A stretch of DNA of 64,000 nt from Rhodospirillales bacterium (lineage in GTDB: Bacteria; Pseudomonadota; Alphaproteobacteria; Rhodospirillales; JAPHRK01). The DNA lies in the NCBI GenBank assembly GCA_026196105.1, contig JAPHRK010000007.1, forward strand, positions 53,790 to 117,789. Reading direction: 5' to 3'. The notes below the pieces were generated by a model. That model was not told where the DNA came from, made no database searches, and was given only the letters and a program-made list of their open reading frames with translations. The position numbers were made by a program, and so were the translations under genes. Every line of letters begins with the position of its first letter. The first letter of the stretch is position 1. Positions 1 through 64,000 of this stretch are shown piece by piece.

Positions 1-87
1 CGGAGCAGCAAGAGCTAGGGCAAGGCGTAAAGACCTTTTCGTGCCAATTAGCTTTTTGTCATCCATATCTAAAACGATTCGTGCCAT
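1..87 (-). CDS. partial CDS, N-terminus of an unrecognised protein
   Basis: The reverse strand from base 87 to the window edge is open for 29 codons, starting with ATG preceded by AAGGGG nine bases upstream, a plausible ribosome-binding site. The peptide begins MARIVLDMDDKKL and then turns alanine/leucine-rich. Too little is visible to name a family. It lies divergent from the PHA synthase gene, with about 210 bases between the starts. The ORF-track entry at 41-235 on the plus strand is a shadow of this stretch and the intergenic region. Confidence 0.4.
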   Translation of the reverse strand, partial: MARIVLDMDDKKLIGTKRSLRLALALAAP

Positions 88-300
88 TCCTTTAATCCCC
101 TTGAGAATAGGTTTTCACCCCATCATTTACGCGAACCTTAGCTTAAGTGAAAGTGAAAATCTGCTTTCTTTACCCAATAAACTGTCGCACTGCTTGTTTA
201 AAATTGCCCAGAATTGGTTAACACTATACAAATAGAAGGCTCCAATCACATTAAAAAACCGATTTTTTCGTGTTTATCTTAATATAGAAGGCAATAAGTT

Positions 301-2091
301 ATGGGTAACCAACCGGGAAAAGACAATCTGACCCAACATCCTGAAGAACTGGCCGAAGCCCTTTCGGATATTTCACAGCGTAGTCAGAAGCTAATTACGG
401 ACTTCATCGCCAAGCAAACTGCCAGCAGTGAACTCCCCTCCCTTGATCCTCTTAATCTCGGTGAGGCCTTTTTTCAGCTCTCCCTAAAAATGTTCAACAA
501 CCCGGTTAAAATGTTCAATGCCCAACTTTCTCTCTGGGAAGATTACTCCAACCTATGGCAAACGTCGACCCAACGTTGGCTTGGGCAAAGCAAGGTTGAT
601 CCAATAATTGAGCCTGAAAAAGGTGATCGACGTTTTCAAGACGAATCTTGGCAAAATGTTCAGGTTTTCGATTTTATCAAACAATCTTACCTGATCACTT
701 CTCAATGGATGCAAAATCTGGTTCATGATGTTGAGGGCCTAGACGAAAAAACTGCTCGGAAAGTTGAGTTTTATACCAAACAATATATTGATGCGATCTC
801 ACCTAGCAATTTCGTTATGACCAACCCGGAAGTCTTGCGCACCACCATCGAGTCCCGTGGTGAGAATCTTATTCATGGTCTTCAGCACTTGTTGGAGGAT
901 ATGGAAAAAGGCAAAGGCATTCGCATGACAGACTTCGATGCCTTTACGGTTGGTGAAAACATCGCCTCTAGCCCCGGCAAAGTAGTTTTCCGTAATGACC
1001 TGATGGAATTAATTCAGTATTCCCCCACCACAGAAAAGGTCTCAAAAACCCCTTTGCTGATCATCCCACCTTGGATCAATAAGTTTTATATTCTTGACCT
1101 TCGCCCCTCTAACTCCTTCATCAAATGGTCTTGCGACCAGGGTCATACGGTTTTCATCATCTCTTGGGTGAACCCTGATGAGAAACTGATGAACAAAGGC
1201 TTTGAAGATTATATGCTCGAAGGGCCGCTAGCGGCCTTTGATGCTATTGAGAAAGCGACGGGCGAAAACAAAATCAACGCTATCGGCTATTGTATCGGTG
1301 GCACTTTGTTAAACTCGACCTTAGCTTATATGGCCGCCAAGAAAGATAACCGGGTCAAAAGCGCCACCTTCTTCACCACCTTGACTGATTTCACTGACGC
1401 CGGTGACTTGTCGATCTTCATTGATGACAAACAAATTGATAGCCTTGACGCGAGGATGGAAAAAACCGGACTGCTCAACGGCAGCGACATGGCGACAACC
1501 TTTAACATGCTGCGCTCCAATGACTTGATCTGGTCTTTCGTGGTCAACAACTACTTGCTCGGCAAAGAACCTTTCCCCTTCGATTTGCTTTACTGGAATT
1601 CAGACTCCACCCGCATGCCCAAAACCATGCACAGCTTCTATCTCCACAAAATGTATATGGAAAACAAATTGGTCGAGCCCGGTGGCATTGAGCTCAATGG
1701 TGTTCCTATCGACCTTCGCAAGATCAAAACCCCGATCTATATGGTGTCTCCTAAGGAAGATCACATCGCGCCTTGGAAAGCTACCTACGCCGCCACCCAA
1801 CTCTACAGCGGCCCCGTCCACTTTGTCCAATCAGGCTCCGGTCACATCGCTGGCATCGTCAACCCCCCAAGCATCAATAAATACGGCTACTGGACCAACG
1901 ACGAAATCGCCCCAACCCCCGAAGAATGGGAATCCAAAGCAGAACACCACGAAGGTTCCTGGTGGCCTGAATGGCAAAGCTGGATCAAAAAATACGCTGG
2001 CGCGAAGACGACAAAAGCGCGGATCCCTGGCGAAGGTGGCTTAAAGGCTATTGAAGATGCGCCGGGGAGTTATATCAAGATTAAGAGTTAA
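301..2091 (+). CDS. phaC: class I poly(R)-hydroxyalkanoate synthase
   Basis: Polymerises (R)-3-hydroxyacyl-CoA into polyhydroxyalkanoate storage granules in the cytoplasm. The 596-residue length fits the single-subunit class I enzymes. The N-terminal half carries the PhaC_N region. The alpha/beta-hydrolase half has the lipase-like box GYCIGG with the nucleophile Cys at residue 331, Asp487 in SPKEDH and His515 in GSGHIAG, giving a complete Cys-Asp-His triad. Start ATG with AAGG about nine bases upstream. A phasin gene lies 8 kb away on the other strand, but no phaA/phaB are in the window. The stop is followed at once by a small AGGAGG/CCTCCT hairpin. Family assignment is secure. Confidence 0.96.
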   Translation: MGNQPGKDNLTQHPEELAEALSDISQRSQKLITDFIAKQTASSELPSLDPLNLGEAFFQLSLKMFNNPVKMFNAQLSLWEDYSNLWQTSTQRWLGQSKVDPIIEPEKGDRRFQDESWQNVQVFDFIKQSYLITSQWMQNLVHDVEGLDEKTARKVEFYTKQYIDAISPSNFVMTNPEVLRTTIESRGENLIHGLQHLLEDMEKGKGIRMTDFDAFTVGENIASSPGKVVFRNDLMELIQYSPTTEKVSKTPLLIIPPWINKFYILDLRPSNSFIKWSCDQGHTVFIISWVNPDEKLMNKGFEDYMLEGPLAAFDAIEKATGENKINAIGYCIGGTLLNSTLAYMAAKKDNRVKSATFFTTLTDFTDAGDLSIFIDDKQIDSLDARMEKTGLLNGSDMATTFNMLRSNDLIWSFVVNNYLLGKEPFPFDLLYWNSDSTRMPKTMHSFYLHKMYMENKLVEPGGIELNGVPIDLRKIKTPIYMVSPKEDHIAPWKATYAATQLYSGPVHFVQSGSGHIAGIVNPPSINKYGYWTNDEIAPTPEEWESKAEHHEGSWWPEWQSWIKKYAGAKTTKARIPGEGGLKAIEDAPGSYIKIKS

Positions 2092-2108
2092 GGAGGACTT
2101 CACCTCCT
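2091..2108 (+). terminator. possible weak terminator hairpin after phaC
   Basis: AGGAGG and CCTCCT can pair around a six-base loop immediately after the phaC stop codon. There is no clear U-run, only a T-containing stretch, so this is a weak terminator or a 3-prime stabilising hairpin. The following gene is on the opposite strand and converges here. Confidence 0.3.
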
Positions 2109-2125
2109 AACTTTACAATCTAATC

Positions 2126-2596
2126 TTACGGAAAATCTTTTATGAGTTCATTTGCGATCGCAATAATGTCTTCATAATCTTTTTTTCTTCCTTGGCAAAG
2201 CTTCCACTGAGCAACCTCTTTTAAGCCTGCTACAGGTATATCAGATGATTCTTTTGTTGGTTTGGAGCCTTTAACATCTTCAAAATTGATTCCGGGAAAG
2301 GTTTTAAGCACCTCCGCATTACAATTTTCTATCTTTAACACAGGCACTTTCTCTCCATCACCACCACATTTCTCACTGAATTTTAGATTATTTTCGCCTT
2401 TCAATCGGCCAAAGGTTTCATCTGATACAAACACATCGAGATCATCAATAGATCGCCCAATGTCGATATTTCTCAAAGCAAGGGCTGATGATCCAAAAAT
2501 GATGATATTTTTCTTTTCGTTCGGAGGAAATTTTTTGAGAAATATTTCAATGATCCCCTGTACTTTTTCCATATTTTCTTCAACGAGATTAGGCAT
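2126..2596 (-). CDS. small nucleotidyltransferase-like protein
   Basis: A protein of about 156 residues. The motif IFGSSALALRN followed by SIDDLDVFV matches the G-S and D-x-D-type signature of minimal nucleotidyltransferase folds (DUF6036-like or AbiEii-like), which coordinate metal and nucleotide. No partner HEPN or antitoxin gene is adjacent, so a toxin-antitoxin role is not supported. I start at the second in-frame ATG (residue 8 of the track ORF) because GAGGG lies five bases upstream and this removes the overlap with creA. It sits downstream of creA on the same strand, nine bases after its stop, so co-transcription is likely. The cellular substrate is unknown. Confidence 0.6.
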   Translation of the reverse strand: MPNLVEENMEKVQGIIEIFLKKFPPNEKKNIIIFGSSALALRNIDIGRSIDDLDVFVSDETFGRLKGENNLKFSEKCGGDGEKVPVLKIENCNAEVLKTFPGINFEDVKGSKPTKESSDIPVAGLKEVAQWKLCQGRKKDYEDIIAIANELIKDFP

Positions 2597-2604
2597 TTTT
2601 CCCT

Positions 2605-3060
2605 CTACTCCGCCCACTTAGCCACAGGCACTGTTGAAATCGAGTTTTTTGGTGAACCATCGATGAGTTTGTCGGAATAGACCAAGTAAATCAGGACGTT
2701 GCGTTTTTGATCTAGGAAGCGGACGACTTGGATGGTTTTGAAGAGGAGCGAGGTGCTTTCTTTGAAGACACGTTCGCCGGGTTTGAGCTTGTCATTAATT
2801 TTAATGGGGCCGACTTGTCGGCAGGCGATTGAGGCATCAGACGTATCTTCCGCTAAACCCAGGCCACCAGAAATCCCGCCTTTAACAGCACGGCTTAAGT
2901 GACAAGCGACACCTTCTATTTTGGGGTCGTCAAAAGCTTCAACAATGATTGAGTCGTTGGGGCCAATCATTTTGAAATTTGAACTCACCCGTCCAATCTC
3001 ATCAGCTTGCCCCATGATAGGAAACAACAATAGGCATAGGGTAACAGCAATAAATCTCAT
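2605..3060 (-). CDS. creA: CreA family protein
   Basis: A 151-residue exported protein. The N-terminus MRFIAVTLCLLLFPIMGQADE is a typical signal peptide with cleavage likely after GQA. The mature part matches the CreA family (DUF, periplasmic): GRVSSNF, a pair of conserved cysteines around VACHLSRAVKGG and IACRQVGP, and LVYSDKLIDGSPKNS near the end. The biochemical function of CreA is unknown. In enterobacteria it lies near the creBCD two-component locus, but none of those genes is present here. The start has AGAGGAAACC just upstream. Probably transcribed together with the nucleotidyltransferase-like gene that follows. Confidence 0.88.
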   Translation of the reverse strand: MRFIAVTLCLLLFPIMGQADEIGRVSSNFKMIGPNDSIIVEAFDDPKIEGVACHLSRAVKGGISGGLGLAEDTSDASIACRQVGPIKINDKLKPGERVFKESTSLLFKTIQVVRFLDQKRNVLIYLVYSDKLIDGSPKNSISTVPVAKWAE

Positions 3061-3140
3061 GGTTTCCTCTTGGGTTATTCTAGGTTACACGCCCCCTCCC
3101 CTATTCGGGAAGGGTATTAGACGGTAAAGGAACGGAGTTC

Positions 3141-5447
3141 CTAGCTTACAGAAAGACGTTTTTTCTCTTTCCCCGGAGGTAATTGCGGCATTTTGGGCTC
3201 GGGGTATTTGAAGGTGATCTTTTTATCTTTTATGGCGACTTGTACGATGCCACCCGTCGCCAATTCACCAAACAGAAGCTCTTCCGCCAGAGGCTTTTTA
3301 ATATGCTCCTGGATCACCCTTGCCAAAGGTCTTGCGCCATAGTTTTTGCTATAGCCTTTCTTCGCCAGCCATTCGCGAGCCGCATCAGTAAGCTCAATCG
3401 TGACATCCCGGTCAGCCAATTGAGTTTCAAGTTCGATGATGAATTTATCAACAACCCGAGAGACCACTTCTGGAGCCAAGCTATTAAAGGGAATGATTGA
3501 ATCCAGGCGATTGCGGAACTCTGGAGAGAACATCTTTTCAATGGCCTCCATGTCGTCCCCTTCTCGACTATCACGCTCAAAACCAATTGCCGCTTTCGCT
3601 AAGTCCGTCGCCCCAGCATTGGTGGTCATGATCAAAACCACATTGCGGAAATCAACGCTCTTGCCGTTATGATCAGTCAGCTTGCCGTGGTCCATCACTT
3701 GAAGCAGCACGTTGAATAGGTCCGGGTGGGCCTTTTCGATCTCATCAAGCAACAGGACTGCATAAGGCTGCTTATCAATGGCATCGGTCATCAAACCGCC
3801 TTGATCAAAGCCAACGTAGCCTGGAGGAGCACCAATCAAACGTGAAATGCTGTGACGTTCCATATATTCGGACATATCGAAGCGAACCAACTCGACACCC
3901 AAAGTCAGCGCTAATTGCTTGGCAACCTCGGTTTTACCGACACCCGTAGGGCCGGAGAACAAGTAACTGCCAATGGGCTTCTCAGGCTCGCGCAATCCAG
4001 CACGTGACAGCTTGATAGAACTTGAAAGCGCATCAATGGCTTCATCCTGACCAAAGACCATGGTCTTAAGGTCACGCTCTAAGGTGCGCAGAGATTCACG
4101 ATCATCCGTTGAGACGCTCTTAGGCGGGATACGGGCGATCATGGCGATAATCTCTTCCACATCTTTGACCGTCGCCGTCTTGCGACGCTTCCCTTCAGGA
4201 ACCAGCATCCTGGAAGCCCCAACCTCATCAATCACGTCAATCGCTTTATCTGGTAGGAAACGATCATTGATATAGCGATCAGAGAGCTCAACAGCCGACT
4301 TGATGGCGTCGTGGGTATAGCGGATTTTATGATATTCTTCGTAATAAGGCTTCAACCCTTTGAGAATTTTGATAGCGTCATCAATAGACGGCTCATAGAC
4401 ATCGATCTTCTGGAACCGGCGGACCAAGGCTCGGTCTTTCTCAAAGTGATTGCGATATTCTTTGTAAGTTGTCGAACCGATGCAACGCAGGGTTCCTGCT
4501 GCCAAAGCGGGTTTTAGCAAGTTTGAGGCATCCATTGCCCCACCACTGGTAGCGCCAGCGCCAATAATTGTATGAACTTCATCAATAAAGAGGATGGCAT
4601 TTTCATCCGCTTCTACTTCCGAAATCACGGCTTTCAACCGTTCTTCGAAATCACCCCGGTAACGGGTTCCTGCGAGAAGAACCCCCATATCGAGCGAGTA
4701 AATAACGGCTTCGGCTAAGACTTCCGGTACGCTTTTCTCATTGATCAACCGGGCTAAACCTTCGGCAATAGCGGTTTTACCAACTCCTGGATCACCAACA
4801 AATAACGGGTTGTTCTTATTGCGGCGACAGAGCACTTGGATGGTGCGTTTAATTTCTTTTTCACGACCAATCAGCGGATCAATTTTCCCCAATCGGGCTT
4901 TTTCATTGAGGTTAACGCAATAGGTATCTACCGCACTTTCGCCTTTGTCTCCAGAATGAGCGTCATCTTCCTCATCTTCAATCCCATGCGGTGTGCGGGA
5001 TTCAGACATTTCGGGAACTTTAGCAATACCGTGAGAAATATAATTCACCGCATCAAGGCGCGTCATATCTTGGGCTTGCAGGAAGTAAACGGCGTGAGAT
5101 TCACGTTCAGCAAAAACAGCAACCAACACATTGGCCCCGGTAACAGACTCTCGGCCTGAGGATTGAACATGAATAGCCGCGCGTTGAATAACCCTTTGGA
5201 AACCTGCCGTCGGCTTGGGGTCTTCTTCACTTTCAGAAACCAGAGAGTCGAGCTCGTCATCAAGAAAGATCGTTAACTCACCAGACAAGCGCTCATCATC
5301 AACACCACAAGCCTTAAGAACGGCAAGGGCGTCAGGGTCTTCAATCAAGGCCAACAGCAGGTGCTCTAAAGTAGCGTACTCATGCTGGCGCTCAGAAGCC
5401 AGTGACAAGGCGCGATGTAAGCTTTCCTCAAGGTTTTTTGAAAGCAT
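3141..5447 (-). CDS. clpA: ATP-dependent Clp protease ATP-binding subunit ClpA
   Basis: AAA+ unfoldase that feeds substrates, including N-degron proteins delivered by ClpS, into ClpP. The 768 residues contain an N-terminal Clp repeat domain (about 1-145), then the first AAA+ module with Walker A GDPGVGKT at 218-225 and Walker B LFIDEVHT. The second module has GPTGVGKTE and LLLDEIEKAHPD, followed by the C-terminal D2-small domain. An acidic linker lies near residues 155-170. It starts six bases after the clpS stop, the classic clpS-clpA operon. ClpP is not in the window. Length and all motifs are intact. Confidence 0.97.
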   Translation of the reverse strand: MLSKNLEESLHRALSLASERQHEYATLEHLLLALIEDPDALAVLKACGVDDERLSGELTIFLDDELDSLVSESEEDPKPTAGFQRVIQRAAIHVQSSGRESVTGANVLVAVFAERESHAVYFLQAQDMTRLDAVNYISHGIAKVPEMSESRTPHGIEDEEDDAHSGDKGESAVDTYCVNLNEKARLGKIDPLIGREKEIKRTIQVLCRRNKNNPLFVGDPGVGKTAIAEGLARLINEKSVPEVLAEAVIYSLDMGVLLAGTRYRGDFEERLKAVISEVEADENAILFIDEVHTIIGAGATSGGAMDASNLLKPALAAGTLRCIGSTTYKEYRNHFEKDRALVRRFQKIDVYEPSIDDAIKILKGLKPYYEEYHKIRYTHDAIKSAVELSDRYINDRFLPDKAIDVIDEVGASRMLVPEGKRRKTATVKDVEEIIAMIARIPPKSVSTDDRESLRTLERDLKTMVFGQDEAIDALSSSIKLSRAGLREPEKPIGSYLFSGPTGVGKTEVAKQLALTLGVELVRFDMSEYMERHSISRLIGAPPGYVGFDQGGLMTDAIDKQPYAVLLLDEIEKAHPDLFNVLLQVMDHGKLTDHNGKSVDFRNVVLIMTTNAGATDLAKAAIGFERDSREGDDMEAIEKMFSPEFRNRLDSIIPFNSLAPEVVSRVVDKFIIELETQLADRDVTIELTDAAREWLAKKGYSKNYGARPLARVIQEHIKKPLAEELLFGELATGGIVQVAIKDKKITFKYPEPKMPQLPPGKEKKRLSVS

Positions 5448-5453
5448 CCAGGT

Positions 5454-5780
5454 TTATTCCTTTTCAACAGTGCACTGCAGAGGGTGCTGATTCTTGCGGG
5501 CTAGATCCATCACTTGATTAGATTTAGTTTCCGCAACTTCGTAAGTGAAAACACCACAAATACCGACGCCTTTTGTGTGGACATGAAGCATAATCTCGGT
5601 TGCTTCTTCGGCACCTTTGCCAAATATCCGCTCCAAAACATAAATGACGAACTCCATAGGTGTGTAGTCATCATTTAACATCAGCACTTTATACATGGAC
5701 GGCTTTTTTGTTTTAGGTTTCGACTTAACCGCTAGGCCAGTCCCCTGATTGTCGTCCGTATTTTTGTTCCCCTTAGTCAT
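5454..5780 (-). CDS. clpS: ATP-dependent Clp protease adaptor ClpS
   Basis: Adaptor that binds N-terminal destabilising residues and docks them on the N-domain of ClpA. The core reads [20 protein letters not shown], then [21 protein letters not shown], matching the ClpS binding pocket and its conserved [10 protein letters not shown] signature. The track ORF begins eight codons upstream, but I prefer the internal ATG (MTKGNK) because AAAGG lies just before it, giving a product of 108 residues with a flexible, lysine-rich N-terminal tail. It is directly upstream of clpA, so co-translation is likely. Divergent from the YciI gene, with 162 bases between starts. Confidence 0.94.
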
Positions 5781-5942
5781 TCTGCCTTTCTCAATTTTTA
5801 TCATTACTCACAACTATAATATTGGACGCTAGCCAAATAGTTAAAGACCTCACAGAAAAGAAAATATCAAATCTATTGGGAAAGGTCACGGAGATGGTTA
5901 TAAAAGTTCTGATACAGATTAACGACTTTAGGACTCACAGCC

Positions 5943-6227
5943 ATGCTTTACGCCATTCTTTGCCACGACAAAGCAGCTTCATCACACATTAGAGCCGAAA
6001 ACAGGCCCTTACATTTGGAATACCTGAAAGCAAACAACGACAATATCCACGCCGCTGGGCCTTTAATGGGAGATGATGAGCAATCGATGGTGGGCAGTTT
6101 GTTGATTATGAATTACGAGAGCAAGGCAGAAGCAGAAACCTTTGCGGCTGGCGACCCTTACGCCAAAGCCGGGCTTTTTGAGAGCGTGACAATCACGCCA
6201 TGGAAGCAAGTTATTCCTGCGCTTTAA
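5943..6227 (+). CDS. YciI family protein
   Basis: A 94-residue single-domain YciI-like protein with a dimeric ferredoxin-like fold. The sequence MLYAILCHDK, HLEYLKAN, AAGPLMGDD and FAAGDPYAKAGLF carries the conserved His and the Asp of the GDPY segment used as putative catalytic pair in this family. Family members are found as stand-alone proteins of unclear activity. RBS AGGA about nine bases before the ATG. The stop is only 15 bases from the stop of the converging histidine kinase. No functional link to neighbours is evident. Confidence 0.88.
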   Translation: MLYAILCHDKAASSHIRAENRPLHLEYLKANNDNIHAAGPLMGDDEQSMVGSLLIMNYESKAEAETFAAGDPYAKAGLFESVTITPWKQVIPAL

Positions 6228-6242
6228 AAAAAACCTTTGGGG

Positions 6243-7478
6243 TTAAGAACTTTCTACAACAGGCAATCGTATTGTAAACTCAGTAAAATTCCCAAGTACA
6301 GAGTGGCAGTCAATTTGTCCATTGAAACTTTTGACAACCCTCTCACAAAAAGCAAGACCAAGCCCTGCCCCACCATTAGTATTTGTATAAAACCTGTTAA
6401 ATACTTTGTTCAAATACTTGGGGCTGATACCCTTTCCAGTGTCTTTCACACAAATTAAGTTATACTTAGTGCCGGGTGATAGCTGGATGATTATCGAGCC
6501 TTTTTCTGCGGCTGAAACTGCCGTAAGAGCATTTTTTATTAAGTTCATCACGACATGGGCCATCAAGAAATCTTCCCCCCAAAAATCAAAATCCTTTGAG
6601 GCTTCAATCGTAATAAGTTGTTGTTGATTAATCGTAAGGGGATAGTGCCGAATAACCTCTTCGGCAATAGCTTTCATGGAGTGGGATGTGAATTTACTAG
6701 TATCAATCTCTTCATCTCGAACATTCTGCAAAAGACAATCAACTACATGGGATGCTTTTGAATGGTGATGCTTCAACAGATCAAAGGTCTCATCAAATTC
6801 TGCAAGGCTAATCCCTTGCCCCTCTTCATCAGAAAGATCGTCAAAGGCCTCAAGCTCAAGCTGCATCCCCATCATCGGTGTCCGTAATTCATGAGCAATC
6901 GAACCAGCTAAGGCAACCGCCTTATTTTGGTTTGTTATGATTGTTTTAATTTCAACATATTTAAAAATAATTCCCCCGGTTACTGCAAATAAAATAACAG
7001 GGATAGTTTCATAGAAATCATACATATTTGTCAGTTGATTTCCTTGAAAAAGAAAAAAGGCAAACGCAAATATGAATCCAAAAAAAATCATAAAAAATAA
7101 TCTCAATGGATCAACAATCAAAGCTAAATAAAAAATACCGCAAATCAATGATCCAAGCCAAATTCCTGAAACATCATTTTGCAGAAACATATAAAAAAAG
7201 AAAAATGGTAAACCAAACGTAAGTGCAAAATACGTATAGGTTACGAAGAATGCATTGTTGCTACGTTCTTTCCTATCAAGAAACAACCAAATGACAAATC
7301 CACACATAGCTATTAAACGAACAAATATTTCCTCATATGACTGAGGAAAGACATCAGACCAAATGTAGAAATACAACGGGTGTCCAAGGACAGAAAAAAA
7401 AGCAAAAAGTTTAGTTTTCATCCTGACATCATCTAAATTTGAAGTGTAATACTTCTCACTTAAAATAGTATTTCGCAA
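6243..7478 (-). CDS. lqsS: CqsS/LqsS-type membrane sensor histidine kinase
   Basis: Predicted sensor for an alpha-hydroxyketone autoinducer. About six hydrophobic segments span residues 27-180, and the first, with GHPLYFYIW..FPQSYEE, closely resembles the membrane sensor domain of Vibrio CqsS as I recall it. The kinase part has the H-box IAHELRTPM (His201 in track numbering), an N-box NLIKNAL, G1 DTGKGI and G2 GAGLGLAF. It ends after the ATPase domain, with no receiver domain, as in Legionella LqsS and unlike hybrid CqsS. The track start at 7493 is a TTG. I prefer the TTG at 7478, which has GGAG nine bases upstream; ATG at 7421 is a weaker alternative. Divergent from the autoinducer synthase gene. 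Confidence 0.88.
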   Translation of the reverse strand: MRNTILSEKYYTSNLDDVRMKTKLFAFFSVLGHPLYFYIWSDVFPQSYEEIFVRLIAMCGFVIWLFLDRKERSNNAFFVTYTYFALTFGLPFFFFYMFLQNDVSGIWLGSLICGIFYLALIVDPLRLFFMIFFGFIFAFAFFLFQGNQLTNMYDFYETIPVILFAVTGGIIFKYVEIKTIITNQNKAVALAGSIAHELRTPMMGMQLELEAFDDLSDEEGQGISLAEFDETFDLLKHHHSKASHVVDCLLQNVRDEEIDTSKFTSHSMKAIAEEVIRHYPLTINQQQLITIEASKDFDFWGEDFLMAHVVMNLIKNALTAVSAAEKGSIIIQLSPGTKYNLICVKDTGKGISPKYLNKVFNRFYTNTNGGAGLGLAFCERVVKSFNGQIDCHSVLGNFTEFTIRLPVVESS

Positions 7479-7773
7479 CGACAAGCACTCCAAAGAATAA
7501 GTAGTTAGAAAATTATATTTTTAATCTACTTTTACATGAAATAAAAAATTAATCATTCACAGACGTTGAAAAACCTCAAATAAAAAATAGCACGGATTTT
7601 TCAAGTTAACTTCCTACATATTTTACGGTACCTAGATCAAGTAGTCACAACATTTTGTTGTTACTACAGCAGCTACATACCTGCCAAAAAAAATTGGCGA
7701 ATGCCTCCGTTCAATCGTTCTTATGAATTTTCAAAAGGGGCATTTCACTTCATTAAGCAACAGGATAAAAACT
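7479..7773. promoter_or_regulatory. divergent lqsS-lqsA intergenic region
   Basis: About 295 AT-rich bases separate the two divergent starts and must carry both promoters. The lqsA-proximal half contains an 11-bp inverted repeat at 7641-7667 and a short hairpin GCCAA/TTGGC with an A-rich loop at 7683-7698. No confident -35/-10 pair was picked on either strand. The short TTG-initiated leader before the lqsA ATG is treated as untranslated. Confidence 0.5.
7641..7667. promoter_or_regulatory. inverted repeat, candidate operator of the autoinducer synthase gene
   Basis: GTAGTCACAAC and GTTGTTACTAC are inverted copies matching at 10 of 11 positions around the spacer ATTTT. The element lies about 107 bases before the chosen lqsA start and has no U-run after it, so a protein-binding site is more likely than a terminator. 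A structured 5-prime leader is the alternative. The binding protein is unknown. Confidence 0.45.
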
Positions 7774-8967
7774 ATGCATAATACTAACTTAACCGACCCT
7801 AATTTCATTGATCACGCAATCACCCAAAAAACAAACCTTTATGGTGGCAAACATCCACTACATGCTGCAATTGGGAAAAGTTGGGATAAGCCTTCTATTG
7901 TTCACATGCAGTCAAATGACTATCTATCGATTGCGAATGATAAAAGAATATGTCGCTCCAAAGCCTCATACTTATTATCTTATGGGCATGGAGATTCAGT
8001 CTCCAGAGTATTTGCCCATGACCGAAATGACATACATAGAAAATTTGAAAAACGTATCGCTCATTTAACAAAAGCAGAAGATGCCGCATTAGTTATGTCA
8101 GGCTACTGTGCAAATACCGGTATTGTTCAGTGCTTCGCACAATCTGGGACACCTGTTTATATCGATATTAGAGCCCATGCATCATTATGGGAAGGTATAC
8201 TAAGTGCTCGCGCAAAAGCTCGTCCTTTTCGACATAATAATGTCGAAGACCTCGCTAAGAAAATCAAACGCTATGGCCCAGGGCTTGTTGTCGTTGATTC
8301 TCTCTATAGCACCAATGGCAAAATGGCTCCTCTAGCTGATATCGTTAAAGCAGCCGAAGATGGCAATTGTGCAATTATCGTAGATGAAACTCATTCATTC
8401 GGCTGCCATGGGCCAAACGGAGCTGGATTAGTCGTTGAATTAGGATTGGCTGAGCGAGTTCATTTTCGGACTATAGGCCTCTCAAAAGCAGTAGCTGCCA
8501 GAGGAGGTGTTGTTCTTGGTTCACGTAGAAATATGGAATTTTTCCAATATGAAGCAAGGCCAATGATTTTTAGCACTTCCGTTCTGGGCTATGAAGTTGC
8601 TGGGTTTGATACGACTCTCGATATTTTCGCATCGGAACCTTGGCGGCGAGAAAAACTACATGCCAATCATCAGTATCTAAAAGATGGCTTTCTTAAGTTA
8701 GGGTATGATGTCACAGAAAGTGATAGTCAGATATTATCCATTGTAACTGGGGTAGTTAAAGACACTGTTGATTTTAGAAATTTTTTGGAAAAACGAGATG
8801 TGATTGGCTCTGTATTTTGGGATCCAGCTACACCAAAAGACAAAGCCCTTATGAGGTTCACAGTCAATACAACCTTAACACAAGCACAGATGGATCATAC
8901 TCTTGATGTTTGCGCTGATGCATTAAACGAGATTGATATGACCGGATGGCCTTGCTTGCTCAACTAA
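7774..8967 (+). CDS. lqsA: alpha-hydroxyketone autoinducer synthase (CqsA/LqsA family)
   Basis: PLP-dependent fold-type I acyltransferase of the alpha-oxoamine synthase group. The characterised homologues CqsA (Vibrio) and LqsA (Legionella) make CAI-1 or LAI-1 type signals from an acyl-CoA and an amino-acid-derived substrate. Diagnostic segments are MQSNDYLSIAN, AHASLWEG, RHNNVEDL, VDSLYSTNGKMAPL, DETHSFGCHGPNGAG and the PLP-lysine motif GLSKAVA. The lysine is residue 238 from the chosen ATG, close to Lys236 of Vibrio CqsA. The SLWEG and HNN segments separate it from KBL and 8-amino-7-oxononanoate synthases. I start at ATG 7774, with CAGGA eight bases upstream; product 397 residues, the usual CqsA length. 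Acyl chain length of the signal cannot be read. Confidence 0.93.
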   Translation: MHNTNLTDPNFIDHAITQKTNLYGGKHPLHAAIGKSWDKPSIVHMQSNDYLSIANDKRICRSKASYLLSYGHGDSVSRVFAHDRNDIHRKFEKRIAHLTKAEDAALVMSGYCANTGIVQCFAQSGTPVYIDIRAHASLWEGILSARAKARPFRHNNVEDLAKKIKRYGPGLVVVDSLYSTNGKMAPLADIVKAAEDGNCAIIVDETHSFGCHGPNGAGLVVELGLAERVHFRTIGLSKAVAARGGVVLGSRRNMEFFQYEARPMIFSTSVLGYEVAGFDTTLDIFASEPWRREKLHANHQYLKDGFLKLGYDVTESDSQILSIVTGVVKDTVDFRNFLEKRDVIGSVFWDPATPKDKALMRFTVNTTLTQAQMDHTLDVCADALNEIDMTGWPCLLN

Positions 8968-8979
8968 AGCTATAGCTTT
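8966..8979. terminator. palindrome between converging lqsA and lqsR
   Basis: AAAGCTATAGCTTT is a perfect 14-base palindrome that overlaps the lqsA stop codon in the 31-base gap before the lqsR stop. It ends in a T-run on both strands, but the stem has no room for a loop of normal size, so terminator activity is uncertain. Confidence 0.3.
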
Positions 8980-8998
8980 TGGAATATCCTGTCCTGGA

Positions 8999-10030
8999 TC
9001 ACCCGGCATAGTTTAAGGGTATAGACAACAATTCTTGCTTGTACGTCTTCCAGGGCAGGGTATCAAACCTGTCATTACTCGGCATTTTTTCAACAGGTAT
9101 AAGGCTCCAGCGGACATCACCTGACTGCTGACACGGATATAAGAAGTCATCCAGCCTGTCATGCCAGGGTAATTCCTTCCCTAAATCATCATAAAATTCC
9201 CAAGCCATATAGGTACCAGCTCTCAACCGTTTGGTGCCTTCGCAAGGCCCAAGTTCATCTTCGACCAAGTCAGCTCGTTCCAATTGTTCTTGTTCAGGTC
9301 CGATCAGGCAAAACTTTTTGTTCCCGTCGTCATCACAGAGAAGGAAACCTCTCGGAAAAGGAAGATAGTAGTATTCGGTAAATTTAAAAGCTTCGAAAAT
9401 TTTATCCATCAGCTCTTTAGTCACATAGCGATCAATCAAATGATTTCTTGATGCCCTATAAGCATGAATAAGTGGATCAACTTTTTCTAGGAGGTATTCA
9501 TGATGTAACTCAGTCATCATACGTTTGATTTTTTTACGTGCATCTCGGTCATTTTTATTCACGTATCTATCAATAAGCCCATCGTTAAAGGCTTCGATCG
9601 TCGCTTGGTCGGTCATTTTACCTGTAAGAAGAATTGTTTTTATTCCTGTATCTTTGATCAGAGAACAAAACTCCAAACCAGTAATACTAGGCATCACTTG
9701 GTCTATAATAACCACCGATACCATTTTATACCTGTCAACAGACCCTGCAAAGCGGCGAATTTCTGAAGATTTCAGAAGAAAAAGGTCATCGCCAGGATTA
9801 ACGTTATCTGGCTCTGAGTTATATGACCTGAATAAATTAAAAGCACCGTGGCCAATATCTTGGGCCTGATGAATATGTTTTAAAGCTTTCCCCGTTGAGG
9901 AAAACGCAAGGACGGCATTTTCTCGTCCTAACGCTTTTCGAAGGGATTTTAAAAAGCTCTCATCATCATCTATTAGAATAGCCGTGCATGGGTGATAGAT
10001 TGGCACATTCGGGTTAAACGGGCTATTCAC
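8999..10030 (-). CDS. lqsR: LqsR-like response regulator
   Basis: A 343-residue response regulator. The receiver domain spans about residues 15-165, with acidic cluster DDD at 21-23, phospho-acceptor Asp110 in VVIIDQVMP, Thr136 in LLTGK and Lys159 in VNKND. It is longer than usual because an insert of about 30 residues (near 55-95) precedes the phospho-acceptor strand. The C-terminal 180 residues are not a HTH, GGDEF, EAL or HD-GYP domain by eye. Length and layout match Legionella LqsR, whose output domain is also not a canonical DNA-binding domain. GTG start with GGAGG six bases upstream. Convergent with lqsA and presumably phosphorylated by the adjacent LqsS-like kinase. Confidence 0.8.
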   Translation of the reverse strand: MNSPFNPNVPIYHPCTAILIDDDESFLKSLRKALGRENAVLAFSSTGKALKHIHQAQDIGHGAFNLFRSYNSEPDNVNPGDDLFLLKSSEIRRFAGSVDRYKMVSVVIIDQVMPSITGLEFCSLIKDTGIKTILLTGKMTDQATIEAFNDGLIDRYVNKNDRDARKKIKRMMTELHHEYLLEKVDPLIHAYRASRNHLIDRYVTKELMDKIFEAFKFTEYYYLPFPRGFLLCDDDGNKKFCLIGPEQEQLERADLVEDELGPCEGTKRLRAGTYMAWEFYDDLGKELPWHDRLDDFLYPCQQSGDVRWSLIPVEKMPSNDRFDTLPWKTYKQELLSIPLNYAG

Positions 10031-10212
10031 TTTTTACCTCCAGCTCAAGGATGACGTCTATATTTTTAAAAATCTAGCGTCCGCAAACTTTACGTCGCTT
10101 CAATCACTATACAGTCGCAAAAAAAAATCATCATTGCAACCTTTAGTGTTGTCTGCTGGGGATTCTCTTAACTGCAGCGACAATTTCTCCCTCTATAAAC
10201 AACCCAAATGCA

Positions 10213-10245
10213 AAAAAGGCGGGGCCTTGCGACCACCGCCTTTTT
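10213..10245 (-). terminator. intrinsic terminator after the phasin gene
   Basis: AAAAAGGCGG and CCGCCTTTTT form a 10-bp stem with a 13-base loop. Read on the minus strand it ends in a T-run, as expected for a rho-independent terminator 25 bases after the phasin stop. The symmetry would let it act in both directions, which also insulates the divergent lqsR promoter region. Confidence 0.75.
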
Positions 10246-10270
10246 CTCAACCTTAAACGGACAGCTACAA

Positions 10271-11014
10271 TTAAGCAGCTTTTTTGAGCTTGCTGAGGGA
10301 CTCAAAGGCCACGTTCAGGCGATCACCAAGAGGTTTAGCAACCTCTCCAGCGAGTTTGTTAGTTTTTTGGCTGACTAAACCGGCTTCTTCGACAATTTTT
10401 TCGTAGCTGGTTTTAACCAATTCAGCCTGAAGGTCAGTAACTTCTTTAATATCTTTGCACTTCATCATGGCTTTTGAAGCTTCAATACTGTCTTCAAAAT
10501 TAGAACGAGCAAGGCCAAACATGGCTTCGGTAATGTCTTTAAGGCCATTGGTCATGATGGAGATTGATTCAGATACAGCATCAATGTTGCCTTGATTGAA
10601 AGCAAGAGCATCCTGGTACCCTTGGAACAAATCTTCCTGAACTTTGTTAACGGCTTCTTTAGCTTGATCAGCAACGTCAGCTTTTGGTGCTGCTGGTTTA
10701 GCCACAACTTTAGGAGCAGCCACTTTAGCCGCTACCTTTGGTGCAGCAGCTTTCTTAGGAGCGGCGCGTTTAGCAGCCGGCTTCTTAGCTACAGGTTTTT
10801 TAGCCACAGGCTTTTTAGCCACTACTTTTTTCACTGCAGGCTTCTTAGCTGCCGGCGCAGCTTTGCTTGCAACAGGTTTAGTAGCTGGTTTTACAACAGG
10901 TTGTTCTGGAGCTTTTTCTGCTTCAACCTTCGCAGTTGCGGCGGGTTTTGCAGAAGCTTCAGGTTTAACTTCAGGTTCAGTGGTTTTAGGCGTAGTATCA
11001 GATGGCGCAGCCAT
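10271..11014 (-). CDS. phaP: phasin family protein with lysine/alanine-rich N-terminal domain
   Basis: Coats polyhydroxyalkanoate granules. The C-terminal half (about residues 115-247) is the amphipathic helical phasin domain, with AKEAVNKVQEDLFQGY, SIMTNGLKDITEAMFGL and YEKIVEEAGLVSQKTNKLAGEVAKPL. The N-terminal half is low-complexity, with repeated AKKPVAKK-like units resembling histone H1 tails. In PhaF and PhaM, basic tails of this kind attach granules to the nucleoid; here the basic tail is N-terminal rather than C-terminal as in PhaF. Start ATG with GGGAG upstream. A GC-rich hairpin terminator follows and TGC-rich repeats precede it. The long plus-strand ORF at 10592-11044 is an artefact of the codon bias of this region. 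Confidence 0.9.
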   Translation of the reverse strand: MAAPSDTTPKTTEPEVKPEASAKPAATAKVEAEKAPEQPVVKPATKPVASKAAPAAKKPAVKKVVAKKPVAKKPVAKKPAAKRAAPKKAAAPKVAAKVAAPKVVAKPAAPKADVADQAKEAVNKVQEDLFQGYQDALAFNQGNIDAVSESISIMTNGLKDITEAMFGLARSNFEDSIEASKAMMKCKDIKEVTDLQAELVKTSYEKIVEEAGLVSQKTNKLAGEVAKPLGDRLNVAFESLSKLKKAA

Positions 11015-11138
11015 GGTCGCTCTCCCTTAGATAGCAACGGTTAAAACAGTTTGCAGCCAAGGTAAAAATAAACAATCCACCTGTCTGCTTCTTAGGAGAA
11101 AAAATAGAACGGTCAGATTTGCTCGTCAAGTATTTTTT

Positions 11139-11171
11139 GTGCATTGCAGCATTTTTCATTGCAATGCAGCA
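11139..11171. promoter_or_regulatory. TGC-rich repeats upstream of the phasin gene, candidate PhaR site
   Basis: Two related copies, TGCATTGCAGCA and TTGCAATGCAGCA, lie 125-157 bases upstream of the phasin start. PhaR/AniA repressors of alphaproteobacteria (shown for Paracoccus) bind TGC-rich sequences upstream of phasin genes, so this is a plausible operator. The assignment is inference from sequence flavour and position only. Confidence 0.4.
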
Positions 11172-11174
11172 TAA

Positions 11175-11909
11175 TCAATCCAAAAGATACATCAAACCAT
11201 TGGGTCCAACCCTTATATTAAAGCGACCATGATCAGCTTTATTGACCTTATATTCATCATCAAAAAGAGTTTCTCGTGGAGGGTTAAGCGGAATCTCTGT
11301 CATGTCCCACCCCAGTAAAAGCGGAGAGAAGGCTAAATTTTTATAATTAGCATCAGGCCAGCGAAAAGTTCCAAAACGAAGCACGCCCTCCTTGCAAGCA
11401 ACAACAAGCCAATAGAATTGGTCTGAAGAAAGCTCTATTTCTCTTTCGTCATGAGTAAAAATACCATCTGAAGTCATGGCCTGCTCTAGAAGCTCTTTAT
11501 CAGCCTCACGCAAGCGAATAGTTGCCTTTTTCCCCTGCCAGGGCTTAAGCAAATCAAGAACTTCATTTACGTATAGCTCTGAAAGATCAGCCTCACCAAT
11601 AACCTCAACCTTTAAATCGTTCCCCCGCAACTCGTATATACGCACTTGCTCCGTATAAACCCCGTTATAGACGAAACGATAATGGTTTGGGCCACCACTC
11701 TGGCAAGTAGCACGCATGTCATCTCCATTGAGGAAACTGAACCAACTGAATTTACGCTCAATCGGATTTACTTCTCCGCCTTGATAGGTACAACCCGTCA
11801 CCACAAAGAGAAAAAAGACGCTGATAAAAACTACTATTCGTCTAAATATAGAAAAAATCACATTATTTCTAAGCAAGATATGGCCCCTTAACGGATTATT
11901 AGCGGTCAT
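11175..11909 (-). CDS. putative lipoprotein of unknown function
   Basis: A 244-residue protein. A hydrophobic segment, IVVFISVFFLFVVTGC, ends in a lipobox-like VTGC, so the mature protein is probably a lipoprotein anchored by the Cys near residue 40, preceded by a rather long n-region with several arginines. The mature part is mixed alpha/beta with a QFYWLVVACKEG segment and resembles no family I can name. Start ATG with AAGGG just upstream. It lies divergent from the DacC-like gene and upstream of the phasin gene on the same strand, with no evidence of a functional link. Confidence 0.7.
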   Translation of the reverse strand: MTANNPLRGHILLRNNVIFSIFRRIVVFISVFFLFVVTGCTYQGGEVNPIERKFSWFSFLNGDDMRATCQSGGPNHYRFVYNGVYTEQVRIYELRGNDLKVEVIGEADLSELYVNEVLDLLKPWQGKKATIRLREADKELLEQAMTSDGIFTHDEREIELSSDQFYWLVVACKEGVLRFGTFRWPDANYKNLAFSPLLLGWDMTEIPLNPPRETLFDDEYKVNKADHGRFNIRVGPNGLMYLLD

Positions 11910-12014
11910 CCCTTCATCTTATGATTAGGAAAAGAAATTCCGCAAGAAAGTTTACAGTTGTATTCGCTGCCATAACGTAGAGAATACTCCTAGATTATAA
12001 GGGTGGTAAATAGC

Positions 12015-13217
12015 GTGTCTTTGAATAAATTAGTTAGCACATCAGTTAAAACTGCCTTCCTGCTTGCCCTTTCTCTTCTTATTTTTCAGCCGTCGACTGC
12101 CTCTGCTAAATACGCTTCTTATGTTGTCGAAGTTAGTACCGGAAAAGTTCTTCACTCCGTAAATGCGGACACCCGAAACTACCCTGCTTCTCTGACTAAA
12201 ATGATGACTCTTTATATGATCTTTGACGCCCTTAAGAAGGGTGATCTCTGGCTGCATGAAGAATTGGTGGTTTCTCGTCGAGCAACTTGGCAACCCCCTT
12301 CTCGTCTTGGGCTTGGGTTTGGTCAAACCATAACTGTTGAAAAAGCAATCTATGCTCTGGTGACAAAATCAGCCAACGATGTTGCAGTAACTGTCGCTGA
12401 AAACATTGGTAAGACTGAAAGAGCCTTTGCTCTTAAAATGACATCCATGGCCCGCAAATTGGGCATGAAGCGTACCATCTTCAGAAATGCCTCAGGTCTG
12501 CCCCATCGTGGTCAAATGAGCACTGCACGGGATATGTCCGTTTTGGCTCGCCGCCTAATGAAAGATTTTCCTCAATATTATCATTATTTCTCTACTCAAA
12601 AATTTGAATATGGCGGTCGCACTTATAAAAACCACAACAAGCTCCTGAGTAATTATGATGGCGCTGATGGCATCAAAACAGGCTACATCCGTGCCTCAGG
12701 CTTCAACTTAGTTGCATCTGTAGAACGTGATGGGCGCCGAGTAGTCGGTGTCGTTTTCGGCGGAAAAACTTCTAAACGACGCGACAAACACATGGCGCAG
12801 CTTTTGAACAAAGGTTTTACCAAACTGACCGGAAAAACCCAATACGCCAAAATGGATAATAAAGCTAAGAGCAAAAGGAAGAGCCAGCAAACTGCAACCA
12901 GAGTTATTCCAGGTCAGGCCATTGCCAGAACATCACCTCGTCACTCTTGGGCTGTCCAAGTTGGGGCTTATCACAAACCTCATCTGGCTGCTAACCTCGC
13001 TGAAGATGCTTTAGAAAAAGTTTCTAAGATTGCTAAAAACGGCAAAGTCCGTGTTGTCCCTCTACGTCAACGCCGAGGAAAAACCGTTTATCGAGCTCGG
13101 ATTGTAAATGTCACCAAGAAAGAAGCTTTTCGCTCCTGCCGCGTCCTTAAACGCAACCGCATGGATTGCATGGAGACCCGAGCCCAAGGCCCAATCGAAG
13201 TTGCTTTAAACGATTAG
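12015..13217 (+). CDS. dacC: D-alanyl-D-alanine carboxypeptidase with SPOR domain
   Basis: Periplasmic penicillin-binding protein of the S11 family that trims the terminal D-Ala from peptidoglycan stem peptides. A signal peptide ends at STASA. The active-site motifs are SLTK (SxxK), SAND (SxN) and KTG in DGIKTGYI. A basic linker leads to a C-terminal SPOR domain (SWAVQVGAYH, about the last 90 residues), which binds denuded septal glycan, so a role at the division site is likely. The track start at 12003 is a GTG directly after AAGG. I choose the GTG at 12015, eight bases after GGTGG. Product 400 residues. Divergent from the lipoprotein gene and convergent with pgm. Confidence 0.93.
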   Translation: MSLNKLVSTSVKTAFLLALSLLIFQPSTASAKYASYVVEVSTGKVLHSVNADTRNYPASLTKMMTLYMIFDALKKGDLWLHEELVVSRRATWQPPSRLGLGFGQTITVEKAIYALVTKSANDVAVTVAENIGKTERAFALKMTSMARKLGMKRTIFRNASGLPHRGQMSTARDMSVLARRLMKDFPQYYHYFSTQKFEYGGRTYKNHNKLLSNYDGADGIKTGYIRASGFNLVASVERDGRRVVGVVFGGKTSKRRDKHMAQLLNKGFTKLTGKTQYAKMDNKAKSKRKSQQTATRVIPGQAIARTSPRHSWAVQVGAYHKPHLAANLAEDALEKVSKIAKNGKVRVVPLRQRRGKTVYRARIVNVTKKEAFRSCRVLKRNRMDCMETRAQGPIEVALND

Positions 13218-13282
13218 AGCAATTTCCAATTAAAAGAACCTAGCCTTTTACTCTGCGTAAAAAAACCAGTCCACAACTAAGC

Positions 13283-14674
13283 TTATTGAGTAAAATCTGG
13301 CGGGGTAATATCACTGGCTTGAAGCTGCTCACTTAAAGCAGATTTAAGCCGCTCAAGGCCTTCAGGAGAAGAAGCTTCACAACGCGCAACAAGAACCGCC
13401 TGGGTATTTGATGCCCGAAGCAACCACCAGCCATCATCATTCTGCACCCGTACACCGTCAACGGTAGAGACAGAAACACCTGTGGCACTAGCCAACCGAG
13501 CTTCAACTTCTTTCGCGACTTCAAACTTCCGTATATCAGGACAGTCAAAACGAATTTCAGGGGTGCTGAAAGTATGAGGGAGATTATCCCGCATCTGGTC
13601 CAGGGTAATATCTGAATTAGCTGCAATAGACATAAGACGTACAGCGGCATAGAGCGCATCATCAAAGCCATAGTATCTATCAGCGAAGAAAATATGTCCG
13701 CTCATTTCTCCAGCAAAAGGAGAATCCATCTCTGCCATCTTAGATTTGATCAAAGAATGGCCTGTCTTATACATCACTGGATTGCCGCCCATACGAGCTA
13801 TTTCATCAAAGAGAACTTGGCTTGCTTTGACGTCAGCAATAATGGTGGCTCCAGGGGTTTGATCGAGAATTTCTTTACCCCAAATCGTCATTAGCTGGTC
13901 ACCCCAAATGACGCGTCCTTGTGAGTCGATCACGCCAATACGGTCACCATCACCATCAAAACCAACCCCAAAATCACAACCTTCACGAGCTACAACCTCT
14001 TTTAGTTGTTCGAGGTTTTTCTCGACAGTTGGATCAGGGTGATGACTTGGGAAAGTTCCATCAATTTCTTCATTAAGCAGAAAGTGAGTACCGGGAAGCT
14101 TTGCGGTAACCCCAAGCATGGCGGCACCAGCAGAACCATTGCCAGCATCCCAGGCAACTTTCAAATCACGGCCTTGGCGGAAATCTTTGGCAACACGATT
14201 GATGTAATCATCCAACATAGGTCGATCGATAATTTGCCCACCACCAGCTTCATAATCTCCAGCTTCTGCAATTTGACCAAGTTTTTGGATATCTTGACCA
14301 AAGAACGACTTGCCACCAAGCATCATCTTAATGCCATTGTGGGTGGGGGGGTTGTGCGACCCTGTAATCATAAGCCCACCATCTGTCTCCAGCAAGAAGG
14401 TCGCCAGATAAAGCATAGGGGTTGGTCCAAGGCCTACACGGTAGACTTTGAGGCCACAGGCCCCTAAACCATCAATAGCGGCCTTTTCAAGCTCTGGAGA
14501 GCTCAAACGACCATCATAACCTATAGAAACACTCGTTCCGCCTCCACGGACAATGGTTGTCCCAAAAGCACGAGCAACAGCATAAACATCCTCAGGATTA
14601 AGAGTTTCACCAACAATCCCCCGAACATCATATTCGCGTAGGATTGTCGGTTCCAGTTTATGCCCGTCAGTCAT
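13283..14674 (-). CDS. algC: phosphomannomutase/phosphoglucomutase
   Basis: Alpha-D-phosphohexomutase interconverting hexose 6- and 1-phosphates. The 463 residues contain the phosphoserine loop TGSHNPPTHNG (Ser106), the metal loop FDGDGDR, the sugar-binding GEMSGH and the C-terminal phosphate-binding RASNTQ. All four domains are complete. The gene ends the galU-ugd-pgm operon, only 10 bases after ugd, which suggests that its main job here is supplying glucose-1-phosphate to GalU. Length and motifs fit the AlgC/ManB group. Whether glucose or mannose phosphate is preferred cannot be told by reading. Confidence 0.93.
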   Translation of the reverse strand: MTDGHKLEPTILREYDVRGIVGETLNPEDVYAVARAFGTTIVRGGGTSVSIGYDGRLSSPELEKAAIDGLGACGLKVYRVGLGPTPMLYLATFLLETDGGLMITGSHNPPTHNGIKMMLGGKSFFGQDIQKLGQIAEAGDYEAGGGQIIDRPMLDDYINRVAKDFRQGRDLKVAWDAGNGSAGAAMLGVTAKLPGTHFLLNEEIDGTFPSHHPDPTVEKNLEQLKEVVAREGCDFGVGFDGDGDRIGVIDSQGRVIWGDQLMTIWGKEILDQTPGATIIADVKASQVLFDEIARMGGNPVMYKTGHSLIKSKMAEMDSPFAGEMSGHIFFADRYYGFDDALYAAVRLMSIAANSDITLDQMRDNLPHTFSTPEIRFDCPDIRKFEVAKEVEARLASATGVSVSTVDGVRVQNDDGWWLLRASNTQAVLVARCEASSPEGLERLKSALSEQLQASDITPPDFTQ

Positions 14675-14684
14675 GGGTCAGTCC

Positions 14685-16004
14685 TTATTTATCGGATTCA
14701 AAGGGGCGACCAATGCAGGAATAATTAAACCCTGCCGCCGCCATTTCATCCGGATTGTAGATATTTCTCAAATCAACCATCACCGGAGACTTAAGAGTCT
14801 CTTTCATGCGCTTGAGGCCAAGGTTCCTGAATTCGTTCCATTCTGTAATAATAACTAGGCAATCTGCATCGGGCATTGTGTCGTAAGCATTGCCACACCA
14901 TTCAATATCCTTGAGCATCGTCTTCGCTTCACCCATAGCTTCTGGGTCATATGCACGAACAGTAGCACCTGCTTTGGTCAATGCAGGTAGGATATCTAAG
15001 CTCGGCGCATCGCGCATATCATCGGTATTGGGTTTAAAAGCAACCCCAAGCACAGCAATGGTCTTACCCTTAACAGAGCCACCACAAGCTTCAACAACCC
15101 GAGCCGCCATTGCCTTTTTACGTTTGTCGTTAATATCAACAACCGTTTCAACAATGCGCAAAGGGCTGTCGAAATCTTGAGCTGTATGAACCAAAGCCAA
15201 AGTATCTTTAGGGAAGCACGATCCCCCATAGCCAGGGCCAGGGTGGAGAAATTTGCTGCCAATCCGTCCATCAAGGCCAATTCCTTTGGCAACGTGGTGG
15301 ACATCAGCTCCAACTTTTTCGCAAAGATCAGCCATTTCATTGATGAAAGTGATCTTCGTCGCCAGGAAAGTGTTACCGGCATATTTGATCAGCTCTGATG
15401 TCCTACGACTGGTAAAAAGAACGGGGGTTTCAATGAGGTAGAGAGGACGATAAAGGCGGCTCATCAATTCTTGGGCTGGTTTGCTTTCAGTACCAATAAC
15501 AACCCGATCAGGGCGCATAAAATCATTAATCGCGGCCCCTTCCCGTAAGAACTCAGGGTTCGATACCACATCAAACTCTCCATCGGGTCGAGCTTCTTTG
15601 ATAATTTTTTCGACTTCGTCACCTGTACCAACAGGAACTGTGGATTTGGTTACAACAACGGTATAACCATCCATAGCTTCTGCGATTTCTTTAGCAGCGC
15701 CATAAACGTAGCTTAGGTCTGCGTGACCACCTCCCTTTTTAGTCGGTGTCCCCACAGCAATAAAAACCACATCGGCCTTTTTGACAGCCGACTTAAGGTC
15801 TGTGGTAAAATTCAACCGTCCCGCTTTGACGTTGTTCTCAACCAGAGTATCCAGACCGGGCTCAAAGATCGGCATGATACCTTTTTTAAGGTTTTCAATT
15901 TTTCCCTCATCCAGATCAACGCAAGTAACATCAACACCGAATTCAGAGAAACAAGTGCCGGAAACAAGGCCAACATAGCCAGTACCGATCATCGCAATAT
16001 GCAT
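14685..16004 (-). CDS. ugd: UDP-glucose 6-dehydrogenase
   Basis: Oxidises UDP-glucose to UDP-glucuronate with two NAD+. The N-terminal Rossmann motif is IGTGYVG (residues 6-12). The catalytic cysteine is Cys263 in GYGGSCFPKD. C-terminal NAD/UDP-binding features include LGVAFKPNTDDMRDAPS. At 439 residues it is full length. It lies between galU and pgm on the same strand with gaps of 41 and 10 bases, so the three genes form a nucleotide-sugar operon, probably for exopolysaccharide or lipid sugar precursors. The glycosyltransferases that use the product are outside the window. Confidence 0.96.
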   Translation of the reverse strand: MHIAMIGTGYVGLVSGTCFSEFGVDVTCVDLDEGKIENLKKGIMPIFEPGLDTLVENNVKAGRLNFTTDLKSAVKKADVVFIAVGTPTKKGGGHADLSYVYGAAKEIAEAMDGYTVVVTKSTVPVGTGDEVEKIIKEARPDGEFDVVSNPEFLREGAAINDFMRPDRVVIGTESKPAQELMSRLYRPLYLIETPVLFTSRRTSELIKYAGNTFLATKITFINEMADLCEKVGADVHHVAKGIGLDGRIGSKFLHPGPGYGGSCFPKDTLALVHTAQDFDSPLRIVETVVDINDKRKKAMAARVVEACGGSVKGKTIAVLGVAFKPNTDDMRDAPSLDILPALTKAGATVRAYDPEAMGEAKTMLKDIEWCGNAYDTMPDADCLVIITEWNEFRNLGLKRMKETLKSPVMVDLRNIYNPDEMAAAGFNYSCIGRPFESDK

Positions 16005-16045
16005 AGAGCCGTCCTATTCTTAAACCCAAATGGAAACTGGTATGG

Positions 16046-16915
16046 TCAAACCAACTTCTTGATTAAATCTGTTACGCCATCGTGTAATTCATCACTGGCA
16101 AGTGCAAAAGCCAAATTAGCTTCAATAAACCCTAGTTTGGAACCGCAATCATAGCGCTCCCCTTCAAACCTAAGCCCGTGGAAAGGTACCTTACCGATGG
16201 TCTTTGCCATGGCATCCGTGAGTTGGATTTCTCCACCCGCGCCTTTTTCATGCCGATCTAATTCCGCAAAGACTTCAGGTTGAAGAATATAGCGCCCAAT
16301 GATAGAGAGCGTAGACGGGGCAACAGCAGGATCAGGTTTCTCAACCAAACCCTTAGCTTCAGCAAGACGCCCATTATCACTAACGATATCCAAGATACCG
16401 TAACGGTTAGTATGTTCCCGAGGGACATCTTCCACCGCCACAACATTACCCCCAACCTCTTGATAGGCTTCAACCATTTGCCTTAAGCAACCGGGAGCCG
16501 CGAGGATGAGATCATCAGGGAGGACGACGACGAAAGGTTCGTCATGAATGAAGTTTCTGGCACACCAAACAGCATGACCTAAACCAAGGGGTTTTTGTTG
16601 ACGGACATAAGCGATGTGGCCTGCCGTTGGCATGGCTTCATGTAAAATCTCTAAAGCTTCTATTTTATTCCGTTCTTCAAGAACCTGCTCTAATTCCACA
16701 GAATGATCAAAATGATCTTCCATGGCCCCCTTGCCACGTCCTGTTACGAAAATAAACTCCTCAATTCCTGCGTCTCGAGCTTCATCAACAGCATATTGAA
16801 TGAGGGGGCGATCAACCACCGGAAGCATTTCCTTAGGAATTGCTTTAGTCGCAGGAAGAAACCGGGTTCCTAAGCCTGCAACAGGGAAAATAGCCTTCTT
16901 AATCGGCTTCGTCAT
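16046..16915 (-). CDS. galU: UTP--glucose-1-phosphate uridylyltransferase
   Basis: Makes UDP-glucose from UTP and glucose-1-phosphate. The 289 residues carry the nucleotidyltransferase signature GLGTRFLPATKAIPKEMLPV near the N-terminus, the VEKP segment (GLVEKPDP) and a C-terminal YDCGSKLGF with the conserved lysine. First gene of the galU-ugd-pgm operon. No strong ribosome-binding site precedes the ATG, but all family motifs start at the right distance. Confidence 0.96.
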   Translation of the reverse strand: MTKPIKKAIFPVAGLGTRFLPATKAIPKEMLPVVDRPLIQYAVDEARDAGIEEFIFVTGRGKGAMEDHFDHSVELEQVLEERNKIEALEILHEAMPTAGHIAYVRQQKPLGLGHAVWCARNFIHDEPFVVVLPDDLILAAPGCLRQMVEAYQEVGGNVVAVEDVPREHTNRYGILDIVSDNGRLAEAKGLVEKPDPAVAPSTLSIIGRYILQPEVFAELDRHEKGAGGEIQLTDAMAKTIGKVPFHGLRFEGERYDCGSKLGFIEANLAFALASDELHDGVTDLIKKLV

Positions 16916-16992
16916 AATACCAACTTTTAAATTACTGGAACGCGGCGGATTTGTGCCACAGAGAGGCCTTTATCGCAAGTAAAGGTTAAGGT

Positions 16993-17703
16993 CTATTTAC
17001 TCAAAAGCACATCTTTTGCCTGATTGATTTTTGCTGCAAGGTATGTCGATCCTCCAAGGTCAGGATGAATCTTTGAAATCAAACGGTGATAGGCCTCTTT
17101 TATAGTCTCGTCTGAAGCCCCATACTCAAGTCCTAAAATATCCAAGGCTTCATTCTCCGACATACCCGTCCCTTGGGTGTAAGAGGTATCTTTTGTGTCA
17201 GATTGTTCCCGCCATTGGTCATCATATTCCCTCTCTAGAAAGGCATCTAGCACTTGAAGGGATTGGGGATCATCTTTGCATTCTTCTCTTAACGTTAGTA
17301 ATTCTTCAAGAGAGAGAACCTCAAGCTCAAACCCCGCATAACTGCCTCGAACCACATGACCCGACATTTTCCCCGTATCGTGGTCGAGGACCATTTTGAA
17401 AAAATTTGTTTCAACTTGTGAAGTTTGCCCCTTTGGAGCTCCTCCACCAGTGGCACGGCGGAAATTTTTTAAGAGCTGAGAAAAAGTCCGCAAGCGCATA
17501 AACCAAACGAAAAGAGCCGGAAGCGCAGCGAATGCGAAAGCAAATTTTCCTGTTAAGGCTAGTACAGCTACAACAGCGACAATGACAATAATAGCAAGCC
17601 ACTTAATTGCTTTGATTATCGCCCGAGGCTCTGCTGTTGTCAGCCACTTTAAAGACAGTCCAACACCAATAACGAGAGCTAATCCAAGAATCAACCACGA
17701 CAT
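16993..17703 (-). CDS. membrane-anchored J-domain protein
   Basis: A 236-residue DnaJ-domain protein. The N-terminus has two hydrophobic segments (about residues 1-20 and 32-62), then a cytoplasmic region and a C-terminal J domain (about 178-236) with EALDILGLEYGASDETIKEAYHRL and the diagnostic HPD in SKIHPDLGG. The layout, membrane part first and J domain last, resembles TIM14- and DjlA-like co-chaperones that recruit DnaK to membranes. It starts four bases after the stop of the VWA gene, so the two are probably translated from one message. The client is unknown. Confidence 0.85.
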   Translation of the reverse strand: MSWLILGLALVIGVGLSLKWLTTAEPRAIIKAIKWLAIIVIVAVVAVLALTGKFAFAFAALPALFVWFMRLRTFSQLLKNFRRATGGGAPKGQTSQVETNFFKMVLDHDTGKMSGHVVRGSYAGFELEVLSLEELLTLREECKDDPQSLQVLDAFLEREYDDQWREQSDTKDTSYTQGTGMSENEALDILGLEYGASDETIKEAYHRLISKIHPDLGGSTYLAAKINQAKDVLLSK

Positions 17704-17707
17704 ATGC

Positions 17708-18418
17708 TCAACGCCTCATCTGATTGCTAATGCGCTTGATGACCCCACCTCGTTTAGACGCATAACTTTCCAAGGCTTTTCGTCCTCCAGCAGCATAAAC
17801 AGCCACTGCTTTGAGTAGTTCCTTTAGAGCTTGAGCCGAATGAGCATCGAAGCTGCAACATGCACCATTGGTCAATTTTGCAATTTGTTGAAACCCATAG
17901 GCCGCGACAGGGTCATCCCCTTCATGAAACATAAAAGCCGGAACCCCCAGCAAACCAAGCTCACCAGCTTGTCTACCTAAGCGATCAACATCCTCTTCCA
18001 AACAATCACCTACAAAAACCAAAGCATCGACTCGAGTCTTCTTAGTTTCTGTTATAGCGTGTGACAAAACTTTAGAAAGTTGGCTTTCCCCTGCCAAGCA
18101 ATAAACGGAAGTCATCTCCTTGAGAAGCACGGAGGAATCAGATGTCCAGGTCGTCGCCTCAAATTCCCCAAAACCCCGATAATAAGTCAGCTGGACATCC
18201 AGCCCTCCTAAAGAAGCTGTTTCCATAAACATTTCAGACTGGATATGGCATGCACGATCCCAGGTTGCCTGACGACTCGCTGTCGCATCCATAGCAAAAA
18301 TTAGGCGTCCCCTTTCCCCCGATGCCTTTCGTACAGGCGTCGCGGCCACCTTCTGCAAAAAGGCATCGACTTCAGAACGGCTAGATCGCCCGGCAGGGAG
18401 TTTGTTTTTATCTGGCAT
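17708..18418 (-). CDS. VWA domain-containing protein
   Basis: A 236-residue cytoplasmic protein. IFAMDATASRQATWDRA gives a DxTxS form of the MIDAS metal site of von Willebrand A domains, followed by LVFVGDCLEE where the second MIDAS acidic residue is expected. A short basic tail (KRGGVIKRISNQMRR) ends the protein. No signal peptide is seen. RBS AAAGGAG five bases before ATG. It sits between mipZ and the J-domain gene on the same strand. I infer that it works with the J-domain protein, but no specific function can be assigned. Confidence 0.8.
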   Translation of the reverse strand: MPDKNKLPAGRSSRSEVDAFLQKVAATPVRKASGERGRLIFAMDATASRQATWDRACHIQSEMFMETASLGGLDVQLTYYRGFGEFEATTWTSDSSVLLKEMTSVYCLAGESQLSKVLSHAITETKKTRVDALVFVGDCLEEDVDRLGRQAGELGLLGVPAFMFHEGDDPVAAYGFQQIAKLTNGACCSFDAHSAQALKELLKAVAVYAAGGRKALESYASKRGGVIKRISNQMRR

Positions 18419-18472
18419 TGAGTCTCCTTTAAGAAGGACGTTAACTCCTATGTATCTACTTTTTCAAGGCTA

Positions 18473-19300
18473 TCAACTCTTTGAAGTCAAAACAGGTAAT
18501 TTTAAAGCCTCAATTAAGCTCCGCACTTCCTGACGAGCAGCAACATGGGAGAGGCTCAGACTGGTTCCTTTGGTGATTTGGCGCAAATCCATCATAGTGA
18601 GGCCTTTAAGAAATAGTTCTCGAAAAATAACTCGTTCACCAAACCCTGGGACCAAACGAAAGCCAATGCGTTTGGATAACGAGGCTAAGGCCTTACCCAT
18701 ATCTTCTTTGTTACGAGCGTTGAGGGAGCTAAGGCGATTACGAAGGACGATCCAGTCCATGGTAACTTTATCCCGCTGAGCCCTTTTCATTTTTTCTTGG
18801 AAAACCATCGCGGCGTAATGGCTAGGTTTCTCAATTTTTAAGCTGTCATGCTCAATACGGGCAATGACGTCTAAGTCAATAAAGCTATCATTTAAGGGCG
18901 TAATCAAAGTATTGGCATAAGAATGCCCTAGAGTGGAAAGGTTACTGGCGCTACCTGGGCTATCAATAACCACCACTTGATGGTCTTGCGATAGTTCAGC
19001 AATACAAGCAGTTAATCTCTCTTCATCTTCGGTTTCGGCCTTGGATTTATCGCGCTCATCACTTGGCAGAACAATCTTATGAGTTGGGCAGGCTAGATCA
19101 ACCCCTTCAAGCTCAGCAAAACGCTTTCGGTTTTCTAAATAACGGGTTAGGGTTCCCTGCCGTGAGTCCAGATCAATGGTGGCAACGGTAACCCCCAATT
19201 GCATAAGGCCAACGGTGAGGTGGATCGCGGTGGTTGATTTTCCGCTCCCACCTTTTTCGTTACCAAGAACAATAATGTGAGCTGATTTATTGATATTCAT
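18473..19300 (-). CDS. mipZ: MipZ-like division-plane positioning ParA-family ATPase
   Basis: Deviant Walker A ATPase. The N-terminus HIIVLGNEKGGSGKSTTAIHL has the KGGxGKS loop of the ParA/MinD class, followed by IDLDSRQGTLTRYLENR and VVIDSPGS (Walker B). NEKGG and the LDSRQ segment are typical of alphaproteobacterial MipZ, which forms gradients from the chromosome poles and inhibits FtsZ away from mid-cell. I use the ATG at 19300 rather than the track start, because the motif then falls at the normal MipZ distance and the overlap with the upstream gene disappears. No ParB is adjacent, which is also usual for mipZ. About 275 residues. Confidence 0.9.
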   Translation of the reverse strand: MNINKSAHIIVLGNEKGGSGKSTTAIHLTVGLMQLGVTVATIDLDSRQGTLTRYLENRKRFAELEGVDLACPTHKIVLPSDERDKSKAETEDEERLTACIAELSQDHQVVVIDSPGSASNLSTLGHSYANTLITPLNDSFIDLDVIARIEHDSLKIEKPSHYAAMVFQEKMKRAQRDKVTMDWIVLRNRLSSLNARNKEDMGKALASLSKRIGFRLVPGFGERVIFRELFLKGLTMMDLRQITKGTSLSLSHVAARQEVRSLIEALKLPVLTSKS

Positions 19301-19307
19301 GTTCTTT

Positions 19308-21362
19308 TTAAACTTTTCGTATCCAAATTGAAGTGTCGTGGAAAACGGCTCCCCCATTGGGGAGACCAGCTTCTGCTGATGTTAACAAGTTTATTCCTTT
19401 ACCTTCCTCGAAGGCGTGATTAGGCCAAATCCCTTCTACAATCACTGTGTCGCGGTGTAACCCCTCAAAAGACTCAACATGCACCACCACATCCCCTTTA
19501 TTATTGCCAAGGCGGACTCTGTCATTTTCATCTAACCCAAGCTCAGCACAAACCTTAGGATGAATTTTAGCTTTGGGCTTTCCTTCGATTTTCACTGAAC
19601 TCGGAGTTTCCGTAAATGATGAGTTGAGGAAGTTCCGGGCTGGAGCCGTAACCAAACGGAAAGGACGCTCAGAGGTTACTTCATCGATTACCTCCCAATG
19701 GTCAGGCATAGCAGGCATTTTACCTTGAGCATCTCCAAGGGACTTCCAATCAGGCGCAAAACGGAATTTACCATCGGGGAAGCCAAAACCATTGAGATGA
19801 TTTTGATCTTCATGAGATTTGGAACAGTCTAACCAGTGTTGCTCATAGAGCTCATCGGCCCCGATATATCCACTCTCCTTAAGAGCTCCGTCAATAATTT
19901 CCCATGCAGAAAGCTCTAAACTAGGATGCTGGGCACCAAGCCGTTTCGCTAATTCGGTAATGACATAATCATTCGGACGACATTCTCCTGGAGCCTCAAT
20001 CATAGCCCGAGCCGCTTGCAAATAAACATGACCACCCCCCATGTAAATATCGTCATGCTCAAGGAAGGTTGTCGCCGGGAGGACGATATCAGCCAGTTTA
20101 GCCGACTCTGTCATAAATTGCTCATGAACACAGACAAACAAATCCTCCCGCAATAAACCTTGTCGAACTTTGTCATGTTCAGGGGCAACAGCAGCCGGGT
20201 TCATATTTTGAATGAGCATCGCTGTTACCGGGGGGCCATCACCAATATCTTTTTTATCCCCTACCAAGACTGGACCAATCCGCGACATATCCAAAAGGCG
20301 AACGTCCTTGTTCACCTTGTCACTGGCTTCAATCAATCGGGTATTGATTTTATAAAGGCCCCCATTCCCCCGCATGGCCCCACCGCCCTTATGCTTCCAG
20401 GCTCCTGTCACCGCAGGCAAACAGACTACTGCGTGGACATTTACAGCACCGTTGCGAGAGCGAGAGAGCCCATAGCCTACTTTGATATAACTCCGTTGAG
20501 TTTTGCCATAAAGATGAGCAAAAGCGTTGATTTCATCTTCTGTCAGACCCGTGATTTTAGCGGCCCAGGCGGGTGTTTTATCTTCCAGGTGCTGTTCAAA
20601 ACCAACTGGATCATCGGTATATTTTTCTAAATATTCCCGGTCCGCATAGCCTTCCTTGAAAAGGACATGCATTACTGCACAAGCCAGCGCCCCATCGGTT
20701 CCGGGTCGCACAGCTAAATGCATATCAGCTTTCTTAGCTGTGTCGTTTAAGTAAGGGTCAATAACAACAATCTTTGCCCCCCGCCCTTTTCTGCCTTTGA
20801 GGGCGTGCGTCATAGCATGAATGTGGGTAGAAACCACATTAGTGCCCCAAATGACAATCAGGTCAGATTCTGCCATATCTCTGGGGTCGGTCCCCCATGC
20901 ATTGCCAACGCCTGCATTCCAGCCCGGCGTCACCAAACCAGTACAAATAGTTTCCTTTTGCCGGGAATAGCCCATTGTGTTGGTCAGGCGCTTAATTCCA
21001 TCGCGTTGGACCAGTCCCATGGTACCAGCGTACTTATAGGGCCAGACGGCTTCAGGCCCATAGGCCTCAGTCGCTGTTTTAAAAGCATTTGCAACGGTAT
21101 CTAGGGCTTCTTCCCAGGAAATACGCTCAAATTCACCCGATCCTTTGGGGCCAACTCTCTTCAAGGGGTAGAGAAGGCGATCTGGGTGGTGAACTCGTTC
21201 TTTATAGCGAGAAACTTTAGCGCAGATGATCCCATCCGTATAATCGTTATCAGCCGCCCCTTTGACTTTGCCTATGGTTTTTTCATCAAGGCGCTCAACC
21301 TCAAGCGCACAAACACTGGGGCAGTCGTGGGGACATACGGAATGGATATATTCTGAGGGCAT
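19308..21362 (-). CDS. cytoplasmic molybdopterin oxidoreductase
   Basis: DMSO-reductase-superfamily enzyme (COG0243), about 684 residues. The N-terminus has a 4Fe-4S motif, CPHDCPSVC followed by GIICAKV (CxxxCxxxC...C). Then come the molybdopterin domains, with LIVIWGTNVV, VVIDPYLNDTA and LADIVLPATTFLE, and a C-terminal dinucleotide-binding domain (RLVTAPARNFLNSSF, NGGAVFHDTS). The Cys in TICTG lies about where this superfamily puts its metal ligand, which is inference. There is no Tat signal, so it is cytosolic. I start at ATG 21362, six bases after GGGAG. Substrate unknown. The next gene upstream on the same strand is a NapC-like cytochrome, but the two would act on different sides of the membrane. 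Confidence 0.88.
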   Translation of the reverse strand: MPSEYIHSVCPHDCPSVCALEVERLDEKTIGKVKGAADNDYTDGIICAKVSRYKERVHHPDRLLYPLKRVGPKGSGEFERISWEEALDTVANAFKTATEAYGPEAVWPYKYAGTMGLVQRDGIKRLTNTMGYSRQKETICTGLVTPGWNAGVGNAWGTDPRDMAESDLIVIWGTNVVSTHIHAMTHALKGRKGRGAKIVVIDPYLNDTAKKADMHLAVRPGTDGALACAVMHVLFKEGYADREYLEKYTDDPVGFEQHLEDKTPAWAAKITGLTEDEINAFAHLYGKTQRSYIKVGYGLSRSRNGAVNVHAVVCLPAVTGAWKHKGGGAMRGNGGLYKINTRLIEASDKVNKDVRLLDMSRIGPVLVGDKKDIGDGPPVTAMLIQNMNPAAVAPEHDKVRQGLLREDLFVCVHEQFMTESAKLADIVLPATTFLEHDDIYMGGGHVYLQAARAMIEAPGECRPNDYVITELAKRLGAQHPSLELSAWEIIDGALKESGYIGADELYEQHWLDCSKSHEDQNHLNGFGFPDGKFRFAPDWKSLGDAQGKMPAMPDHWEVIDEVTSERPFRLVTAPARNFLNSSFTETPSSVKIEGKPKAKIHPKVCAELGLDENDRVRLGNNKGDVVVHVESFEGLHRDTVIVEGIWPNHAFEEGKGINLLTSAEAGLPNGGAVFHDTSIWIRKV

Positions 21363-21454
21363 AAGGGCTCCCAAGACTTAGTGGATACAAAGTTTAAGGA
21401 GATACTAGGCACGGGGTTTAAGAGACGCAACGCCTGTTTCGTATCGATACAATA

Positions 21455-21486
21455 AAGGGGCACCCATTTATCAATAAGCGCCCCTT
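21455..21486 (-). terminator. possible terminator after the NapC-like gene
   Basis: AAGGGGC and GCCCCTT can form a 7-bp stem with an 18-base loop, 25 bases after the stop of the cytochrome gene. On the minus strand it is followed by TATTG rather than a long U-run, so activity would be modest. If real, the cytochrome and the molybdoenzyme are separate transcripts. Confidence 0.4.
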
Positions 21487-21510
21487 AATCTCATTTAAGT
21501 AAGTTCGAAC

Positions 21511-22092
21511 TTACTTTGAGAATTCGTAATCGTCTGCCCCTTCAGGCAGTTCGTGGGCAATACCTTGATGACATTCAATACAGGTTTGCCCTTTTTTCAC
21601 AGCCTTTGGATGTCTTTTCTTGGCGCGACGCTCCTGCTTACTGCTGTCCATCGCTTCAAAGGAGTGACAGTTGCGGCATTCACGGGAATTGTTAGACATC
21701 ATGGCGTCCCACACGTTAGTCGCCATTTGCAAACGATGTGCATCAAATTTTTCTGGGGTATCAATGGTACCTAGCACTTTATGCCAGACCTCTTTAGAGG
21801 CTTGAACTTTACGAATAAGTTTTGGAACCCATGGCTTAGGTACATGGCAATCAGAACAACTCGCACGTATACCAGTTCTGTTGGTGTAGTGGATAGTTGT
21901 CTGATATTCCTTATAAACGTTGTCTTCCATTTCGTGGCAAGAAATACAAAATTTAAGTGTATTCGTATATTCCATGAAAGTGTTGAAACCACCCCAGAAA
22001 ATAATACCTGCCATACCACCAGCGATTAAGATCGCCCCCCAACTGTATTTAGCCGTCGGAGACCAAAACCAGTTCCAAATTCCTTTGATCAC
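21511..22092 (-). CDS. NapC/NirT/CymA-family tetraheme cytochrome c
   Basis: Membrane-anchored quinol dehydrogenase. One N-terminal transmembrane helix (GAILIAGGMAGIIFWGGF) is followed by four haem motifs CISCH, CSDCH, CRNCH and CIECH in about 170 periplasmic residues, the size of NapC and CymA. These proteins take electrons from menaquinol or ubiquinol and hand them to periplasmic reductases. The track start (TTG at 22131) has little support. I choose the GTG at 22092, which has GGGG eight bases upstream and begins right at the conserved KGIWNWFWSP segment. No NapA, TorA or NrfA partner is adjacent, so the electron acceptor is not evident. Confidence 0.9.
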   Translation of the reverse strand: MIKGIWNWFWSPTAKYSWGAILIAGGMAGIIFWGGFNTFMEYTNTLKFCISCHEMEDNVYKEYQTTIHYTNRTGIRASCSDCHVPKPWVPKLIRKVQASKEVWHKVLGTIDTPEKFDAHRLQMATNVWDAMMSNNSRECRNCHSFEAMDSSKQERRAKKRHPKAVKKGQTCIECHQGIAHELPEGADDYEFSK

Positions 22093-22349
22093 TTTAATAC
22101 CCCACTCACAAATTTTTTTGGCATAAATCAAACTTAACTAAAAACTGCGGCTCTTTTATAACCTCAAAACGAGAAAAGCCAGTCTTCTCTTACGTTATGT
22201 CAATTTATTGGCGTATGACTCTAATCAAATCTGGATAAAAAATTCTTCCTGAGCTGTAGAAATTTAGCTAGTATCAATCCAACAATAAACTTTTCAATGG
22301 CTTGGCATCAGATACAATCTCAGCCATAACGGGTGGGCGGCAAAAGAAA

Positions 22350-23219
22350 ATGACAGCTTCAAGCTCAATCATAAAACTGTTTTTAGGATTGCTTCTTTTT
22401 GCTTCCATTTCACAGGCTCAAGCTAAAGACCTAATTACTTGGCATCACCCAGACTTCGCCCCTTCATACATTCTTCAAGGCCCTGATAAAGGCAACGGAA
22501 TCATTGAACCAATTGAACGATTTATCTTAAGTAAACTCCCTGAATACGATCATAAAATTGAAGTATCAAACTTCAAACGTATTATTCGCACTTTGGAGTC
22601 GGGCCAAAATGCCTGTGCCGTCGCAATATTGAAAACACCTGAACGAGCGAAAATGACCGAATATTCAATTCCCCATTTTCTTGTTCATCCCGTCCGTATC
22701 ATTATTCGGAAAAGTGATTTAGCGCATTATACTCCCTATAAAAAACAAGATGGTACATATTCCCTCGAAACAATTTTGAAGGATAACAAGGTTACCTTGG
22801 GATATTCACATGGTCGTTCTTATTCAAAAACGCTTGATAACCTCATTTCACTCCATGCGACCAAGTTAAATAGTGTCATGACCGCAAGGCGCACAATCCT
22901 CGAAGGACTATTGAGGATGCTGGATCGCAAGCGCTTTGATTTCACTCTTGGTTATGCTCATGAGGCATTGTATTTCATGAGAAAAAGTGAAAAATCATAT
23001 GATTTCATGACCTTACCCATCAGCGAGCAAAACACCTTCAATGAAGTTTTTGTCGGGTGTTCCAAAACTGATTGGGGACATAAGGTGATTCAACAGGTCA
23101 ATAAAATACTTATCAAACACCGATCCAAAAAGAGCTACTATGGATCATACCTTAACTGGCTCGATCCAATTGCTGCTGGCGAATATCCTAGGATTGTTGC
23201 TAAGGCTTTTAAAGAATAA
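22350..23219 (+). CDS. periplasmic solute-binding-like protein (TIGR02285 type)
   Basis: About 289 residues. A signal peptide (IIKLFLGLLLFASISQAQA) is followed by a type 2 periplasmic-binding-protein-like fold beginning ITWHHPDFAPSYI. The pattern with LESGQNACAVAILKTPERA and later FDFTLGYAHEALYFM resembles the TIGR02285 group of orphan extracellular solute-binding-like proteins. No permease or ATPase is adjacent, so it may act in sensing rather than import. The track start at 22302 is a TTG; the ATG at 22350 places the signal peptide correctly. Its stop abuts the stop of the converging DUF3179 gene. Confidence 0.75.
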   Translation: MTASSSIIKLFLGLLLFASISQAQAKDLITWHHPDFAPSYILQGPDKGNGIIEPIERFILSKLPEYDHKIEVSNFKRIIRTLESGQNACAVAILKTPERAKMTEYSIPHFLVHPVRIIIRKSDLAHYTPYKKQDGTYSLETILKDNKVTLGYSHGRSYSKTLDNLISLHATKLNSVMTARRTILEGLLRMLDRKRFDFTLGYAHEALYFMRKSEKSYDFMTLPISEQNTFNEVFVGCSKTDWGHKVIQQVNKILIKHRSKKSYYGSYLNWLDPIAAGEYPRIVAKAFKE

Positions 23220-24188
23220 TCACTGAATATGCATTTTCCCTTCTGGGTCAAAGGCATGAAAAACAAAAGCAAAAGTGACATGGTAAACAGCTTCTTCTCC
23301 ACCTTTCATGACGACAACATTTCCCACATCACGACCATTGGCAATTCGCTCGCTATCTAGGGCTGATGTTTGACCTGCACTCCACTTAAGCACAACATCT
23401 CCCGCCGTGATGGTTCGTTTTTCCCGGAGAAGAGCCAAACTCCAGGCTTCATTACCAACCACCACGACGCGAGCCATAGGTGAAATCCCTTCTGGCATTT
23501 CACCGCTATAAAGAAACGGTACGCTGGCACTATCATAGCCTACATAAGGATTACGACCGTAGTCTCTCATAAATCTATTATTCGGCACCAAGACTTTACC
23601 GTTAGGGAACCTCTTTTTAAAAAGCTCAAAGGATTCAAGTCGAGCTGATATCATTTTCAAGTTTTCACCTTGGCGAGATCCAACGATGGCTTCACCAGAG
23701 AATTGCTGCCACCAACTTTCGCTTTGGCGGTCATACATCACCAAATCAGATTTTCTCAACTTCCCGGTCGTTCCAAAATCCACAACGGTACCGTCTGCCA
23801 AGCGCCGATCAAAAACGATGGCCGCATTACAAAGAGGGCAATAGGTGATGGTGGCGGGTGTCCCGCCTACTGTATCATTAACAATTTCGTGCCAAGTGAG
23901 CACTTGAAGTGGGTAAGCTCTGGCATCACCATTAATAACTAACCCAATAACAGGTTCCGTCGCTGTTAGTTTTGCTTTGTCGACTGATATAAATTCAGGC
24001 TTATCAATTGAAGGGATGCCGTCTTTAGGGGGGCCACCAGATTGAATTTCAGAAAGATCAATATTGGTTTTTGTAAAATCAGTCTTAGGCCACTCTCTTT
24101 TCCAGTCATTGGGAAGAGCATAGGACATAGAAGTCCAGAGAGTTGAGAAAACAAAAGTAGTTAAAAGGGCACCGAGTGTCTTTTTCAT
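23220..24188 (-). CDS. DUF3179 domain-containing exported protein
   Basis: About 322 residues with a signal peptide (KKTLGALLTTFVFSTLWTSMSYA). The DUF3179 core is clear: GLVINGDARAYPLQVLTWHEIVNDTVGG, TYCPLCNAAIVFDR, DFGTTGKLRKSDLVMYDRQSESWWQQ and FPNGKVLVP. The conserved CPLC pair suggests a metal or disulfide site, and the function is not known. I start at ATG 24188, eight bases after AAGGA; the track extends 12 codons further without support. Divergent from the LhgO-like gene. Confidence 0.9.
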   Translation of the reverse strand: MKKTLGALLTTFVFSTLWTSMSYALPNDWKREWPKTDFTKTNIDLSEIQSGGPPKDGIPSIDKPEFISVDKAKLTATEPVIGLVINGDARAYPLQVLTWHEIVNDTVGGTPATITYCPLCNAAIVFDRRLADGTVVDFGTTGKLRKSDLVMYDRQSESWWQQFSGEAIVGSRQGENLKMISARLESFELFKKRFPNGKVLVPNNRFMRDYGRNPYVGYDSASVPFLYSGEMPEGISPMARVVVVGNEAWSLALLREKRTITAGDVVLKWSAGQTSALDSERIANGRDVGNVVVMKGGEEAVYHVTFAFVFHAFDPEGKMHIQ

Positions 24189-24290
24189 TGGCAATATCCT
24201 TATATTTGTTAAACAGTTTGCCACAGATGTTAAAAGACACGGAACTCAAGTCTGTTCACCTTTTAGTGAGATTGAGCTTAGTAGGCCTTA

Positions 24291-25382
24291 ATGGAAAGAA
24301 TTGATTGCGCAGTCATCGGAGCCGGAGTTGTTGGCTTGGCTATTGCCAGAGCTATAGCACAAACGGGAAAAGAAGTTGTCGTCCTGGAAGCTGAAAATGC
24401 TATTGGAACAGGTACAAGCGCGCGCAACAGTGAAGTCATTCACACTGGCATTTATTACCCAAAAGGAAGCCTCAAGGCGCAGTTTTGTGTTGAGGGTAAT
24501 AAAATGCTCTATGATTTTTGCCAATCCCACGGCATCCCACACAAAAAACTGGGAAAGCTAATTGTCGCGACCACAGAAGAACAACTCCCTGCCCTTCATA
24601 CTCTTGCCAAAAAAGCTCAAGACAATGGAGTTGTTGATTTGGTTAAGCTCAATCAAGAGCAAACCTTAGCTCTAGAGCCGAGATTGAAGTGCATTGCATC
24701 TCTGTTATCCCCCTCCTCGGGCATCGTTGACTCCCATGCCCTCATGCTCGCCCTCCAAGGTGATTTAGAGGAAGCCGGTGGAATGATTGCTCTCAGTAGC
24801 CCCGTCTTAAAAGGAAAAAAGGAAGAGAATGCCATCAAACTCAGTGTTGGGGGTGTTGAACCCATGGAGATTGAGTGCGGTCTCGTCATCAATAGCGCTG
24901 GTTTATCTGCTCAATCAGTCGCAAAGAAATTAGGGGCGAAAGCCATCCCAAAACGCTATATCGCCAAAGGAAATTACTTTTCTCTAACCGGTGGGCACCC
25001 TTTCAAACGCTTAATTTACCCTCTTCCTGAACCAGGAGGCCTAGGCGTTCACCTAACCCTAGATATGGGAGGACAAGCTAGATTTGGCCCGGACGTCGAA
25101 TGGATTGACGAAGAAGATTATACTGTTGAAGCTCAACGAGGAGAGAGCTTTTTTAAAGCTATAAGGAGCTATTGGCCTGAACTGAAAGATAACACTCTAG
25201 TACCCGATTATGCTGGCATACGTCCTAAGTTATCTGGCCCAGGAGAACCAACCGCTGATTTTATCATTCAAGGACCTGAGCAGAATGGTTTGCCGGGACT
25301 AATTAATCTTTATGGCATTGAATCTCCTGGCCTAACCTCATGCCTCGCCATCGCAAAATCTATAACAAGCCTCATAAAATAA
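24291..25382 (+). CDS. FAD-dependent oxidoreductase, LhgO/L-2-hydroxyglutarate oxidase-like
   Basis: A 363-residue flavoprotein of the DAO family. The N-terminal dinucleotide-binding motif is CAVIGAGVVGLAIARAIA with the acidic residue in VVLEAE. TSARNSEVIHTGIYYP matches the LhgO/L2HGDH signature, where the His near residue 50 is near the flavin. A second FAD segment, CGLVINSAGLSAQ, and the C-terminal LINLYGIESPGLTSCLAIAKSI complete the fold. The likely reaction is oxidation of L-2-hydroxyglutarate to 2-oxoglutarate with electrons passed to the quinone pool, but related hydroxyacid substrates are possible. It is followed 60 bases on by the secreted TM1410-like gene on the same strand. Confidence 0.87.
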   Translation: MERIDCAVIGAGVVGLAIARAIAQTGKEVVVLEAENAIGTGTSARNSEVIHTGIYYPKGSLKAQFCVEGNKMLYDFCQSHGIPHKKLGKLIVATTEEQLPALHTLAKKAQDNGVVDLVKLNQEQTLALEPRLKCIASLLSPSSGIVDSHALMLALQGDLEEAGGMIALSSPVLKGKKEENAIKLSVGGVEPMEIECGLVINSAGLSAQSVAKKLGAKAIPKRYIAKGNYFSLTGGHPFKRLIYPLPEPGGLGVHLTLDMGGQARFGPDVEWIDEEDYTVEAQRGESFFKAIRSYWPELKDNTLVPDYAGIRPKLSGPGEPTADFIIQGPEQNGLPGLINLYGIESPGLTSCLAIAKSITSLIK

Positions 25383-25445
25383 ACCTTTAGTTAGCAAAAA
25401 CTGGGTTAAAAAGAGTTAGAAATGCGCGAAAAAACAGGATTAACA

Positions 25446-26534
25446 ATGTCATTGTTGCCCAAATATACCCTTATTCTGCTCTGGTTCTTTACCAGCGCCT
25501 TGTTGATACCAGTTGAAGTCTTTGCCCAAGAAGCAGGGAAAACAAGGGCTCAAGGGAAGGTCATCGGCAATGACAAACCTGTTGAAGAACCTGAATATCA
25601 AGATGACCTTGTTGATTACCGTGAAGACATGCGTACCTTTATCCAAAATATTGCCAATTTTGGTCGTCGAGTTAATCCAAATTTTGTTGTGCTCACATTG
25701 AATGGCGCTGACCTGTTGACCAAAAGAGAAGATGGCGATGAAGACCGACGCGTTCCTGCGGAAAAATATTTGCGGGCTATCGACGGAGTTATCCAAGAGT
25801 CTCTTTATTATGGAGCCATGGAGGTCGATCAGGAAACTCTTGAGAAGGAACGCAAAGAACTTTTACCCAAATTAGAGGCGGCAAAAAAACGGGGAATCAA
25901 AGTCCTTACCCTCGACTACGCTAAAACCACAAAAAAGGTCTCTTCTATCTATAGTAAAAGCCGCAAAAAAGGGTTCATCCCTTATGTCGCACCTGCCAAA
26001 GGCATCGAGCTCAATAAAATTGCAAAATACCCTCGCCGACCTATTGGGGAAAACCCCTCGAGCGTAACCACATTAGATGGGGTTAAGAACTACACTTACT
26101 TACTTGATACCACGGCCTATGGCAGCCAAGGGCAATTTGCTATGAAACTCCATGACAACAATTTTGACATGGTCGTTCTTGAGCCTTTTTATCGCAAAAA
26201 CAAACCCCTCACCTTTGATAACGTCAATATCATTAAGAGCAAGAAACTTGGGTCACGTCGCCTTGTTTTAGCTTACGTAAATATCGGCATGGCAGAAGCC
26301 TTCCGATATTACTGGAAACCACAATGGCGTGAGGGGCGTCCGACATGGGTAAAGGCACCCAAAGTGGGTTATGCCGATAAATATTTCGTAGAGTTCTGGC
26401 GACCTGAGTGGCAAAGATTAATGTTTGGCACACCAACGTCATATATTTATGGTCTTATACGTGACCTTGGTTTTGATGGGGTTGTTTTAGATGGTGTTGA
26501 GGCTTACCGTTTCTTCGAAGGTGAAGAAGAGTAA
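25446..26534 (+). CDS. secreted TM1410/GH114-like putative glycosidase
   Basis: About 362 residues. The signal peptide YTLILLWFFTSALLIPVEVFA is followed by a TIM-barrel domain of the MJ1477/TM1410 group, related to endo-alpha-1,4-polygalactosaminidases (GH114). Signature parts are YLLDTTAYGSQGQ, FDMVVLEPF, LVLAYVNIGMAE, FVEFWRPEWQ and DLGFDGVVLDGVEAY, where the acidic residues on barrel strands are expected to be catalytic. I start at ATG 25446, with AGGA six bases upstream; ATG 25422 is the alternative. Likely periplasmic or secreted, acting on an aminosugar polymer of unknown identity. No polysaccharide cluster adjoins. Confidence 0.8.
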   Translation: MSLLPKYTLILLWFFTSALLIPVEVFAQEAGKTRAQGKVIGNDKPVEEPEYQDDLVDYREDMRTFIQNIANFGRRVNPNFVVLTLNGADLLTKREDGDEDRRVPAEKYLRAIDGVIQESLYYGAMEVDQETLEKERKELLPKLEAAKKRGIKVLTLDYAKTTKKVSSIYSKSRKKGFIPYVAPAKGIELNKIAKYPRRPIGENPSSVTTLDGVKNYTYLLDTTAYGSQGQFAMKLHDNNFDMVVLEPFYRKNKPLTFDNVNIIKSKKLGSRRLVLAYVNIGMAEAFRYYWKPQWREGRPTWVKAPKVGYADKYFVEFWRPEWQRLMFGTPTSYIYGLIRDLGFDGVVLDGVEAYRFFEGEEE

Positions 26535-26614
26535 CGGATAAAACCGTCACTCTCCCAAAGACAAAGCAGGAAAAAGATAACTAAGACAGCCAAAGGGATG
26601 TCACAAGAACCTGT

Positions 26615-26851
26615 CTAGTGGTTGTCTAAAACAACGCTTTCAACAACAAACCCTTGAGCCTCTGGATAGCGCCGCAAGATAATATCTTTTGCTTCTTGTT
26701 CATCATGAGCGAGGACATCTTGAAGGTGAACATCAGCCCATTCATCGCGGATGCCTTCATGGCTTTTATTCTCTTTAACCAAAGCCCGAACATCTCTGTT
26801 GTAAACACCAACCTGAAATGCTGTGCGCCCATTTGTTGGAAATTCATACAT
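26615..26851 (-). CDS. small hypothetical protein
   Basis: A 78-residue soluble protein, MYEFPTNGRTAFQVGVYN..., with HEGIRDEWADVHLQDVLAHDEQEAKDIILRRYPEAQGF. It has no signal or membrane segment. The ATG has AAAGGA nine bases upstream, and the acidic, well-balanced composition looks like a real protein. I do not recognise a named family. The overlapping 26626-26859 and 26654-26890 entries are shadows. Isolated gene between the TM1410-like gene (converging) and the IclR gene. Confidence 0.65.
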   Translation of the reverse strand: MYEFPTNGRTAFQVGVYNRDVRALVKENKSHEGIRDEWADVHLQDVLAHDEQEAKDIILRRYPEAQGFVVESVVLDNH

Positions 26852-26965
26852 TGTAACATTCCTTTTCCCGTTAAACTCGCCTTAACTTAATATCCCTCGG
26901 AGGTAGTTTTTTTGTATCTTTTAAAACGCTAACGCTTCTTCCCTTAAAATTTCATTACGATCATT

Positions 26966-27766
26966 CTAAAAGTCAGATTTTGTATGCATAGCCAACTCTT
27001 GAGAGACTTCCTTTGCTGTTGCACGTAGATGAGGCAAAATGGCTTCTTCAAAATGCTCCAAGCTTAAGACAGCGCGCAACGATGGTTGTGCTAAGGCAGC
27101 TATAGGGCGTCCTTTAAACATTACTGGAATTCCAAACGCACGGGTCCCAGCAATTGGTGAATCATAATCACGATAACTGTATCCTTTAGATCGTGCTTCA
27201 ATGACCCATGAATTTACTCTCGCTTTTTCGACATGAAGGGCCTCCCTTTCCCCTGACGCAACTAAAGCGTCAGTTATTATTTCCTGACATTCATCTTCAG
27301 GAAGTTTAGCTAGAAAGGCTCGGCCAGCAGCAGAAGTAAGAATAGAAAATCTACGTTGATCAAAATATTTTAAGGTTATCGGTGAAATGTGACGGTTGCT
27401 GCTCTCAATAACCATTGAGAACCCATCTGGAACCAAGAGTTCTGTCGGCCACTTAATGATTTCGCAAAGATCATTTAAGGGCCGTTGAGAAATTTGTGAA
27501 AGCAAGCTTCCTTGGGCAAAAGCACTGGAAAGGCGGCGAACTTTTGGGGTGGCCATATAGCCTCCCCCTTCTTCGTGAGAACGTTTGGCAACGAACCCTT
27601 CGGCGATTAAAGTGTTGAGGATACGAATAAGCGTCGGTTTGGGAAGTTTGGTTTCTGAAACAAGCTCCGTCACTTTCGCCGAGCCGAACTCATTGACGGC
27701 AATAAGCACGGACAAGCCTTTCCCTAACGATTTATTTAGTTCACTTCTTTCTGGTTCTTGGTTCAT
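26966..27766 (-). CDS. IclR family transcriptional regulator
   Basis: A 266-residue regulator. The N-terminal winged helix-turn-helix (about 10-75) contains FGSAKVTELVSETKLPKPTLIRILNTLIAEGFV. The C-terminal effector-binding domain includes SAAGRAFLAKLP, GYSYRDYDSPIAGTRAFGIPV and ALAQPSLRAVL. IclR proteins usually control catabolic operons and bind small organic acids or aromatics. It is divergent from the reductive-dehalogenase-like gene across 161 bases that contain an inverted repeat, so that gene is the likely target. Confidence 0.92.
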   Translation of the reverse strand: MNQEPERSELNKSLGKGLSVLIAVNEFGSAKVTELVSETKLPKPTLIRILNTLIAEGFVAKRSHEEGGGYMATPKVRRLSSAFAQGSLLSQISQRPLNDLCEIIKWPTELLVPDGFSMVIESSNRHISPITLKYFDQRRFSILTSAAGRAFLAKLPEDECQEIITDALVASGEREALHVEKARVNSWVIEARSKGYSYRDYDSPIAGTRAFGIPVMFKGRPIAALAQPSLRAVLSLEHFEEAILPHLRATAKEVSQELAMHTKSDF

Positions 27767-27838
27767 ATACCGGACCCTACAAATAATTTTCTTGAAATTT
27801 TCATCTTTAAAATCAAAGTGTTTATCATAAAAATATCA

Positions 27839-27863
27839 CAATACGGACCAATATATCGTATTG
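27839..27863. promoter_or_regulatory. inverted repeat, candidate IclR operator
   Basis: CAATACG and CGTATTG are perfect 7-bp inverted arms around an 11-base AT-rich centre, located between the divergent IclR gene and the dehalogenase-like gene. A TTGACT that could be a -35 box for the plus-strand gene starts at 27864, directly next to the right arm, so binding here could block or aid the polymerase. The regulator assignment is inferred from position. Confidence 0.45.
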
Positions 27864-27927
27864 TTGACTAAAAATATCAAGCTCGGCAATACTGTGGCAA
27901 TTGTTTTGTTCTTGAAGAGGTTTGGTC

Positions 27928-30087
27928 ATGTTTGCAACGAAGAGGAAAAATCGTCCGGTTGAATTAGGGCCTTACCCCCTTGAGACACTGCCAAGAGACC
28001 CTTCGGTTATTGCGCTTGAAAACAACACCCCAGCGAACCCCCAAAAAGTCCCTGTTGCGAATAAACCTCTCGCCTTAGCAACGCGCAAATATAGGGAAAT
28101 TTTTGAAAGCAAACGCCACGCAGCAGTTTTTTCACAAAAAGCTCCTGTCCCAAACGATCTTTCACGTCGCACACGTGACATCAAAGGATCAGCTTATTTT
28201 CAAGACGCCTCCCAAGTGGGTATCTGTGAGATTCCCGAAAATGCTTGGCTCATAGACAGCGAGGATAAAAAAAAATACACCCACGCAGTAGTCATTCTCG
28301 TTGAGCATTCACTGGCAATTGATAAAGACAATATTGCCGCCAAATGGACTGAAGGGGTTGAAGGAGAAACCTCCCTTACCAGAGCTGCCCAAATTGCGAC
28401 AACCATTGCCGGACAAATATCCTCCATGGGCTTTGAAGCTCGTAGTTGCTGGGTTGGTTGTGCCGACGTTGACGTTGAGAAACTTACTGTGCTTGCAGGA
28501 TTAGCTTTGCGAGGCGAGAATGGCATAACAAACCCTTACTTAGAAAAACGTTTTAAAGTTGCTGTCACATTAACTTCCTACGCCCTTACGACAGATGTTC
28601 CATTAGATAAAAAAGCAGCAAAGGCGAAAAGGCTTAGTTATTTTCTAGGGGCAAGTGGAGCAGTTTCAGGTTTAGAGCGCTGGCGTCGAAGTCGTCGCCC
28701 TTCACACCATGGCCCCTACCCTGTTGAAATTCTCAAGCGGGTCGAAAAGGCAACAACGGTTATTCACGACGATGAGGTCCCCAGAATCCCAACCCGAGCT
28801 TTGTTCTACATCCGGGCAGGAGAAGGCGATATGGGTAAGAAGCCTTTAGAACAGAGACCACGTTGGGCTTATAAACACCCTGTTTCTCAAGGTTTACTCC
28901 CCGTTATGTGGGATATGGTTCCCATACAAAACGGAGACATTGCACCAAAGGCGGCTCCCGAAACGACTGAGGCAGAGGCCAATACTAAAGCGATCAAGGC
29001 CCTGGCCCATTATTTAGGCTCCTCGATCACGGGGGTTTGTGAAATTCCCGACTATTGCTGGTATTCCCACCGCAAAGACGGGGCACAAATTGACCCCTAC
29101 CATAAATATGCTGTTGTCATGCTCATCGACCAAGGAACCGAAACCTTTGATGGGGCTTGCGGAGATGATTGGATTTCAGGTTCTCAATCTATGCGGGCCT
29201 ATATGCGCGGCGCAGAAATTTCAGGCACTATGGCGGATCATATTCGTCAACTCGGTCACAGCGCCAGAGCTCAAACTAGTTTTGACAGCGATGTGCTCCA
29301 TGTCCCCTTGATGATTTTAGCAGGTCTTGGAGAACAAAGTCGCATTGGTGAAACCGCTGTGAACCCTTTCCTTGGGCCTCGCCTTAAGACTGTCGTTCTG
29401 ACCACAGATATCCCCATGGTTCCCGATAAGCCCATTGATTTCGGCATGCAGACTTTTTGCTCTAAATGCGTCAAATGCGCCCGCGAGTGTCCTAGTCTCT
29501 CAATCCCCTTTGGAGATAAAGTTTTCTTTAATGGATATGAAACCTGGAAGCCCGACAGCGAGCGCTGCACACGTTATCGTATGTTAAACAATAAAGGATC
29601 GGCCTGTGGTCGTTGCATTAAAACTTGCCCCCTGACCAAAGACGTTACCTGGGATGGCCCCTGGCTGCACCGCATAGGAAGCTGGCTTGGCTTGAACGTT
29701 ATGTGGCTTAAACCCTATCTGGCCCCTCTAGCGATCTGGCTGGATGACAAGCTCAGGCAAGGTAATCCCAACGATGCTAAAAAATGGTGGTTGGATATGG
29801 AAGTTAAGGAAGGCGCTTGTCATGAACCCAACCCTGACAACTATTGTGAAATCCCTGAAGGGGCCAACCGCAAAATGATCAAACCAGATCGGCAGGTAAG
29901 TGCTAAAATGCAAAAAATTGCTTACTTCCCCGCCAGTGTGGTTCCACCCCCAATCCACGAAGGCCCTTTCCCGACAGACCGCAAATTAGGTTTAAAGTTT
30001 GCCGAGGAAGCTGAAACAGTTGCCCAAGCAGTTGAGCGCAAGAAAAATGGTGGAGCCCCACCAGAGTGTTACAGCACTAAGTTCTAA
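27928..30087 (+). CDS. reductive-dehalogenase-related double 4Fe-4S protein with internal duplication
   Basis: A 719-residue soluble protein. Near residues 511-570 it has two cluster motifs, CSKCVKCARECP and CGRCIKTCP, arranged as in RdhA dehalogenases and the related QueG. The preceding region is duplicated: unit 1 (about 15-225) and unit 2 (about 262-496) share GPYPxExL, VGICEIPENAW/TGVCEIPDYCW, a hydrophobic VVILVEH/VVMLIDQ strand and LAGL...NP.L..R.K. Only unit 2 runs into the clusters. No Tat signal and no C-terminal flavin reductase domain are seen, unlike respiratory RdhA or BhbA. Expected cofactor is a corrinoid, by family analogy. I start at ATG 27928, seven bases after GAGG. Substrate unknown. 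IclR gene divergent; DUF6125-like gene convergent. Confidence 0.75.
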   Translation: MFATKRKNRPVELGPYPLETLPRDPSVIALENNTPANPQKVPVANKPLALATRKYREIFESKRHAAVFSQKAPVPNDLSRRTRDIKGSAYFQDASQVGICEIPENAWLIDSEDKKKYTHAVVILVEHSLAIDKDNIAAKWTEGVEGETSLTRAAQIATTIAGQISSMGFEARSCWVGCADVDVEKLTVLAGLALRGENGITNPYLEKRFKVAVTLTSYALTTDVPLDKKAAKAKRLSYFLGASGAVSGLERWRRSRRPSHHGPYPVEILKRVEKATTVIHDDEVPRIPTRALFYIRAGEGDMGKKPLEQRPRWAYKHPVSQGLLPVMWDMVPIQNGDIAPKAAPETTEAEANTKAIKALAHYLGSSITGVCEIPDYCWYSHRKDGAQIDPYHKYAVVMLIDQGTETFDGACGDDWISGSQSMRAYMRGAEISGTMADHIRQLGHSARAQTSFDSDVLHVPLMILAGLGEQSRIGETAVNPFLGPRLKTVVLTTDIPMVPDKPIDFGMQTFCSKCVKCARECPSLSIPFGDKVFFNGYETWKPDSERCTRYRMLNNKGSACGRCIKTCPLTKDVTWDGPWLHRIGSWLGLNVMWLKPYLAPLAIWLDDKLRQGNPNDAKKWWLDMEVKEGACHEPNPDNYCEIPEGANRKMIKPDRQVSAKMQKIAYFPASVVPPPIHEGPFPTDRKLGLKFAEEAETVAQAVERKKNGGAPPECYSTKF

Positions 30088-30103
30088 AATGATCTAATAA
30101 TGA

Positions 30104-30601
30104 TCAGAACTGAAAGACAATATCGCGATGGCATTTGCCTTGCTCATGCATCATGCACCCATCAATCTTTGGTGTTGCCTCATAACTAAGTCCTAAAGCA
30201 TCGAACCAAGAGTAAACGCGCTCAAAAATACCACATTGGTAATGATCAATGGCCCCCATCTTAGTCATGCCATCAAAAGCAAAACATGTGGGGAAGGTAA
30301 CTCTCAATCTATCAGGTTCCGGCCAAGACCAATTAAACCCCATAAAATCTCCCATCAAAGTACGGTAAGCCCCTTGTAAAAGGGTTTCACAATCTTTAGC
30401 CGAACGGACGGACTCAAGCCCGATGGCCTTGAGCAAGCGCTTAATCTCAATAGGCCCCATATCTCGAATAGCAGCCTTATTAAGTTTATTGGCTAATTCT
30501 GAACCACCTTCTGCATAGGCATTTTTGAGCCACATAGCGTCATGTGTCATCCAACAACGCAGTAAAAGGTTTTTAAGTTCTTCTTTCGTCAAATCATTCA
30601 T
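30104..30601 (-). CDS. DUF6125-like protein
   Basis: About 165 residues. LTKEELKNLLLRCWMTHDAMWLKNAY, NKAAIRDMGPIEIKRLLKAIGL, YQCGIFERVYSWFDALGLSYEATPKIDGCMMHEQGKCHRD match the pattern I recall for DUF6125 proteins. The conserved C-terminal Cys residues in DGCMMHEQGKC could bind metal. Such proteins are common in anaerobes and near corrinoid or iron-sulfur enzymes; the function is unknown. I use the second of two adjacent ATGs, six bases after GGGAG. It converges on the dehalogenase-like gene with 16 bases between stops. Confidence 0.65.
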   Translation of the reverse strand: MNDLTKEELKNLLLRCWMTHDAMWLKNAYAEGGSELANKLNKAAIRDMGPIEIKRLLKAIGLESVRSAKDCETLLQGAYRTLMGDFMGFNWSWPEPDRLRVTFPTCFAFDGMTKMGAIDHYQCGIFERVYSWFDALGLSYEATPKIDGCMMHEQGKCHRDIVFQF

Positions 30602-30922
30602 CATTAACTCCCTGCTTCAAGTATCCTATTTAAGCACCGATATACTTTCACATAGTCGATAAATTTACTTTTCAGTATAAATTTTTACTTGAATCTGCAG
30701 TTTAAGTGATCTTCGATTAATTCATAATCCTTTTTTTGTATATTTAGCGACACAAGTGAGTCGTATGGTTAAATTAGTAAAAAGAGAAAGTTGACGTACT
30801 AAATATAACGAGCAAAGACGATAGAATCGAGTACCACAACACCTTTTAGTCTCATAACCGCATACAGCAAATGTAGTAAACATCGCCTTATAAAGGCTTA
30901 GAGCACAAAATTTTAGATAGCT
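30602..30922. other. AT-rich intergenic region, nothing firm
   Basis: About 320 bases between the DUF6125-like start and the stop of the next minus-strand gene. It must hold the promoter of the DUF6125-like gene. Near 30885-30897 there is a short palindrome, GCCTT-ATA-AAGGC, which might be the tail hairpin of the solute-binding protein message, though no U-run follows. No ORF with a ribosome-binding site and no RNA gene was recognised. Confidence 0.5.
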
Positions 30923-31699
30923 TTATTCACCAAACCGACCAGAGTATTTATACTTTTCAAACAAGGCGATACCTTCATCAGTATCCTGGAAGGAAACAAG
31001 AGCTTCATGAATAGCTTTCAAACGGGTATCCACGTTATCAAATCTACGGTTCAGACAGAGGAATCCACCGTATTCATGCATCTCATACATACGAAAATGT
31101 ATCCCCTCAATTTCTCTCAACAAAGGCTCGATACGTTCTTTATAATCAATGAGATAATTGACCCGACGACGAGCAAACATAGGAACGATACTTTTAAAAT
31201 TTGCTTCAGAAATAGTATTTGAAGGATCAATAAGGTTGCTTAATCCCCCAAAACCTCTTTGTTTGAGAACAATTGTTCCCTTCAAGTCTTTAACTTTTTC
31301 CAATGGGGGTTCTTCAACATTTTGGATAAGTACAGCTGTAAGGGTCAAGAACCGAGGGCCATAGAGGTATTGAGGGCGTTTTCCTTTGCTAAATTCACCA
31401 CAAATATAAAGATCAATATCTTCGCCAGCCGCCATCTTGGTTTTAATTCTATTCGGCGGATATTGGAGTAGCTGAGGTGTATAGCCCAGATCAGTTAAGG
31501 CATAGATATACATTTCATGGAGCAACCCAGAACGCACATTTTCTTGGCCAATTTCAACACCTGTTAAAGGGGGGAAATGAGAATAGGCAATAGTAATATC
31601 TTCTGCAAAGCTCTGAGATGCAAAAACCCAAGAGAGGGTGAGCGCTGCAAAAACGTTACGAAAACTCAAGCACAAATGCGTAAGTCCACTCAATGTCAT
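30923..31699 (-). CDS. periplasmic solute-binding-like protein
   Basis: A 258-residue exported protein. The signal peptide (NVFAALTLSWVFASQSFA) is followed by ITIAYSHFPPLTGVEIGQ, the start of a type 2 periplasmic binding fold, with later segments LKGTIVLKQRGFG and MFARRRVNYLIDYKER typical of this SBP_bac_3-related group. No transporter subunits are adjacent. It is one of three orphan binding proteins in the window. It lies 78 bases downstream of pccB on the same strand, but a strong terminator separates them. Confidence 0.75.
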   Translation of the reverse strand: MTLSGLTHLCLSFRNVFAALTLSWVFASQSFAEDITIAYSHFPPLTGVEIGQENVRSGLLHEMYIYALTDLGYTPQLLQYPPNRIKTKMAAGEDIDLYICGEFSKGKRPQYLYGPRFLTLTAVLIQNVEEPPLEKVKDLKGTIVLKQRGFGGLSNLIDPSNTISEANFKSIVPMFARRRVNYLIDYKERIEPLLREIEGIHFRMYEMHEYGGFLCLNRRFDNVDTRLKAIHEALVSFQDTDEGIALFEKYKYSGRFGE

Positions 31700-31715
31700 A
31701 GTCCATTATATCTCA

Positions 31716-31750
31716 TAAAAAAAGAGACTGTAGTCTGCACCACAGCCTCT
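31716..31750 (-). terminator. intrinsic terminator after pccB
   Basis: On the minus strand AGAGGCTGT and ACAGTCTCT pair over nine positions, with one G-U wobble, around a 10-base loop, and are followed by seven T residues. This is a good rho-independent terminator about 28 bases after the pccB stop, directly before the start of the solute-binding protein gene. Confidence 0.8.
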
Positions 31751-31777
31751 TGATTTTAAATGTAAAAGTTAGAAACT

Positions 31778-33310
31778 TTAGAGAGGAATATTACCATGCT
31801 TCTTCCAAGGGTTTTCCAACTCTTTGTTCTCCAGCATTGAGAGTGATTTGCAAATCCGACGACGGGTTCCGTGTGGACGGATCACATCATCAATAAAACC
31901 ACGATGGCCTGCGATGAACGGATTAGCAAATTTTTGACGGTATTCTTCGGTGCGTGCTTCAATTTTCTCAGCATCACCAATTTCATTGCGGAAGATAATT
32001 TCCACCGCGCCTTTTGGTCCCATAACAGCAATTTCGGCTGAAGGCCAAGCGTAGTTCACATCACCTCGCAAATGCTTAGAGCTCATAACGTCATAAGCAC
32101 CACCGTAAGCTTTACGGGTAATAACGGTTACTTTTGGCACCGTTGCTTCTGCATAAGCATAAAGCAGCTTAGCGCCATGTTTAATGATTCCACCGTATTC
32201 TTGAGAGGTGCCTGGCAAGAAGCCTGGTACGTCAACAAAGGTGACGATTGGAATATTAAAAGCATCACAGAAACGAACGAACCGAGCGGCTTTTTTAGAA
32301 GAGTCGATATCCAGGCAACCAGCGAGAACCATAGGTTGGTTCGCAACAAAACCAACGGTCTGACCGTTCATGCGACCAAAGCCAATCAAGATGTTGCCTG
32401 CATAATCGGGCATAAGCTCGAAGAAGTCTCCTTCATCGACAACCTTCTCAATAAGCTCACGCATATCATAAGGCTTATTAGGATTGTCTGGAATCAAGGT
32501 ATCCAGTGAAAGCTCTTCACGATTAGGATCATCTTGAACTGGGCGTACAGGAGGTTTTTCACGGTTAGATGATGGCAAGAAGTCAATGAAACGACGAAGT
32601 TGCAACAAAGCTTCAACATCATTTTCAAAGGCAAGATCTGCGACACCTGATTTAGAGGTATGGGTTACGGCACCACCAAGTTCTTCCTGGGTTACTTCTT
32701 CATGGGTCACGGTCTTCACAACATCAGGACCTGTCACAAACATGTAAGAAGTGTCTTTAACCATAAAGATAAAATCGGTCATGGCAGGTGAATAAACCGC
32801 ACCACCTGCACAGGGGCCCATAATCATCGAAATTTGCGGGACAACACCTGAGGCCATAACGTTGCGTTGGAAAACTTCAGCATAACCAGCAAGAGAAGCA
32901 ACACCTTCTTGGATACGCGCTCCGCCTGAATCGTTAAGCCCAATCACAGGAGCGCCAACTTTCATGGCATGGTCCATGACTTTACAAATCTTCTCAGCAT
33001 GAGCTTCAGAAAGGCTACCACCAAACACCGTGAAGTCCTGGCTGAAAACAAAAATCAAACGACCATTAACTGTTCCGTGACCTGTAACGACACCGTCGCT
33101 CGCAACAGTCTGTTCTTGCATCCCGAAATCGTTACAACGATGCTCTTTGAACATATCATATTCTTCGAAGGAACCGGGATCGAGGAACAACTCAATACGC
33201 TCACGGGCGGTTAATTTCCCTTTGGAGTGTTGCGCGTCAATACGCCGTTGTCCGCCGCCCAAATTGGCCTGATCGCGTTTTTCTTCAAGTTGCTGAATGA
33301 TGTCGTGCAT
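31778..33310 (-). CDS. pccB: propionyl-CoA carboxylase beta subunit
   Basis: Carboxyltransferase subunit moving CO2 from biotin to propionyl-CoA, giving methylmalonyl-CoA. About 510 residues with two crotonase-like halves: [102 protein letters not shown] and [14 protein letters not shown]. These match PccB rather than MccB. The start at ATG 33310 has AGGGGG six bases upstream; the track adds 14 unsupported codons. The biotinylated alpha subunit is not next to it. A strong terminator follows. Divergent from the AraC gene. Confidence 0.95.
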
Positions 33311-33482
33311 AGAGTGCCCCCTGCTCGTATATAGATTTACTCCAGGGGACATAGCACAGCCCCCCCATCGGGAAAAGTTAAAGATCGTAAAATTCTGTCA
33401 TATTCCCCTATGAAAAATCGGGAAGACCCTAGTTGACAAGCAGCCTCGTTTCGTCTTCCCTTTAAGGATAGGAAGGGATCAT

Positions 33483-34382
33483 ATGACAAAATCAGGCAAA
33501 ATTAGATCTGTTGATCTTGGGGTTAGATCTGTTGATCTTGGGGAAGGCGCTGCTTCGTCTTTTCAAATTCGCCAGTTATTGTCATTTAATTATTCACCCG
33601 CACAGGGGGAGGCCCCAGAGCACCCTCATCGCCATAATTTTCAAGAGCTTATCTGGATTAAATCAGGCACTGGCAAACAGGCAATTGATGGGGAAACTAT
33701 GGAGATTAGGCCTTCAACATTTTACCTTATTGCCAAAGGGCAGGTTCACCAATTTCTGGAAGCTAAAGATATCAATGGCTTTGTTTTGCGCTTTACGGAA
33801 GAGTTCAGGCCCCAATTTGGCTTAAGCAGCACTCAACATTTTTCAGAGGCCTATTTCAACAATGTACGCGCTATCCCCGCCTTAAGTGTTGATGGTCATC
33901 AGGTTTCAGACTTTGAACTCCTCTTCAATTTGATCATGAAAGAATATAAAGCCCCAGAAGGTTTCGGCAAAAACGCCATCCTTCGTCACCTTCTCCAGGT
34001 ATTACTGGTCAAAATCGCCCAATATATTAACGACGACTCAACAAAGAATGACCCAGCAACCCCAGTTCGTGATGACATTTTTAAAGATTTTCTGTCCCTG
34101 CTTGAGGAATACTACTTAACCCACCATGACGTAGCCTTTTATGCCAATGCTTTAGCCATCACCCCAAGGCAACTCTCTGATCGAACCAAACGAATAATTG
34201 GAAAAACTGCGAAGAACGCAATTGAAGAGCGCCTTGTCTTAGAGGCCAAGCGTAGCCTTAAATTCACCGATAGATCAGTTAAAGAAATTGCCTATAAACT
34301 TGGATATGAAGATCCCTCATACTTCAGCAAGGTTTTCAAACGCGTTACTGGGTATACCCCCCAAGATTTTCAAACCTCGTAA
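33483..34382 (+). CDS. AraC family transcriptional regulator
   Basis: A 299-residue regulator. The N-terminal cupin-like effector domain includes HPHRHNFQELIWIKSGTGKQAIDGE and LIAKGQVHQF. The C-terminal AraC-type double HTH (about 200-299) ends with RSVKEIAYKLGYEDPSYFSKVFKRVTGYTPQDF, the classic signature. The residues RSVDLG occur twice in a row near the N-terminus because of a 21-base tandem duplication. It is directly upstream (104 bases) of the molybdoenzyme operon on the same strand and is the likely activator of that operon. Confidence 0.92.
   Translation: MTKSGKIRSVDLGVRSVDLGEGAASSFQIRQLLSFNYSPAQGEAPEHPHRHNFQELIWIKSGTGKQAIDGETMEIRPSTFYLIAKGQVHQFLEAKDINGFVLRFTEEFRPQFGLSSTQHFSEAYFNNVRAIPALSVDGHQVSDFELLFNLIMKEYKAPEGFGKNAILRHLLQVLLVKIAQYINDDSTKNDPATPVRDDIFKDFLSLLEEYYLTHHDVAFYANALAITPRQLSDRTKRIIGKTAKNAIEERLVLEAKRSLKFTDRSVKEIAYKLGYEDPSYFSKVFKRVTGYTPQDFQTS
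33502..33543 (+). repeat. 21-bp perfect tandem duplication in the AraC-type gene
   Basis: TTAGATCTGTTGATCTTGGGG occurs twice without mismatch at 33502-33522 and 33523-33543. It keeps the frame and duplicates seven codons near the N-terminus of the regulator. Perfect identity suggests a recent slippage event or an assembly artefact. Confidence 0.95.
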
Positions 34383-34485
34383 AAAATTACCTGCCTTTAA
34401 CAGTTTCCTCCATTCACCTTTCCCCACACAGGTTGTTATGGTGACAAATCAATAAAGGAAACGTTTTTTATAAGGAGGGGGCTCC

Positions 34486-36636
34486 GTGGTCGAGTTCGTT
34501 TATTCAAACGCTGAGAAAGAAGTTGAAGCCTATGGTTACGATGAAGTAATCAAAAGTCATTGCCGTATGTGTCATGGCGGCTGTGGCGTATTGATCTACA
34601 AAAAAGAAGGTAAGGTTGACAAGATTGGGGGCGATCCTGAATGCCCCATTGCCCACGGCACCCTTTGCCCCAAAGGCATTGCTTCCACCCAAATCGCGTA
34701 CCACCCTGATCGCTTAACCCACCCTGTTAAAAGGGTCGGCCCCAAAGGGAGCGGACAGTGGGAACGTATTTCCTGGGATGAAGCCCTTGATACCATCGCT
34801 GAGAAGATTAATGGTTACAAAGCTGACTTTGGAGCTGAATCAATTGTTATGGGTTATGGCACAGGCCGGGATAACGAAGCCGTTATCTACCGTTTTGCCA
34901 ATCTGCTTGGCACGCCAAACGTTTTGACCGCTGGCCATCTCTGTTATGGACCACGCATCTCTACAAGCATCATCACTTGCGGCTCAAACCCCGTCGTTGA
35001 TTATGAAAACGACCCTGACTGCATTATGGTCTGGGGCAACAACTTGGTGATCGCTAATTCAGATGAATACAAAGGCGAGTCCCTCGCAGTTTGCCTTGAA
35101 AAAGGTGCAAAACTGATCGTTGTCGATCCTCGAATGACGAGGCTTGCTGCCCGTGCTGATGAGTGGCTGCAACTCCGTCCCGGTACCGATACGGCCCTCG
35201 CCCTTGGGATGCTCAATTACATCATTGAAGAAGAACTTCATGATAAAGAGTTTGTCGAAAAATACGTCCATGGTTGGGACGAGTTTGTCGCACGCTGCAA
35301 AGAATATCCGTTAGAGAAAGTAGCTGATATAACTTGGCTTCCAGTGGAACAGATCAAAGCAGCCGCACGCATGTTTGCTGAAGCAGACACTGCTGGCATC
35401 CAGTGGGGCGTAGCTATTGAGCAACAGGTTAACTGTGCTGATAACAACCGTACCCTAATGGCGCTGATGGCGATTACAGGAAACTTAGACCGTAAAGGCG
35501 GGCAAGTCCTTTTTGAAACGGCTAAGAACCGCAACGCCTCCCAGTTTGGCGCTCACAAGATGCTCACTAAAGAACAAAAGGATAAGCGCCTTGGGGCTGA
35601 CCGCTTCCGTCTCGCTGGGCACTTTGCGATCCAAAACCCTAAGTGTGTATGGGATGCAATCCTTACTGAAGAACCCTATCCTGTTAAAATGGCTTTTTTC
35701 ATTAGCTCAAACCCAGTGTTGACGAGGGCCAACGCGAATGAAGTTTATAAGGCCCTTGAAGCTCTTGATTTCATGGCTGTTGCTGACTTCTTCATTACCC
35801 CGACGGCTGAACTCGCCGATATTGTCCTCCCCGCTGCCACCTGGCTTGAAATGGATCACGTTGCCGATTTCTGGAAGCGTCACGGTTATATCCTACCTCG
35901 CCGGAAAGCAATCCAGGTTGGCGAATGCCGCTCTGACCATGAAATGCTGAATGACCTTGGTAAACGCGTTGGGCAAGAGGAGCACTGGTGGGATGATTTT
36001 GAAGGCGCTTTGGATTACATTCTTGAACCTTTAGAAATCACCTTCCAGGATTTCAAAAAAATGAAATTCATTCGTGGCGAAGTGAACTACGAAAAATACA
36101 AAGAAAAAGGTTTTTCAACACCGACGGGTAAAGTGGAGCTTTATTCAACAAAGCTAGAGGAATGGGGCTATGATCCTCTCCCCAAATATGTTGAACCCCA
36201 TGAAAGCCCAATCAGTAAACCTGAGATGAATGACGACTACCCCTTCATCTTGGTGACCGGTGCGCGTTCTCCTGGTTTCTTCCACACCGAGAACCGTCAA
36301 TTGCCTTGGCTGAGGGAACAACACCCGGAGCCCTTTATCGAAATTCACCCTGATACGGCATCAAAACTAGGTATTCACAACGGCGACTGGGTAACGATTG
36401 AATCACCTCGTGGTAAGGTTCGCCAAAAAGCCAAAATATTTGAAGGTATCCACCCTCAAGTGGTAGGAGCACAACATGCATGGTGGTATCCAGAAAAGAA
36501 AAAAGGCAACCACGGTTGGGCCGATTCAAATATCAACATTCTAACCGATAACTCTTTTGAATCTTGTGACCCGGCAATGGGTTCCACCAGCGTCCGTACA
36601 CTCCTGTGCAATATCTATAAAGAAAAAACGGCTTAG
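34486..36636 (+). CDS. molybdopterin oxidoreductase large subunit
   Basis: A 716-residue DMSO-reductase-superfamily protein. It has an N-terminal 4Fe-4S motif, CRMCHGGC followed by GTLCPKG. The molybdopterin domains include MGYGTGRDNE, GHLCYGPR (the Cys lies where a metal-ligating Cys is expected, inferred), VVDPRMTRLAARAD, LRPGTDTALALGM and LADIVLPAATWLE. The C-terminal domain has VTGARSPGFFHTENRQLP. There is no Tat signal, so it is cytosolic. GTG start with AAGGAGG upstream. First gene of an operon with a ferredoxin-type subunit, MobB and a phenylacetate-CoA-ligase-like enzyme, so the substrate may be an organic acid or its CoA ester. Phenylacetyl-CoA:acceptor oxidoreductase, formate dehydrogenase-like and acetylene hydratase-like enzymes are relatives to weigh. 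Confidence 0.87.
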   Translation: MVEFVYSNAEKEVEAYGYDEVIKSHCRMCHGGCGVLIYKKEGKVDKIGGDPECPIAHGTLCPKGIASTQIAYHPDRLTHPVKRVGPKGSGQWERISWDEALDTIAEKINGYKADFGAESIVMGYGTGRDNEAVIYRFANLLGTPNVLTAGHLCYGPRISTSIITCGSNPVVDYENDPDCIMVWGNNLVIANSDEYKGESLAVCLEKGAKLIVVDPRMTRLAARADEWLQLRPGTDTALALGMLNYIIEEELHDKEFVEKYVHGWDEFVARCKEYPLEKVADITWLPVEQIKAAARMFAEADTAGIQWGVAIEQQVNCADNNRTLMALMAITGNLDRKGGQVLFETAKNRNASQFGAHKMLTKEQKDKRLGADRFRLAGHFAIQNPKCVWDAILTEEPYPVKMAFFISSNPVLTRANANEVYKALEALDFMAVADFFITPTAELADIVLPAATWLEMDHVADFWKRHGYILPRRKAIQVGECRSDHEMLNDLGKRVGQEEHWWDDFEGALDYILEPLEITFQDFKKMKFIRGEVNYEKYKEKGFSTPTGKVELYSTKLEEWGYDPLPKYVEPHESPISKPEMNDDYPFILVTGARSPGFFHTENRQLPWLREQHPEPFIEIHPDTASKLGIHNGDWVTIESPRGKVRQKAKIFEGIHPQVVGAQHAWWYPEKKKGNHGWADSNINILTDNSFESCDPAMGSTSVRTLLCNIYKEKTA

Positions 36637-36651
36637 GGGAGGAACCGGAAA

Positions 36652-37167
36652 ATGGAAATGAAAAACCTTGCCCTGATCATTGATCATTATGCCTGCTTCG
36701 GCTGTCTCGCTTGTGAAGTCGCATGCAAACAGGAAAACGGCTCAGATTACGGTGTGAAGCTAATTGAAATGCGAGAAGATGGCCCTCGCATGATGAATGG
36801 CAAACTCGATTTCACCTATATCGTCAATGCCTGCTTACACGCCGAATGTGAAGGCACACCTTGTGTCGACTCTTGCCCTGACGACACAATAACAGTACGT
36901 CCCGACGGCATTGTAGTCATGAATGAGAAAACCTGTACGGGCTGTGAAGCATGTATACCTGAATGTCCCACAGATGCTATCCGTATAAACGACAACGACA
37001 TGGTTACCGAGAAATGTAATCTATGCTATCATCGTGTCGATAAAGGGTTGATGCCAGCCTGTGCAGATAACGTTTGCCTCTCTCATTGCATCTACTTCGG
37101 TGAAGTTGATGACATTAAAAAGCAGATTGCCGCTGTCGAAGTAAAACGGACAAGAGGAGCTGCATAA
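36652..37167 (+). CDS. ferredoxin-like electron-transfer subunit with four 4Fe-4S motifs
   Basis: A 171-residue DmsB/PadC-type iron-sulfur protein. Cysteine clusters are CFGCLACEVACK, CLHAECEGTPCVDSCP, CTGCEACIPECP and CNLCYHRVDKGLMPACADNVC, enough for four cubane clusters. It starts 15 bases after the molybdoenzyme stop, with GGGAGG upstream, and most likely carries electrons for that enzyme. No NrfD-like membrane subunit follows, so the acceptor is likely soluble. It stops directly against the mobB start. Confidence 0.9.
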   Translation: MEMKNLALIIDHYACFGCLACEVACKQENGSDYGVKLIEMREDGPRMMNGKLDFTYIVNACLHAECEGTPCVDSCPDDTITVRPDGIVVMNEKTCTGCEACIPECPTDAIRINDNDMVTEKCNLCYHRVDKGLMPACADNVCLSHCIYFGEVDDIKKQIAAVEVKRTRGAA

Positions 37168-37719
37168 ATGGTCTCACTTAACAATCTCCCCTGCCCTATC
37201 TTTGGCTTCGCCGCTTTTAGTGGCGTTGGCAAAACATCTCTCATTACTCAGGTGATCACCTTGCTTCGAGAAAAGAGCCTGCGGATTGGGGTTGTTAAGC
37301 ATGCCCACCACGACTTTGAAATCGATAAACCAGAAAAAGATAGCTACAAATTCAGAAAATCAGGAGCCACACAAACTCTTGTTGCTTCAGCGAACAGATG
37401 GGCATTGATCAACGAGTTTGATGAAGAACCCGGCGACAATTATCTAGCACATCTCCTTGACCAGTTAGACTTAGATAACCTCGATATCGTTATTGTCGAG
37501 GGCTTCAAGCGAGCGCCAATTCCGAAGATTGAACTTCACCGACCAAGCCTGCGCCATCCCTTGCTCTTTCCATTCGATCCAAACATCGTAGCCTTTGCAA
37601 CGGACGAGTTAAATTCAGGTGATGGCAGCCTGCCTACCTTTGACCTCGGGAGCCCTGAGGCCATTGCGGAATTTATCCAAAATTATGAAAGAAAGTCCCC
37701 TCTCCGGGTGAGCGCATAA
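37168..37719 (+). CDS. mobB: molybdopterin-guanine dinucleotide biosynthesis protein MobB
   Basis: A 183-residue P-loop GTP-binding protein that assists MobA in building bis-MGD cofactor. The Walker A motif is GFAAFSGVGKTSL, followed by GVVKHAHHDFEIDKPEKDSYKFRKSGA, the conserved MobB segment, and IVEGFKRAPIPKIELHR. Its start follows the ferredoxin stop codon without a gap. Placement inside this operon suggests a maturation role tied to the upstream molybdoenzyme. No mobA is in the window. Confidence 0.92.
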   Translation: MVSLNNLPCPIFGFAAFSGVGKTSLITQVITLLREKSLRIGVVKHAHHDFEIDKPEKDSYKFRKSGATQTLVASANRWALINEFDEEPGDNYLAHLLDQLDLDNLDIVIVEGFKRAPIPKIELHRPSLRHPLLFPFDPNIVAFATDELNSGDGSLPTFDLGSPEAIAEFIQNYERKSPLRVSA

Positions 37720-37781
37720 TCAAATCAATGGACGAACCTAAAAAATATCCATAAAAAGAATAGATAAGAAATGGAGGGGAA

Positions 37782-39098
37782 ATGAGGGGAAATTCATCTG
37801 GGCATATGTACCAGCCTGAGCTGGAAACCATGCCTCGCGCTCAGCTTAAGAAGTTACAATTAGAGCGCCTCTCAAATCTATTGAGCTATGCTTATGAAAA
37901 CGTCCCATTTTATAAAAACCAGTTTGACGACGCCAAAATTAGCTCTTCTGATTTAAATCATCTTGAAGATCTGGCTAAATTTCCTTTTACTGAAAAAGTA
38001 CATCTACGCGACGCCTACCCTTTTGGCCTGTTCGCCGTTCCCCGTGAAAAACTCGTTCGTATTCACGCCTCTTCAGGTACCACAGGCAAATCAACAGTGG
38101 TAGGTTATACAGCAGGCGATATTGATACGTGGTCTAACCTGATGGCGCGGACGTTGGCTTGTTCTGGTGTACGTCCAGGTGACATTCTCCACAATGCTTT
38201 TGGCTATGGATTATTTACTGGGGGCCTAGGTACTCATTACGGCGCGACTCGTTTGGGCTGCACAGTTGTGCCAATTTCCGGTGGGGATACTGAAAAGCAG
38301 TTATTGATTATGCAAGACTTTGGCGCAAACGTTCTTTGTGCCACACCTTCATATGCCCTCAATATTGCTGAATATGCTGACAAAGCCGGCATTGATATGT
38401 CCTCCATTCCTTTACGAGTAGGTTTCTTTGGGGCTGAACCTTGGACAACAAAAATCAGGGATGAATTACAAACCCGCCTTGGCTTAACTGCGACCGATAA
38501 TTATGGCCTGTCAGAAATCATGGGTCCCGGCGTTGCGACTGAATGTAGTCATGCTCAAAATGGTCTCCATGGATGGGAAGATCATTTCCTCTACGAAATT
38601 ATTGATCCTGACAGTGGGGAACCTTTGCCATCAGGAGAACAAGGTGAGTTGGTGATCACCACCCTGACCAAGCAAGCCCTCCCAATGGTCAGGTACCGGA
38701 CCCGCGATATAACGCGATTAATTGACGAACCCTGCACCTGTGGTCGTACTCATGTTCGGTTAGAGAAAATGACCGGGCGCTGTGATGATATGTTGATCAT
38801 TCGGGGCGTGAATGTCTTCCCCTCACAAGTCGAAGCAAACCTTGTCGGCATTGAGGGTCTCAACCCCTTCTTCCGTCTTGTCGTGAGCCGTGACGGAACG
38901 TTAGACAGCCTTGCTGTTGAAGTAGAGGCCGCTCCAGGCATTAACAAAAACGAATTTGAAAACCTCGCCAAAATCGCCCAACATCAGATTAAATCAATGG
39001 TCGGGGTAAGCTGTAGCGTTCTAATCAAAAGCCCCGGCTATATTCCTCGAGTAGCAGGGAAAGCGCAACGGGTTCTGGACTTGAGGAATAAAGGCTAA
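37782..39098 (+). CDS. paaK: phenylacetate-CoA ligase family AMP-forming enzyme
   Basis: A 438-residue adenylate-forming ligase. YQPELETMPRAQLKKLQLERL is the typical N-terminus. The ATP loop is IHASSGTTGKSTVVGYT. Later parts are FFGAEPWTTKIRDEL, TDNYGLSEIMGPGVATEC, ELVITTLTKQALPMVRYRTRDI and the C-terminal IRGVNVFPSQVE hinge. These match PaaK-type ligases that make aryl- or acyl-CoA thioesters. No paa ring-oxygenation genes adjoin; the partners are the molybdoenzyme, ferredoxin and MobB. That combination hints at an aromatic or other organic acid processed as a CoA ester. The start ATG directly follows GGAGGGG. It overlaps the stop of the converging DUF1489 gene by four bases. Confidence 0.9.
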   Translation: MRGNSSGHMYQPELETMPRAQLKKLQLERLSNLLSYAYENVPFYKNQFDDAKISSSDLNHLEDLAKFPFTEKVHLRDAYPFGLFAVPREKLVRIHASSGTTGKSTVVGYTAGDIDTWSNLMARTLACSGVRPGDILHNAFGYGLFTGGLGTHYGATRLGCTVVPISGGDTEKQLLIMQDFGANVLCATPSYALNIAEYADKAGIDMSSIPLRVGFFGAEPWTTKIRDELQTRLGLTATDNYGLSEIMGPGVATECSHAQNGLHGWEDHFLYEIIDPDSGEPLPSGEQGELVITTLTKQALPMVRYRTRDITRLIDEPCTCGRTHVRLEKMTGRCDDMLIIRGVNVFPSQVEANLVGIEGLNPFFRLVVSRDGTLDSLAVEVEAAPGINKNEFENLAKIAQHQIKSMVGVSCSVLIKSPGYIPRVAGKAQRVLDLRNKG

Positions 39099-39517
39099 AG
39101 TAATCCCATCTCGCGGAGTTCTGCAGCCATTTCATCTGGTATTTCGCCGCTTTCTTTTGACCCGCTTTTCAAGTCGTTTGGCACATCTTCCATGTTAAAA
39201 TAGCGCCAGCCTTGAAAAGGTTTCTGGGGGACCAGCTCTGTTGGGATGAGATCAGGGCTGAGGTGAAGTTTACAAAAGCGGCGGCCTTCTTCATCGACAT
39301 CCTCAATTACGTCATAAATTTCCTGACGCACCCGCATGTAGCCTTTGATGATCCAGTATAGCGACCCACCTTTTAGCTCATTGGCACGGCGGGGCACCAT
39401 TCGGGTGAAGGTATAGAGCTTGCCATCAGGGGAATTTTCTAACCGCTTGGTTTGAAAGGCGGATAGAGTTTCGATAGATTCAGTGCCGACGGCAAGACGG
39501 CGGAGATTGACGGTCAT
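39095..39517 (-). CDS. DUF1489 family protein
   Basis: A 140-residue protein found widely in Alphaproteobacteria. Recognisable parts are LRRLAVGTESIETL, YTFTRMVPRRANELKGGSLYWIIKGYMRVRQ, CKLHLSPDLIPTELVPQKPFQGWRY. Function unknown. It starts four bases after the HMG-CoA lyase stop, at the end of the leucine-degradation operon, and may simply be carried along. No signal or membrane segment. Confidence 0.88.
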   Translation of the reverse strand: MTVNLRRLAVGTESIETLSAFQTKRLENSPDGKLYTFTRMVPRRANELKGGSLYWIIKGYMRVRQEIYDVIEDVDEEGRRFCKLHLSPDLIPTELVPQKPFQGWRYFNMEDVPNDLKSGSKESGEIPDEMAAELREMGLL

Positions 39518-39521
39518 ATTG

Positions 39522-40421
39522 TTACTTTGCGCTTAAAGCGTTGGATACCTTAGATGCCGGAACTTTGCCGATTTCGCCGCAAATGTAAAGACCAGCTTGG
39601 ACAAGTTTCTCTAAGTCCACCCCGGTTTCAATGCCAAGACCATTGAGCATATAAACCACATCTTCCGTCGCAACATTTCCCGAAGCACCTTTGGCATAAG
39701 GACAACCGCCAAGACCCGCGACAGAACTATCAACCACAGAAATGCCAAGCTGAAGGGCTGCATAGATGTTAGCAAGAGCTTGACCATAGGTATCATGAAA
39801 ATGAACAGCCAGTTGATCCATGGGTATTACTTTGGCAACGGCTTCAAGCATGGCTTGAACTTTGCCAGGAGTCCCGACGCCAACCGTATCCCCAAGGGAT
39901 ATTTCATAACAGCCCATATCCAAAAGGGCTTTAGAAACCTCCGCCACCTTAGCTGCGTCGATATCCCCTTCATAAGGACAACCGACAACACAGGAGACAT
40001 ACCCCCGGACTTTGATGCCTTTCCCCTTAGCCGCTTCAGCTACGGGCGCAAAGCGTTCTAAGCTTTCAGAAATCGAACAGTTGATATTCTTTTGAGAGAA
40101 ACTTTCCGACGCCGCACCAAAAATTGCGACTTCTTCAGCCCCAACCGCCATGGCACCCTCAAAACCCTTCATATTTGGAGTCAAAACAGGATAGTCCACC
40201 CCTGCCTTGCGGGTAATTCCCTGCATTACCTCATCAGAAGCCGCCATTTGGGGTACCCATTTCGGCGACACGAAACTCCCTGCTTCAACAACTGGCAAGC
40301 CAGCCTCAGAGAGCATGTTAACCAACTTAATTTTGACCGCTGCTGAAACAGGAACAGCTTCATTTTGAAGGCCATCACGAGGGCCGACATCTACGATCTT
40401 AACTTTAGTTGGCAATGGCAT
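39522..40421 (-). CDS. mvaB: hydroxymethylglutaryl-CoA lyase
   Basis: Cleaves HMG-CoA to acetoacetate and acetyl-CoA, the last step specific to leucine degradation. The 299 residues have the HMGL-like TIM barrel with [12 protein letters not shown] at the N-terminus (metal-binding Asp in the barrel strand), [36 protein letters not shown] (metal histidines) and the signature [20 protein letters not shown] with the catalytic Cys. Two bases separate it from mccA. Part of the long liu-type operon. Confidence 0.95.
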
Positions 40422-40423
40422 AA

Positions 40424-42424
40424 TTACTCAGTCTCCAAGGACAACAACTCAGCCCCATCGACAACCTGTTCACCAGCCCCGTAGTTGATTTCAGCAATCA
40501 CGCCATCTGTAGGGGCAGAAATTGTATGTTCCATCTTCATAGCTTCCAGAACAAGCAGAGGGTCACCTTTAGAAACTTTATCTCCAGGTTTTACATGAAC
40601 ATCAACCACTTTACCTGGCATAGGGGCCGTAAGCGACCCTGAAGGAGCCTCATCTTCACCCGCATGAGCAGCGGCATCATAGACAGTTAGCTTATGACTA
40701 ACCCCTTGGCACATAATGGTCATATCGTCTCCGTGGCGGGCAACTGTGGCCTTAATCCGAGTACCACCGAGATCAGCAAGAAGGTCACCATTTGCGTCTT
40801 TCTCACCTCTCACCATCATGTCTCCACCTGAGAGTTCAATGAGGTATCCCTCACCACGATAATGAGCTGTGACTTCAATTTCATCCTCACCATCGATAAA
40901 GGTTATTTCTTGATGATTATCATCATTCATTCGCCAGCCACTAGTCACATTCCACGGGGAGAACGGATCATTTGAGCGCCCGGCAACTATCCGAGCTTCT
41001 TCCCTGCGCTGCAAAAGAACCTCAAGACAGGCAAGAGCTAAAGTCCGATCAGAAGCCGGTTGGCTTTCTGGGATCAGGTCGTTTTTATGGCGATCAATAA
41101 ACCGGGTATCAAGATCAACGGCTGCAAAAGCGGGGTGACCCGCAACAGCCGCTAAGAAATCAATGTTGGTCGTCATGCCGACCACTTGGTAGTCAGCCAA
41201 TGCAGAACGTAAACGGCGCAGGGCCGAATCCCGATCCACATCCCAAACGACAAGTTTGGCAATCATAGGATCGTAATAGATTGAGACTTCGTCTCCTTGG
41301 AGAACGCCTGTTTCAACCCTCACATGAGGGCTTTCAGCGGGAGGACGCAAGTGACGCAACAAACCTGTTGCCGGAAGGAAGTCATTTTGCGGGTCTTCGG
41401 CATAAAGGCGCGCTTCAAAGGAATGACCGTTGATGCTTAAATCTTCTTGACCACAGGGGAGTTCTTCACCAGCAGCCACCTTAATTTGCCACTCAACCAA
41501 ATCCTGCCCAGTGATCATCTCTGTAACAGGGTGTTCCACCTGAAGGCGGGTGTTCATTTCCATGAAATAGAAAGAACCATCTTCGTCGAGCAAAAATTCA
41601 ACAGTCCCCGCACCGACATAACCAATGGCCTTAGCTGCAGCGACTGCTGCATCACCCATTTTACGTCGGAGCTCATGGGTCATACCTGGAGCCGGGGCTT
41701 CCTCAATAACCTTTTGGTGGCGACGTTGGACTGAACAATCTCGCTCGAACAGGTGTAAAGCGTTACCTTGGCTATCGGCAAATACTTGAAGTTCGACGTG
41801 GCGCGGGCGCGTGAGGTATTTTTCAACCAACATATGATCGTCACCAAACCCTGCCATAGATTCTCGCATAGCAGCCGCCAAAGAATCATTAAAATCTTCA
41901 ACCTTCTCAACGATCCGCATGCCTTTACCGCCACCACCAGCGGAAGCTTTAAGCAAAACCGGATAACCAATTTTCTCAGCTTCTTCAGCAAGGAAGGCGG
42001 CATCTTGATTATCACCATGATAACCAGGGACCAAAGGTACTTTGGCCTTTTCCATAATTGCCTTTGCCGCACTCTTCGAGCCCATGGACTGCATGGCTGA
42101 AACAGGTGGGCCGATGAAGACAACCCCAGACTTTTCACAAGCCGCAACAAAATCAGCATTTTCAGAAAGGAAGCCATAACCGGGATGAACCGCCTGGGCA
42201 CCACTTTTCTTAACAGCTTCAATCACGGCTGCAAAATTAAGATAGCTATCTTTCGCCGCAGAGCCACCAATATGATAGGCTTCATCTGCCATCTGTACAT
42301 GAAGGGAGCCTGCATCAGCATCGGAATAAACCGCCACCGTGCCAATACCAAGACGCTTCGCTGTTTGCATCACCCGGCAAGCAATCTCGCCTCGGTTTGC
42401 TATGAGAATTTTTTCAAAATGCAT
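40424..42424 (-). CDS. mccA: methylcrotonyl-CoA carboxylase biotin-containing alpha subunit
   Basis: About 666 residues. It has a biotin carboxylase domain ([62 protein letters not shown]), a middle BT domain, and a C-terminal biotinyl domain with EAMKMEH, where the Lys is biotinylated. Genomic context with MccB, methylglutaconyl-CoA hydratase and HMG-CoA lyase identifies it as the methylcrotonyl-CoA enzyme rather than propionyl-CoA carboxylase alpha. I start at ATG 42424, nine bases after AAAGGG, which overlaps no neighbour. The pccB gene 7 kb away could in principle borrow a biotin subunit, but a separate PccA is more likely elsewhere. Confidence 0.93.
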
Positions 42425-42429
42425 ATCGA

Positions 42430-43221
42430 TTAACCCTTTATCCAATTGGGTTTTCTTTTTTCTAAGAAAGCCCCAAGGCCCTCTTGCCCTTCGTCTGAAG
42501 CCCGTTGACGAGCGATCCGGTCTGAAACATCGTCAATCATGTCGTCAGTAATTTCACCATCGACAGCAAAGACTAAATCCTTCGCTTCCCCCATGGCTTT
42601 TGGGCCATTGGTTGCCAGAATTTTGAGAATTTCATCGCCCTTGGCTTGCAACTCATCAGCCGTAACCACTTCATGAACCAGACCAAGCCATTTAGCTTCT
42701 TCAGCACCGAAACGCTCTGCACTGACAAAGTAACGCCGTGCCGCCCTAGGCCCCATAGCAGCAACCACGTAGGGGCTGATCATGGCAGGGATAATCCCAA
42801 GCTTAACTTCAGAGAGGCAGAAGCTGGCTTTTTCGGAAGCAATAACAATATCACACACCGACACCAAACCAACACCACCGCCAAAGGTTGCCCCTTGGAC
42901 CAAGCCAATCAGGGGTTTCTTCATAAAGTTCATGGTTTTAAGCAGGCCACTAAAGACCATGGCATCAGCTTTGTTCTCTTCCGGGGAGTATTTGGCGACC
43001 CGTTTCATCCAGTTAAGGTCGGCCCCTGCTGAAAAACTTTTGCCTTCAGACGCCAAGACAATAGCTCTCACATTGTCATCAGCGGACATATCATCAAAGG
43101 CGACGACTAACTCTTTGATCAATACTTCATCAAAGCAGTTGTGCACTTCAGGACGATTGAGAATGACCCAACCGATACCGTTTTCGTCTACGTTGGTTTT
43201 TAAAGGTGATTCACTCATCAT
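42430..43221 (-). CDS. liuC: methylglutaconyl-CoA hydratase (enoyl-CoA hydratase family)
   Basis: A 263-residue crotonase-fold enzyme. VILNRPEVHNCFDEVLI, LASEGKSFSAGADLNWMKR (oxyanion hole) and GGGVGLVSVCDIVIAS are typical, with CLSEVKLGIIPAMISPYV and the enoyl-CoA hydratase Glu. In the liu/mcc operon this position belongs to methylglutaconyl-CoA hydratase, which converts 3-methylglutaconyl-CoA to HMG-CoA. The first ATG shares one base with the mccB stop; a second ATG directly follows and is equally possible. Confidence 0.9.
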   Translation of the reverse strand: MMSESPLKTNVDENGIGWVILNRPEVHNCFDEVLIKELVVAFDDMSADDNVRAIVLASEGKSFSAGADLNWMKRVAKYSPEENKADAMVFSGLLKTMNFMKKPLIGLVQGATFGGGVGLVSVCDIVIASEKASFCLSEVKLGIIPAMISPYVVAAMGPRAARRYFVSAERFGAEEAKWLGLVHEVVTADELQAKGDEILKILATNGPKAMGEAKDLVFAVDGEITDDMIDDVSDRIARQRASDEGQEGLGAFLEKRKPNWIKG

Positions 43222-44834
43222 TACATCCTGAAAATGCCGAAGGGGGTAGGTTCAATAGGCGCGTTAAGACTAGCTGACAGGCCAAGACCAAGCACCATAC
43301 GGCTGTCTGCGGGATCAATGATGCCATCGTCCCAAAGACGGGAGCTGGCATAATATGGATGCCCTTCCCGCTCGTAACGATCACGAATGGGCTGTTTGTA
43401 GGCTTCTTCTTCCTCAGCGCTCCACTCTTCGCCTTTACTCTCTTTCACATCACGAGTAATGGTCGACATCACGCCAGCAGCTTGCTCACCGCCCATGACG
43501 GAAATTCGAGCATTAGGCCACATCCACAAGAAGCGCGGTGAGTAACCACGACCACACATGGAATAGTTACCAGCGCCGTAGCTGCCGCCGACAATCATGG
43601 TCAGGCGGGGGACTTTGGCACAAGCCACCGCCATCACCATTTTCGCCCCGTCTTTCGCAATACCACCAGCTTCATATTTTGAACCAACCATAAAGCCAGT
43701 GATATTTTGTAGGAAGATCAGCGGGATACCCCGTTGGGAACAAAGTTCAACAAAATGCGCCCCTTTTTGCGCGCTTTCAGAGAACAAAATACCGTTATTG
43801 GCAACGATCCCCACCGGGTAACCATAAAGGTGGGCAAAGCCACAAACCAAAGTCGTTCCATAAAGAGCTTTAAACTCATCAAATTCAGACCCATCAACAA
43901 CTCGAGCAATAATTTCACGAACATCAAAAGGCTTTTTGCTGTCGGTAGGAATTACGCCGTTGATACTGCTGAGGTCATAGAGGGGATCAACAGGCTCACG
44001 CATAGAAATATTGGGGTTTTTAACCCGGTTAAGGGTTCCCACAATTTTCCGCGCTTGAGCTAAAGCATGACCGTCATTTTGAGCATAGTAATCTGTTACA
44101 CCCGAGGTGCGACAATGGATATCTGCGCCCCCCAAGTCCTCAGCGGTCACAATTTCACCCGTCGCTGCTTTCACAAGCGGAGGACCACCAAGGAAGATCG
44201 TTCCTTGGTTACGAACAATAATACTCTCGTCAGACATAGCTGGGACATAAGCCCCACCTGCCGTACATGAGCCATGAACCACAGAGATTTGCGGGATGCC
44301 TTTGGCAGACATATTAGCTTGGTTATAGAAAATACGCCCGAAATGACCTTTGTCAGGGAACACGTCTTCTTGGCGGGGTAGGTTAGCGCCGCCTGATTCT
44401 ACTAAATAAACACAAGGTAGGTTGTTTTCTTCAGCAATTTCCTGAGCCCGAAGGTGCTTTTTCACGGTGATAGGATAGTAGCTGCCCCCTTTTACCGTTG
44501 GATCATTAGCAACGATCATGCATTCAATGCCAGAAATCCGCCCAATGCCCGTAATCACACCACCTGCAGCAACAACCCCATCATCTTCATAGAGGTCATA
44601 TCCTGCGAGCTGAGACAGCTCCAAGAAAGGTGATCCTTGGTCAAGCAAACGACGGATACGGTCACGAGGGAGAAGTTTCCCCCGTTTTATGTGACGGTCC
44701 CGGTGGCGTTCGCCACCGCCGAGTTTGATTTCAGAAATTTTTTCCCGCAGATCAGCAATCAACTTCTCCATTGCTTCCGCATTGGCTTTGAAATCAGCTG
44801 AACGAGGATTAAGTGTAGTCTTGATAACGGACAT
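43221..44834 (-). CDS. mccB: methylcrotonyl-CoA carboxylase carboxyltransferase beta subunit
   Basis: A 537-residue carboxyltransferase. [30 protein letters not shown] is characteristic of MccB, and [112 protein letters not shown] confirm it. With MccA it carboxylates 3-methylcrotonyl-CoA. It overlaps the next gene by one base and lies 12 bases after the rhodanese gene. Confidence 0.96.
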
Positions 44835-44846
44835 TTCCTTGGACCT

Positions 44847-45254
44847 TTACTTCTTCTCTTTTTTCGGACGCTCAACGATAGGCTTATTGCTTTCTTTCCA
44901 AGCCTTAAAGCCACCTTCAATATGAGCAACATTTTCTAAGCCCATATCTTGAACTGCTTTGGTCGCAAGGGCTGAGCGCCAGGCAGCGGCACAATAGAAC
45001 ACCATCTTTTTACCCGTCGCAAAAACTTCTTTATGATAAGGGCTATCGGGATCAACCCAGAATTCAAGCATGCCACGCGGTGTATGAACAGCGCCAGGGA
45101 TCATGCCTTCTCTGTCCAACTCCCGCACATCACGGATGTCAAAGATGGTGACGTTTTCGTCATTCATCATCTTTTCAGCTTCATCGACTGGGACAGTCTC
45201 AATTTCTTCCATTGCCTCTGCAACAAGAATTTTAATCCCACGTTTCATCGCCAT
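44847..45254 (-). CDS. rhodanese-like domain protein
   Basis: A 135-residue single rhodanese domain. IFDIRDVRELDREGMIPGAVHTPRGMLEFW is the typical entry. The active loop is VFYCAAAWRSALAT, with the predicted persulfide Cys. The C-terminus is basic. It sits inside the leucine operon, with the ATG one base after the HCCA isomerase stop. Its role there is unknown; sulfur transfer or detoxification is possible. A similar rhodanese gene appears in some alphaproteobacterial liu operons from memory, not verified. Confidence 0.87.
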   Translation of the reverse strand: MAMKRGIKILVAEAMEEIETVPVDEAEKMMNDENVTIFDIRDVRELDREGMIPGAVHTPRGMLEFWVDPDSPYHKEVFATGKKMVFYCAAAWRSALATKAVQDMGLENVAHIEGGFKAWKESNKPIVERPKKEKK

Positions 45255-45255
45255 T

Positions 45256-45864
45256 TTACCAACCTCCTGAGCGCATCCAGCGCTTGATCATCCACAACCG
45301 ATCTGAACCCCAGAAGGCTTCACCATCGACAATAAAGAACGGCGACCCGAACACACCTTTTTCAATGGCAGAATCGTTCACCACTTTGAATTTTTCTTTA
45401 ATTTCAGCGCTTTGCATCCCGGCGCCCATTTCTTCTGGGTCTTCCCCAATAGATTTAGCGACTTCAGCCAAAACTTCTGGGGCCATAATGTTTTTATTTT
45501 CAGCAAAATAAGCATGGAAAACCGCCTTAGCGAATTTCTTTGCTTTCACCTGATTACCATCCCGCTCCTGCAGCCAGTAAAATGCCCGTGAAGGGTTGAT
45601 AGAGAGGATGGGAAAAACATCAGGGATTTGATAGGGGACTTCCATAAAACGAGCAGTGCGTTCGGTATCCATGATGCTATATTCATGCTTCATTGGCACT
45701 TCAGTAAAGGGCTTGCCACCTGATTTTTGGAAGGCAGCGCCTAAAAACATCGGTATCCACTCGCAGGTATAGCCATATTTCTCTGCCATTTCGTCAATTT
45801 TAAATGACGCAAAATAAGCAAACGGCGAAGCGAAATCTAAGTAGAATTCTACATGTTTGTTCAC
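45256..45864 (-). CDS. 2-hydroxychromene-2-carboxylate isomerase family protein
   Basis: A 202-residue DsbA-like thioredoxin-fold protein of the kappa-GST/HCCA isomerase group. HVEFYLDFASPFAYFASFKIDEMAEKYG, PFTEVPMKHEYSIMDTERTARFMEVPY, and FGSPFFIVDGEAFWGSDRLWMIKRWM match the family. The SPFAYF motif holds the catalytic Ser that activates glutathione. Its place between the acyl-CoA dehydrogenase and rhodanese genes in the leucine operon is notable; the true substrate is unknown. It overlaps no neighbour and shares the operon strand. Confidence 0.88.
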   Translation of the reverse strand: MNKHVEFYLDFASPFAYFASFKIDEMAEKYGYTCEWIPMFLGAAFQKSGGKPFTEVPMKHEYSIMDTERTARFMEVPYQIPDVFPILSINPSRAFYWLQERDGNQVKAKKFAKAVFHAYFAENKNIMAPEVLAEVAKSIGEDPEEMGAGMQSAEIKEKFKVVNDSAIEKGVFGSPFFIVDGEAFWGSDRLWMIKRWMRSGGW

Positions 45865-45901
45865 GTATTTATCCCTGTTTGTATTGCTTTAATTCTTATA
45901 T

Positions 45902-47038
45902 TTATTCTGTTAGTACGGCCCGGCTAATGACCAGTTTTTGTACTTCACTCGTGCCTTCATATATTTGAGAGACACGAACATCCCGGTAATGTTTCTCGAC
46001 GATAAAGTCTTCAGTATAGCCATAGCCTCCATGAATTTGAATAGCATCGGAGCAAACCCGTTCTGCCATTTGTGAGGCAAAGAGTTTGGCCATGGAAGCT
46101 TCCTTAAGGCAAGGAAGACCTTCATCCCGTAAATTTGCAGCATGGTGAACCATCAAACGAGCCCCAGTGATACTGGTAGCCATTTCAGCTAGTTTAAAAG
46201 AAACCGCTTGGTGGTTAGCAATCTTTGTCCCGAAAGCTTCACGCTCCAAGGCATAGTCCCTTGCGGCAGCCATCGCGCCTTGCGCCATGCCAACACATTG
46301 TGAAGCAATCCCGATCCGTCCGCCTTCCAAGTTTGAGAGAGCAATTTTGTATCCCTGCCCTTCTTCCCCCAGCACATTGGCAGCAGGAATACGCATGTCA
46401 TCAAAAGCAATCTGCGCAGTATCTGATGCACGTTGACCCATTTTCTTTTCAATGGAAGCCACCCGGTAACCCTCGGTCGCTGTTGGAACAATAAAAGCTG
46501 AAATACCTTTTTTACCGGCTTCTGGGTCCGTGACCGCAAAGGTAATGATAATATCCCCGAGCTTGCCAGAAGTTATGAATTGCTTGGTGCCACTGAGAAT
46601 ATAATGATCACCGTCTTTCTTGGCCTTGCAGCGTAAAGCAGAGGCATCGGACCCGGCTTGGGGTTCTGTAAGGGCAAAACCACCAAGCAATTCACCACGG
46701 GCCATTGGCTTTAAAAATTCTTCTTTCTGGGCTTCATTGCCAAACTTAACAATCGGCATACAACCAACTGAGTTATGAACACTAAGAACGGTTGAAAGGG
46801 CTCCATCAGCAACGGCGATTTCTTCCAAAGCTCCGGCATAGGCCACGTGACCCACATTAGCGCCATCGAACTCTTCAGGGACGAGAGCACCCATAAGCCC
46901 AACCTCACCAAGCTCAGCAATAATCTCACGAGGGAACAAACCATCTTCTTCCCACTGGCGCACATTTGGCGTCACACGATCAGCCGCAAAGCTGCGGGCC
47001 ATATCGCGAATCAGTTGTTGCTCTTCAGTCAAGATCAT
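45902..47038 (-). CDS. acyl-CoA dehydrogenase
   Basis: A 378-residue FAD-dependent acyl-CoA dehydrogenase. GGFALTEPQAGSDASAL and SGTKQFITSG bind FAD, ERVCSDAIQIHGGYGYTEDF is the family signature, and VSQIYEGTSEVQKLVISR contains the catalytic Glu position near the C-terminus. It is distinct from the isovaleryl-CoA dehydrogenase upstream in the same operon and most resembles the short/branched-chain group. It may act on isobutyryl-CoA, 2-methylbutyryl-CoA or butyryl-CoA. AGGGCGG lies before the ATG. Confidence 0.92.
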   Translation of the reverse strand: MILTEEQQLIRDMARSFAADRVTPNVRQWEEDGLFPREIIAELGEVGLMGALVPEEFDGANVGHVAYAGALEEIAVADGALSTVLSVHNSVGCMPIVKFGNEAQKEEFLKPMARGELLGGFALTEPQAGSDASALRCKAKKDGDHYILSGTKQFITSGKLGDIIITFAVTDPEAGKKGISAFIVPTATEGYRVASIEKKMGQRASDTAQIAFDDMRIPAANVLGEEGQGYKIALSNLEGGRIGIASQCVGMAQGAMAAARDYALEREAFGTKIANHQAVSFKLAEMATSITGARLMVHHAANLRDEGLPCLKEASMAKLFASQMAERVCSDAIQIHGGYGYTEDFIVEKHYRDVRVSQIYEGTSEVQKLVISRAVLTE

Positions 47039-47054
47039 TGAATTTCCGCCCTAG

Positions 47055-47738
47055 CTACCAAGGAATCTCTGTTCCATCATAATTATAAAAATGCCCTGTC
47101 TTAGACAGGTCTACCTCACCAATCACTTGGCGCATACCATTGACACTTTCCGGTGCATCAATCAGGCCTTGAGGACCACCCATGTCAGTTCGAACCCACC
47201 CCGGATGAAGCGCAACACAGCTTACCCCGCGACCTTTAAGGTCTATCGACAGGCTTTTATTGACTGCGTTCATGGCAGCTTTAGAGGAACGGTAGACATA
47301 AGAACCACCCATTTGATTATCGCTAATACTGCCCATTTTGGACGTCAGGGTGGCAATTATTTTCTGTTCACTCCGCGCTACTTGTTCGATAAAGCTCTCA
47401 GCCATTTTCATGGGACCATGAACGTTGGTTTGGAATTCCCTTGTCCAGGCTTCATAATTAGACTCACCAAAACCAGCGCCCTTAACCCCATAAACCCCGG
47501 CATTATTCAGCAAAACATCAATGGACTCATTTTTGAGTTCCGTGGAAAACTTTTCAATCGCCCCGTGGTCAAGAATATCAAGGAGATGAACTTCTAAGTT
47601 CCCTTCAACATCACGAAGGTTGGCTCCACCTTCCATGGTGCGACAAGTCGCGATCACCCGCCAGCCGTCAGCGGCATATTGTCGGGTGAATTCTTTTCCT
47701 AAACCCCGGCTAGCGCCAGTTATCAGAACTGTGGGCAT
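47055..47738 (-). CDS. SDR family NAD(P)-dependent oxidoreductase
   Basis: A 227-residue short-chain dehydrogenase. VLITGASRGLGKEFTRQYA binds the nucleotide, LLNNAGVYG follows, and the catalytic segment is SSKAAMNAVNKSL, preceded by a tyrosine in GGSYVYRSSKAA (YxxxK with the Ser upstream). It ends GHFYNYDGTEIPW. It starts one base after the thiolase stop. Substrate unknown; it may reduce a ketone or aldehyde arising from branched-chain breakdown. Confidence 0.9.
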   Translation of the reverse strand: MPTVLITGASRGLGKEFTRQYAADGWRVIATCRTMEGGANLRDVEGNLEVHLLDILDHGAIEKFSTELKNESIDVLLNNAGVYGVKGAGFGESNYEAWTREFQTNVHGPMKMAESFIEQVARSEQKIIATLTSKMGSISDNQMGGSYVYRSSKAAMNAVNKSLSIDLKGRGVSCVALHPGWVRTDMGGPQGLIDAPESVNGMRQVIGEVDLSKTGHFYNYDGTEIPW

Positions 47739-47739
47739 C

Positions 47740-48930
47740 TTAGTTCATAACCTCAAGAGCCACAGCTGTCGCTTCACCACCACCAATGCAGAGGCTGGCA
47801 ACGCCTTTTGTGCCACCTGTTTTATTCAAAGCATTGATCAAGGTAACGATAATACGAGAGCCGGAGGAACCAACAGGGTGGCCCAGAGCACAAGCCCCAC
47901 CAAAGATATTCACCTTATCATGGGGAATGTTCAAATCCCTCATGGCGATCATGGTAACTACAGCAAAAGCTTCGTTAACTTCATAGAGATCCACATCTTC
48001 AACTGACCAATCAACTTTATCCAAAACCTTTTGGATCGCGCCAACTGGAGCTTTAACAAAATGCTTAGGTTCGTCAGCATGAGTAGAATGGGCAAGAATT
48101 TTCGCTAGAGGTTTCAGGCCCCGTTTTTCAGCTTCAGATTGCTTCATCAGAACCAGCGCTGAGCCACCATCAGAAATGGAGCTTGAATTTGCTGCCGTTA
48201 CCGTACCGTCTTTGCGGAAGGCTGGTTTAAGGCTTGGAATTTTATCAATCCGCGCATTGCCGGGTTGTTCGTCAATTTCGATCACCGTTTCACCTCGGCG
48301 AGTTTTAACAGTTACCGGGACGATCTCTTTAGCTGAATCACCATTGGCAATCGCCGCTTGAGCCCGTTTTAGCGAGGTAATGGCGAATTCATCCTGCTCT
48401 TCCCGAGTAAACTGATAGTCCTGGGCCGCATCTTCTGCATAAGTTCCCATCAAACGACCGGGTTCATAAGCATCTTCCAAGCCATCAAGGAACATATGGT
48501 CATAAACTTTGCCATGGCCCATCCGCATGCCGCCGCGAGCATTATCCATCAGATAGGGCGCGTTGGTCATACTCTCCATGCCACCAGCAACCATCACATC
48601 GTTTGAACCCGCCATGATCGCATCGTGAGCGAGCATAGTGGCCTTCATACCTGAGCCACACATTTTGTTAACTGTGGTGCAGCCTTTATCCCAAGGAATG
48701 CCAGCACCAGACGAAGCTTGGCGAGCAGGAGCCTGACCCATGCCTGCAGGCAAAACCACACCCATGATAACTTCGTCAACATCTTCAGGCGCTACGGCGG
48801 CACGAGAAAGAGCTTCTTTAATAGCTGCCGAACCAAGTGCTGGCGCTTTAACATCAGTAAAATCGCCCTGAAAACCACCCATAGGTGTTCTGGCGGCACC
48901 AACAATTACAATAGGATCACTTGCGGTCAT
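47740..48930 (-). CDS. acetyl-CoA C-acyltransferase (thiolase)
   Basis: A 396-residue degradative/biosynthetic thiolase. TVNKMCGSGMKATMLAHDAI contains the acyl-binding Cys, VNEAFAVVTMIAM the His region, GGACALGHPVGSSGSRI the second His and ASLCIGGGEATAVALE the second Cys. In this operon it probably splits acetoacetyl-CoA made from HMG-CoA lyase product after activation. GGAG lies nine bases before ATG. 26 bases after isovaleryl-CoA dehydrogenase. Confidence 0.93.
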   Translation of the reverse strand: MTASDPIVIVGAARTPMGGFQGDFTDVKAPALGSAAIKEALSRAAVAPEDVDEVIMGVVLPAGMGQAPARQASSGAGIPWDKGCTTVNKMCGSGMKATMLAHDAIMAGSNDVMVAGGMESMTNAPYLMDNARGGMRMGHGKVYDHMFLDGLEDAYEPGRLMGTYAEDAAQDYQFTREEQDEFAITSLKRAQAAIANGDSAKEIVPVTVKTRRGETVIEIDEQPGNARIDKIPSLKPAFRKDGTVTAANSSSISDGGSALVLMKQSEAEKRGLKPLAKILAHSTHADEPKHFVKAPVGAIQKVLDKVDWSVEDVDLYEVNEAFAVVTMIAMRDLNIPHDKVNIFGGACALGHPVGSSGSRIIVTLINALNKTGGTKGVASLCIGGGEATAVALEVMN

Positions 48931-48956
48931 GTTCTTAATCTCCAGATATCAATTTG

Positions 48957-50129
48957 TTATACGGTTTCCAGGAAAAATTCGCGACCGATGAGCATACGAC
49001 GAATTTCACTGGTTCCGGCACCAATTTCGTAAAGCTTAGCATCACGGAGCAAACGGCCTGTAGGATATTCGTTAATATAGCCATTGCCGCCCAAGGCTTG
49101 AATTGCTTCAAGCGCCATCCAGGTTGCTTTTTCTGCTGAATAGAGAATCGCGCCAGCGGCATCTTTGCGAGTAGTTTCCCCTCGATCACAAGAAGCAGCG
49201 ACAGCATAAACATAAGCTTTGCAGGCATTCATGGTGGAATACATATCAGCAATCTTGCCCTGCATAAGCTGAAAGGTACCAATTGGCTTGCCGAATTGCT
49301 CCCGGTCATGGATGTAAGGAATGACGATATCCAAGCAGGCCATCATAATTCCCAAAGGGCCGCCAGACAAAACAGTTCGCTCATAATCAAGGCCGCTCAT
49401 AAGGATATTTACGCCACGACCGACTTCACCCATAACGTTCTCAACTGGTACCTCACAATCTTCAAATACCAGCTCACAGGTATTGGAGCCGCGCATACCT
49501 AGCTTGTCGAGTTTCTGTGCTGTAGAGAAACCCTTCATGCCTTTTTCAATAAGGAAAGCCGTCATACCCCGGGGTCCAGCATCCATATCAGTTTTGGCAT
49601 AAACCACCAAAACATCGGCATCAGGGCCGTTGGTGATCCACATTTTATTGCCGTTAAGCACATAATGGTCACCTTTAAGATCAGCCCGAAGCTTCATAGA
49701 AACAACGTCAGAACCAGCCCCTGGCTCACTCATGGCCAAAGCACCCACATGCTCACCACTGATGAGCTTTGGCAAATATTTCTGTTTTTGATCTTTGTTG
49801 GCATTGCGACGGATTTGGTTAACACAAAGATTTGAGTGCGCTCCATAGCTCAAACCAACAGAGGCCGAAGCCCGGCTAATTTCTTCAACGGCAATGGTAT
49901 GCTCAAGATAACCCATCCCGGCTCCACCATATTCTTCCTCTACCGTAATTCCTAGCAAGCCAAGGTCACCCATCTTGCGCCACATATCCATTGGGAATTC
50001 ATTTTTGCTATCAATATCAGCCGCAATAGGCTCTAGCTCATTCTGCGAGAAGCTTTTCACCGTATCGCGAATCATATCCGCAGTTTCACCAAGATTGAAA
50101 TTCAAGGAAGGATATTCAATGGCGCTCAT
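48957..50129 (-). CDS. ivd: isovaleryl-CoA dehydrogenase
   Basis: First committed step of leucine catabolism: isovaleryl-CoA to 3-methylcrotonyl-CoA. About 390 residues. [78 protein letters not shown] (with the Glu typical of isovaleryl-CoA dehydrogenases near this position), and [17 protein letters not shown] match the family. I start at ATG 50129, seven bases after GGGGA; the track adds 18 unsupported codons. The gene heads the long operon, and a 16-bp palindrome lies 86 bases upstream. Confidence 0.95.
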
Positions 50130-50214
50130 ATTTTGTCCCCGTTTCACAGCCAAAAGAACCGGCCCAACTGAGGGTCGGCTCAATTATAAATATATACTCT
50201 CCACAGCCTAATTA

Positions 50215-50230
50215 ACGTTTACGTAAACGT
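50215..50230. promoter_or_regulatory. 16-bp palindrome upstream of ivd, candidate LiuR operator
   Basis: ACGTTTACGTAAACGT is a perfect palindrome in the 112 bases between ivd and the thioesterase operon. An identical copy lies upstream of the neighbouring thioesterase operon. MerR-family LiuR regulators of leucine-degradation genes in Proteobacteria use ACGTAAACGT-rich palindromes, as I recall from comparative regulon work. No MerR gene is in the window. Confidence 0.7.
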
Positions 50231-50241
50231 CAACTAATTTT

Positions 50242-50697
50242 TTACCCCGAAACCGTTGGATTGTCCTTGATGGTCATCAGAGTAACTTGGGCCACAGCAC
50301 AGTGCTTTTCAATGCCGCCTTTAACAGCAAATACATTGGATTGGCAGACAGTCAATGTTTTCCCGGCTCGGATTACTTCACCCCGGGTAATCAAGAACTC
50401 ACCAACCGCAGGAGCCATAAGATTAACCTTAAACTCAACTGTGAGAACCCCATCCCCTTCTGCCATCAAACTAAAGGCTGCATACCCGCTGGCATTATCA
50501 GCAAGAGTGGAAACAACTCCACCATGGAAGAAGCCGTGTTGCTGGCTTAATTCCTCGCGATAGGGCAATTTTATTTCACACAACCCAGGTTGTACGTCGA
50601 CCAATTCAGCCCCAACAAAATTCATAAATCCTTGTTTATAGAAGCTGGTCTTCACTAATTTATCGTAATTTGGACTTGAAGGGGTGAAATCAGACAT
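50242..50697 (-). CDS. PaaI family hotdog-fold thioesterase
   Basis: A 151-residue hotdog thioesterase. GFMNFVGAELVDVQPGLCEIKLPY, LSQQHGFFHGGVVSTLADNASGYAA and GKTLTVCQSNVFAV match the PaaI group, with the HGG(V) active-site helix. The likely role is hydrolysis of acyl-CoA intermediates to relieve CoA trapping. A strong GGAGGTGAT precedes the ATG, which overlaps the upstream thioesterase by eight bases. It ends just before the ivd promoter region. Confidence 0.9.
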   Translation of the reverse strand: MSDFTPSSPNYDKLVKTSFYKQGFMNFVGAELVDVQPGLCEIKLPYREELSQQHGFFHGGVVSTLADNASGYAAFSLMAEGDGVLTVEFKVNLMAPAVGEFLITRGEVIRAGKTLTVCQSNVFAVKGGIEKHCAVAQVTLMTIKDNPTVSG

Positions 50698-51118
50698 TAA
50701 TCACCTCCAACAACTCATGAGCTTTATCGATAGCCTCTTGAGGGAAAGTACAGGATTTTCGATGTTCCGTATCCATATGGACTCCAACAACATCAGCCAG
50801 AGCAGCAACTTTCCCCTCTTTGCCAACTGTCATTTCGTGGGTAAACTTGATAATCTTCCCCGAAATTTCATTCAGGCGGGTATGAATTTGAACGACTTCA
50901 CCAGCTAAGACTTCAGCTTTGTAAGTAAACTTAATCTCGAGGGCCGCCATACCGCGGTTGTGTTCAGAAAAGTAGGTTTGATCCAGGCCTAATTCAGCAA
51001 AAAAAGCCCATGTAGCTTCATCGCATTTACCTGTGTACCACATGACATTCATGTGCCCCATTTGGTCACAATGCCACGGATAAACAACGCCACGATAGGT
51101 GAATAATGGCTCACTCAT
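50690..51118 (-). CDS. acyl-CoA thioesterase, 4-hydroxybenzoyl-CoA thioesterase type
   Basis: A 142-residue hotdog thioesterase. FTYRGVVYPWHCDQMGHMNVMWYTGKCDEA carries the catalytic Asp in the YPWHCDQMGHMN segment, typical of YbgC/4HBT-type enzymes. It forms a two-gene operon with the PaaI-like gene, with an eight-base overlap. RBS GGGAG six bases before ATG. A perfect copy of the ACGTTTACGTAAACGT palindrome lies 51 bases upstream, so it is probably co-regulated with leucine degradation. Confidence 0.9.
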   Translation of the reverse strand: MSEPLFTYRGVVYPWHCDQMGHMNVMWYTGKCDEATWAFFAELGLDQTYFSEHNRGMAALEIKFTYKAEVLAGEVVQIHTRLNEISGKIIKFTHEMTVGKEGKVAALADVVGVHMDTEHRKSCTFPQEAIDKAHELLEVINV

Positions 51119-51168
51119 TAAACGCTCCCTGTATATTTTTTTAGCTTTTAGCCGCTTCCCATAAACTT

Positions 51169-51184
51169 ACGTTTACGTAAACGT
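51169..51184. promoter_or_regulatory. 16-bp palindrome upstream of the thioesterase operon, candidate LiuR operator
   Basis: Second perfect copy of ACGTTTACGTAAACGT, 51 bases before the thioesterase start, within an extended near-palindrome beginning CTT and ending TAAG. Its identity to the ivd-upstream copy argues for one regulator controlling both transcripts. Confidence 0.7.
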
Positions 51185-51274
51185 TAAGTCTAGAGAAAAA
51201 TTTATCCATTTACTCCTTTAAATGAAGTTCAATAGTAAAGGAGTAGCCATATACGGGAAAAGTTAGTGGAAAAT

Positions 51275-52012
51275 TTACTTGGGCCGCATAGGGGCAGTAA
51301 GGCGTTCTAAGGTGCCGTCTTTTTTCATCTCCAAGATTGTATTGGAGAAAAGGTTTCTCAAGCGTCGTCCTCGAGGGTCATCTCTAAAAGCAAAAGAAAT
51401 GTTGTTTGCTGCAACCGGGTTTAGACGGTCATAAGTTGGCTTTTCAACATCAAGTATTTTTGAAAAGCGATAAATAGCATTAGGGAAGGCGATAAAGGCA
51501 TCAAGGCGATCACGTTCCAGCATTTGCATCAACCGCCCTACATCTTTAACCATGAAAACTTTGAGGTCTGGGTTTTTATCAATATGCTTGCCATATTTAT
51601 ACCCTCGAACCAATCCAAGCCGTTTACCTTTAAGCTCTGATAGGTTTCTAAAAGGGCGCTTTCCTTTACGTGAATATATGTAGCGATTTTGCTCCATGAC
51701 CGGCTCAGACCCGATGACAGGTATTTTAAAAGGGCCAGGCTTCATGAGTTCCAATTGCACCGGGACAAGAACATCTCCCTGCCCCGCATTAAACATAAAC
51801 AAAGCACGCTTACCGGGTAAAATTTCAACTTTTATTTTAAAATCGGCACGCTTAGCCACCTCAACAATTATCGAATGGAACATACTATCTGGTTGAGCCG
51901 TCATTAGCTGAGGAATTGATTTGCCAAGGATAGAGACCGTCTCGGCTAACGCTGCAGAGATTGAAAGGCTCATGCTGAAGAGCAATGCCAGAGCGATATT
52001 GAATAACTTCAC
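51275..52012 (-). CDS. periplasmic solute-binding-like protein
   Basis: A 245-residue exported protein. The signal peptide IALALLFSMSLSISAALA is followed by a type 2 periplasmic-binding fold of SBP_bac_3 kind, with VSILGKSIPQLMTAQPDSMFHSIIVEVAKRAD, MFNAGQGDVLVPVQLEL, LKGKRLGLVRGYKYGKHIDKNPDL and RLDAFIAFPNAIYRF. No transporter subunits adjoin. GTG start after GAGGAGGGG. Third orphan of this kind in the window. Divergent from the CoA-transferase gene with about 229 bases between. Confidence 0.75.
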   Translation of the reverse strand: MKLFNIALALLFSMSLSISAALAETVSILGKSIPQLMTAQPDSMFHSIIVEVAKRADFKIKVEILPGKRALFMFNAGQGDVLVPVQLELMKPGPFKIPVIGSEPVMEQNRYIYSRKGKRPFRNLSELKGKRLGLVRGYKYGKHIDKNPDLKVFMVKDVGRLMQMLERDRLDAFIAFPNAIYRFSKILDVEKPTYDRLNPVAANNISFAFRDDPRGRRLRNLFSNTILEMKKDGTLERLTAPMRPK

Positions 52013-52241
52013 CTACCCCTCCTCAACTATTTTTAGCAATCATTATTCTCAACCATTTTTTATCAATTATTATTATTCTGGACCACCTTAAGACTGAGTC
52101 CAATTACAGTAATCTTAACACATACTGCTTCAACCTACGAATGATATTACAATTATGCATTTTCAATTATCTTTATGGGTTTAGGAGGGTAGCTATTTGT
52201 GCCAATGTAAATAAATAATATGATTGTCAGTGAGGATAAGA

Positions 52242-53480
52242 ATGACAGCTCTTGGGCACATACGTGTTTTAGATTTAACTCGGATTTTAGCAGGGCCATG
52301 GGCAACACAAACTTTGGCTGACCTAGGGGCTCATGTTATCAAGGTTGAAAGACCAGGCCATGGGGACGATACCCGCGCATGGGGGCCACCATATATAAAA
52401 GACGAAAATGGTGCGTTGACCCAAGAGAGCGCTTATTTCCAAACCGTCAATCGTAACAAAGAATCCCTTGCCCTAGACATTACGTCTTCTGAAGGACAAG
52501 AAATTCTAAAAAAACTCATGAGTAAAGTTGATGTTGTTGTTGAGAATTTCAAGGTAGGTGGTCTTTCCAAATACGGGTTAGATTACGACAGCCTAAAGCA
52601 GCTTAAACCAGACCTCATATATTGTTCTATCACTGGGTTTGGTCAAACAGGCCCTTATGCCCACCGTGCTGGATATGATGTGATTATTCAAGCTATGGGG
52701 GGCTTGATGAGCATTACAGGGGAGCCCGATGATCATCCCGGCGGGGGACCTATGAAAACAGGGGTGGCTCTCGCTGATGTTATGACCGGTCTTTATTCCA
52801 CAATCGGTATTCTTTCAGCTCTGACTCATCGAGACCGCACTGGTGAAGGCCAACATATTGACATGGCTTTGCTTGATGTCACTGTTGCAACTTTGGCAAA
52901 TCAGGCCATGAATTATCTGGCCACTGAGGAAGCCCCTAAACGAATGGGTAATGCACATCCGAGCCTTGTTCCTTACCAGTCTTTTCCAACAGCCGATGGG
53001 CATATGATTATGGGCGCAGGTAATGACAAACAATTCAGAGATTTTTGTAAAGAAGTTGGATGCTCTGAACTGAGTGATGATCCTCGCTTCACCAATAATC
53101 AAGCTCGGGTTGCCAATCGGGAAATCCTTATTCCTATCATCTCAGAAATTATAGCGACACGAACGACGAACGAATGGGTCGAGACTTTAGAGCATCTCCA
53201 TGTTCCCTGTGGTCCAATAAATAACCTTGATCAGGTTTTTGATGACCCTCAGGTAAAGGCCCGTGGTCTGAAGATTGACCTCCCCCACTCCACAGCAGGA
53301 ACCGTGCCATCCGTCGCCATGCCGATCAGATTGAGTAAAACTCCCGCCGAGTATCGTACGGCACCTCAGCTCTTAGGGGAAAGTACGCGAAGCGTTCTAA
53401 CCGAGCTTTGTGATATTAATGAAGAAACACTAAGGGCATTAGAAAAATCTGGAGTTATTCAGTTAGGAGATAAAAAGTGA
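52242..53480 (+). CDS. CaiB/BaiF family CoA transferase
   Basis: A 412-residue class III CoA-transferase. HIRVLDLTRILAGPWATQTLADLGAHVIKVERPGHGDDTR is the hallmark N-terminus, with the catalytic Asp expected in the segment SGYDVIIQAMGGLMSITG-like (here GYDVIIQ). Later GGGPMKTGVALADVMTGLYS and HTRDRTGEG-like SALTHRDRTGEGQHID. Start at ATG 52242, with AGGA upstream. The downstream TPP enzyme overlaps it by four bases (GTGA), indicating coupled translation. Substrate unknown; the layout resembles the oxalate frc-oxc pair, but the TPP partner does not look like oxalyl-CoA decarboxylase. Confidence 0.9.
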   Translation: MTALGHIRVLDLTRILAGPWATQTLADLGAHVIKVERPGHGDDTRAWGPPYIKDENGALTQESAYFQTVNRNKESLALDITSSEGQEILKKLMSKVDVVVENFKVGGLSKYGLDYDSLKQLKPDLIYCSITGFGQTGPYAHRAGYDVIIQAMGGLMSITGEPDDHPGGGPMKTGVALADVMTGLYSTIGILSALTHRDRTGEGQHIDMALLDVTVATLANQAMNYLATEEAPKRMGNAHPSLVPYQSFPTADGHMIMGAGNDKQFRDFCKEVGCSELSDDPRFTNNQARVANREILIPIISEIIATRTTNEWVETLEHLHVPCGPINNLDQVFDDPQVKARGLKIDLPHSTAGTVPSVAMPIRLSKTPAEYRTAPQLLGESTRSVLTELCDINEETLRALEKSGVIQLGDKK

Positions 53481-55144
53481 GTGAACTTACAGCGGCACAA
53501 ACTCTTGTAAAATGTCTCGTGACCAATGGTGCCGAACGTGTTTATGGGGTCCCCGGAGAAAGTTATTTGTCGGTTCTAAATGCCCTACATGACCGTAATG
53601 ACCTTACGTATGTAAACTGTCGGCAAGAAGGCGGTGCTGCTATGGCGGCTGAAGCTTACGGGAAGCTCACGGGCCGTCCTGGTATCTGTATGGTTACTCG
53701 AGGACCTGGAGCAACCAATGCCAGCGCCGGGGTCCATGTCGCTTTTCAAGATTCCACCCCTTTGATCCTCCTCATTGGTCAAGTAGGCAGGGATATGATC
53801 GAGCGGGAAGCTTTTCAGGAGATTGATTACCGCCGTATGTTTGGGCAAATGGCGAAATGGGTAGCCCAAATTGATGATGCGACCCGAATTCCTGAATTTA
53901 TCAATCGCGCATTTGCTACCGCAACATCAGGCCGTCCAGGTCCAGTGGTCCTAGCTTTACCTGAAGATATGTTACGTGAAACTCTAACGGACCCCCTAAT
54001 TCCTCCTGCCGCTCACACTTCTTCTCCAGCCCCCTCGAGTGAGGATATGGCTAAAGTAAGAGCTGCCCTTGAAAAGGCAAACAGACCTTTCTTGCTCATC
54101 GGAGGTGGCGGATGGTCTGCTGAGGCCTCTGAGAATATCCAGAAATTTAGTGAGGCGAATAAAATCCCCGTTGGGGTTTCTTTCCGATGTCAGGATTACT
54201 TCAACAACAACAACCCTCATTACGCAGGGCATGTTGGGATTGGCATTGACCCGAACCTTGCCAAACGAATCCAAGAAAGCGACCTTTTGATAGTACTTGG
54301 TCCTCGCCTGGGAGAAATGACAACAAGTGGTTATTCTTTATTAAAGCCCCCCGAATCAAAGACACCTCTTATCCATATCCATGCTGATGCTGAAGAACTA
54401 GGACGCGTTTATCACCCCACTCAGGCCATAAATGCAGGGTCGATTAAAACAGCTCAAGCTTTGGCTGACTTAGGAACGGTTTGCCAAAATATCGAGAAGA
54501 AATGGCTCATAAATATCCGGCAAGAATATGAGGCCTTTTCTGTCGGGCAAGATGGTCCAGGCCAAGTTCAAATGCGCCAAATTGTAAAACATGTTCGAGA
54601 AACCTTACCCGACAATGCAATTATCTCCAATGGCGCTGGCAATTACGCAATATGGGTTCATCGGTTTTTCAGCTATCGAAATTACCGTACTGAACTGGCT
54701 CCAACCAGCGGATCAATGGGATATGGTCTCCCTGCTGCTGTGGCTGCTGCAGAACTATATAGAGACCGCCCTGTTGTCTGCTTTGCAGGGGATGGTTGTT
54801 TTATGATGACCTGTCAGGAGTTTGCCACCGCCAAACAATACGGACTGAACCTCACCGTCATTGTTGTCAATAATGGCATGTACGGCACCATTCGTATGCA
54901 CCAGGAAAAGCGTTATCCAGGCCGTGTTTTTGGCACCGATTTAGTCAATCCAGATTTCGCTGCAATGGCCCGTTCTATGGGTGGATTTGGAAAAATTGTC
55001 ACCGACACAAAAGGATTCGCAACTGTTTTTAACGAAGCTTTGGCTTTTAACGGCCCCGCATTGATTGAAATTCAAATAGACCCAAACGCATTAACACCAG
55101 GGGCTTCTTTAGGGGAAATTCGCGATAAAGCTATGGAATCGTAA
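53477..55144 (+). CDS. thiamine pyrophosphate-dependent enzyme, acetolactate-synthase-like
   Basis: A 555-residue TPP enzyme with the three-domain layout of acetolactate synthase relatives. YGVPGESYLSVLNAL and RQEGGAAMAAEAYGKLTGRPG hold the Glu that activates the cofactor. The TPP-binding motif is GDGCFMM...NN, with VVNNGMYGTIR. The sequence lacks the oxalyl-CoA decarboxylase signature YGVVGIP. It starts inside the CoA-transferase stop region (GTGA overlap), so the two probably act on the same acid. Candidates are 2-oxo acid or acyl-CoA decarboxylation or carboligation. Confidence 0.88.
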   Translation: MSELTAAQTLVKCLVTNGAERVYGVPGESYLSVLNALHDRNDLTYVNCRQEGGAAMAAEAYGKLTGRPGICMVTRGPGATNASAGVHVAFQDSTPLILLIGQVGRDMIEREAFQEIDYRRMFGQMAKWVAQIDDATRIPEFINRAFATATSGRPGPVVLALPEDMLRETLTDPLIPPAAHTSSPAPSSEDMAKVRAALEKANRPFLLIGGGGWSAEASENIQKFSEANKIPVGVSFRCQDYFNNNNPHYAGHVGIGIDPNLAKRIQESDLLIVLGPRLGEMTTSGYSLLKPPESKTPLIHIHADAEELGRVYHPTQAINAGSIKTAQALADLGTVCQNIEKKWLINIRQEYEAFSVGQDGPGQVQMRQIVKHVRETLPDNAIISNGAGNYAIWVHRFFSYRNYRTELAPTSGSMGYGLPAAVAAAELYRDRPVVCFAGDGCFMMTCQEFATAKQYGLNLTVIVVNNGMYGTIRMHQEKRYPGRVFGTDLVNPDFAAMARSMGGFGKIVTDTKGFATVFNEALAFNGPALIEIQIDPNALTPGASLGEIRDKAMES

Positions 55145-55382
55145 GGATTCGCTATTTTTGGAAAGATTTATGAAAATTAATAAATTCTTGATATTGGTCA
55201 ATTAAGGATTTTTATATAGCGTTTGATCTGTTATCAAACGTTGTCCGTTGTTCGTGGGGAGCGAGACGGTACTTTGGGGGAGTTAAAATGTATATTTCTA
55301 AAAAACCCCCCCATATAAACTTTAATCATGACGTCACACTATTATTTCGTGGCGGCAGAGTTTAACATAGGGAGATGCTGTT
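55145..55382. other. intergenic region upstream of the symporter operon
   Basis: 238 AT-rich bases. Contains a perfect 8-bp inverted repeat, CGTTTGAT and ATCAAACG, around CTGTT at 55220-55240, which is either a weak terminator of the TPP gene or an operator for the downstream symporter genes; there is no U-run. No ORF or RNA gene was recognised. Confidence 0.45.
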
Positions 55383-55649
55383 TTGTCAAACGGTGAAAAT
55401 GCGGGGGTAGCCTATTGGAAGGCCAACCTTCGACTCATGACAATTTGCCTTATTATTTGGGCTATTGTTTCTTACGGATTTGGAATCCTCTTACGTGAAC
55501 CACTTGATGCAATGATGCCTATCGGCGGAATTGGTCTTGGGTTTTGGTTCGCACAACAAGGATCAATCTATGTCTTTTTAGCTTTAGTTTTTTATTATTC
55601 CGTTCAAATGAACAAACTGGACCGTGAACACGGTTTCGACGAAGAATAG
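55383..55649 (+). CDS. DUF4212 small symporter subunit
   Basis: An 88-residue membrane protein with two transmembrane helices, YWKANLRLMTICLIIWAIVSYGFGILL and IGLGFWFAQQGSIYVFLALVFYYSVQMNKLDREHGF. The match to DUF4212 is clear, and these proteins accompany VC_2705-type sodium:solute symporters. TTG start with GGGAG upstream. It is followed 12 bases later by the large symporter gene. Confidence 0.92.
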   Translation: MSNGENAGVAYWKANLRLMTICLIIWAIVSYGFGILLREPLDAMMPIGGIGLGFWFAQQGSIYVFLALVFYYSVQMNKLDREHGFDEE

Positions 55650-55661
55650 GGGGCGGATTAA

Positions 55662-57440
55662 ATGGAACTTCAAACATTAACATACATCGTAGTGGGCTTC
55701 ACGTTTGCTCTCTACTTTGGTATCGCGATTTGGTCGCGTGCTTCTAGCACAGGCGAATTCTACGCTGCGGGTCGTGGCGTACACCCCGTTGCAAACGGTA
55801 TGGCAACTGCTGCTGACTGGATGTCAGCTGCTTCATTCATTTCCATGGCTGGTCTTATCGCCTTTAACGGCTATGACGCCTCACTCTTCTTGATGGGTTG
55901 GACCGGCGGTTACGTGTTGCTTGCTATGTTGCTTGCACCGTACCTGCGGAAATTCGGTAAATACACCGTTCCTGAGTTTATCGGTGATCGTTACTACTCC
56001 CAAACCGCACGTATCGTGGCTGTTATCTGCTTGATCGTAGCTTCAATCACATACGTTATTGGTCAAATGAAGGGTATTGGCGTTGCTTTCTCTCGTTTCC
56101 TTGAGATGGACTTCGCAACTGGCCTCTTCATTGGTATGGGTATCGTGTTCTTCTACGCTGTGCTTGGCGGCATGAAAGGTGTTACATACACCCAGATCGC
56201 TCAGTACTGTGTCTTGATCCTGGCTTATACTATTCCAGCTGTGTTTATTTCACTTAACCTTACAGGTAACCCATTCCCACAATTGGGTCTGTTCAGCGGT
56301 ATGGTTGAAACTGGCACGCCTATCCTAGTGAAATTGAACCAAGTGGTGACGGATTTAGGGTTTGCGGAATATACGGCGCAGAAAACAAATACGCTAAATA
56401 TGACGCTTTATACCCTATCTCTTATGATCGGTACCGCTGGTCTGCCTCACGTTATTATCCGGTTCTTTACCGTTCCTAAAGTACGTGATGCTCGTTTCTC
56501 AGCTGGTTGGGCATTGGTCTTCATCGCGATCCTATACACCACCGCGCCTGCTGTTGGTGCCATGGCTCGTTTGAACATCACCAACACCATTCAAACTGGT
56601 GAAATTGGTACTCCAGACGGTAACCTTGAGTACGACAAACGTCCTCAATGGTTCAAAAACTGGGAAACCACGGGTCTTCTGAAATTTGAAGACAAAAATG
56701 GTGATGGTCGTATCCAGTACTACAACGACAAAAACAAAGAATTCGCGAAAAAAGCTGAAGCATGGGGCTGGAAAGGCAATGAAATGATCAAGGTTGACCG
56801 GGACATCATGGTTCTGGCCAATCCTGAGATTGCTCAACTGCCTAACTGGGTGATTGCATTGGTTGCTGCTGGTGGTTTGGCTGCTGCGCTGTCAACTGCT
56901 GCTGGTCTTTTGCTCGCGATTTCGTCCTCAATTTCTCACGATCTTCTGAAGGGCGTTTTCGCCCCTAATATTACTGAGAAACAAGAGCTCCTGGCAGCTC
57001 GTATTTCTATGGCAGGCGCAATCGCGGTGGCTGGTTACTTAGGACTAAATCCACCAGGGTTTGCTGCGCAAACGGTGGCTTTGGCCTTCGGCCTTGCAGC
57101 ATCCTCTATCTTCCCTGCTCTGATGATGGGTATCTTCGCCAAGAGGGTAAACAACGTCGGTGCTGTGGCAGGTATGTTGGTAGGTATTAGTGCTACCTTG
57201 CTTTACATCTTTACCTTCAAAGGATGGTTCTTCATCCCAGGTACAGCTATGTTGGCAAATACCCCTGCAAACCACTTCATGGGTATTTCCCCAGAAGCCT
57301 TTGGTGCAGTCGGCGCAATGCTTAACTTTGCAGTGGCTTTGACTGTCTCTAAAATGACCGCACCTCCACCAGAGCATATCCAACATCTTGTTGAAGATAT
57401 CCGTATCCCTAAAGGGGCTAGCGGCGCTATCGATCACTAA
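55662..57440 (+). CDS. actP: sodium:solute symporter, ActP/VC_2705 type
   Basis: A 592-residue multi-spanning transporter of the SSS family. The N-terminal YAAGRGVHPVANGMATAADWMSAASFISMAGLIA is the typical acetate/monocarboxylate symporter signature, and the gene is paired with DUF4212. A large hydrophilic insert (about residues 305-380) contains DKNGDGRIQYYN, an EF-hand-like loop. A hydrophobic C-terminal half ends with FAVALTVSKMTAPPPEHIQHLVE. Probable substrate is acetate or a related short-chain acid, driven by sodium; this is not proven by sequence. A GC-rich hairpin follows. Confidence 0.88.
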   Translation: MELQTLTYIVVGFTFALYFGIAIWSRASSTGEFYAAGRGVHPVANGMATAADWMSAASFISMAGLIAFNGYDASLFLMGWTGGYVLLAMLLAPYLRKFGKYTVPEFIGDRYYSQTARIVAVICLIVASITYVIGQMKGIGVAFSRFLEMDFATGLFIGMGIVFFYAVLGGMKGVTYTQIAQYCVLILAYTIPAVFISLNLTGNPFPQLGLFSGMVETGTPILVKLNQVVTDLGFAEYTAQKTNTLNMTLYTLSLMIGTAGLPHVIIRFFTVPKVRDARFSAGWALVFIAILYTTAPAVGAMARLNITNTIQTGEIGTPDGNLEYDKRPQWFKNWETTGLLKFEDKNGDGRIQYYNDKNKEFAKKAEAWGWKGNEMIKVDRDIMVLANPEIAQLPNWVIALVAAGGLAAALSTAAGLLLAISSSISHDLLKGVFAPNITEKQELLAARISMAGAIAVAGYLGLNPPGFAAQTVALAFGLAASSIFPALMMGIFAKRVNNVGAVAGMLVGISATLLYIFTFKGWFFIPGTAMLANTPANHFMGISPEAFGAVGAMLNFAVALTVSKMTAPPPEHIQHLVEDIRIPKGASGAIDH

Positions 57441-57475
57441 GATAATCACTAGATTTTAGTGAGGATTTAAGTACT

Positions 57476-57505
57476 GTAGACCCTGCCCTTAAAAGCAGGG
57501 TCTAC
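57476..57505 (+). terminator. strong hairpin after the symporter gene
   Basis: GTAGACCCTGC and GCAGGGTCTAC form a perfect 11-bp stem with an eight-base loop, followed by TTTCGTT. It lies 36 bases after the symporter stop and 42 before the next same-strand start, so it is a terminator or a partial attenuator between the two. Confidence 0.75.
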
Positions 57506-57546
57506 TTTCGTTAGAGCTGTACTTAGCTCATAGAGGAGACAACCTT

Positions 57547-59409
57547 ATGGACGTTGAACTGATTGAAATCAGGGACTTCCTGTCTGCGTACCATCCGTTT
57601 GACTTATTACCCCCAGAAGTCTTAACCGCCCTTCCAGTAAAAATGGAAGTTAGCTACTCTAAAAAGGGCAGTACAGTTGTTGGCTGTGGCGATGAATGCG
57701 CCTTTCTGTATGTGGTTCGAACTGGGGCTGTTGAAACCTACTCACCTGATGGGCAATTACTCGCACACTTAAGTGAGGGTGAAGCCTTCGGCATCCATGC
57801 TCTTCTTAATGAATGCGTCGCTCTTAATAAGGTTATCGCTCTTGAGGACAGCTTATTTTATAAGCTCCCATATGAAGAGTTCGAGAGTCTAAGAGAAAAT
57901 TACAAACAATTTGCTTACTTCTTTGCCCCCATAGGTGCGTCGCGTTTACGTGATGCTCACGCTCATGGCAATGGCGATTCAGTTGAGCAAGTCAACCTGA
58001 TGACAATTCAGGCAGGAGACCTTGTCGGGCGGGACCCCATAATTATTGGCCGCAACGCAACCGTCAAAGAAGCTGCTGAAAAAATGCGGGAAGAACGAGT
58101 TTCATGCCTCCTTATATGTGAAGAAAATAAACTACAAGGCATTATGACCGATCGCGACTTACGCAATAGGGTTGTTGCCGCTGGCCTTGATTACTCTACC
58201 GCTGTTGAAAAAATTATGACGGCGGACCCAATTTCTTTGCCAACAGATAGCCTTGCCTTTGATGTTTTGCTCACCATGTCTCGGGGAAATATCCGCCACT
58301 TGCCTATCATGAAAGAGGAAGAAGTGGTTGGAGTGATAACCAATACAAACCTCGTTCAGCGCCAAACGACCTCAGTAGTTTACCTGATTGGGGACATTTA
58401 TAAAAAGACGACCTATGACAGCTTAGCTGGAACTGTTAAGCAAATTCCAAATGTCTTATTAAATTTGGTTGATAGTGGCGTCTCAGCCAATAATATCGGT
58501 CATATTATCACCAGTATAAGCGATGCCACCACCATCCGGCTCTTACAATTAGCTGAAGAGAAATTCGGTCCGCCACCAGTTCCCTATTTGTGGCTGGCAA
58601 GTGGTTCTCAGGCTCGGCATGAGCAAACAGGGGTCTCTGACCAGGACAACTGCCTGATCATCAACGATGATTATGATGAGAAAGAGCATGGCACCTACTT
58701 CAAAGAGCTCTCTAAATTTGTTTGTGATGGCTTAAATGTCTGCGGTTATATCTATTGCCCCGGTGATATGATGGCAATTACAGATAAATGGCGTCAACCA
58801 TTGAAGGTTTGGAAAAAATACTTCACCAGATGGATGCTTGAGCCTGAGCCCAAAGCTTTGATGCTCTCTAGCATTTTCTTTGATCTCCGAGCAATTCACG
58901 GCGACATGAGCCTCTTTGATGAATTACACGGGATGATCTTGGAAAAAGCACAAGCCAATCGTATTTTCATCGCCATGATGATCGGTAACGCGTTGACCCA
59001 TACACCTCCTTTGGGTTTCTTCCGTAACTTTGTTCTTATTCGAGGTGGGGATCACGACCACCAGTTTGACCTAAAGCATAATGGTGTCGTGCCTATCGTT
59101 GATATTGCCCGGATTTATTCCTTAGAAGCTGGGATTGCAGCTGTTAATACCCATGACCGCTTACTGGCAGGGCAAGGGGCTAAGGTATTAAGTGAAGCAG
59201 GTGCCCAAGATTTGCTCGATTCATATGAGTTTATCTCAATCACACGCCTTAAGCACCAAGCGGAGCAAATTCGCCAAGGGATAAAACCTGATAACTTTAT
59301 GGCACCCGATGACCTTTCTCACTTTGAGCGCAACCACTTAAGGGATGCTTTCTCTGTAGTAAAAACTATTCAAGCAGCTATGGCATCATCTCATCAGGTG
59401 AATATTTAA
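57547..59409 (+). CDS. cNMP-binding/CBS/DUF294 nucleotidyltransferase-like protein
   Basis: A 620-residue multidomain signalling protein. It has an N-terminal cyclic-nucleotide-binding-like domain (about 15-130), a CBS pair (about 155-275, with ATVKEAAEKMREERVSCLLI and GIMTDRDLRNR), then a DUF294 nucleotidyltransferase-like domain with GSQARHEQTGVSDQDN, resembling the GlnD GSxxR...DxD site, and a C-terminal DUF294_C domain. These proteins are frequently found beside acetate symporters and are thought to control transport or metabolism post-translationally. Here it follows the symporter gene on the same strand. GAGGAGA-type RBS precedes the ATG. It starts an operon with the exonuclease (five bases on). 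Confidence 0.9.
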   Translation: MDVELIEIRDFLSAYHPFDLLPPEVLTALPVKMEVSYSKKGSTVVGCGDECAFLYVVRTGAVETYSPDGQLLAHLSEGEAFGIHALLNECVALNKVIALEDSLFYKLPYEEFESLRENYKQFAYFFAPIGASRLRDAHAHGNGDSVEQVNLMTIQAGDLVGRDPIIIGRNATVKEAAEKMREERVSCLLICEENKLQGIMTDRDLRNRVVAAGLDYSTAVEKIMTADPISLPTDSLAFDVLLTMSRGNIRHLPIMKEEEVVGVITNTNLVQRQTTSVVYLIGDIYKKTTYDSLAGTVKQIPNVLLNLVDSGVSANNIGHIITSISDATTIRLLQLAEEKFGPPPVPYLWLASGSQARHEQTGVSDQDNCLIINDDYDEKEHGTYFKELSKFVCDGLNVCGYIYCPGDMMAITDKWRQPLKVWKKYFTRWMLEPEPKALMLSSIFFDLRAIHGDMSLFDELHGMILEKAQANRIFIAMMIGNALTHTPPLGFFRNFVLIRGGDHDHQFDLKHNGVVPIVDIARIYSLEAGIAAVNTHDRLLAGQGAKVLSEAGAQDLLDSYEFISITRLKHQAEQIRQGIKPDNFMAPDDLSHFERNHLRDAFSVVKTIQAAMASSHQVNI

Positions 59410-59414
59410 AGCTC

Positions 59415-60101
59415 ATGTTTTCTTCCTTTAAAAATTCTAGTCTGCGGCGAAGTATCCTGGCCAGTAAAACGACATCGGGAGCGATGAGAAAATTTTTCTC
59501 TGCAGACCTCCCATTGTCCGATACACCCTTCGACCAAGTTGAGTATGTTGCCCTAGATTTAGAAACCACAGGGCTATCGGCTAAAGAACATGAAATCCTC
59601 AGCATTGGTTGGGTTGTGCTCCAGGGGGACCGGGTAAAGTTAGATTCATGTGGTCATGAGTTGATAAAACCCAAAGAAGAGCTGAAAGGTGAATCCGTAA
59701 CAATTCACAAGATTTTCGATAGCCACCTAGAAGATGCAGGAACCCTAAAAGCAGCTCTCAATAAAGTTATGCCTGTATTGGCGGGTCGGGTTTTAATTGC
59801 TCACCACGCACGGGTTGAACATACTTTCCTCAAAACCGCGTGCCTTCAGTGCTTTAACACCCCATTCGCGATGCCCACGATAGACACCATGGAAATTGAG
59901 CGTAGTATTTTTGCCCGTAACAACAAAGAGGCTGGATATGGACAATACCGCCTTGATGCGGTGCGCAAACGCTACAACCTTCCTCGTTACCGGGCTCATA
60001 ATGCTATGATTGATGCCATCTCTGCGGGTGAACTTTTCCTGGCTCAAGCGCAACATCGTAGTGGTGACAACCCACTTCCTCTTAAAGCTTTTCTTCGGTG
60101 A
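59415..60101 (+). CDS. DEDDh 3'-5' exonuclease, DNA polymerase III epsilon-like
   Basis: A 228-residue exonuclease. VALDLETTGLSAKEHEILSIG (Exo I with DxE), LIAHHARVEHTFL (Exo II region) and YRAHNAMIDAISAGELFL (Exo III with HxxxxD) give the DEDDh set. An N-terminal stretch rich in Ser/Arg (about 35 residues) precedes the domain. It follows the cNMP/CBS/DUF294 gene by five bases; this pairing is known from several proteobacteria beside actP. The true substrate, possibly nucleotide signals or short oligos, is unknown. Confidence 0.9.
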   Translation: MFSSFKNSSLRRSILASKTTSGAMRKFFSADLPLSDTPFDQVEYVALDLETTGLSAKEHEILSIGWVVLQGDRVKLDSCGHELIKPKEELKGESVTIHKIFDSHLEDAGTLKAALNKVMPVLAGRVLIAHHARVEHTFLKTACLQCFNTPFAMPTIDTMEIERSIFARNNKEAGYGQYRLDAVRKRYNLPRYRAHNAMIDAISAGELFLAQAQHRSGDNPLPLKAFLR

Positions 60102-60127
60102 AAAGCCAAAATATTTGATTGAAAACA

Positions 60128-60646
60128 ATGATTGAAATTATTTCCATTATCACTATTGGCTTAGGTATCGGCGGCACAATTCTTCTGGCTTTTAAGCTTT
60201 TCCGCAAAACCCCGCCCCGTTACATCGTCCCACTTTCTGCCGGGCTTGCCATGATTGTTTTCACCATTTGGAATGAATATGCGTGGTTTCCTCGTACGGT
60301 TGATCAACTTCCAAGTGATGTAATTGTCGTCAAAGAATTACCGGCATCCTCAATCCTTTTTCCCTGGACCCTTATTGTTCCATCCGTGGAAAGCTTCATC
60401 ATTATGGATACCCTGAAAGTTCAGCGCCATAAAACCCATACAGATTTTGTCATGGTTGAAACGGGCATCGTCAGCCGTTATTCGCCCAACAAAGCAGGGT
60501 TACATATGTTCAACTGTGCATTGGGAACGAGGGCCGACATTGGCCCAGGAACAAACTTTGATAAAAACGGTATGCCTATCGAAGTAACTTGGTTTAAAGC
60601 TGACAAAGAAGGCTTGATGTATATTAGGGCTTGTTCTCAACCTTAA
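60128..60646 (+). CDS. small membrane protein of unknown function
   Basis: About 172 residues. Two N-terminal hydrophobic segments (ISIITIGLGIGGTILLAF and YIVPLSAGLAMIVFTIW) are followed by a soluble part with WNEYAWFPRTVDQLP and VIVVKELPASSILFPWTLIVP. No named family recognised. The start ATG 60128 replaces the TTG three codons upstream. It is 26 bases after the exonuclease and 15 before the TAXI gene on the same strand, so co-transcription with both is likely. Confidence 0.7.
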   Translation: MIEIISIITIGLGIGGTILLAFKLFRKTPPRYIVPLSAGLAMIVFTIWNEYAWFPRTVDQLPSDVIVVKELPASSILFPWTLIVPSVESFIIMDTLKVQRHKTHTDFVMVETGIVSRYSPNKAGLHMFNCALGTRADIGPGTNFDKNGMPIEVTWFKADKEGLMYIRACSQP

Positions 60647-60661
60647 AAATCTGAGGAAACT

Positions 60662-61957
60662 ATGGGTATTGGCGAAAAGATAAAGATTTACGGTCTGGGG
60701 TTTGTCTTAATAATCGTGGGCTTTATCGTCGCCTATCAATTTGTTGAGCCAGCCCCTCCTCGTAAGTTCAGTATTGCTACAGGCTCTAAAAGCGGTGCCT
60801 ATTTCCATTTTGCCCAACGTTACCATGCCATTCTCGCCCGTGAGGGTTTAGAGCTTGAGATTATCAACACCAAAGGCTCCGTGGACAACATTGAACGCTT
60901 AGAGAAAGGCGAAGCCGATGTAGCTTTTGTTCAAAGCGGAACCGCTCAAGACAAAGCTGCAAAGCCAGAGAACACCTTCACCTCTTTAGGCAGCCTGTAT
61001 TACGAACCCCTTTGGGTTTTTGTTCGTCAAGAACTACCCGCAGATAACTTGGGCGCTCTTGCCGGAAAACGTATTGCTGCCGGAGTTGAAGGCAGTGGCA
61101 CTTGGGTTGTTGCCAAACAAGCACTAGAGCTGAATGACCTGTTAAGCGGCAAAGCAGAAATCTTGCATCTCTCCAGTGACGAGGCCGCAAAGGGCCTATT
61201 AGCAGGCACTGTTGATGCCGCCTTCTTTGTTGCCTCTTTGGAATCCACCGTTATTAAAGAACTGATCGAAGCCCCTACTCTCAAGTTGATGAGTTTTGAA
61301 CGGGCTCGGGCTTATACACAAAAGCACCGTTTCCTCTCCAGTGTTGAGCTCCCTCAAGGGGTCGTGAGCCTTAGAAAGAACCTCCCACCACATGATATCA
61401 CCATGCTGGCTCCTGCAGCGACCTTGGTGACCTCTGACAGCCTCCACCCTGCCTTGGTGTCCCTCTTGGTTCAGGCGATGACCGAAGTTCATGGCGGAGG
61501 CTCTATCTTGGATGAACCTGGTGAATTCCCTTCTACCCGTTATGTAGATTTCCCTATGAACGAACAAGCGGTGCGTTATATCAAAAACGGGCAACCTTTC
61601 TTGCAGCGTTATCTACCTTTCTGGTTGGCGGTATTGATTGACCAACTCAAAGTCTTCCTGGTGCCGCTCATCGCCTTGATGCTGCCCCTAGGTAAAATTC
61701 TGCCCCCAACATATCGCTGGCGGATACGATCAAAAATCTACCGTTATTATCGAGATTTGAAGGACATCGAGAAAGCCGGGGTCGATGAGACCGATGTGGC
61801 AAAACTCGACGACCTTATTGTTCAGCTTGATGCCATGCAGCAGGAACTCCTCCGCCTCACGGTCCCGCTTTCATATTCAGAAGAGCTTTACCAACTGCGC
61901 CTACATACCAATATGGTTCACGACACCATGCTCAACATGCGAAATTCCCGCACTTAG
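60662..61957 (+). CDS. membrane-anchored TAXI family solute-binding protein
   Basis: A 431-residue protein. The N-terminal helix (YGLGFVLIIVGFIVAYQFV) is followed by a TAXI-type binding domain: FSIATGSKSGAYFHFAQRYHAIL, INTKGSVDNIERLEKGEADVAFVQSGTA, LGSLYYEPLWVFVR, and KGLLAGTVDAAFFVASLES. After about residue 310 come a second membrane segment (WLAVLIDQLKVFLVPLIALMLPLG) and a cytosolic C-terminal helix-rich tail. TAXI proteins usually are soluble partners of TRAP transporters; no TRAP permease is in the window. The two membrane anchors point to a receptor or sensor use. Confidence 0.85.
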   Translation: MGIGEKIKIYGLGFVLIIVGFIVAYQFVEPAPPRKFSIATGSKSGAYFHFAQRYHAILAREGLELEIINTKGSVDNIERLEKGEADVAFVQSGTAQDKAAKPENTFTSLGSLYYEPLWVFVRQELPADNLGALAGKRIAAGVEGSGTWVVAKQALELNDLLSGKAEILHLSSDEAAKGLLAGTVDAAFFVASLESTVIKELIEAPTLKLMSFERARAYTQKHRFLSSVELPQGVVSLRKNLPPHDITMLAPAATLVTSDSLHPALVSLLVQAMTEVHGGGSILDEPGEFPSTRYVDFPMNEQAVRYIKNGQPFLQRYLPFWLAVLIDQLKVFLVPLIALMLPLGKILPPTYRWRIRSKIYRYYRDLKDIEKAGVDETDVAKLDDLIVQLDAMQQELLRLTVPLSYSEELYQLRLHTNMVHDTMLNMRNSRT

Positions 61958-61967
61958 AAAGAATACC

Positions 61968-62657
61968 ATGACCAATTACGTCTTCCCGCCTCATGATCCC
62001 GTAACCCTCCCAGTTCGAGGCAGCGACAAGCTTTTCCCTGTACGCCGGGTTTATTGTGTGGCCCGTAATTATGAAGCTCATGCGGTGGAAATGGGACATG
62101 ATCCCAACAAAGAACCCCCCTTCTTTTTTCAAAAAAATCCAGAGAATATTTGCAAACCCGGCACTAACTTCCCCTACCCCAGCCAATCAAAAGATGTTCA
62201 CCACGAGATCGAACTGGTGGTCGCTTTGGCAAAAGGGGGCAAGAACATTCCGCAGGCTGAAGCACTGGAATATGTCTACGGCTATGGTATAGGGCTCGAC
62301 ATGACCTTGCGCGATATCCAAGGAACTGCCAAAAAAGCCGGGCGCCCTTGGGAATCTGCTAAAGCTTTTGATCACTCCGCCCCCTGTTCCGAAATCATCC
62401 CCGCCAACACCATTAGCCACCCGAGAAAGGGCAAAATCTGGCTCGACGTCAACGGCACACAAACCCAAGAAGGCAACCTCAATCAACTGATTTGGAAAGT
62501 CCCCGAAATCATTGCCTACCTCTCCGCGCAGTTCGCCCTAAGCGCCGGCGATCTCATCTTCACCGGCACCCCATCGGGTGTGGGTGCGATTAATACCGGC
62601 GACCAACTAGTCGGTGGTGTTGACGGAGTTGGGGAGATTTCCGTGAAGGTGGTTTAA
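61968..62657 (+). CDS. fumarylacetoacetate hydrolase family protein
   Basis: A 229-residue FAH-family hydrolase. The track ORF begins at 61785 inside the TAXI gene, but the protein clearly starts at ATG 61968, MTNYVFPPHDPVTLPVRG. Core motifs are VRRVYCVARNYEAHAVEMG, EPPFFFQKNPENI, HHEIELVVALAKGGKNI (metal acids), GYGIGLDMTLRDIQ and IFTGTPSGVGAINTGD. The set resembles fumarylpyruvate or maleylpyruvate hydrolases, which break C-C bonds in aromatic degradation, though oxaloacetate decarboxylase activity is also known in this family. It lies 10 bases after the TAXI stop. Confidence 0.92.
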   Translation: MTNYVFPPHDPVTLPVRGSDKLFPVRRVYCVARNYEAHAVEMGHDPNKEPPFFFQKNPENICKPGTNFPYPSQSKDVHHEIELVVALAKGGKNIPQAEALEYVYGYGIGLDMTLRDIQGTAKKAGRPWESAKAFDHSAPCSEIIPANTISHPRKGKIWLDVNGTQTQEGNLNQLIWKVPEIIAYLSAQFALSAGDLIFTGTPSGVGAINTGDQLVGGVDGVGEISVKVV

Positions 62658-62684
62658 CCTTCAGCCCCCCATCTCACAACACAC

Positions 62685-62771
62685 GTCATTACCGGGCTTG
62701 ACCCGGTAATCCAGGGTAACAATCTCCAGCATTTTCCACTGACTCTGGATGCCCACTCAGGCCGGCATGAC
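62685..62771. repeat. REP-like palindromic intergenic element
   Basis: The element begins GTCATTACCGGG and ends GGCCGGCATGAC, with terminal GTCAT/ATGAC inverted ends. Its first part folds as ATTACCGGG-CTTGA-CCCGGTAAT, a 9-bp perfect stem, and CCAG/CTGG arms lie within the rest. This look, with 'GGGCTTGACCCGG' cores, is typical of dispersed palindromic elements in alphaproteobacteria. Only one copy is seen here. It may also end the FAH gene message. Confidence 0.65.
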
Positions 62772-62867
62772 AATAGAGGGTGATTGAGCATTACGGCACA
62801 CGCGCAATATTTGAACCAACGCCCGAATACCTCTAAGATAAGCTAACAAGACCTGAGGGCGGGGATA

Positions 62868-64000
62868 ATGGGTGAATTTTTTACAGAATATAGAGAATGG
62901 ATATTAACACTCTTCAGTGGTGGTGCCTTCGTCGTCTTTGGTTGGATAAAAGGCTGGTTCTCCCCTCCGAATAATGGAGGGCATCGGGGAGCAAACCCCG
63001 AATACCCTAACGTTCCAGGACTACTAGTTGCAGAAGTTGAACGCCGTACCTTAGCAGAAGAGAAAGTCAAAGAACTCCAAGCCGCCCTTGATGAAGCCCA
63101 GAGAGCTGCTCCGGGTGAGCTCGATATCCCTCTTGAAGATATTATCAATAATTTTGAAGGCGACCCAGAAGAAGCCCTGCACCAAGTCATGGAAGAGCAC
63201 GAGCAAAAAGGCCAAGCCCACAACACCCAAGCCGCCCACACCGCAGTCCACATAGGCTTCCTTGCTTACCACCGCAACACAGAAAAAGCCCTTACCCACT
63301 TCAGAAAGGCAACAGAACTAGACCCAGAAAATGCAGAAGCTTGGAATTATCTTGGCAATGTTTTGTATCGTAAAGGGTTATTTGAACAAGCAGTCGAAGC
63401 ATATAGTCGCGTCTTAGCCCAAGGTAATCACCACAACAATAAAATTCTTGTTGCCACTTCATATGGCAACTTAGGCCTTATAGAACGAACATGCGGCAAG
63501 CTAGACGCGGCGGTGGACTATCACCAAGAATCCCTTGCCCTTTATACCGAACTGGGACTCAAGGAAGGGATGGCAAATCAGTATGGTAATCTTGGCATTG
63601 TAGAACATATACGCGGCAACCTGGAGACAGCGGTGAGCTATTTTCAAAAATCCCTTGCCCTTGATACTGAACTGGGGCGCAAAGAAGGGATGGCAAATAA
63701 TTACGGTGACTTAGGTATTGTAGAAAAATCACGCGGTAATCTGGACGAAGCGGTGGGCTATTATCAAAAAGCCCTTGCTCTTAATACCGAGTTGGGAAGC
63801 AAGGAAAGTATCGCAATCCAGTATAGCAATCTGGGTATTGTAGAAAGTATACGCGGCAACCTTGACGCTGCGATAGACTATTATCAAAAAGCCTTTGCTC
63901 TCAATGCAGAACTTGGACGCAAGGAAGGGATGGCAAACGATTACGGTAACTTAGGCGTTGTAGAAGAAACACGCGATAACCTGGACGCGGCGGTGAACTA
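62868..64000 (+). CDS. TPR-repeat protein, C-terminus cut by window end
   Basis: Not in the ORF track because it runs off the window; 377 codons are visible and open. ATG with GAGGGCGGGG upstream. The N-terminus (EWILTLFSGGAFVVFGWIKGW) looks like a membrane anchor. A linker with a coiled-coil-like LLVAEVERRTLAEEKVKELQAAL stretch leads to TPR units: a first pair with TEKALTHFRKATELDPENAEAWNYLGN, then about 40-residue repeats of the form YGNLGIVEHIRGNLETAVSYFQKSLALDTELGRKEGMAN. At least four complete 40-residue copies plus a partial one are present at 120-base spacing. Likely a scaffold or signalling protein; function unknown. Confidence 0.8.
   Translation, partial: MGEFFTEYREWILTLFSGGAFVVFGWIKGWFSPPNNGGHRGANPEYPNVPGLLVAEVERRTLAEEKVKELQAALDEAQRAAPGELDIPLEDIINNFEGDPEEALHQVMEEHEQKGQAHNTQAAHTAVHIGFLAYHRNTEKALTHFRKATELDPENAEAWNYLGNVLYRKGLFEQAVEAYSRVLAQGNHHNNKILVATSYGNLGLIERTCGKLDAAVDYHQESLALYTELGLKEGMANQYGNLGIVEHIRGNLETAVSYFQKSLALDTELGRKEGMANNYGDLGIVEKSRGNLDEAVGYYQKALALNTELGSKESIAIQYSNLGIVESIRGNLDAAIDYYQKAFALNAELGRKEGMANDYGNLGVVEETRDNLDAAVN
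63464..64000 (+). repeat. 120-bp tandem repeats within the TPR gene
   Basis: Units begin around 63464, 63584, 63704, 63824 and 63944 with TATGGCAACTTAGG- or TACGGTAACTTAGG-like sequence. Each encodes about 40 residues with YGNLGIVE, RGNLDxAVxYxQKALAL and ELGxKEGMAN. DNA identity between units is high but imperfect, as expected for expanded TPR arrays. The array continues past the window. Confidence 0.85.

Follow-up and report, generated by a model that had tools for sequence, protein, structure and literature searches.

Paired 16-bp palindromes upstream of a thioesterase pair and the leucine-degradation operon of a Rhodospirillales genome are predicted cores of LiuR operators

LiuR is a MerR-family repressor of branched-chain amino acid degradation whose regulon has been described in Shewanella (PMC3223726), and 103 LiuR regulons have been described in the Proteobacteria (PMC5343134). 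In Rhodospirillum rubrum both liuR and a similarly ordered liu cluster, rru_A1940-A1948, have an 'ILV box' upstream, the authors leaving open whether this cluster order is general in alphaproteobacteria (PMC7238569). The Rhodospirillales locus described here shares with the known LiuR regulons a MerR-family orthologue, predicted control of the liu genes and a box at the regulator's own gene, and the targets icmF and liu fit the breakdown of branched-chain amino acids. With the R. rubrum cluster it shares thiolase, short-chain dehydrogenase (SDR) and DsbA genes mixed with liuA-E, and a LiuR box upstream. The locus differs from the known regulons in that liuR is unlinked to the liu operon in this genome and in that the predicted targets include a pair of neighbouring hotdog thioesterases as well as an unlinked thioesterase/hydratase divergon. 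No thioesterases were reported for the R. rubrum cluster (PMC7238569), whereas here and in many relatives thioesterases precede liuA. The literature search, whose scope lay outside the RegPrecise tables and Kazakov et al. 2009, returned no mention of thioesterases as LiuR regulon members and nothing relevant for the letters of the palindrome; the operators are compared below with boxes found in this analysis rather than with the published LiuR motif. LiuR regulons are already well known, and the thioesterase pair is a solid but modest extension of them.

The window, that is, the whole stretch of 64,000 nucleotides that was analysed, contains exactly two copies of the 16-bp palindrome ACGTTTACGTAAACGT, at 50215-50230 and 51169-51184. 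Allowing up to 3 mismatches yielded the same two copies and nothing further; with this threshold, shuffled sequences gave a mean of 0.14 matches and never reached two. Position 50215 lies 86 bases from the liuA start codon (ATG at 50129) and position 51169 lies 51 bases from that of TE1 (ATG at 51118). A first-pass annotation had placed the palindromes at these positions and distances upstream of two minus-strand operon starts, and both the coordinates and the spacings proved correct. The genes of the two operons are as follows.

50690-51118, minus strand: TE1, hotdog acyl-CoA thioesterase of 142 aa (PF13279, 4HBT_2; predicted catalytic Asp18 conserved)
50242-50697, minus strand: TE2, hotdog thioesterase of 151 aa (PF03061 / TIGR00369; H58, G60 and D67 conserved)
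48957-50129, minus strand: liuA, isovaleryl-CoA dehydrogenase (best PDB matches 4o5m, 4kto and human 1ivh)
47740-48930, minus strand: acetyl-CoA acetyltransferase-type thiolase of the liu operon
47055-47738, minus strand: SDR of the liu operon
45902-47038, minus strand: second acyl-CoA dehydrogenase of the liu operon
45256-45864, minus strand: DsbA-like protein, a conserved liu-operon member in relatives
44847-45254, minus strand: single-domain rhodanese, a conserved liu-operon member in several relatives
43221-44834, minus strand: liuB, methylcrotonyl-CoA carboxylase carboxyltransferase (beta) subunit (PDB 3u9r, methylcrotonyl-CoA carboxylase beta)
42430-43221, minus strand: liuC, methylglutaconyl-CoA hydratase-type enoyl-CoA hydratase
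40424-42445, minus strand: liuD, methylcrotonyl-CoA carboxylase biotin-containing (alpha) subunit (BT_MCC_alpha, PF21139)
39522-40421, minus strand: liuE, hydroxymethylglutaryl-CoA lyase (NF004283, 476 bits, above cut-off)

The ten-gene minus-strand operon downstream of the liuA-proximal site thus contains all of liuA, liuB, liuC, liuD and liuE. Many relatives keep both the DsbA-like protein and the single-domain rhodanese in this operon; we know of no role of either in leucine degradation. TE1 and TE2 overlap by 8 bp. Their predicted catalytic positions are conserved, D18 of TE1 within a W-x2-D-x2-GH-x-N motif and H58/G60/D67 in TE2, and both enzymes look active. The TE2 stop codon is located 11 bp before the liuA-proximal site, and no terminator is predicted on that strand, so transcription may read through into liuA. 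Upstream of the thioesterase operon, a 245-aa open reading frame at 51275-52012 of the window has no Pfam match and resembles a secreted solute-binding-type protein.

Across the whole 3.9-Mb genome ACGTTTACGTAAACGT occurs twice without mismatch, once with one mismatch and four times with two, and the backwards control of the palindrome at up to 1 mismatch gave 0 matches. At 2 mismatches the 16-bp box pattern is uninformative (28 matches vs 28 in the control). Near-matches at C58:30930, in C49 and at C76:176351 were dropped because they fall inside genes or have no fitting target. When 62 sites of this genome and of its relatives were aligned, conservation proved to extend past the 16 bases selected, with T at position -1 in 96%, G or T at position 0 in 89% and T at position -2 in 73%. 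The palindrome is therefore taken as the core of a longer conserved 22-bp palindromic element, TTKACGTTTACGTAAACGTMAA, which comprises three ACGT at 6-bp spacing. The two window operators predicted with this element, and the promoter that one of them covers, are:

50212-50233, no strand: predicted 22-bp LiuR operator A before liuA, palindrome core 50215-50230
51166-51187, no strand: predicted 22-bp LiuR operator B before the thioesterase pair, palindrome core 51169-51184
50205-50233, minus strand: predicted liuA promoter, TTGACG (50233-50228), 17-bp spacer, TAGGCT (50210-50205)

A genome scan with the 22-bp pattern at up to 3 mismatches yielded five meaningful sites, namely those of liuA, TE1, liuR, icmF and a divergon of enoyl-CoA hydratase and thioesterase genes, in addition to an overlapping register at icmF and one weak site on contig C55; the control pattern yielded 0 sites in the genome at the same threshold. 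The operator before icmF, which encodes a fused isobutyryl-CoA mutase, is located at C31:70689-70710, with a livH-type permease gene next. A degenerate operator at C61:23366-23387 lies between the enoyl-CoA hydratase gene and that of another hotdog thioesterase, in the unlinked divergon. The same hydratase/thioesterase divergon carries perfect palindromes in the related genomes G015, G036 and G053, and likely in G005 and G008. The gene that follows icmF encodes a branched-chain amino acid ABC permease, and many relatives carry a box at icmF.

The genome encodes seven MerR proteins. One of them, a 126-aa protein encoded at C58:8281-8661, on another contig than the liu operon, possesses a MerR-type DNA-binding domain (PF13411, E = 1.8e-19), and the box TTGACGTTTACGTTAAGGTAAA is positioned directly upstream of its gene. 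This protein is the best match in the genome for six of six gammaproteobacterial LiuR sequences, taken from Aeromonas, Vibrio, Neptunicella, Marinobacterium and Motiliproteus, with 50-57% amino acid identity, compared with 41-47% for the next paralogue. The liuR gene is located 0.4-0.5 kb upstream of liuA in the Vibrio, Marinobacterium and Alteromonadaceae loci and a few kilobases downstream of liuA/liuB in Aeromonas; the boxes at the Vibrio, Aeromonas and Marinobacterium loci are alike. The C58 protein scores far below cut-off with the NCBIfam equivalog models of metal-sensing MerR proteins (58.8 bits vs 147.4 for CueR, the others likewise). Because its best matches are LiuR proteins of liu-linked loci, the C58 protein is assigned by sequence as the LiuR orthologue, present in this genome but unlinked to its predicted targets. 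The first-pass annotation had predicted a shared LiuR-type repressor that also controls the thioesterases, and had named a genome-wide motif scan and a search for a MerR-family LiuR gene as ways to check it. The scan found the motif to be rare and non-random, the search found the orthologue with a box in its own promoter, and the prediction of a shared repressor is thereby supported.

The position of the operators relative to promoter elements points to how LiuR may act. When 48 operators of relatives were oriented by their targets, the left operator arm coincided with a -35 hexamer, TTGACG in 26 and TTTACG in 11. The sequence TAnnnT follows exactly 17 bp downstream in 30 of the 48, with no other single spacing exceeding 3 and the mirrored side giving 1. 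Operator A covers the liuA promoter's -35 hexamer together with most of its spacer. The TE1 promoter reads TTAACG-17-TTATGG, its -10 element being weak. The metal-sensing regulators MerR, CueR and ZntR resemble LiuR in their Pfam MerR_1 superfamily and in an operator at the -35 element and spacer. Promoters of metal-sensing MerR proteins have spacers of 19-20 bp, and those regulators untwist this long spacer, whereas the spacer here is 17 bp. Steric repression would thus be the simplest mechanism for LiuR at these promoters, since a 17-bp spacer needs no untwisting, which suggests a MerR-family regulator that works by plain promoter occlusion; this agrees with the description of LiuR as a repressor (PMC3223726).

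Comparison with 59 relatives of the same order associates the palindrome with LiuR. At up to 1 mismatch the palindrome is present in 19 of 21 genomes that encode LiuR and in 2 of 38 that do not (Fisher p = 2.9e-11); G021 was entered as a LiuR genome although its MerR protein is closer to the fadA-linked paralogue described below, and its omission would strengthen the result. Both exceptions have ordinary explanations. In G012 the contig ends shortly upstream of TE1, at the expected place of liuR, and the palindrome-bearing contig of G037 looks like contamination, likely from a G025-like genome with identical icmF scores. The genes flanking the palindromes in the relatives are mostly liuA, liuR, TE1, TE2, icmF and the hydratase/thioesterase pair. 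Four relatives, G049, G003, G015 and G050, share the order liuR-TE1-TE2-liuA, and G036 contains these genes with liuR placed farther upstream; in all five the corresponding promoters have boxes. G029, a genome with LiuR, keeps the order, but its sole box is a 16-bp one preceding liuR. A box precedes the TE1 orthologues of G049, G003, G015 and G036, and at least 12 relatives have one before liuA. About 19 relatives carry TE2 either close to liuA or directly upstream of it, and TE2 is near liuA also in some MAGs of Rhodospirillales and in one of Chromatiales; it does not occur near liuA in the Vibrio, Aeromonas and Alteromonadaceae loci examined. In G021, G030, G047 and G057 liuA has neither a box nor TE2. 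The R. rubrum-type liu arrangement is common among related alphaproteobacterial genomes. Relatives keep liuR-(TE1)-TE2-liuA with boxes at the corresponding promoters, which argues that the thioesterases are a lineage-specific but conserved and long-standing part of the predicted regulon; their place between liuR and liuA in relatives is independent support for this membership. The first-pass annotation had added the two thioesterases to the regulon from the shared palindrome and the liu gene content. In the genome studied here liuR has become separated from its targets. Two generic hotdog thioesterases thereby gain a pathway context, leucine degradation, through operators and gene order that are conserved in many genomes.

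The operators, their genome-wide rarity, the LiuR orthologue, the gene order and the promoter geometry, all read from sequence, indicate that the palindromes are very probably the cores of LiuR operators, through which one LiuR circuit would repress TE1-TE2, the liu operon and liuR. We infer repression from the LiuR literature together with the promoter geometry. A LiuR dimer, or two dimers on overlapping half-sites, would occupy the -35 hexamer and the spacer, and at the TE1-TE2 and liu promoters would block RNA polymerase. Build-up of a pathway intermediate, probably isovaleryl-CoA, methylcrotonyl-CoA or a similar acyl-CoA, would release LiuR, upon which the TE1-TE2 and liu transcripts would both be made; LiuR would repress its own gene via the same box. 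TE1 and TE2 would most likely hydrolyse short branched acyl-CoAs from leucine breakdown and so free CoA, substrates that are proposed from the genomic context. Extended to the Alphaproteobacteria, the same data suggest, with roughly even chances, that LiuR is a steric repressor of promoters with 17-bp spacers, acting at a 22-bp triple-ACGT operator, and that a dedicated set of hotdog thioesterases, conserved over a long time, has expanded its regulon and serves leucine degradation as a CoA-releasing valve.

A different protein may bind the palindromes. The MerR paralogue encoded on contig C43, beside fadA/fadB, shares 42% identity with LiuR, closely resembles it in the DNA-binding region and has a related box, TTGACGTTAACGTCAC, upstream of its own gene; alone or together with LiuR it might occupy the palindromes and place leucine and fatty-acid degradation under common control. 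This is very unlikely, because few of the relatives that carry the palindrome have a clear orthologue of the paralogue and several of its orthologues have no such box. The boxes also differ in form. Those of the C43 type are shorter and contain a central TTAA and two ACGT, whereas the 22-bp LiuR form has three; the paralogue and several of its orthologues have such a shorter, TTGACGTTAACGTMA-like box, distinguishable from the LiuR operator. The paralogue could cross-bind at LiuR sites, and is probably a fatty-acid regulator in its own right, with a sister operator. The box of this paralogue, whose gene lies upstream of fadA/fadB, spans C43:93493-93508 with TATGTT 17 bp on, and a comparable single box is found before an SDR gene at C34:8782.

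It is very unlikely that the liu operon alone is regulated and that the TE1 box is a relic of an ancestral liuR promoter or gene order, with the thioesterases as bystanders. Such a history would fit the location of liuR just upstream of TE1 in relatives, from which it has moved away here, and the weak -10 element of the TE1 promoter in this genome. However, the TE1 box is perfect here, and the TE1 genes of G015 and G036 each have a perfect box besides that of liuR. Moreover, a box with 1-2 mismatches precedes TE2 in G028, G046 and G038, and the unlinked thioesterase/enoyl-CoA hydratase pair carries perfect boxes in several relatives. That the palindromes arose by chance or belong to a mobile repeat, such as a piece of an inserted element, and have no regulatory role might be suspected from two identical copies 954 bp apart, but is refuted by conservation of the element at orthologous promoters across families; their flanks also differ, and copies elsewhere precede related genes.

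The operators predicted to bind LiuR extend beyond these genes in some relatives. Perfect palindromes lie between divergent genes for proteins of about 656-686 and 895-924 aa in G026, G059 and G045; the G026 pair encodes an acyl-CoA ligase and an aconitase, and the pairs of G059 and G045 were judged by size only. This suggests that the divergent pairs are further LiuR targets in that family. In the related genomes G036 and G015, LiuR palindromes are also found upstream of genes for CckA-like hybrid histidine kinases.
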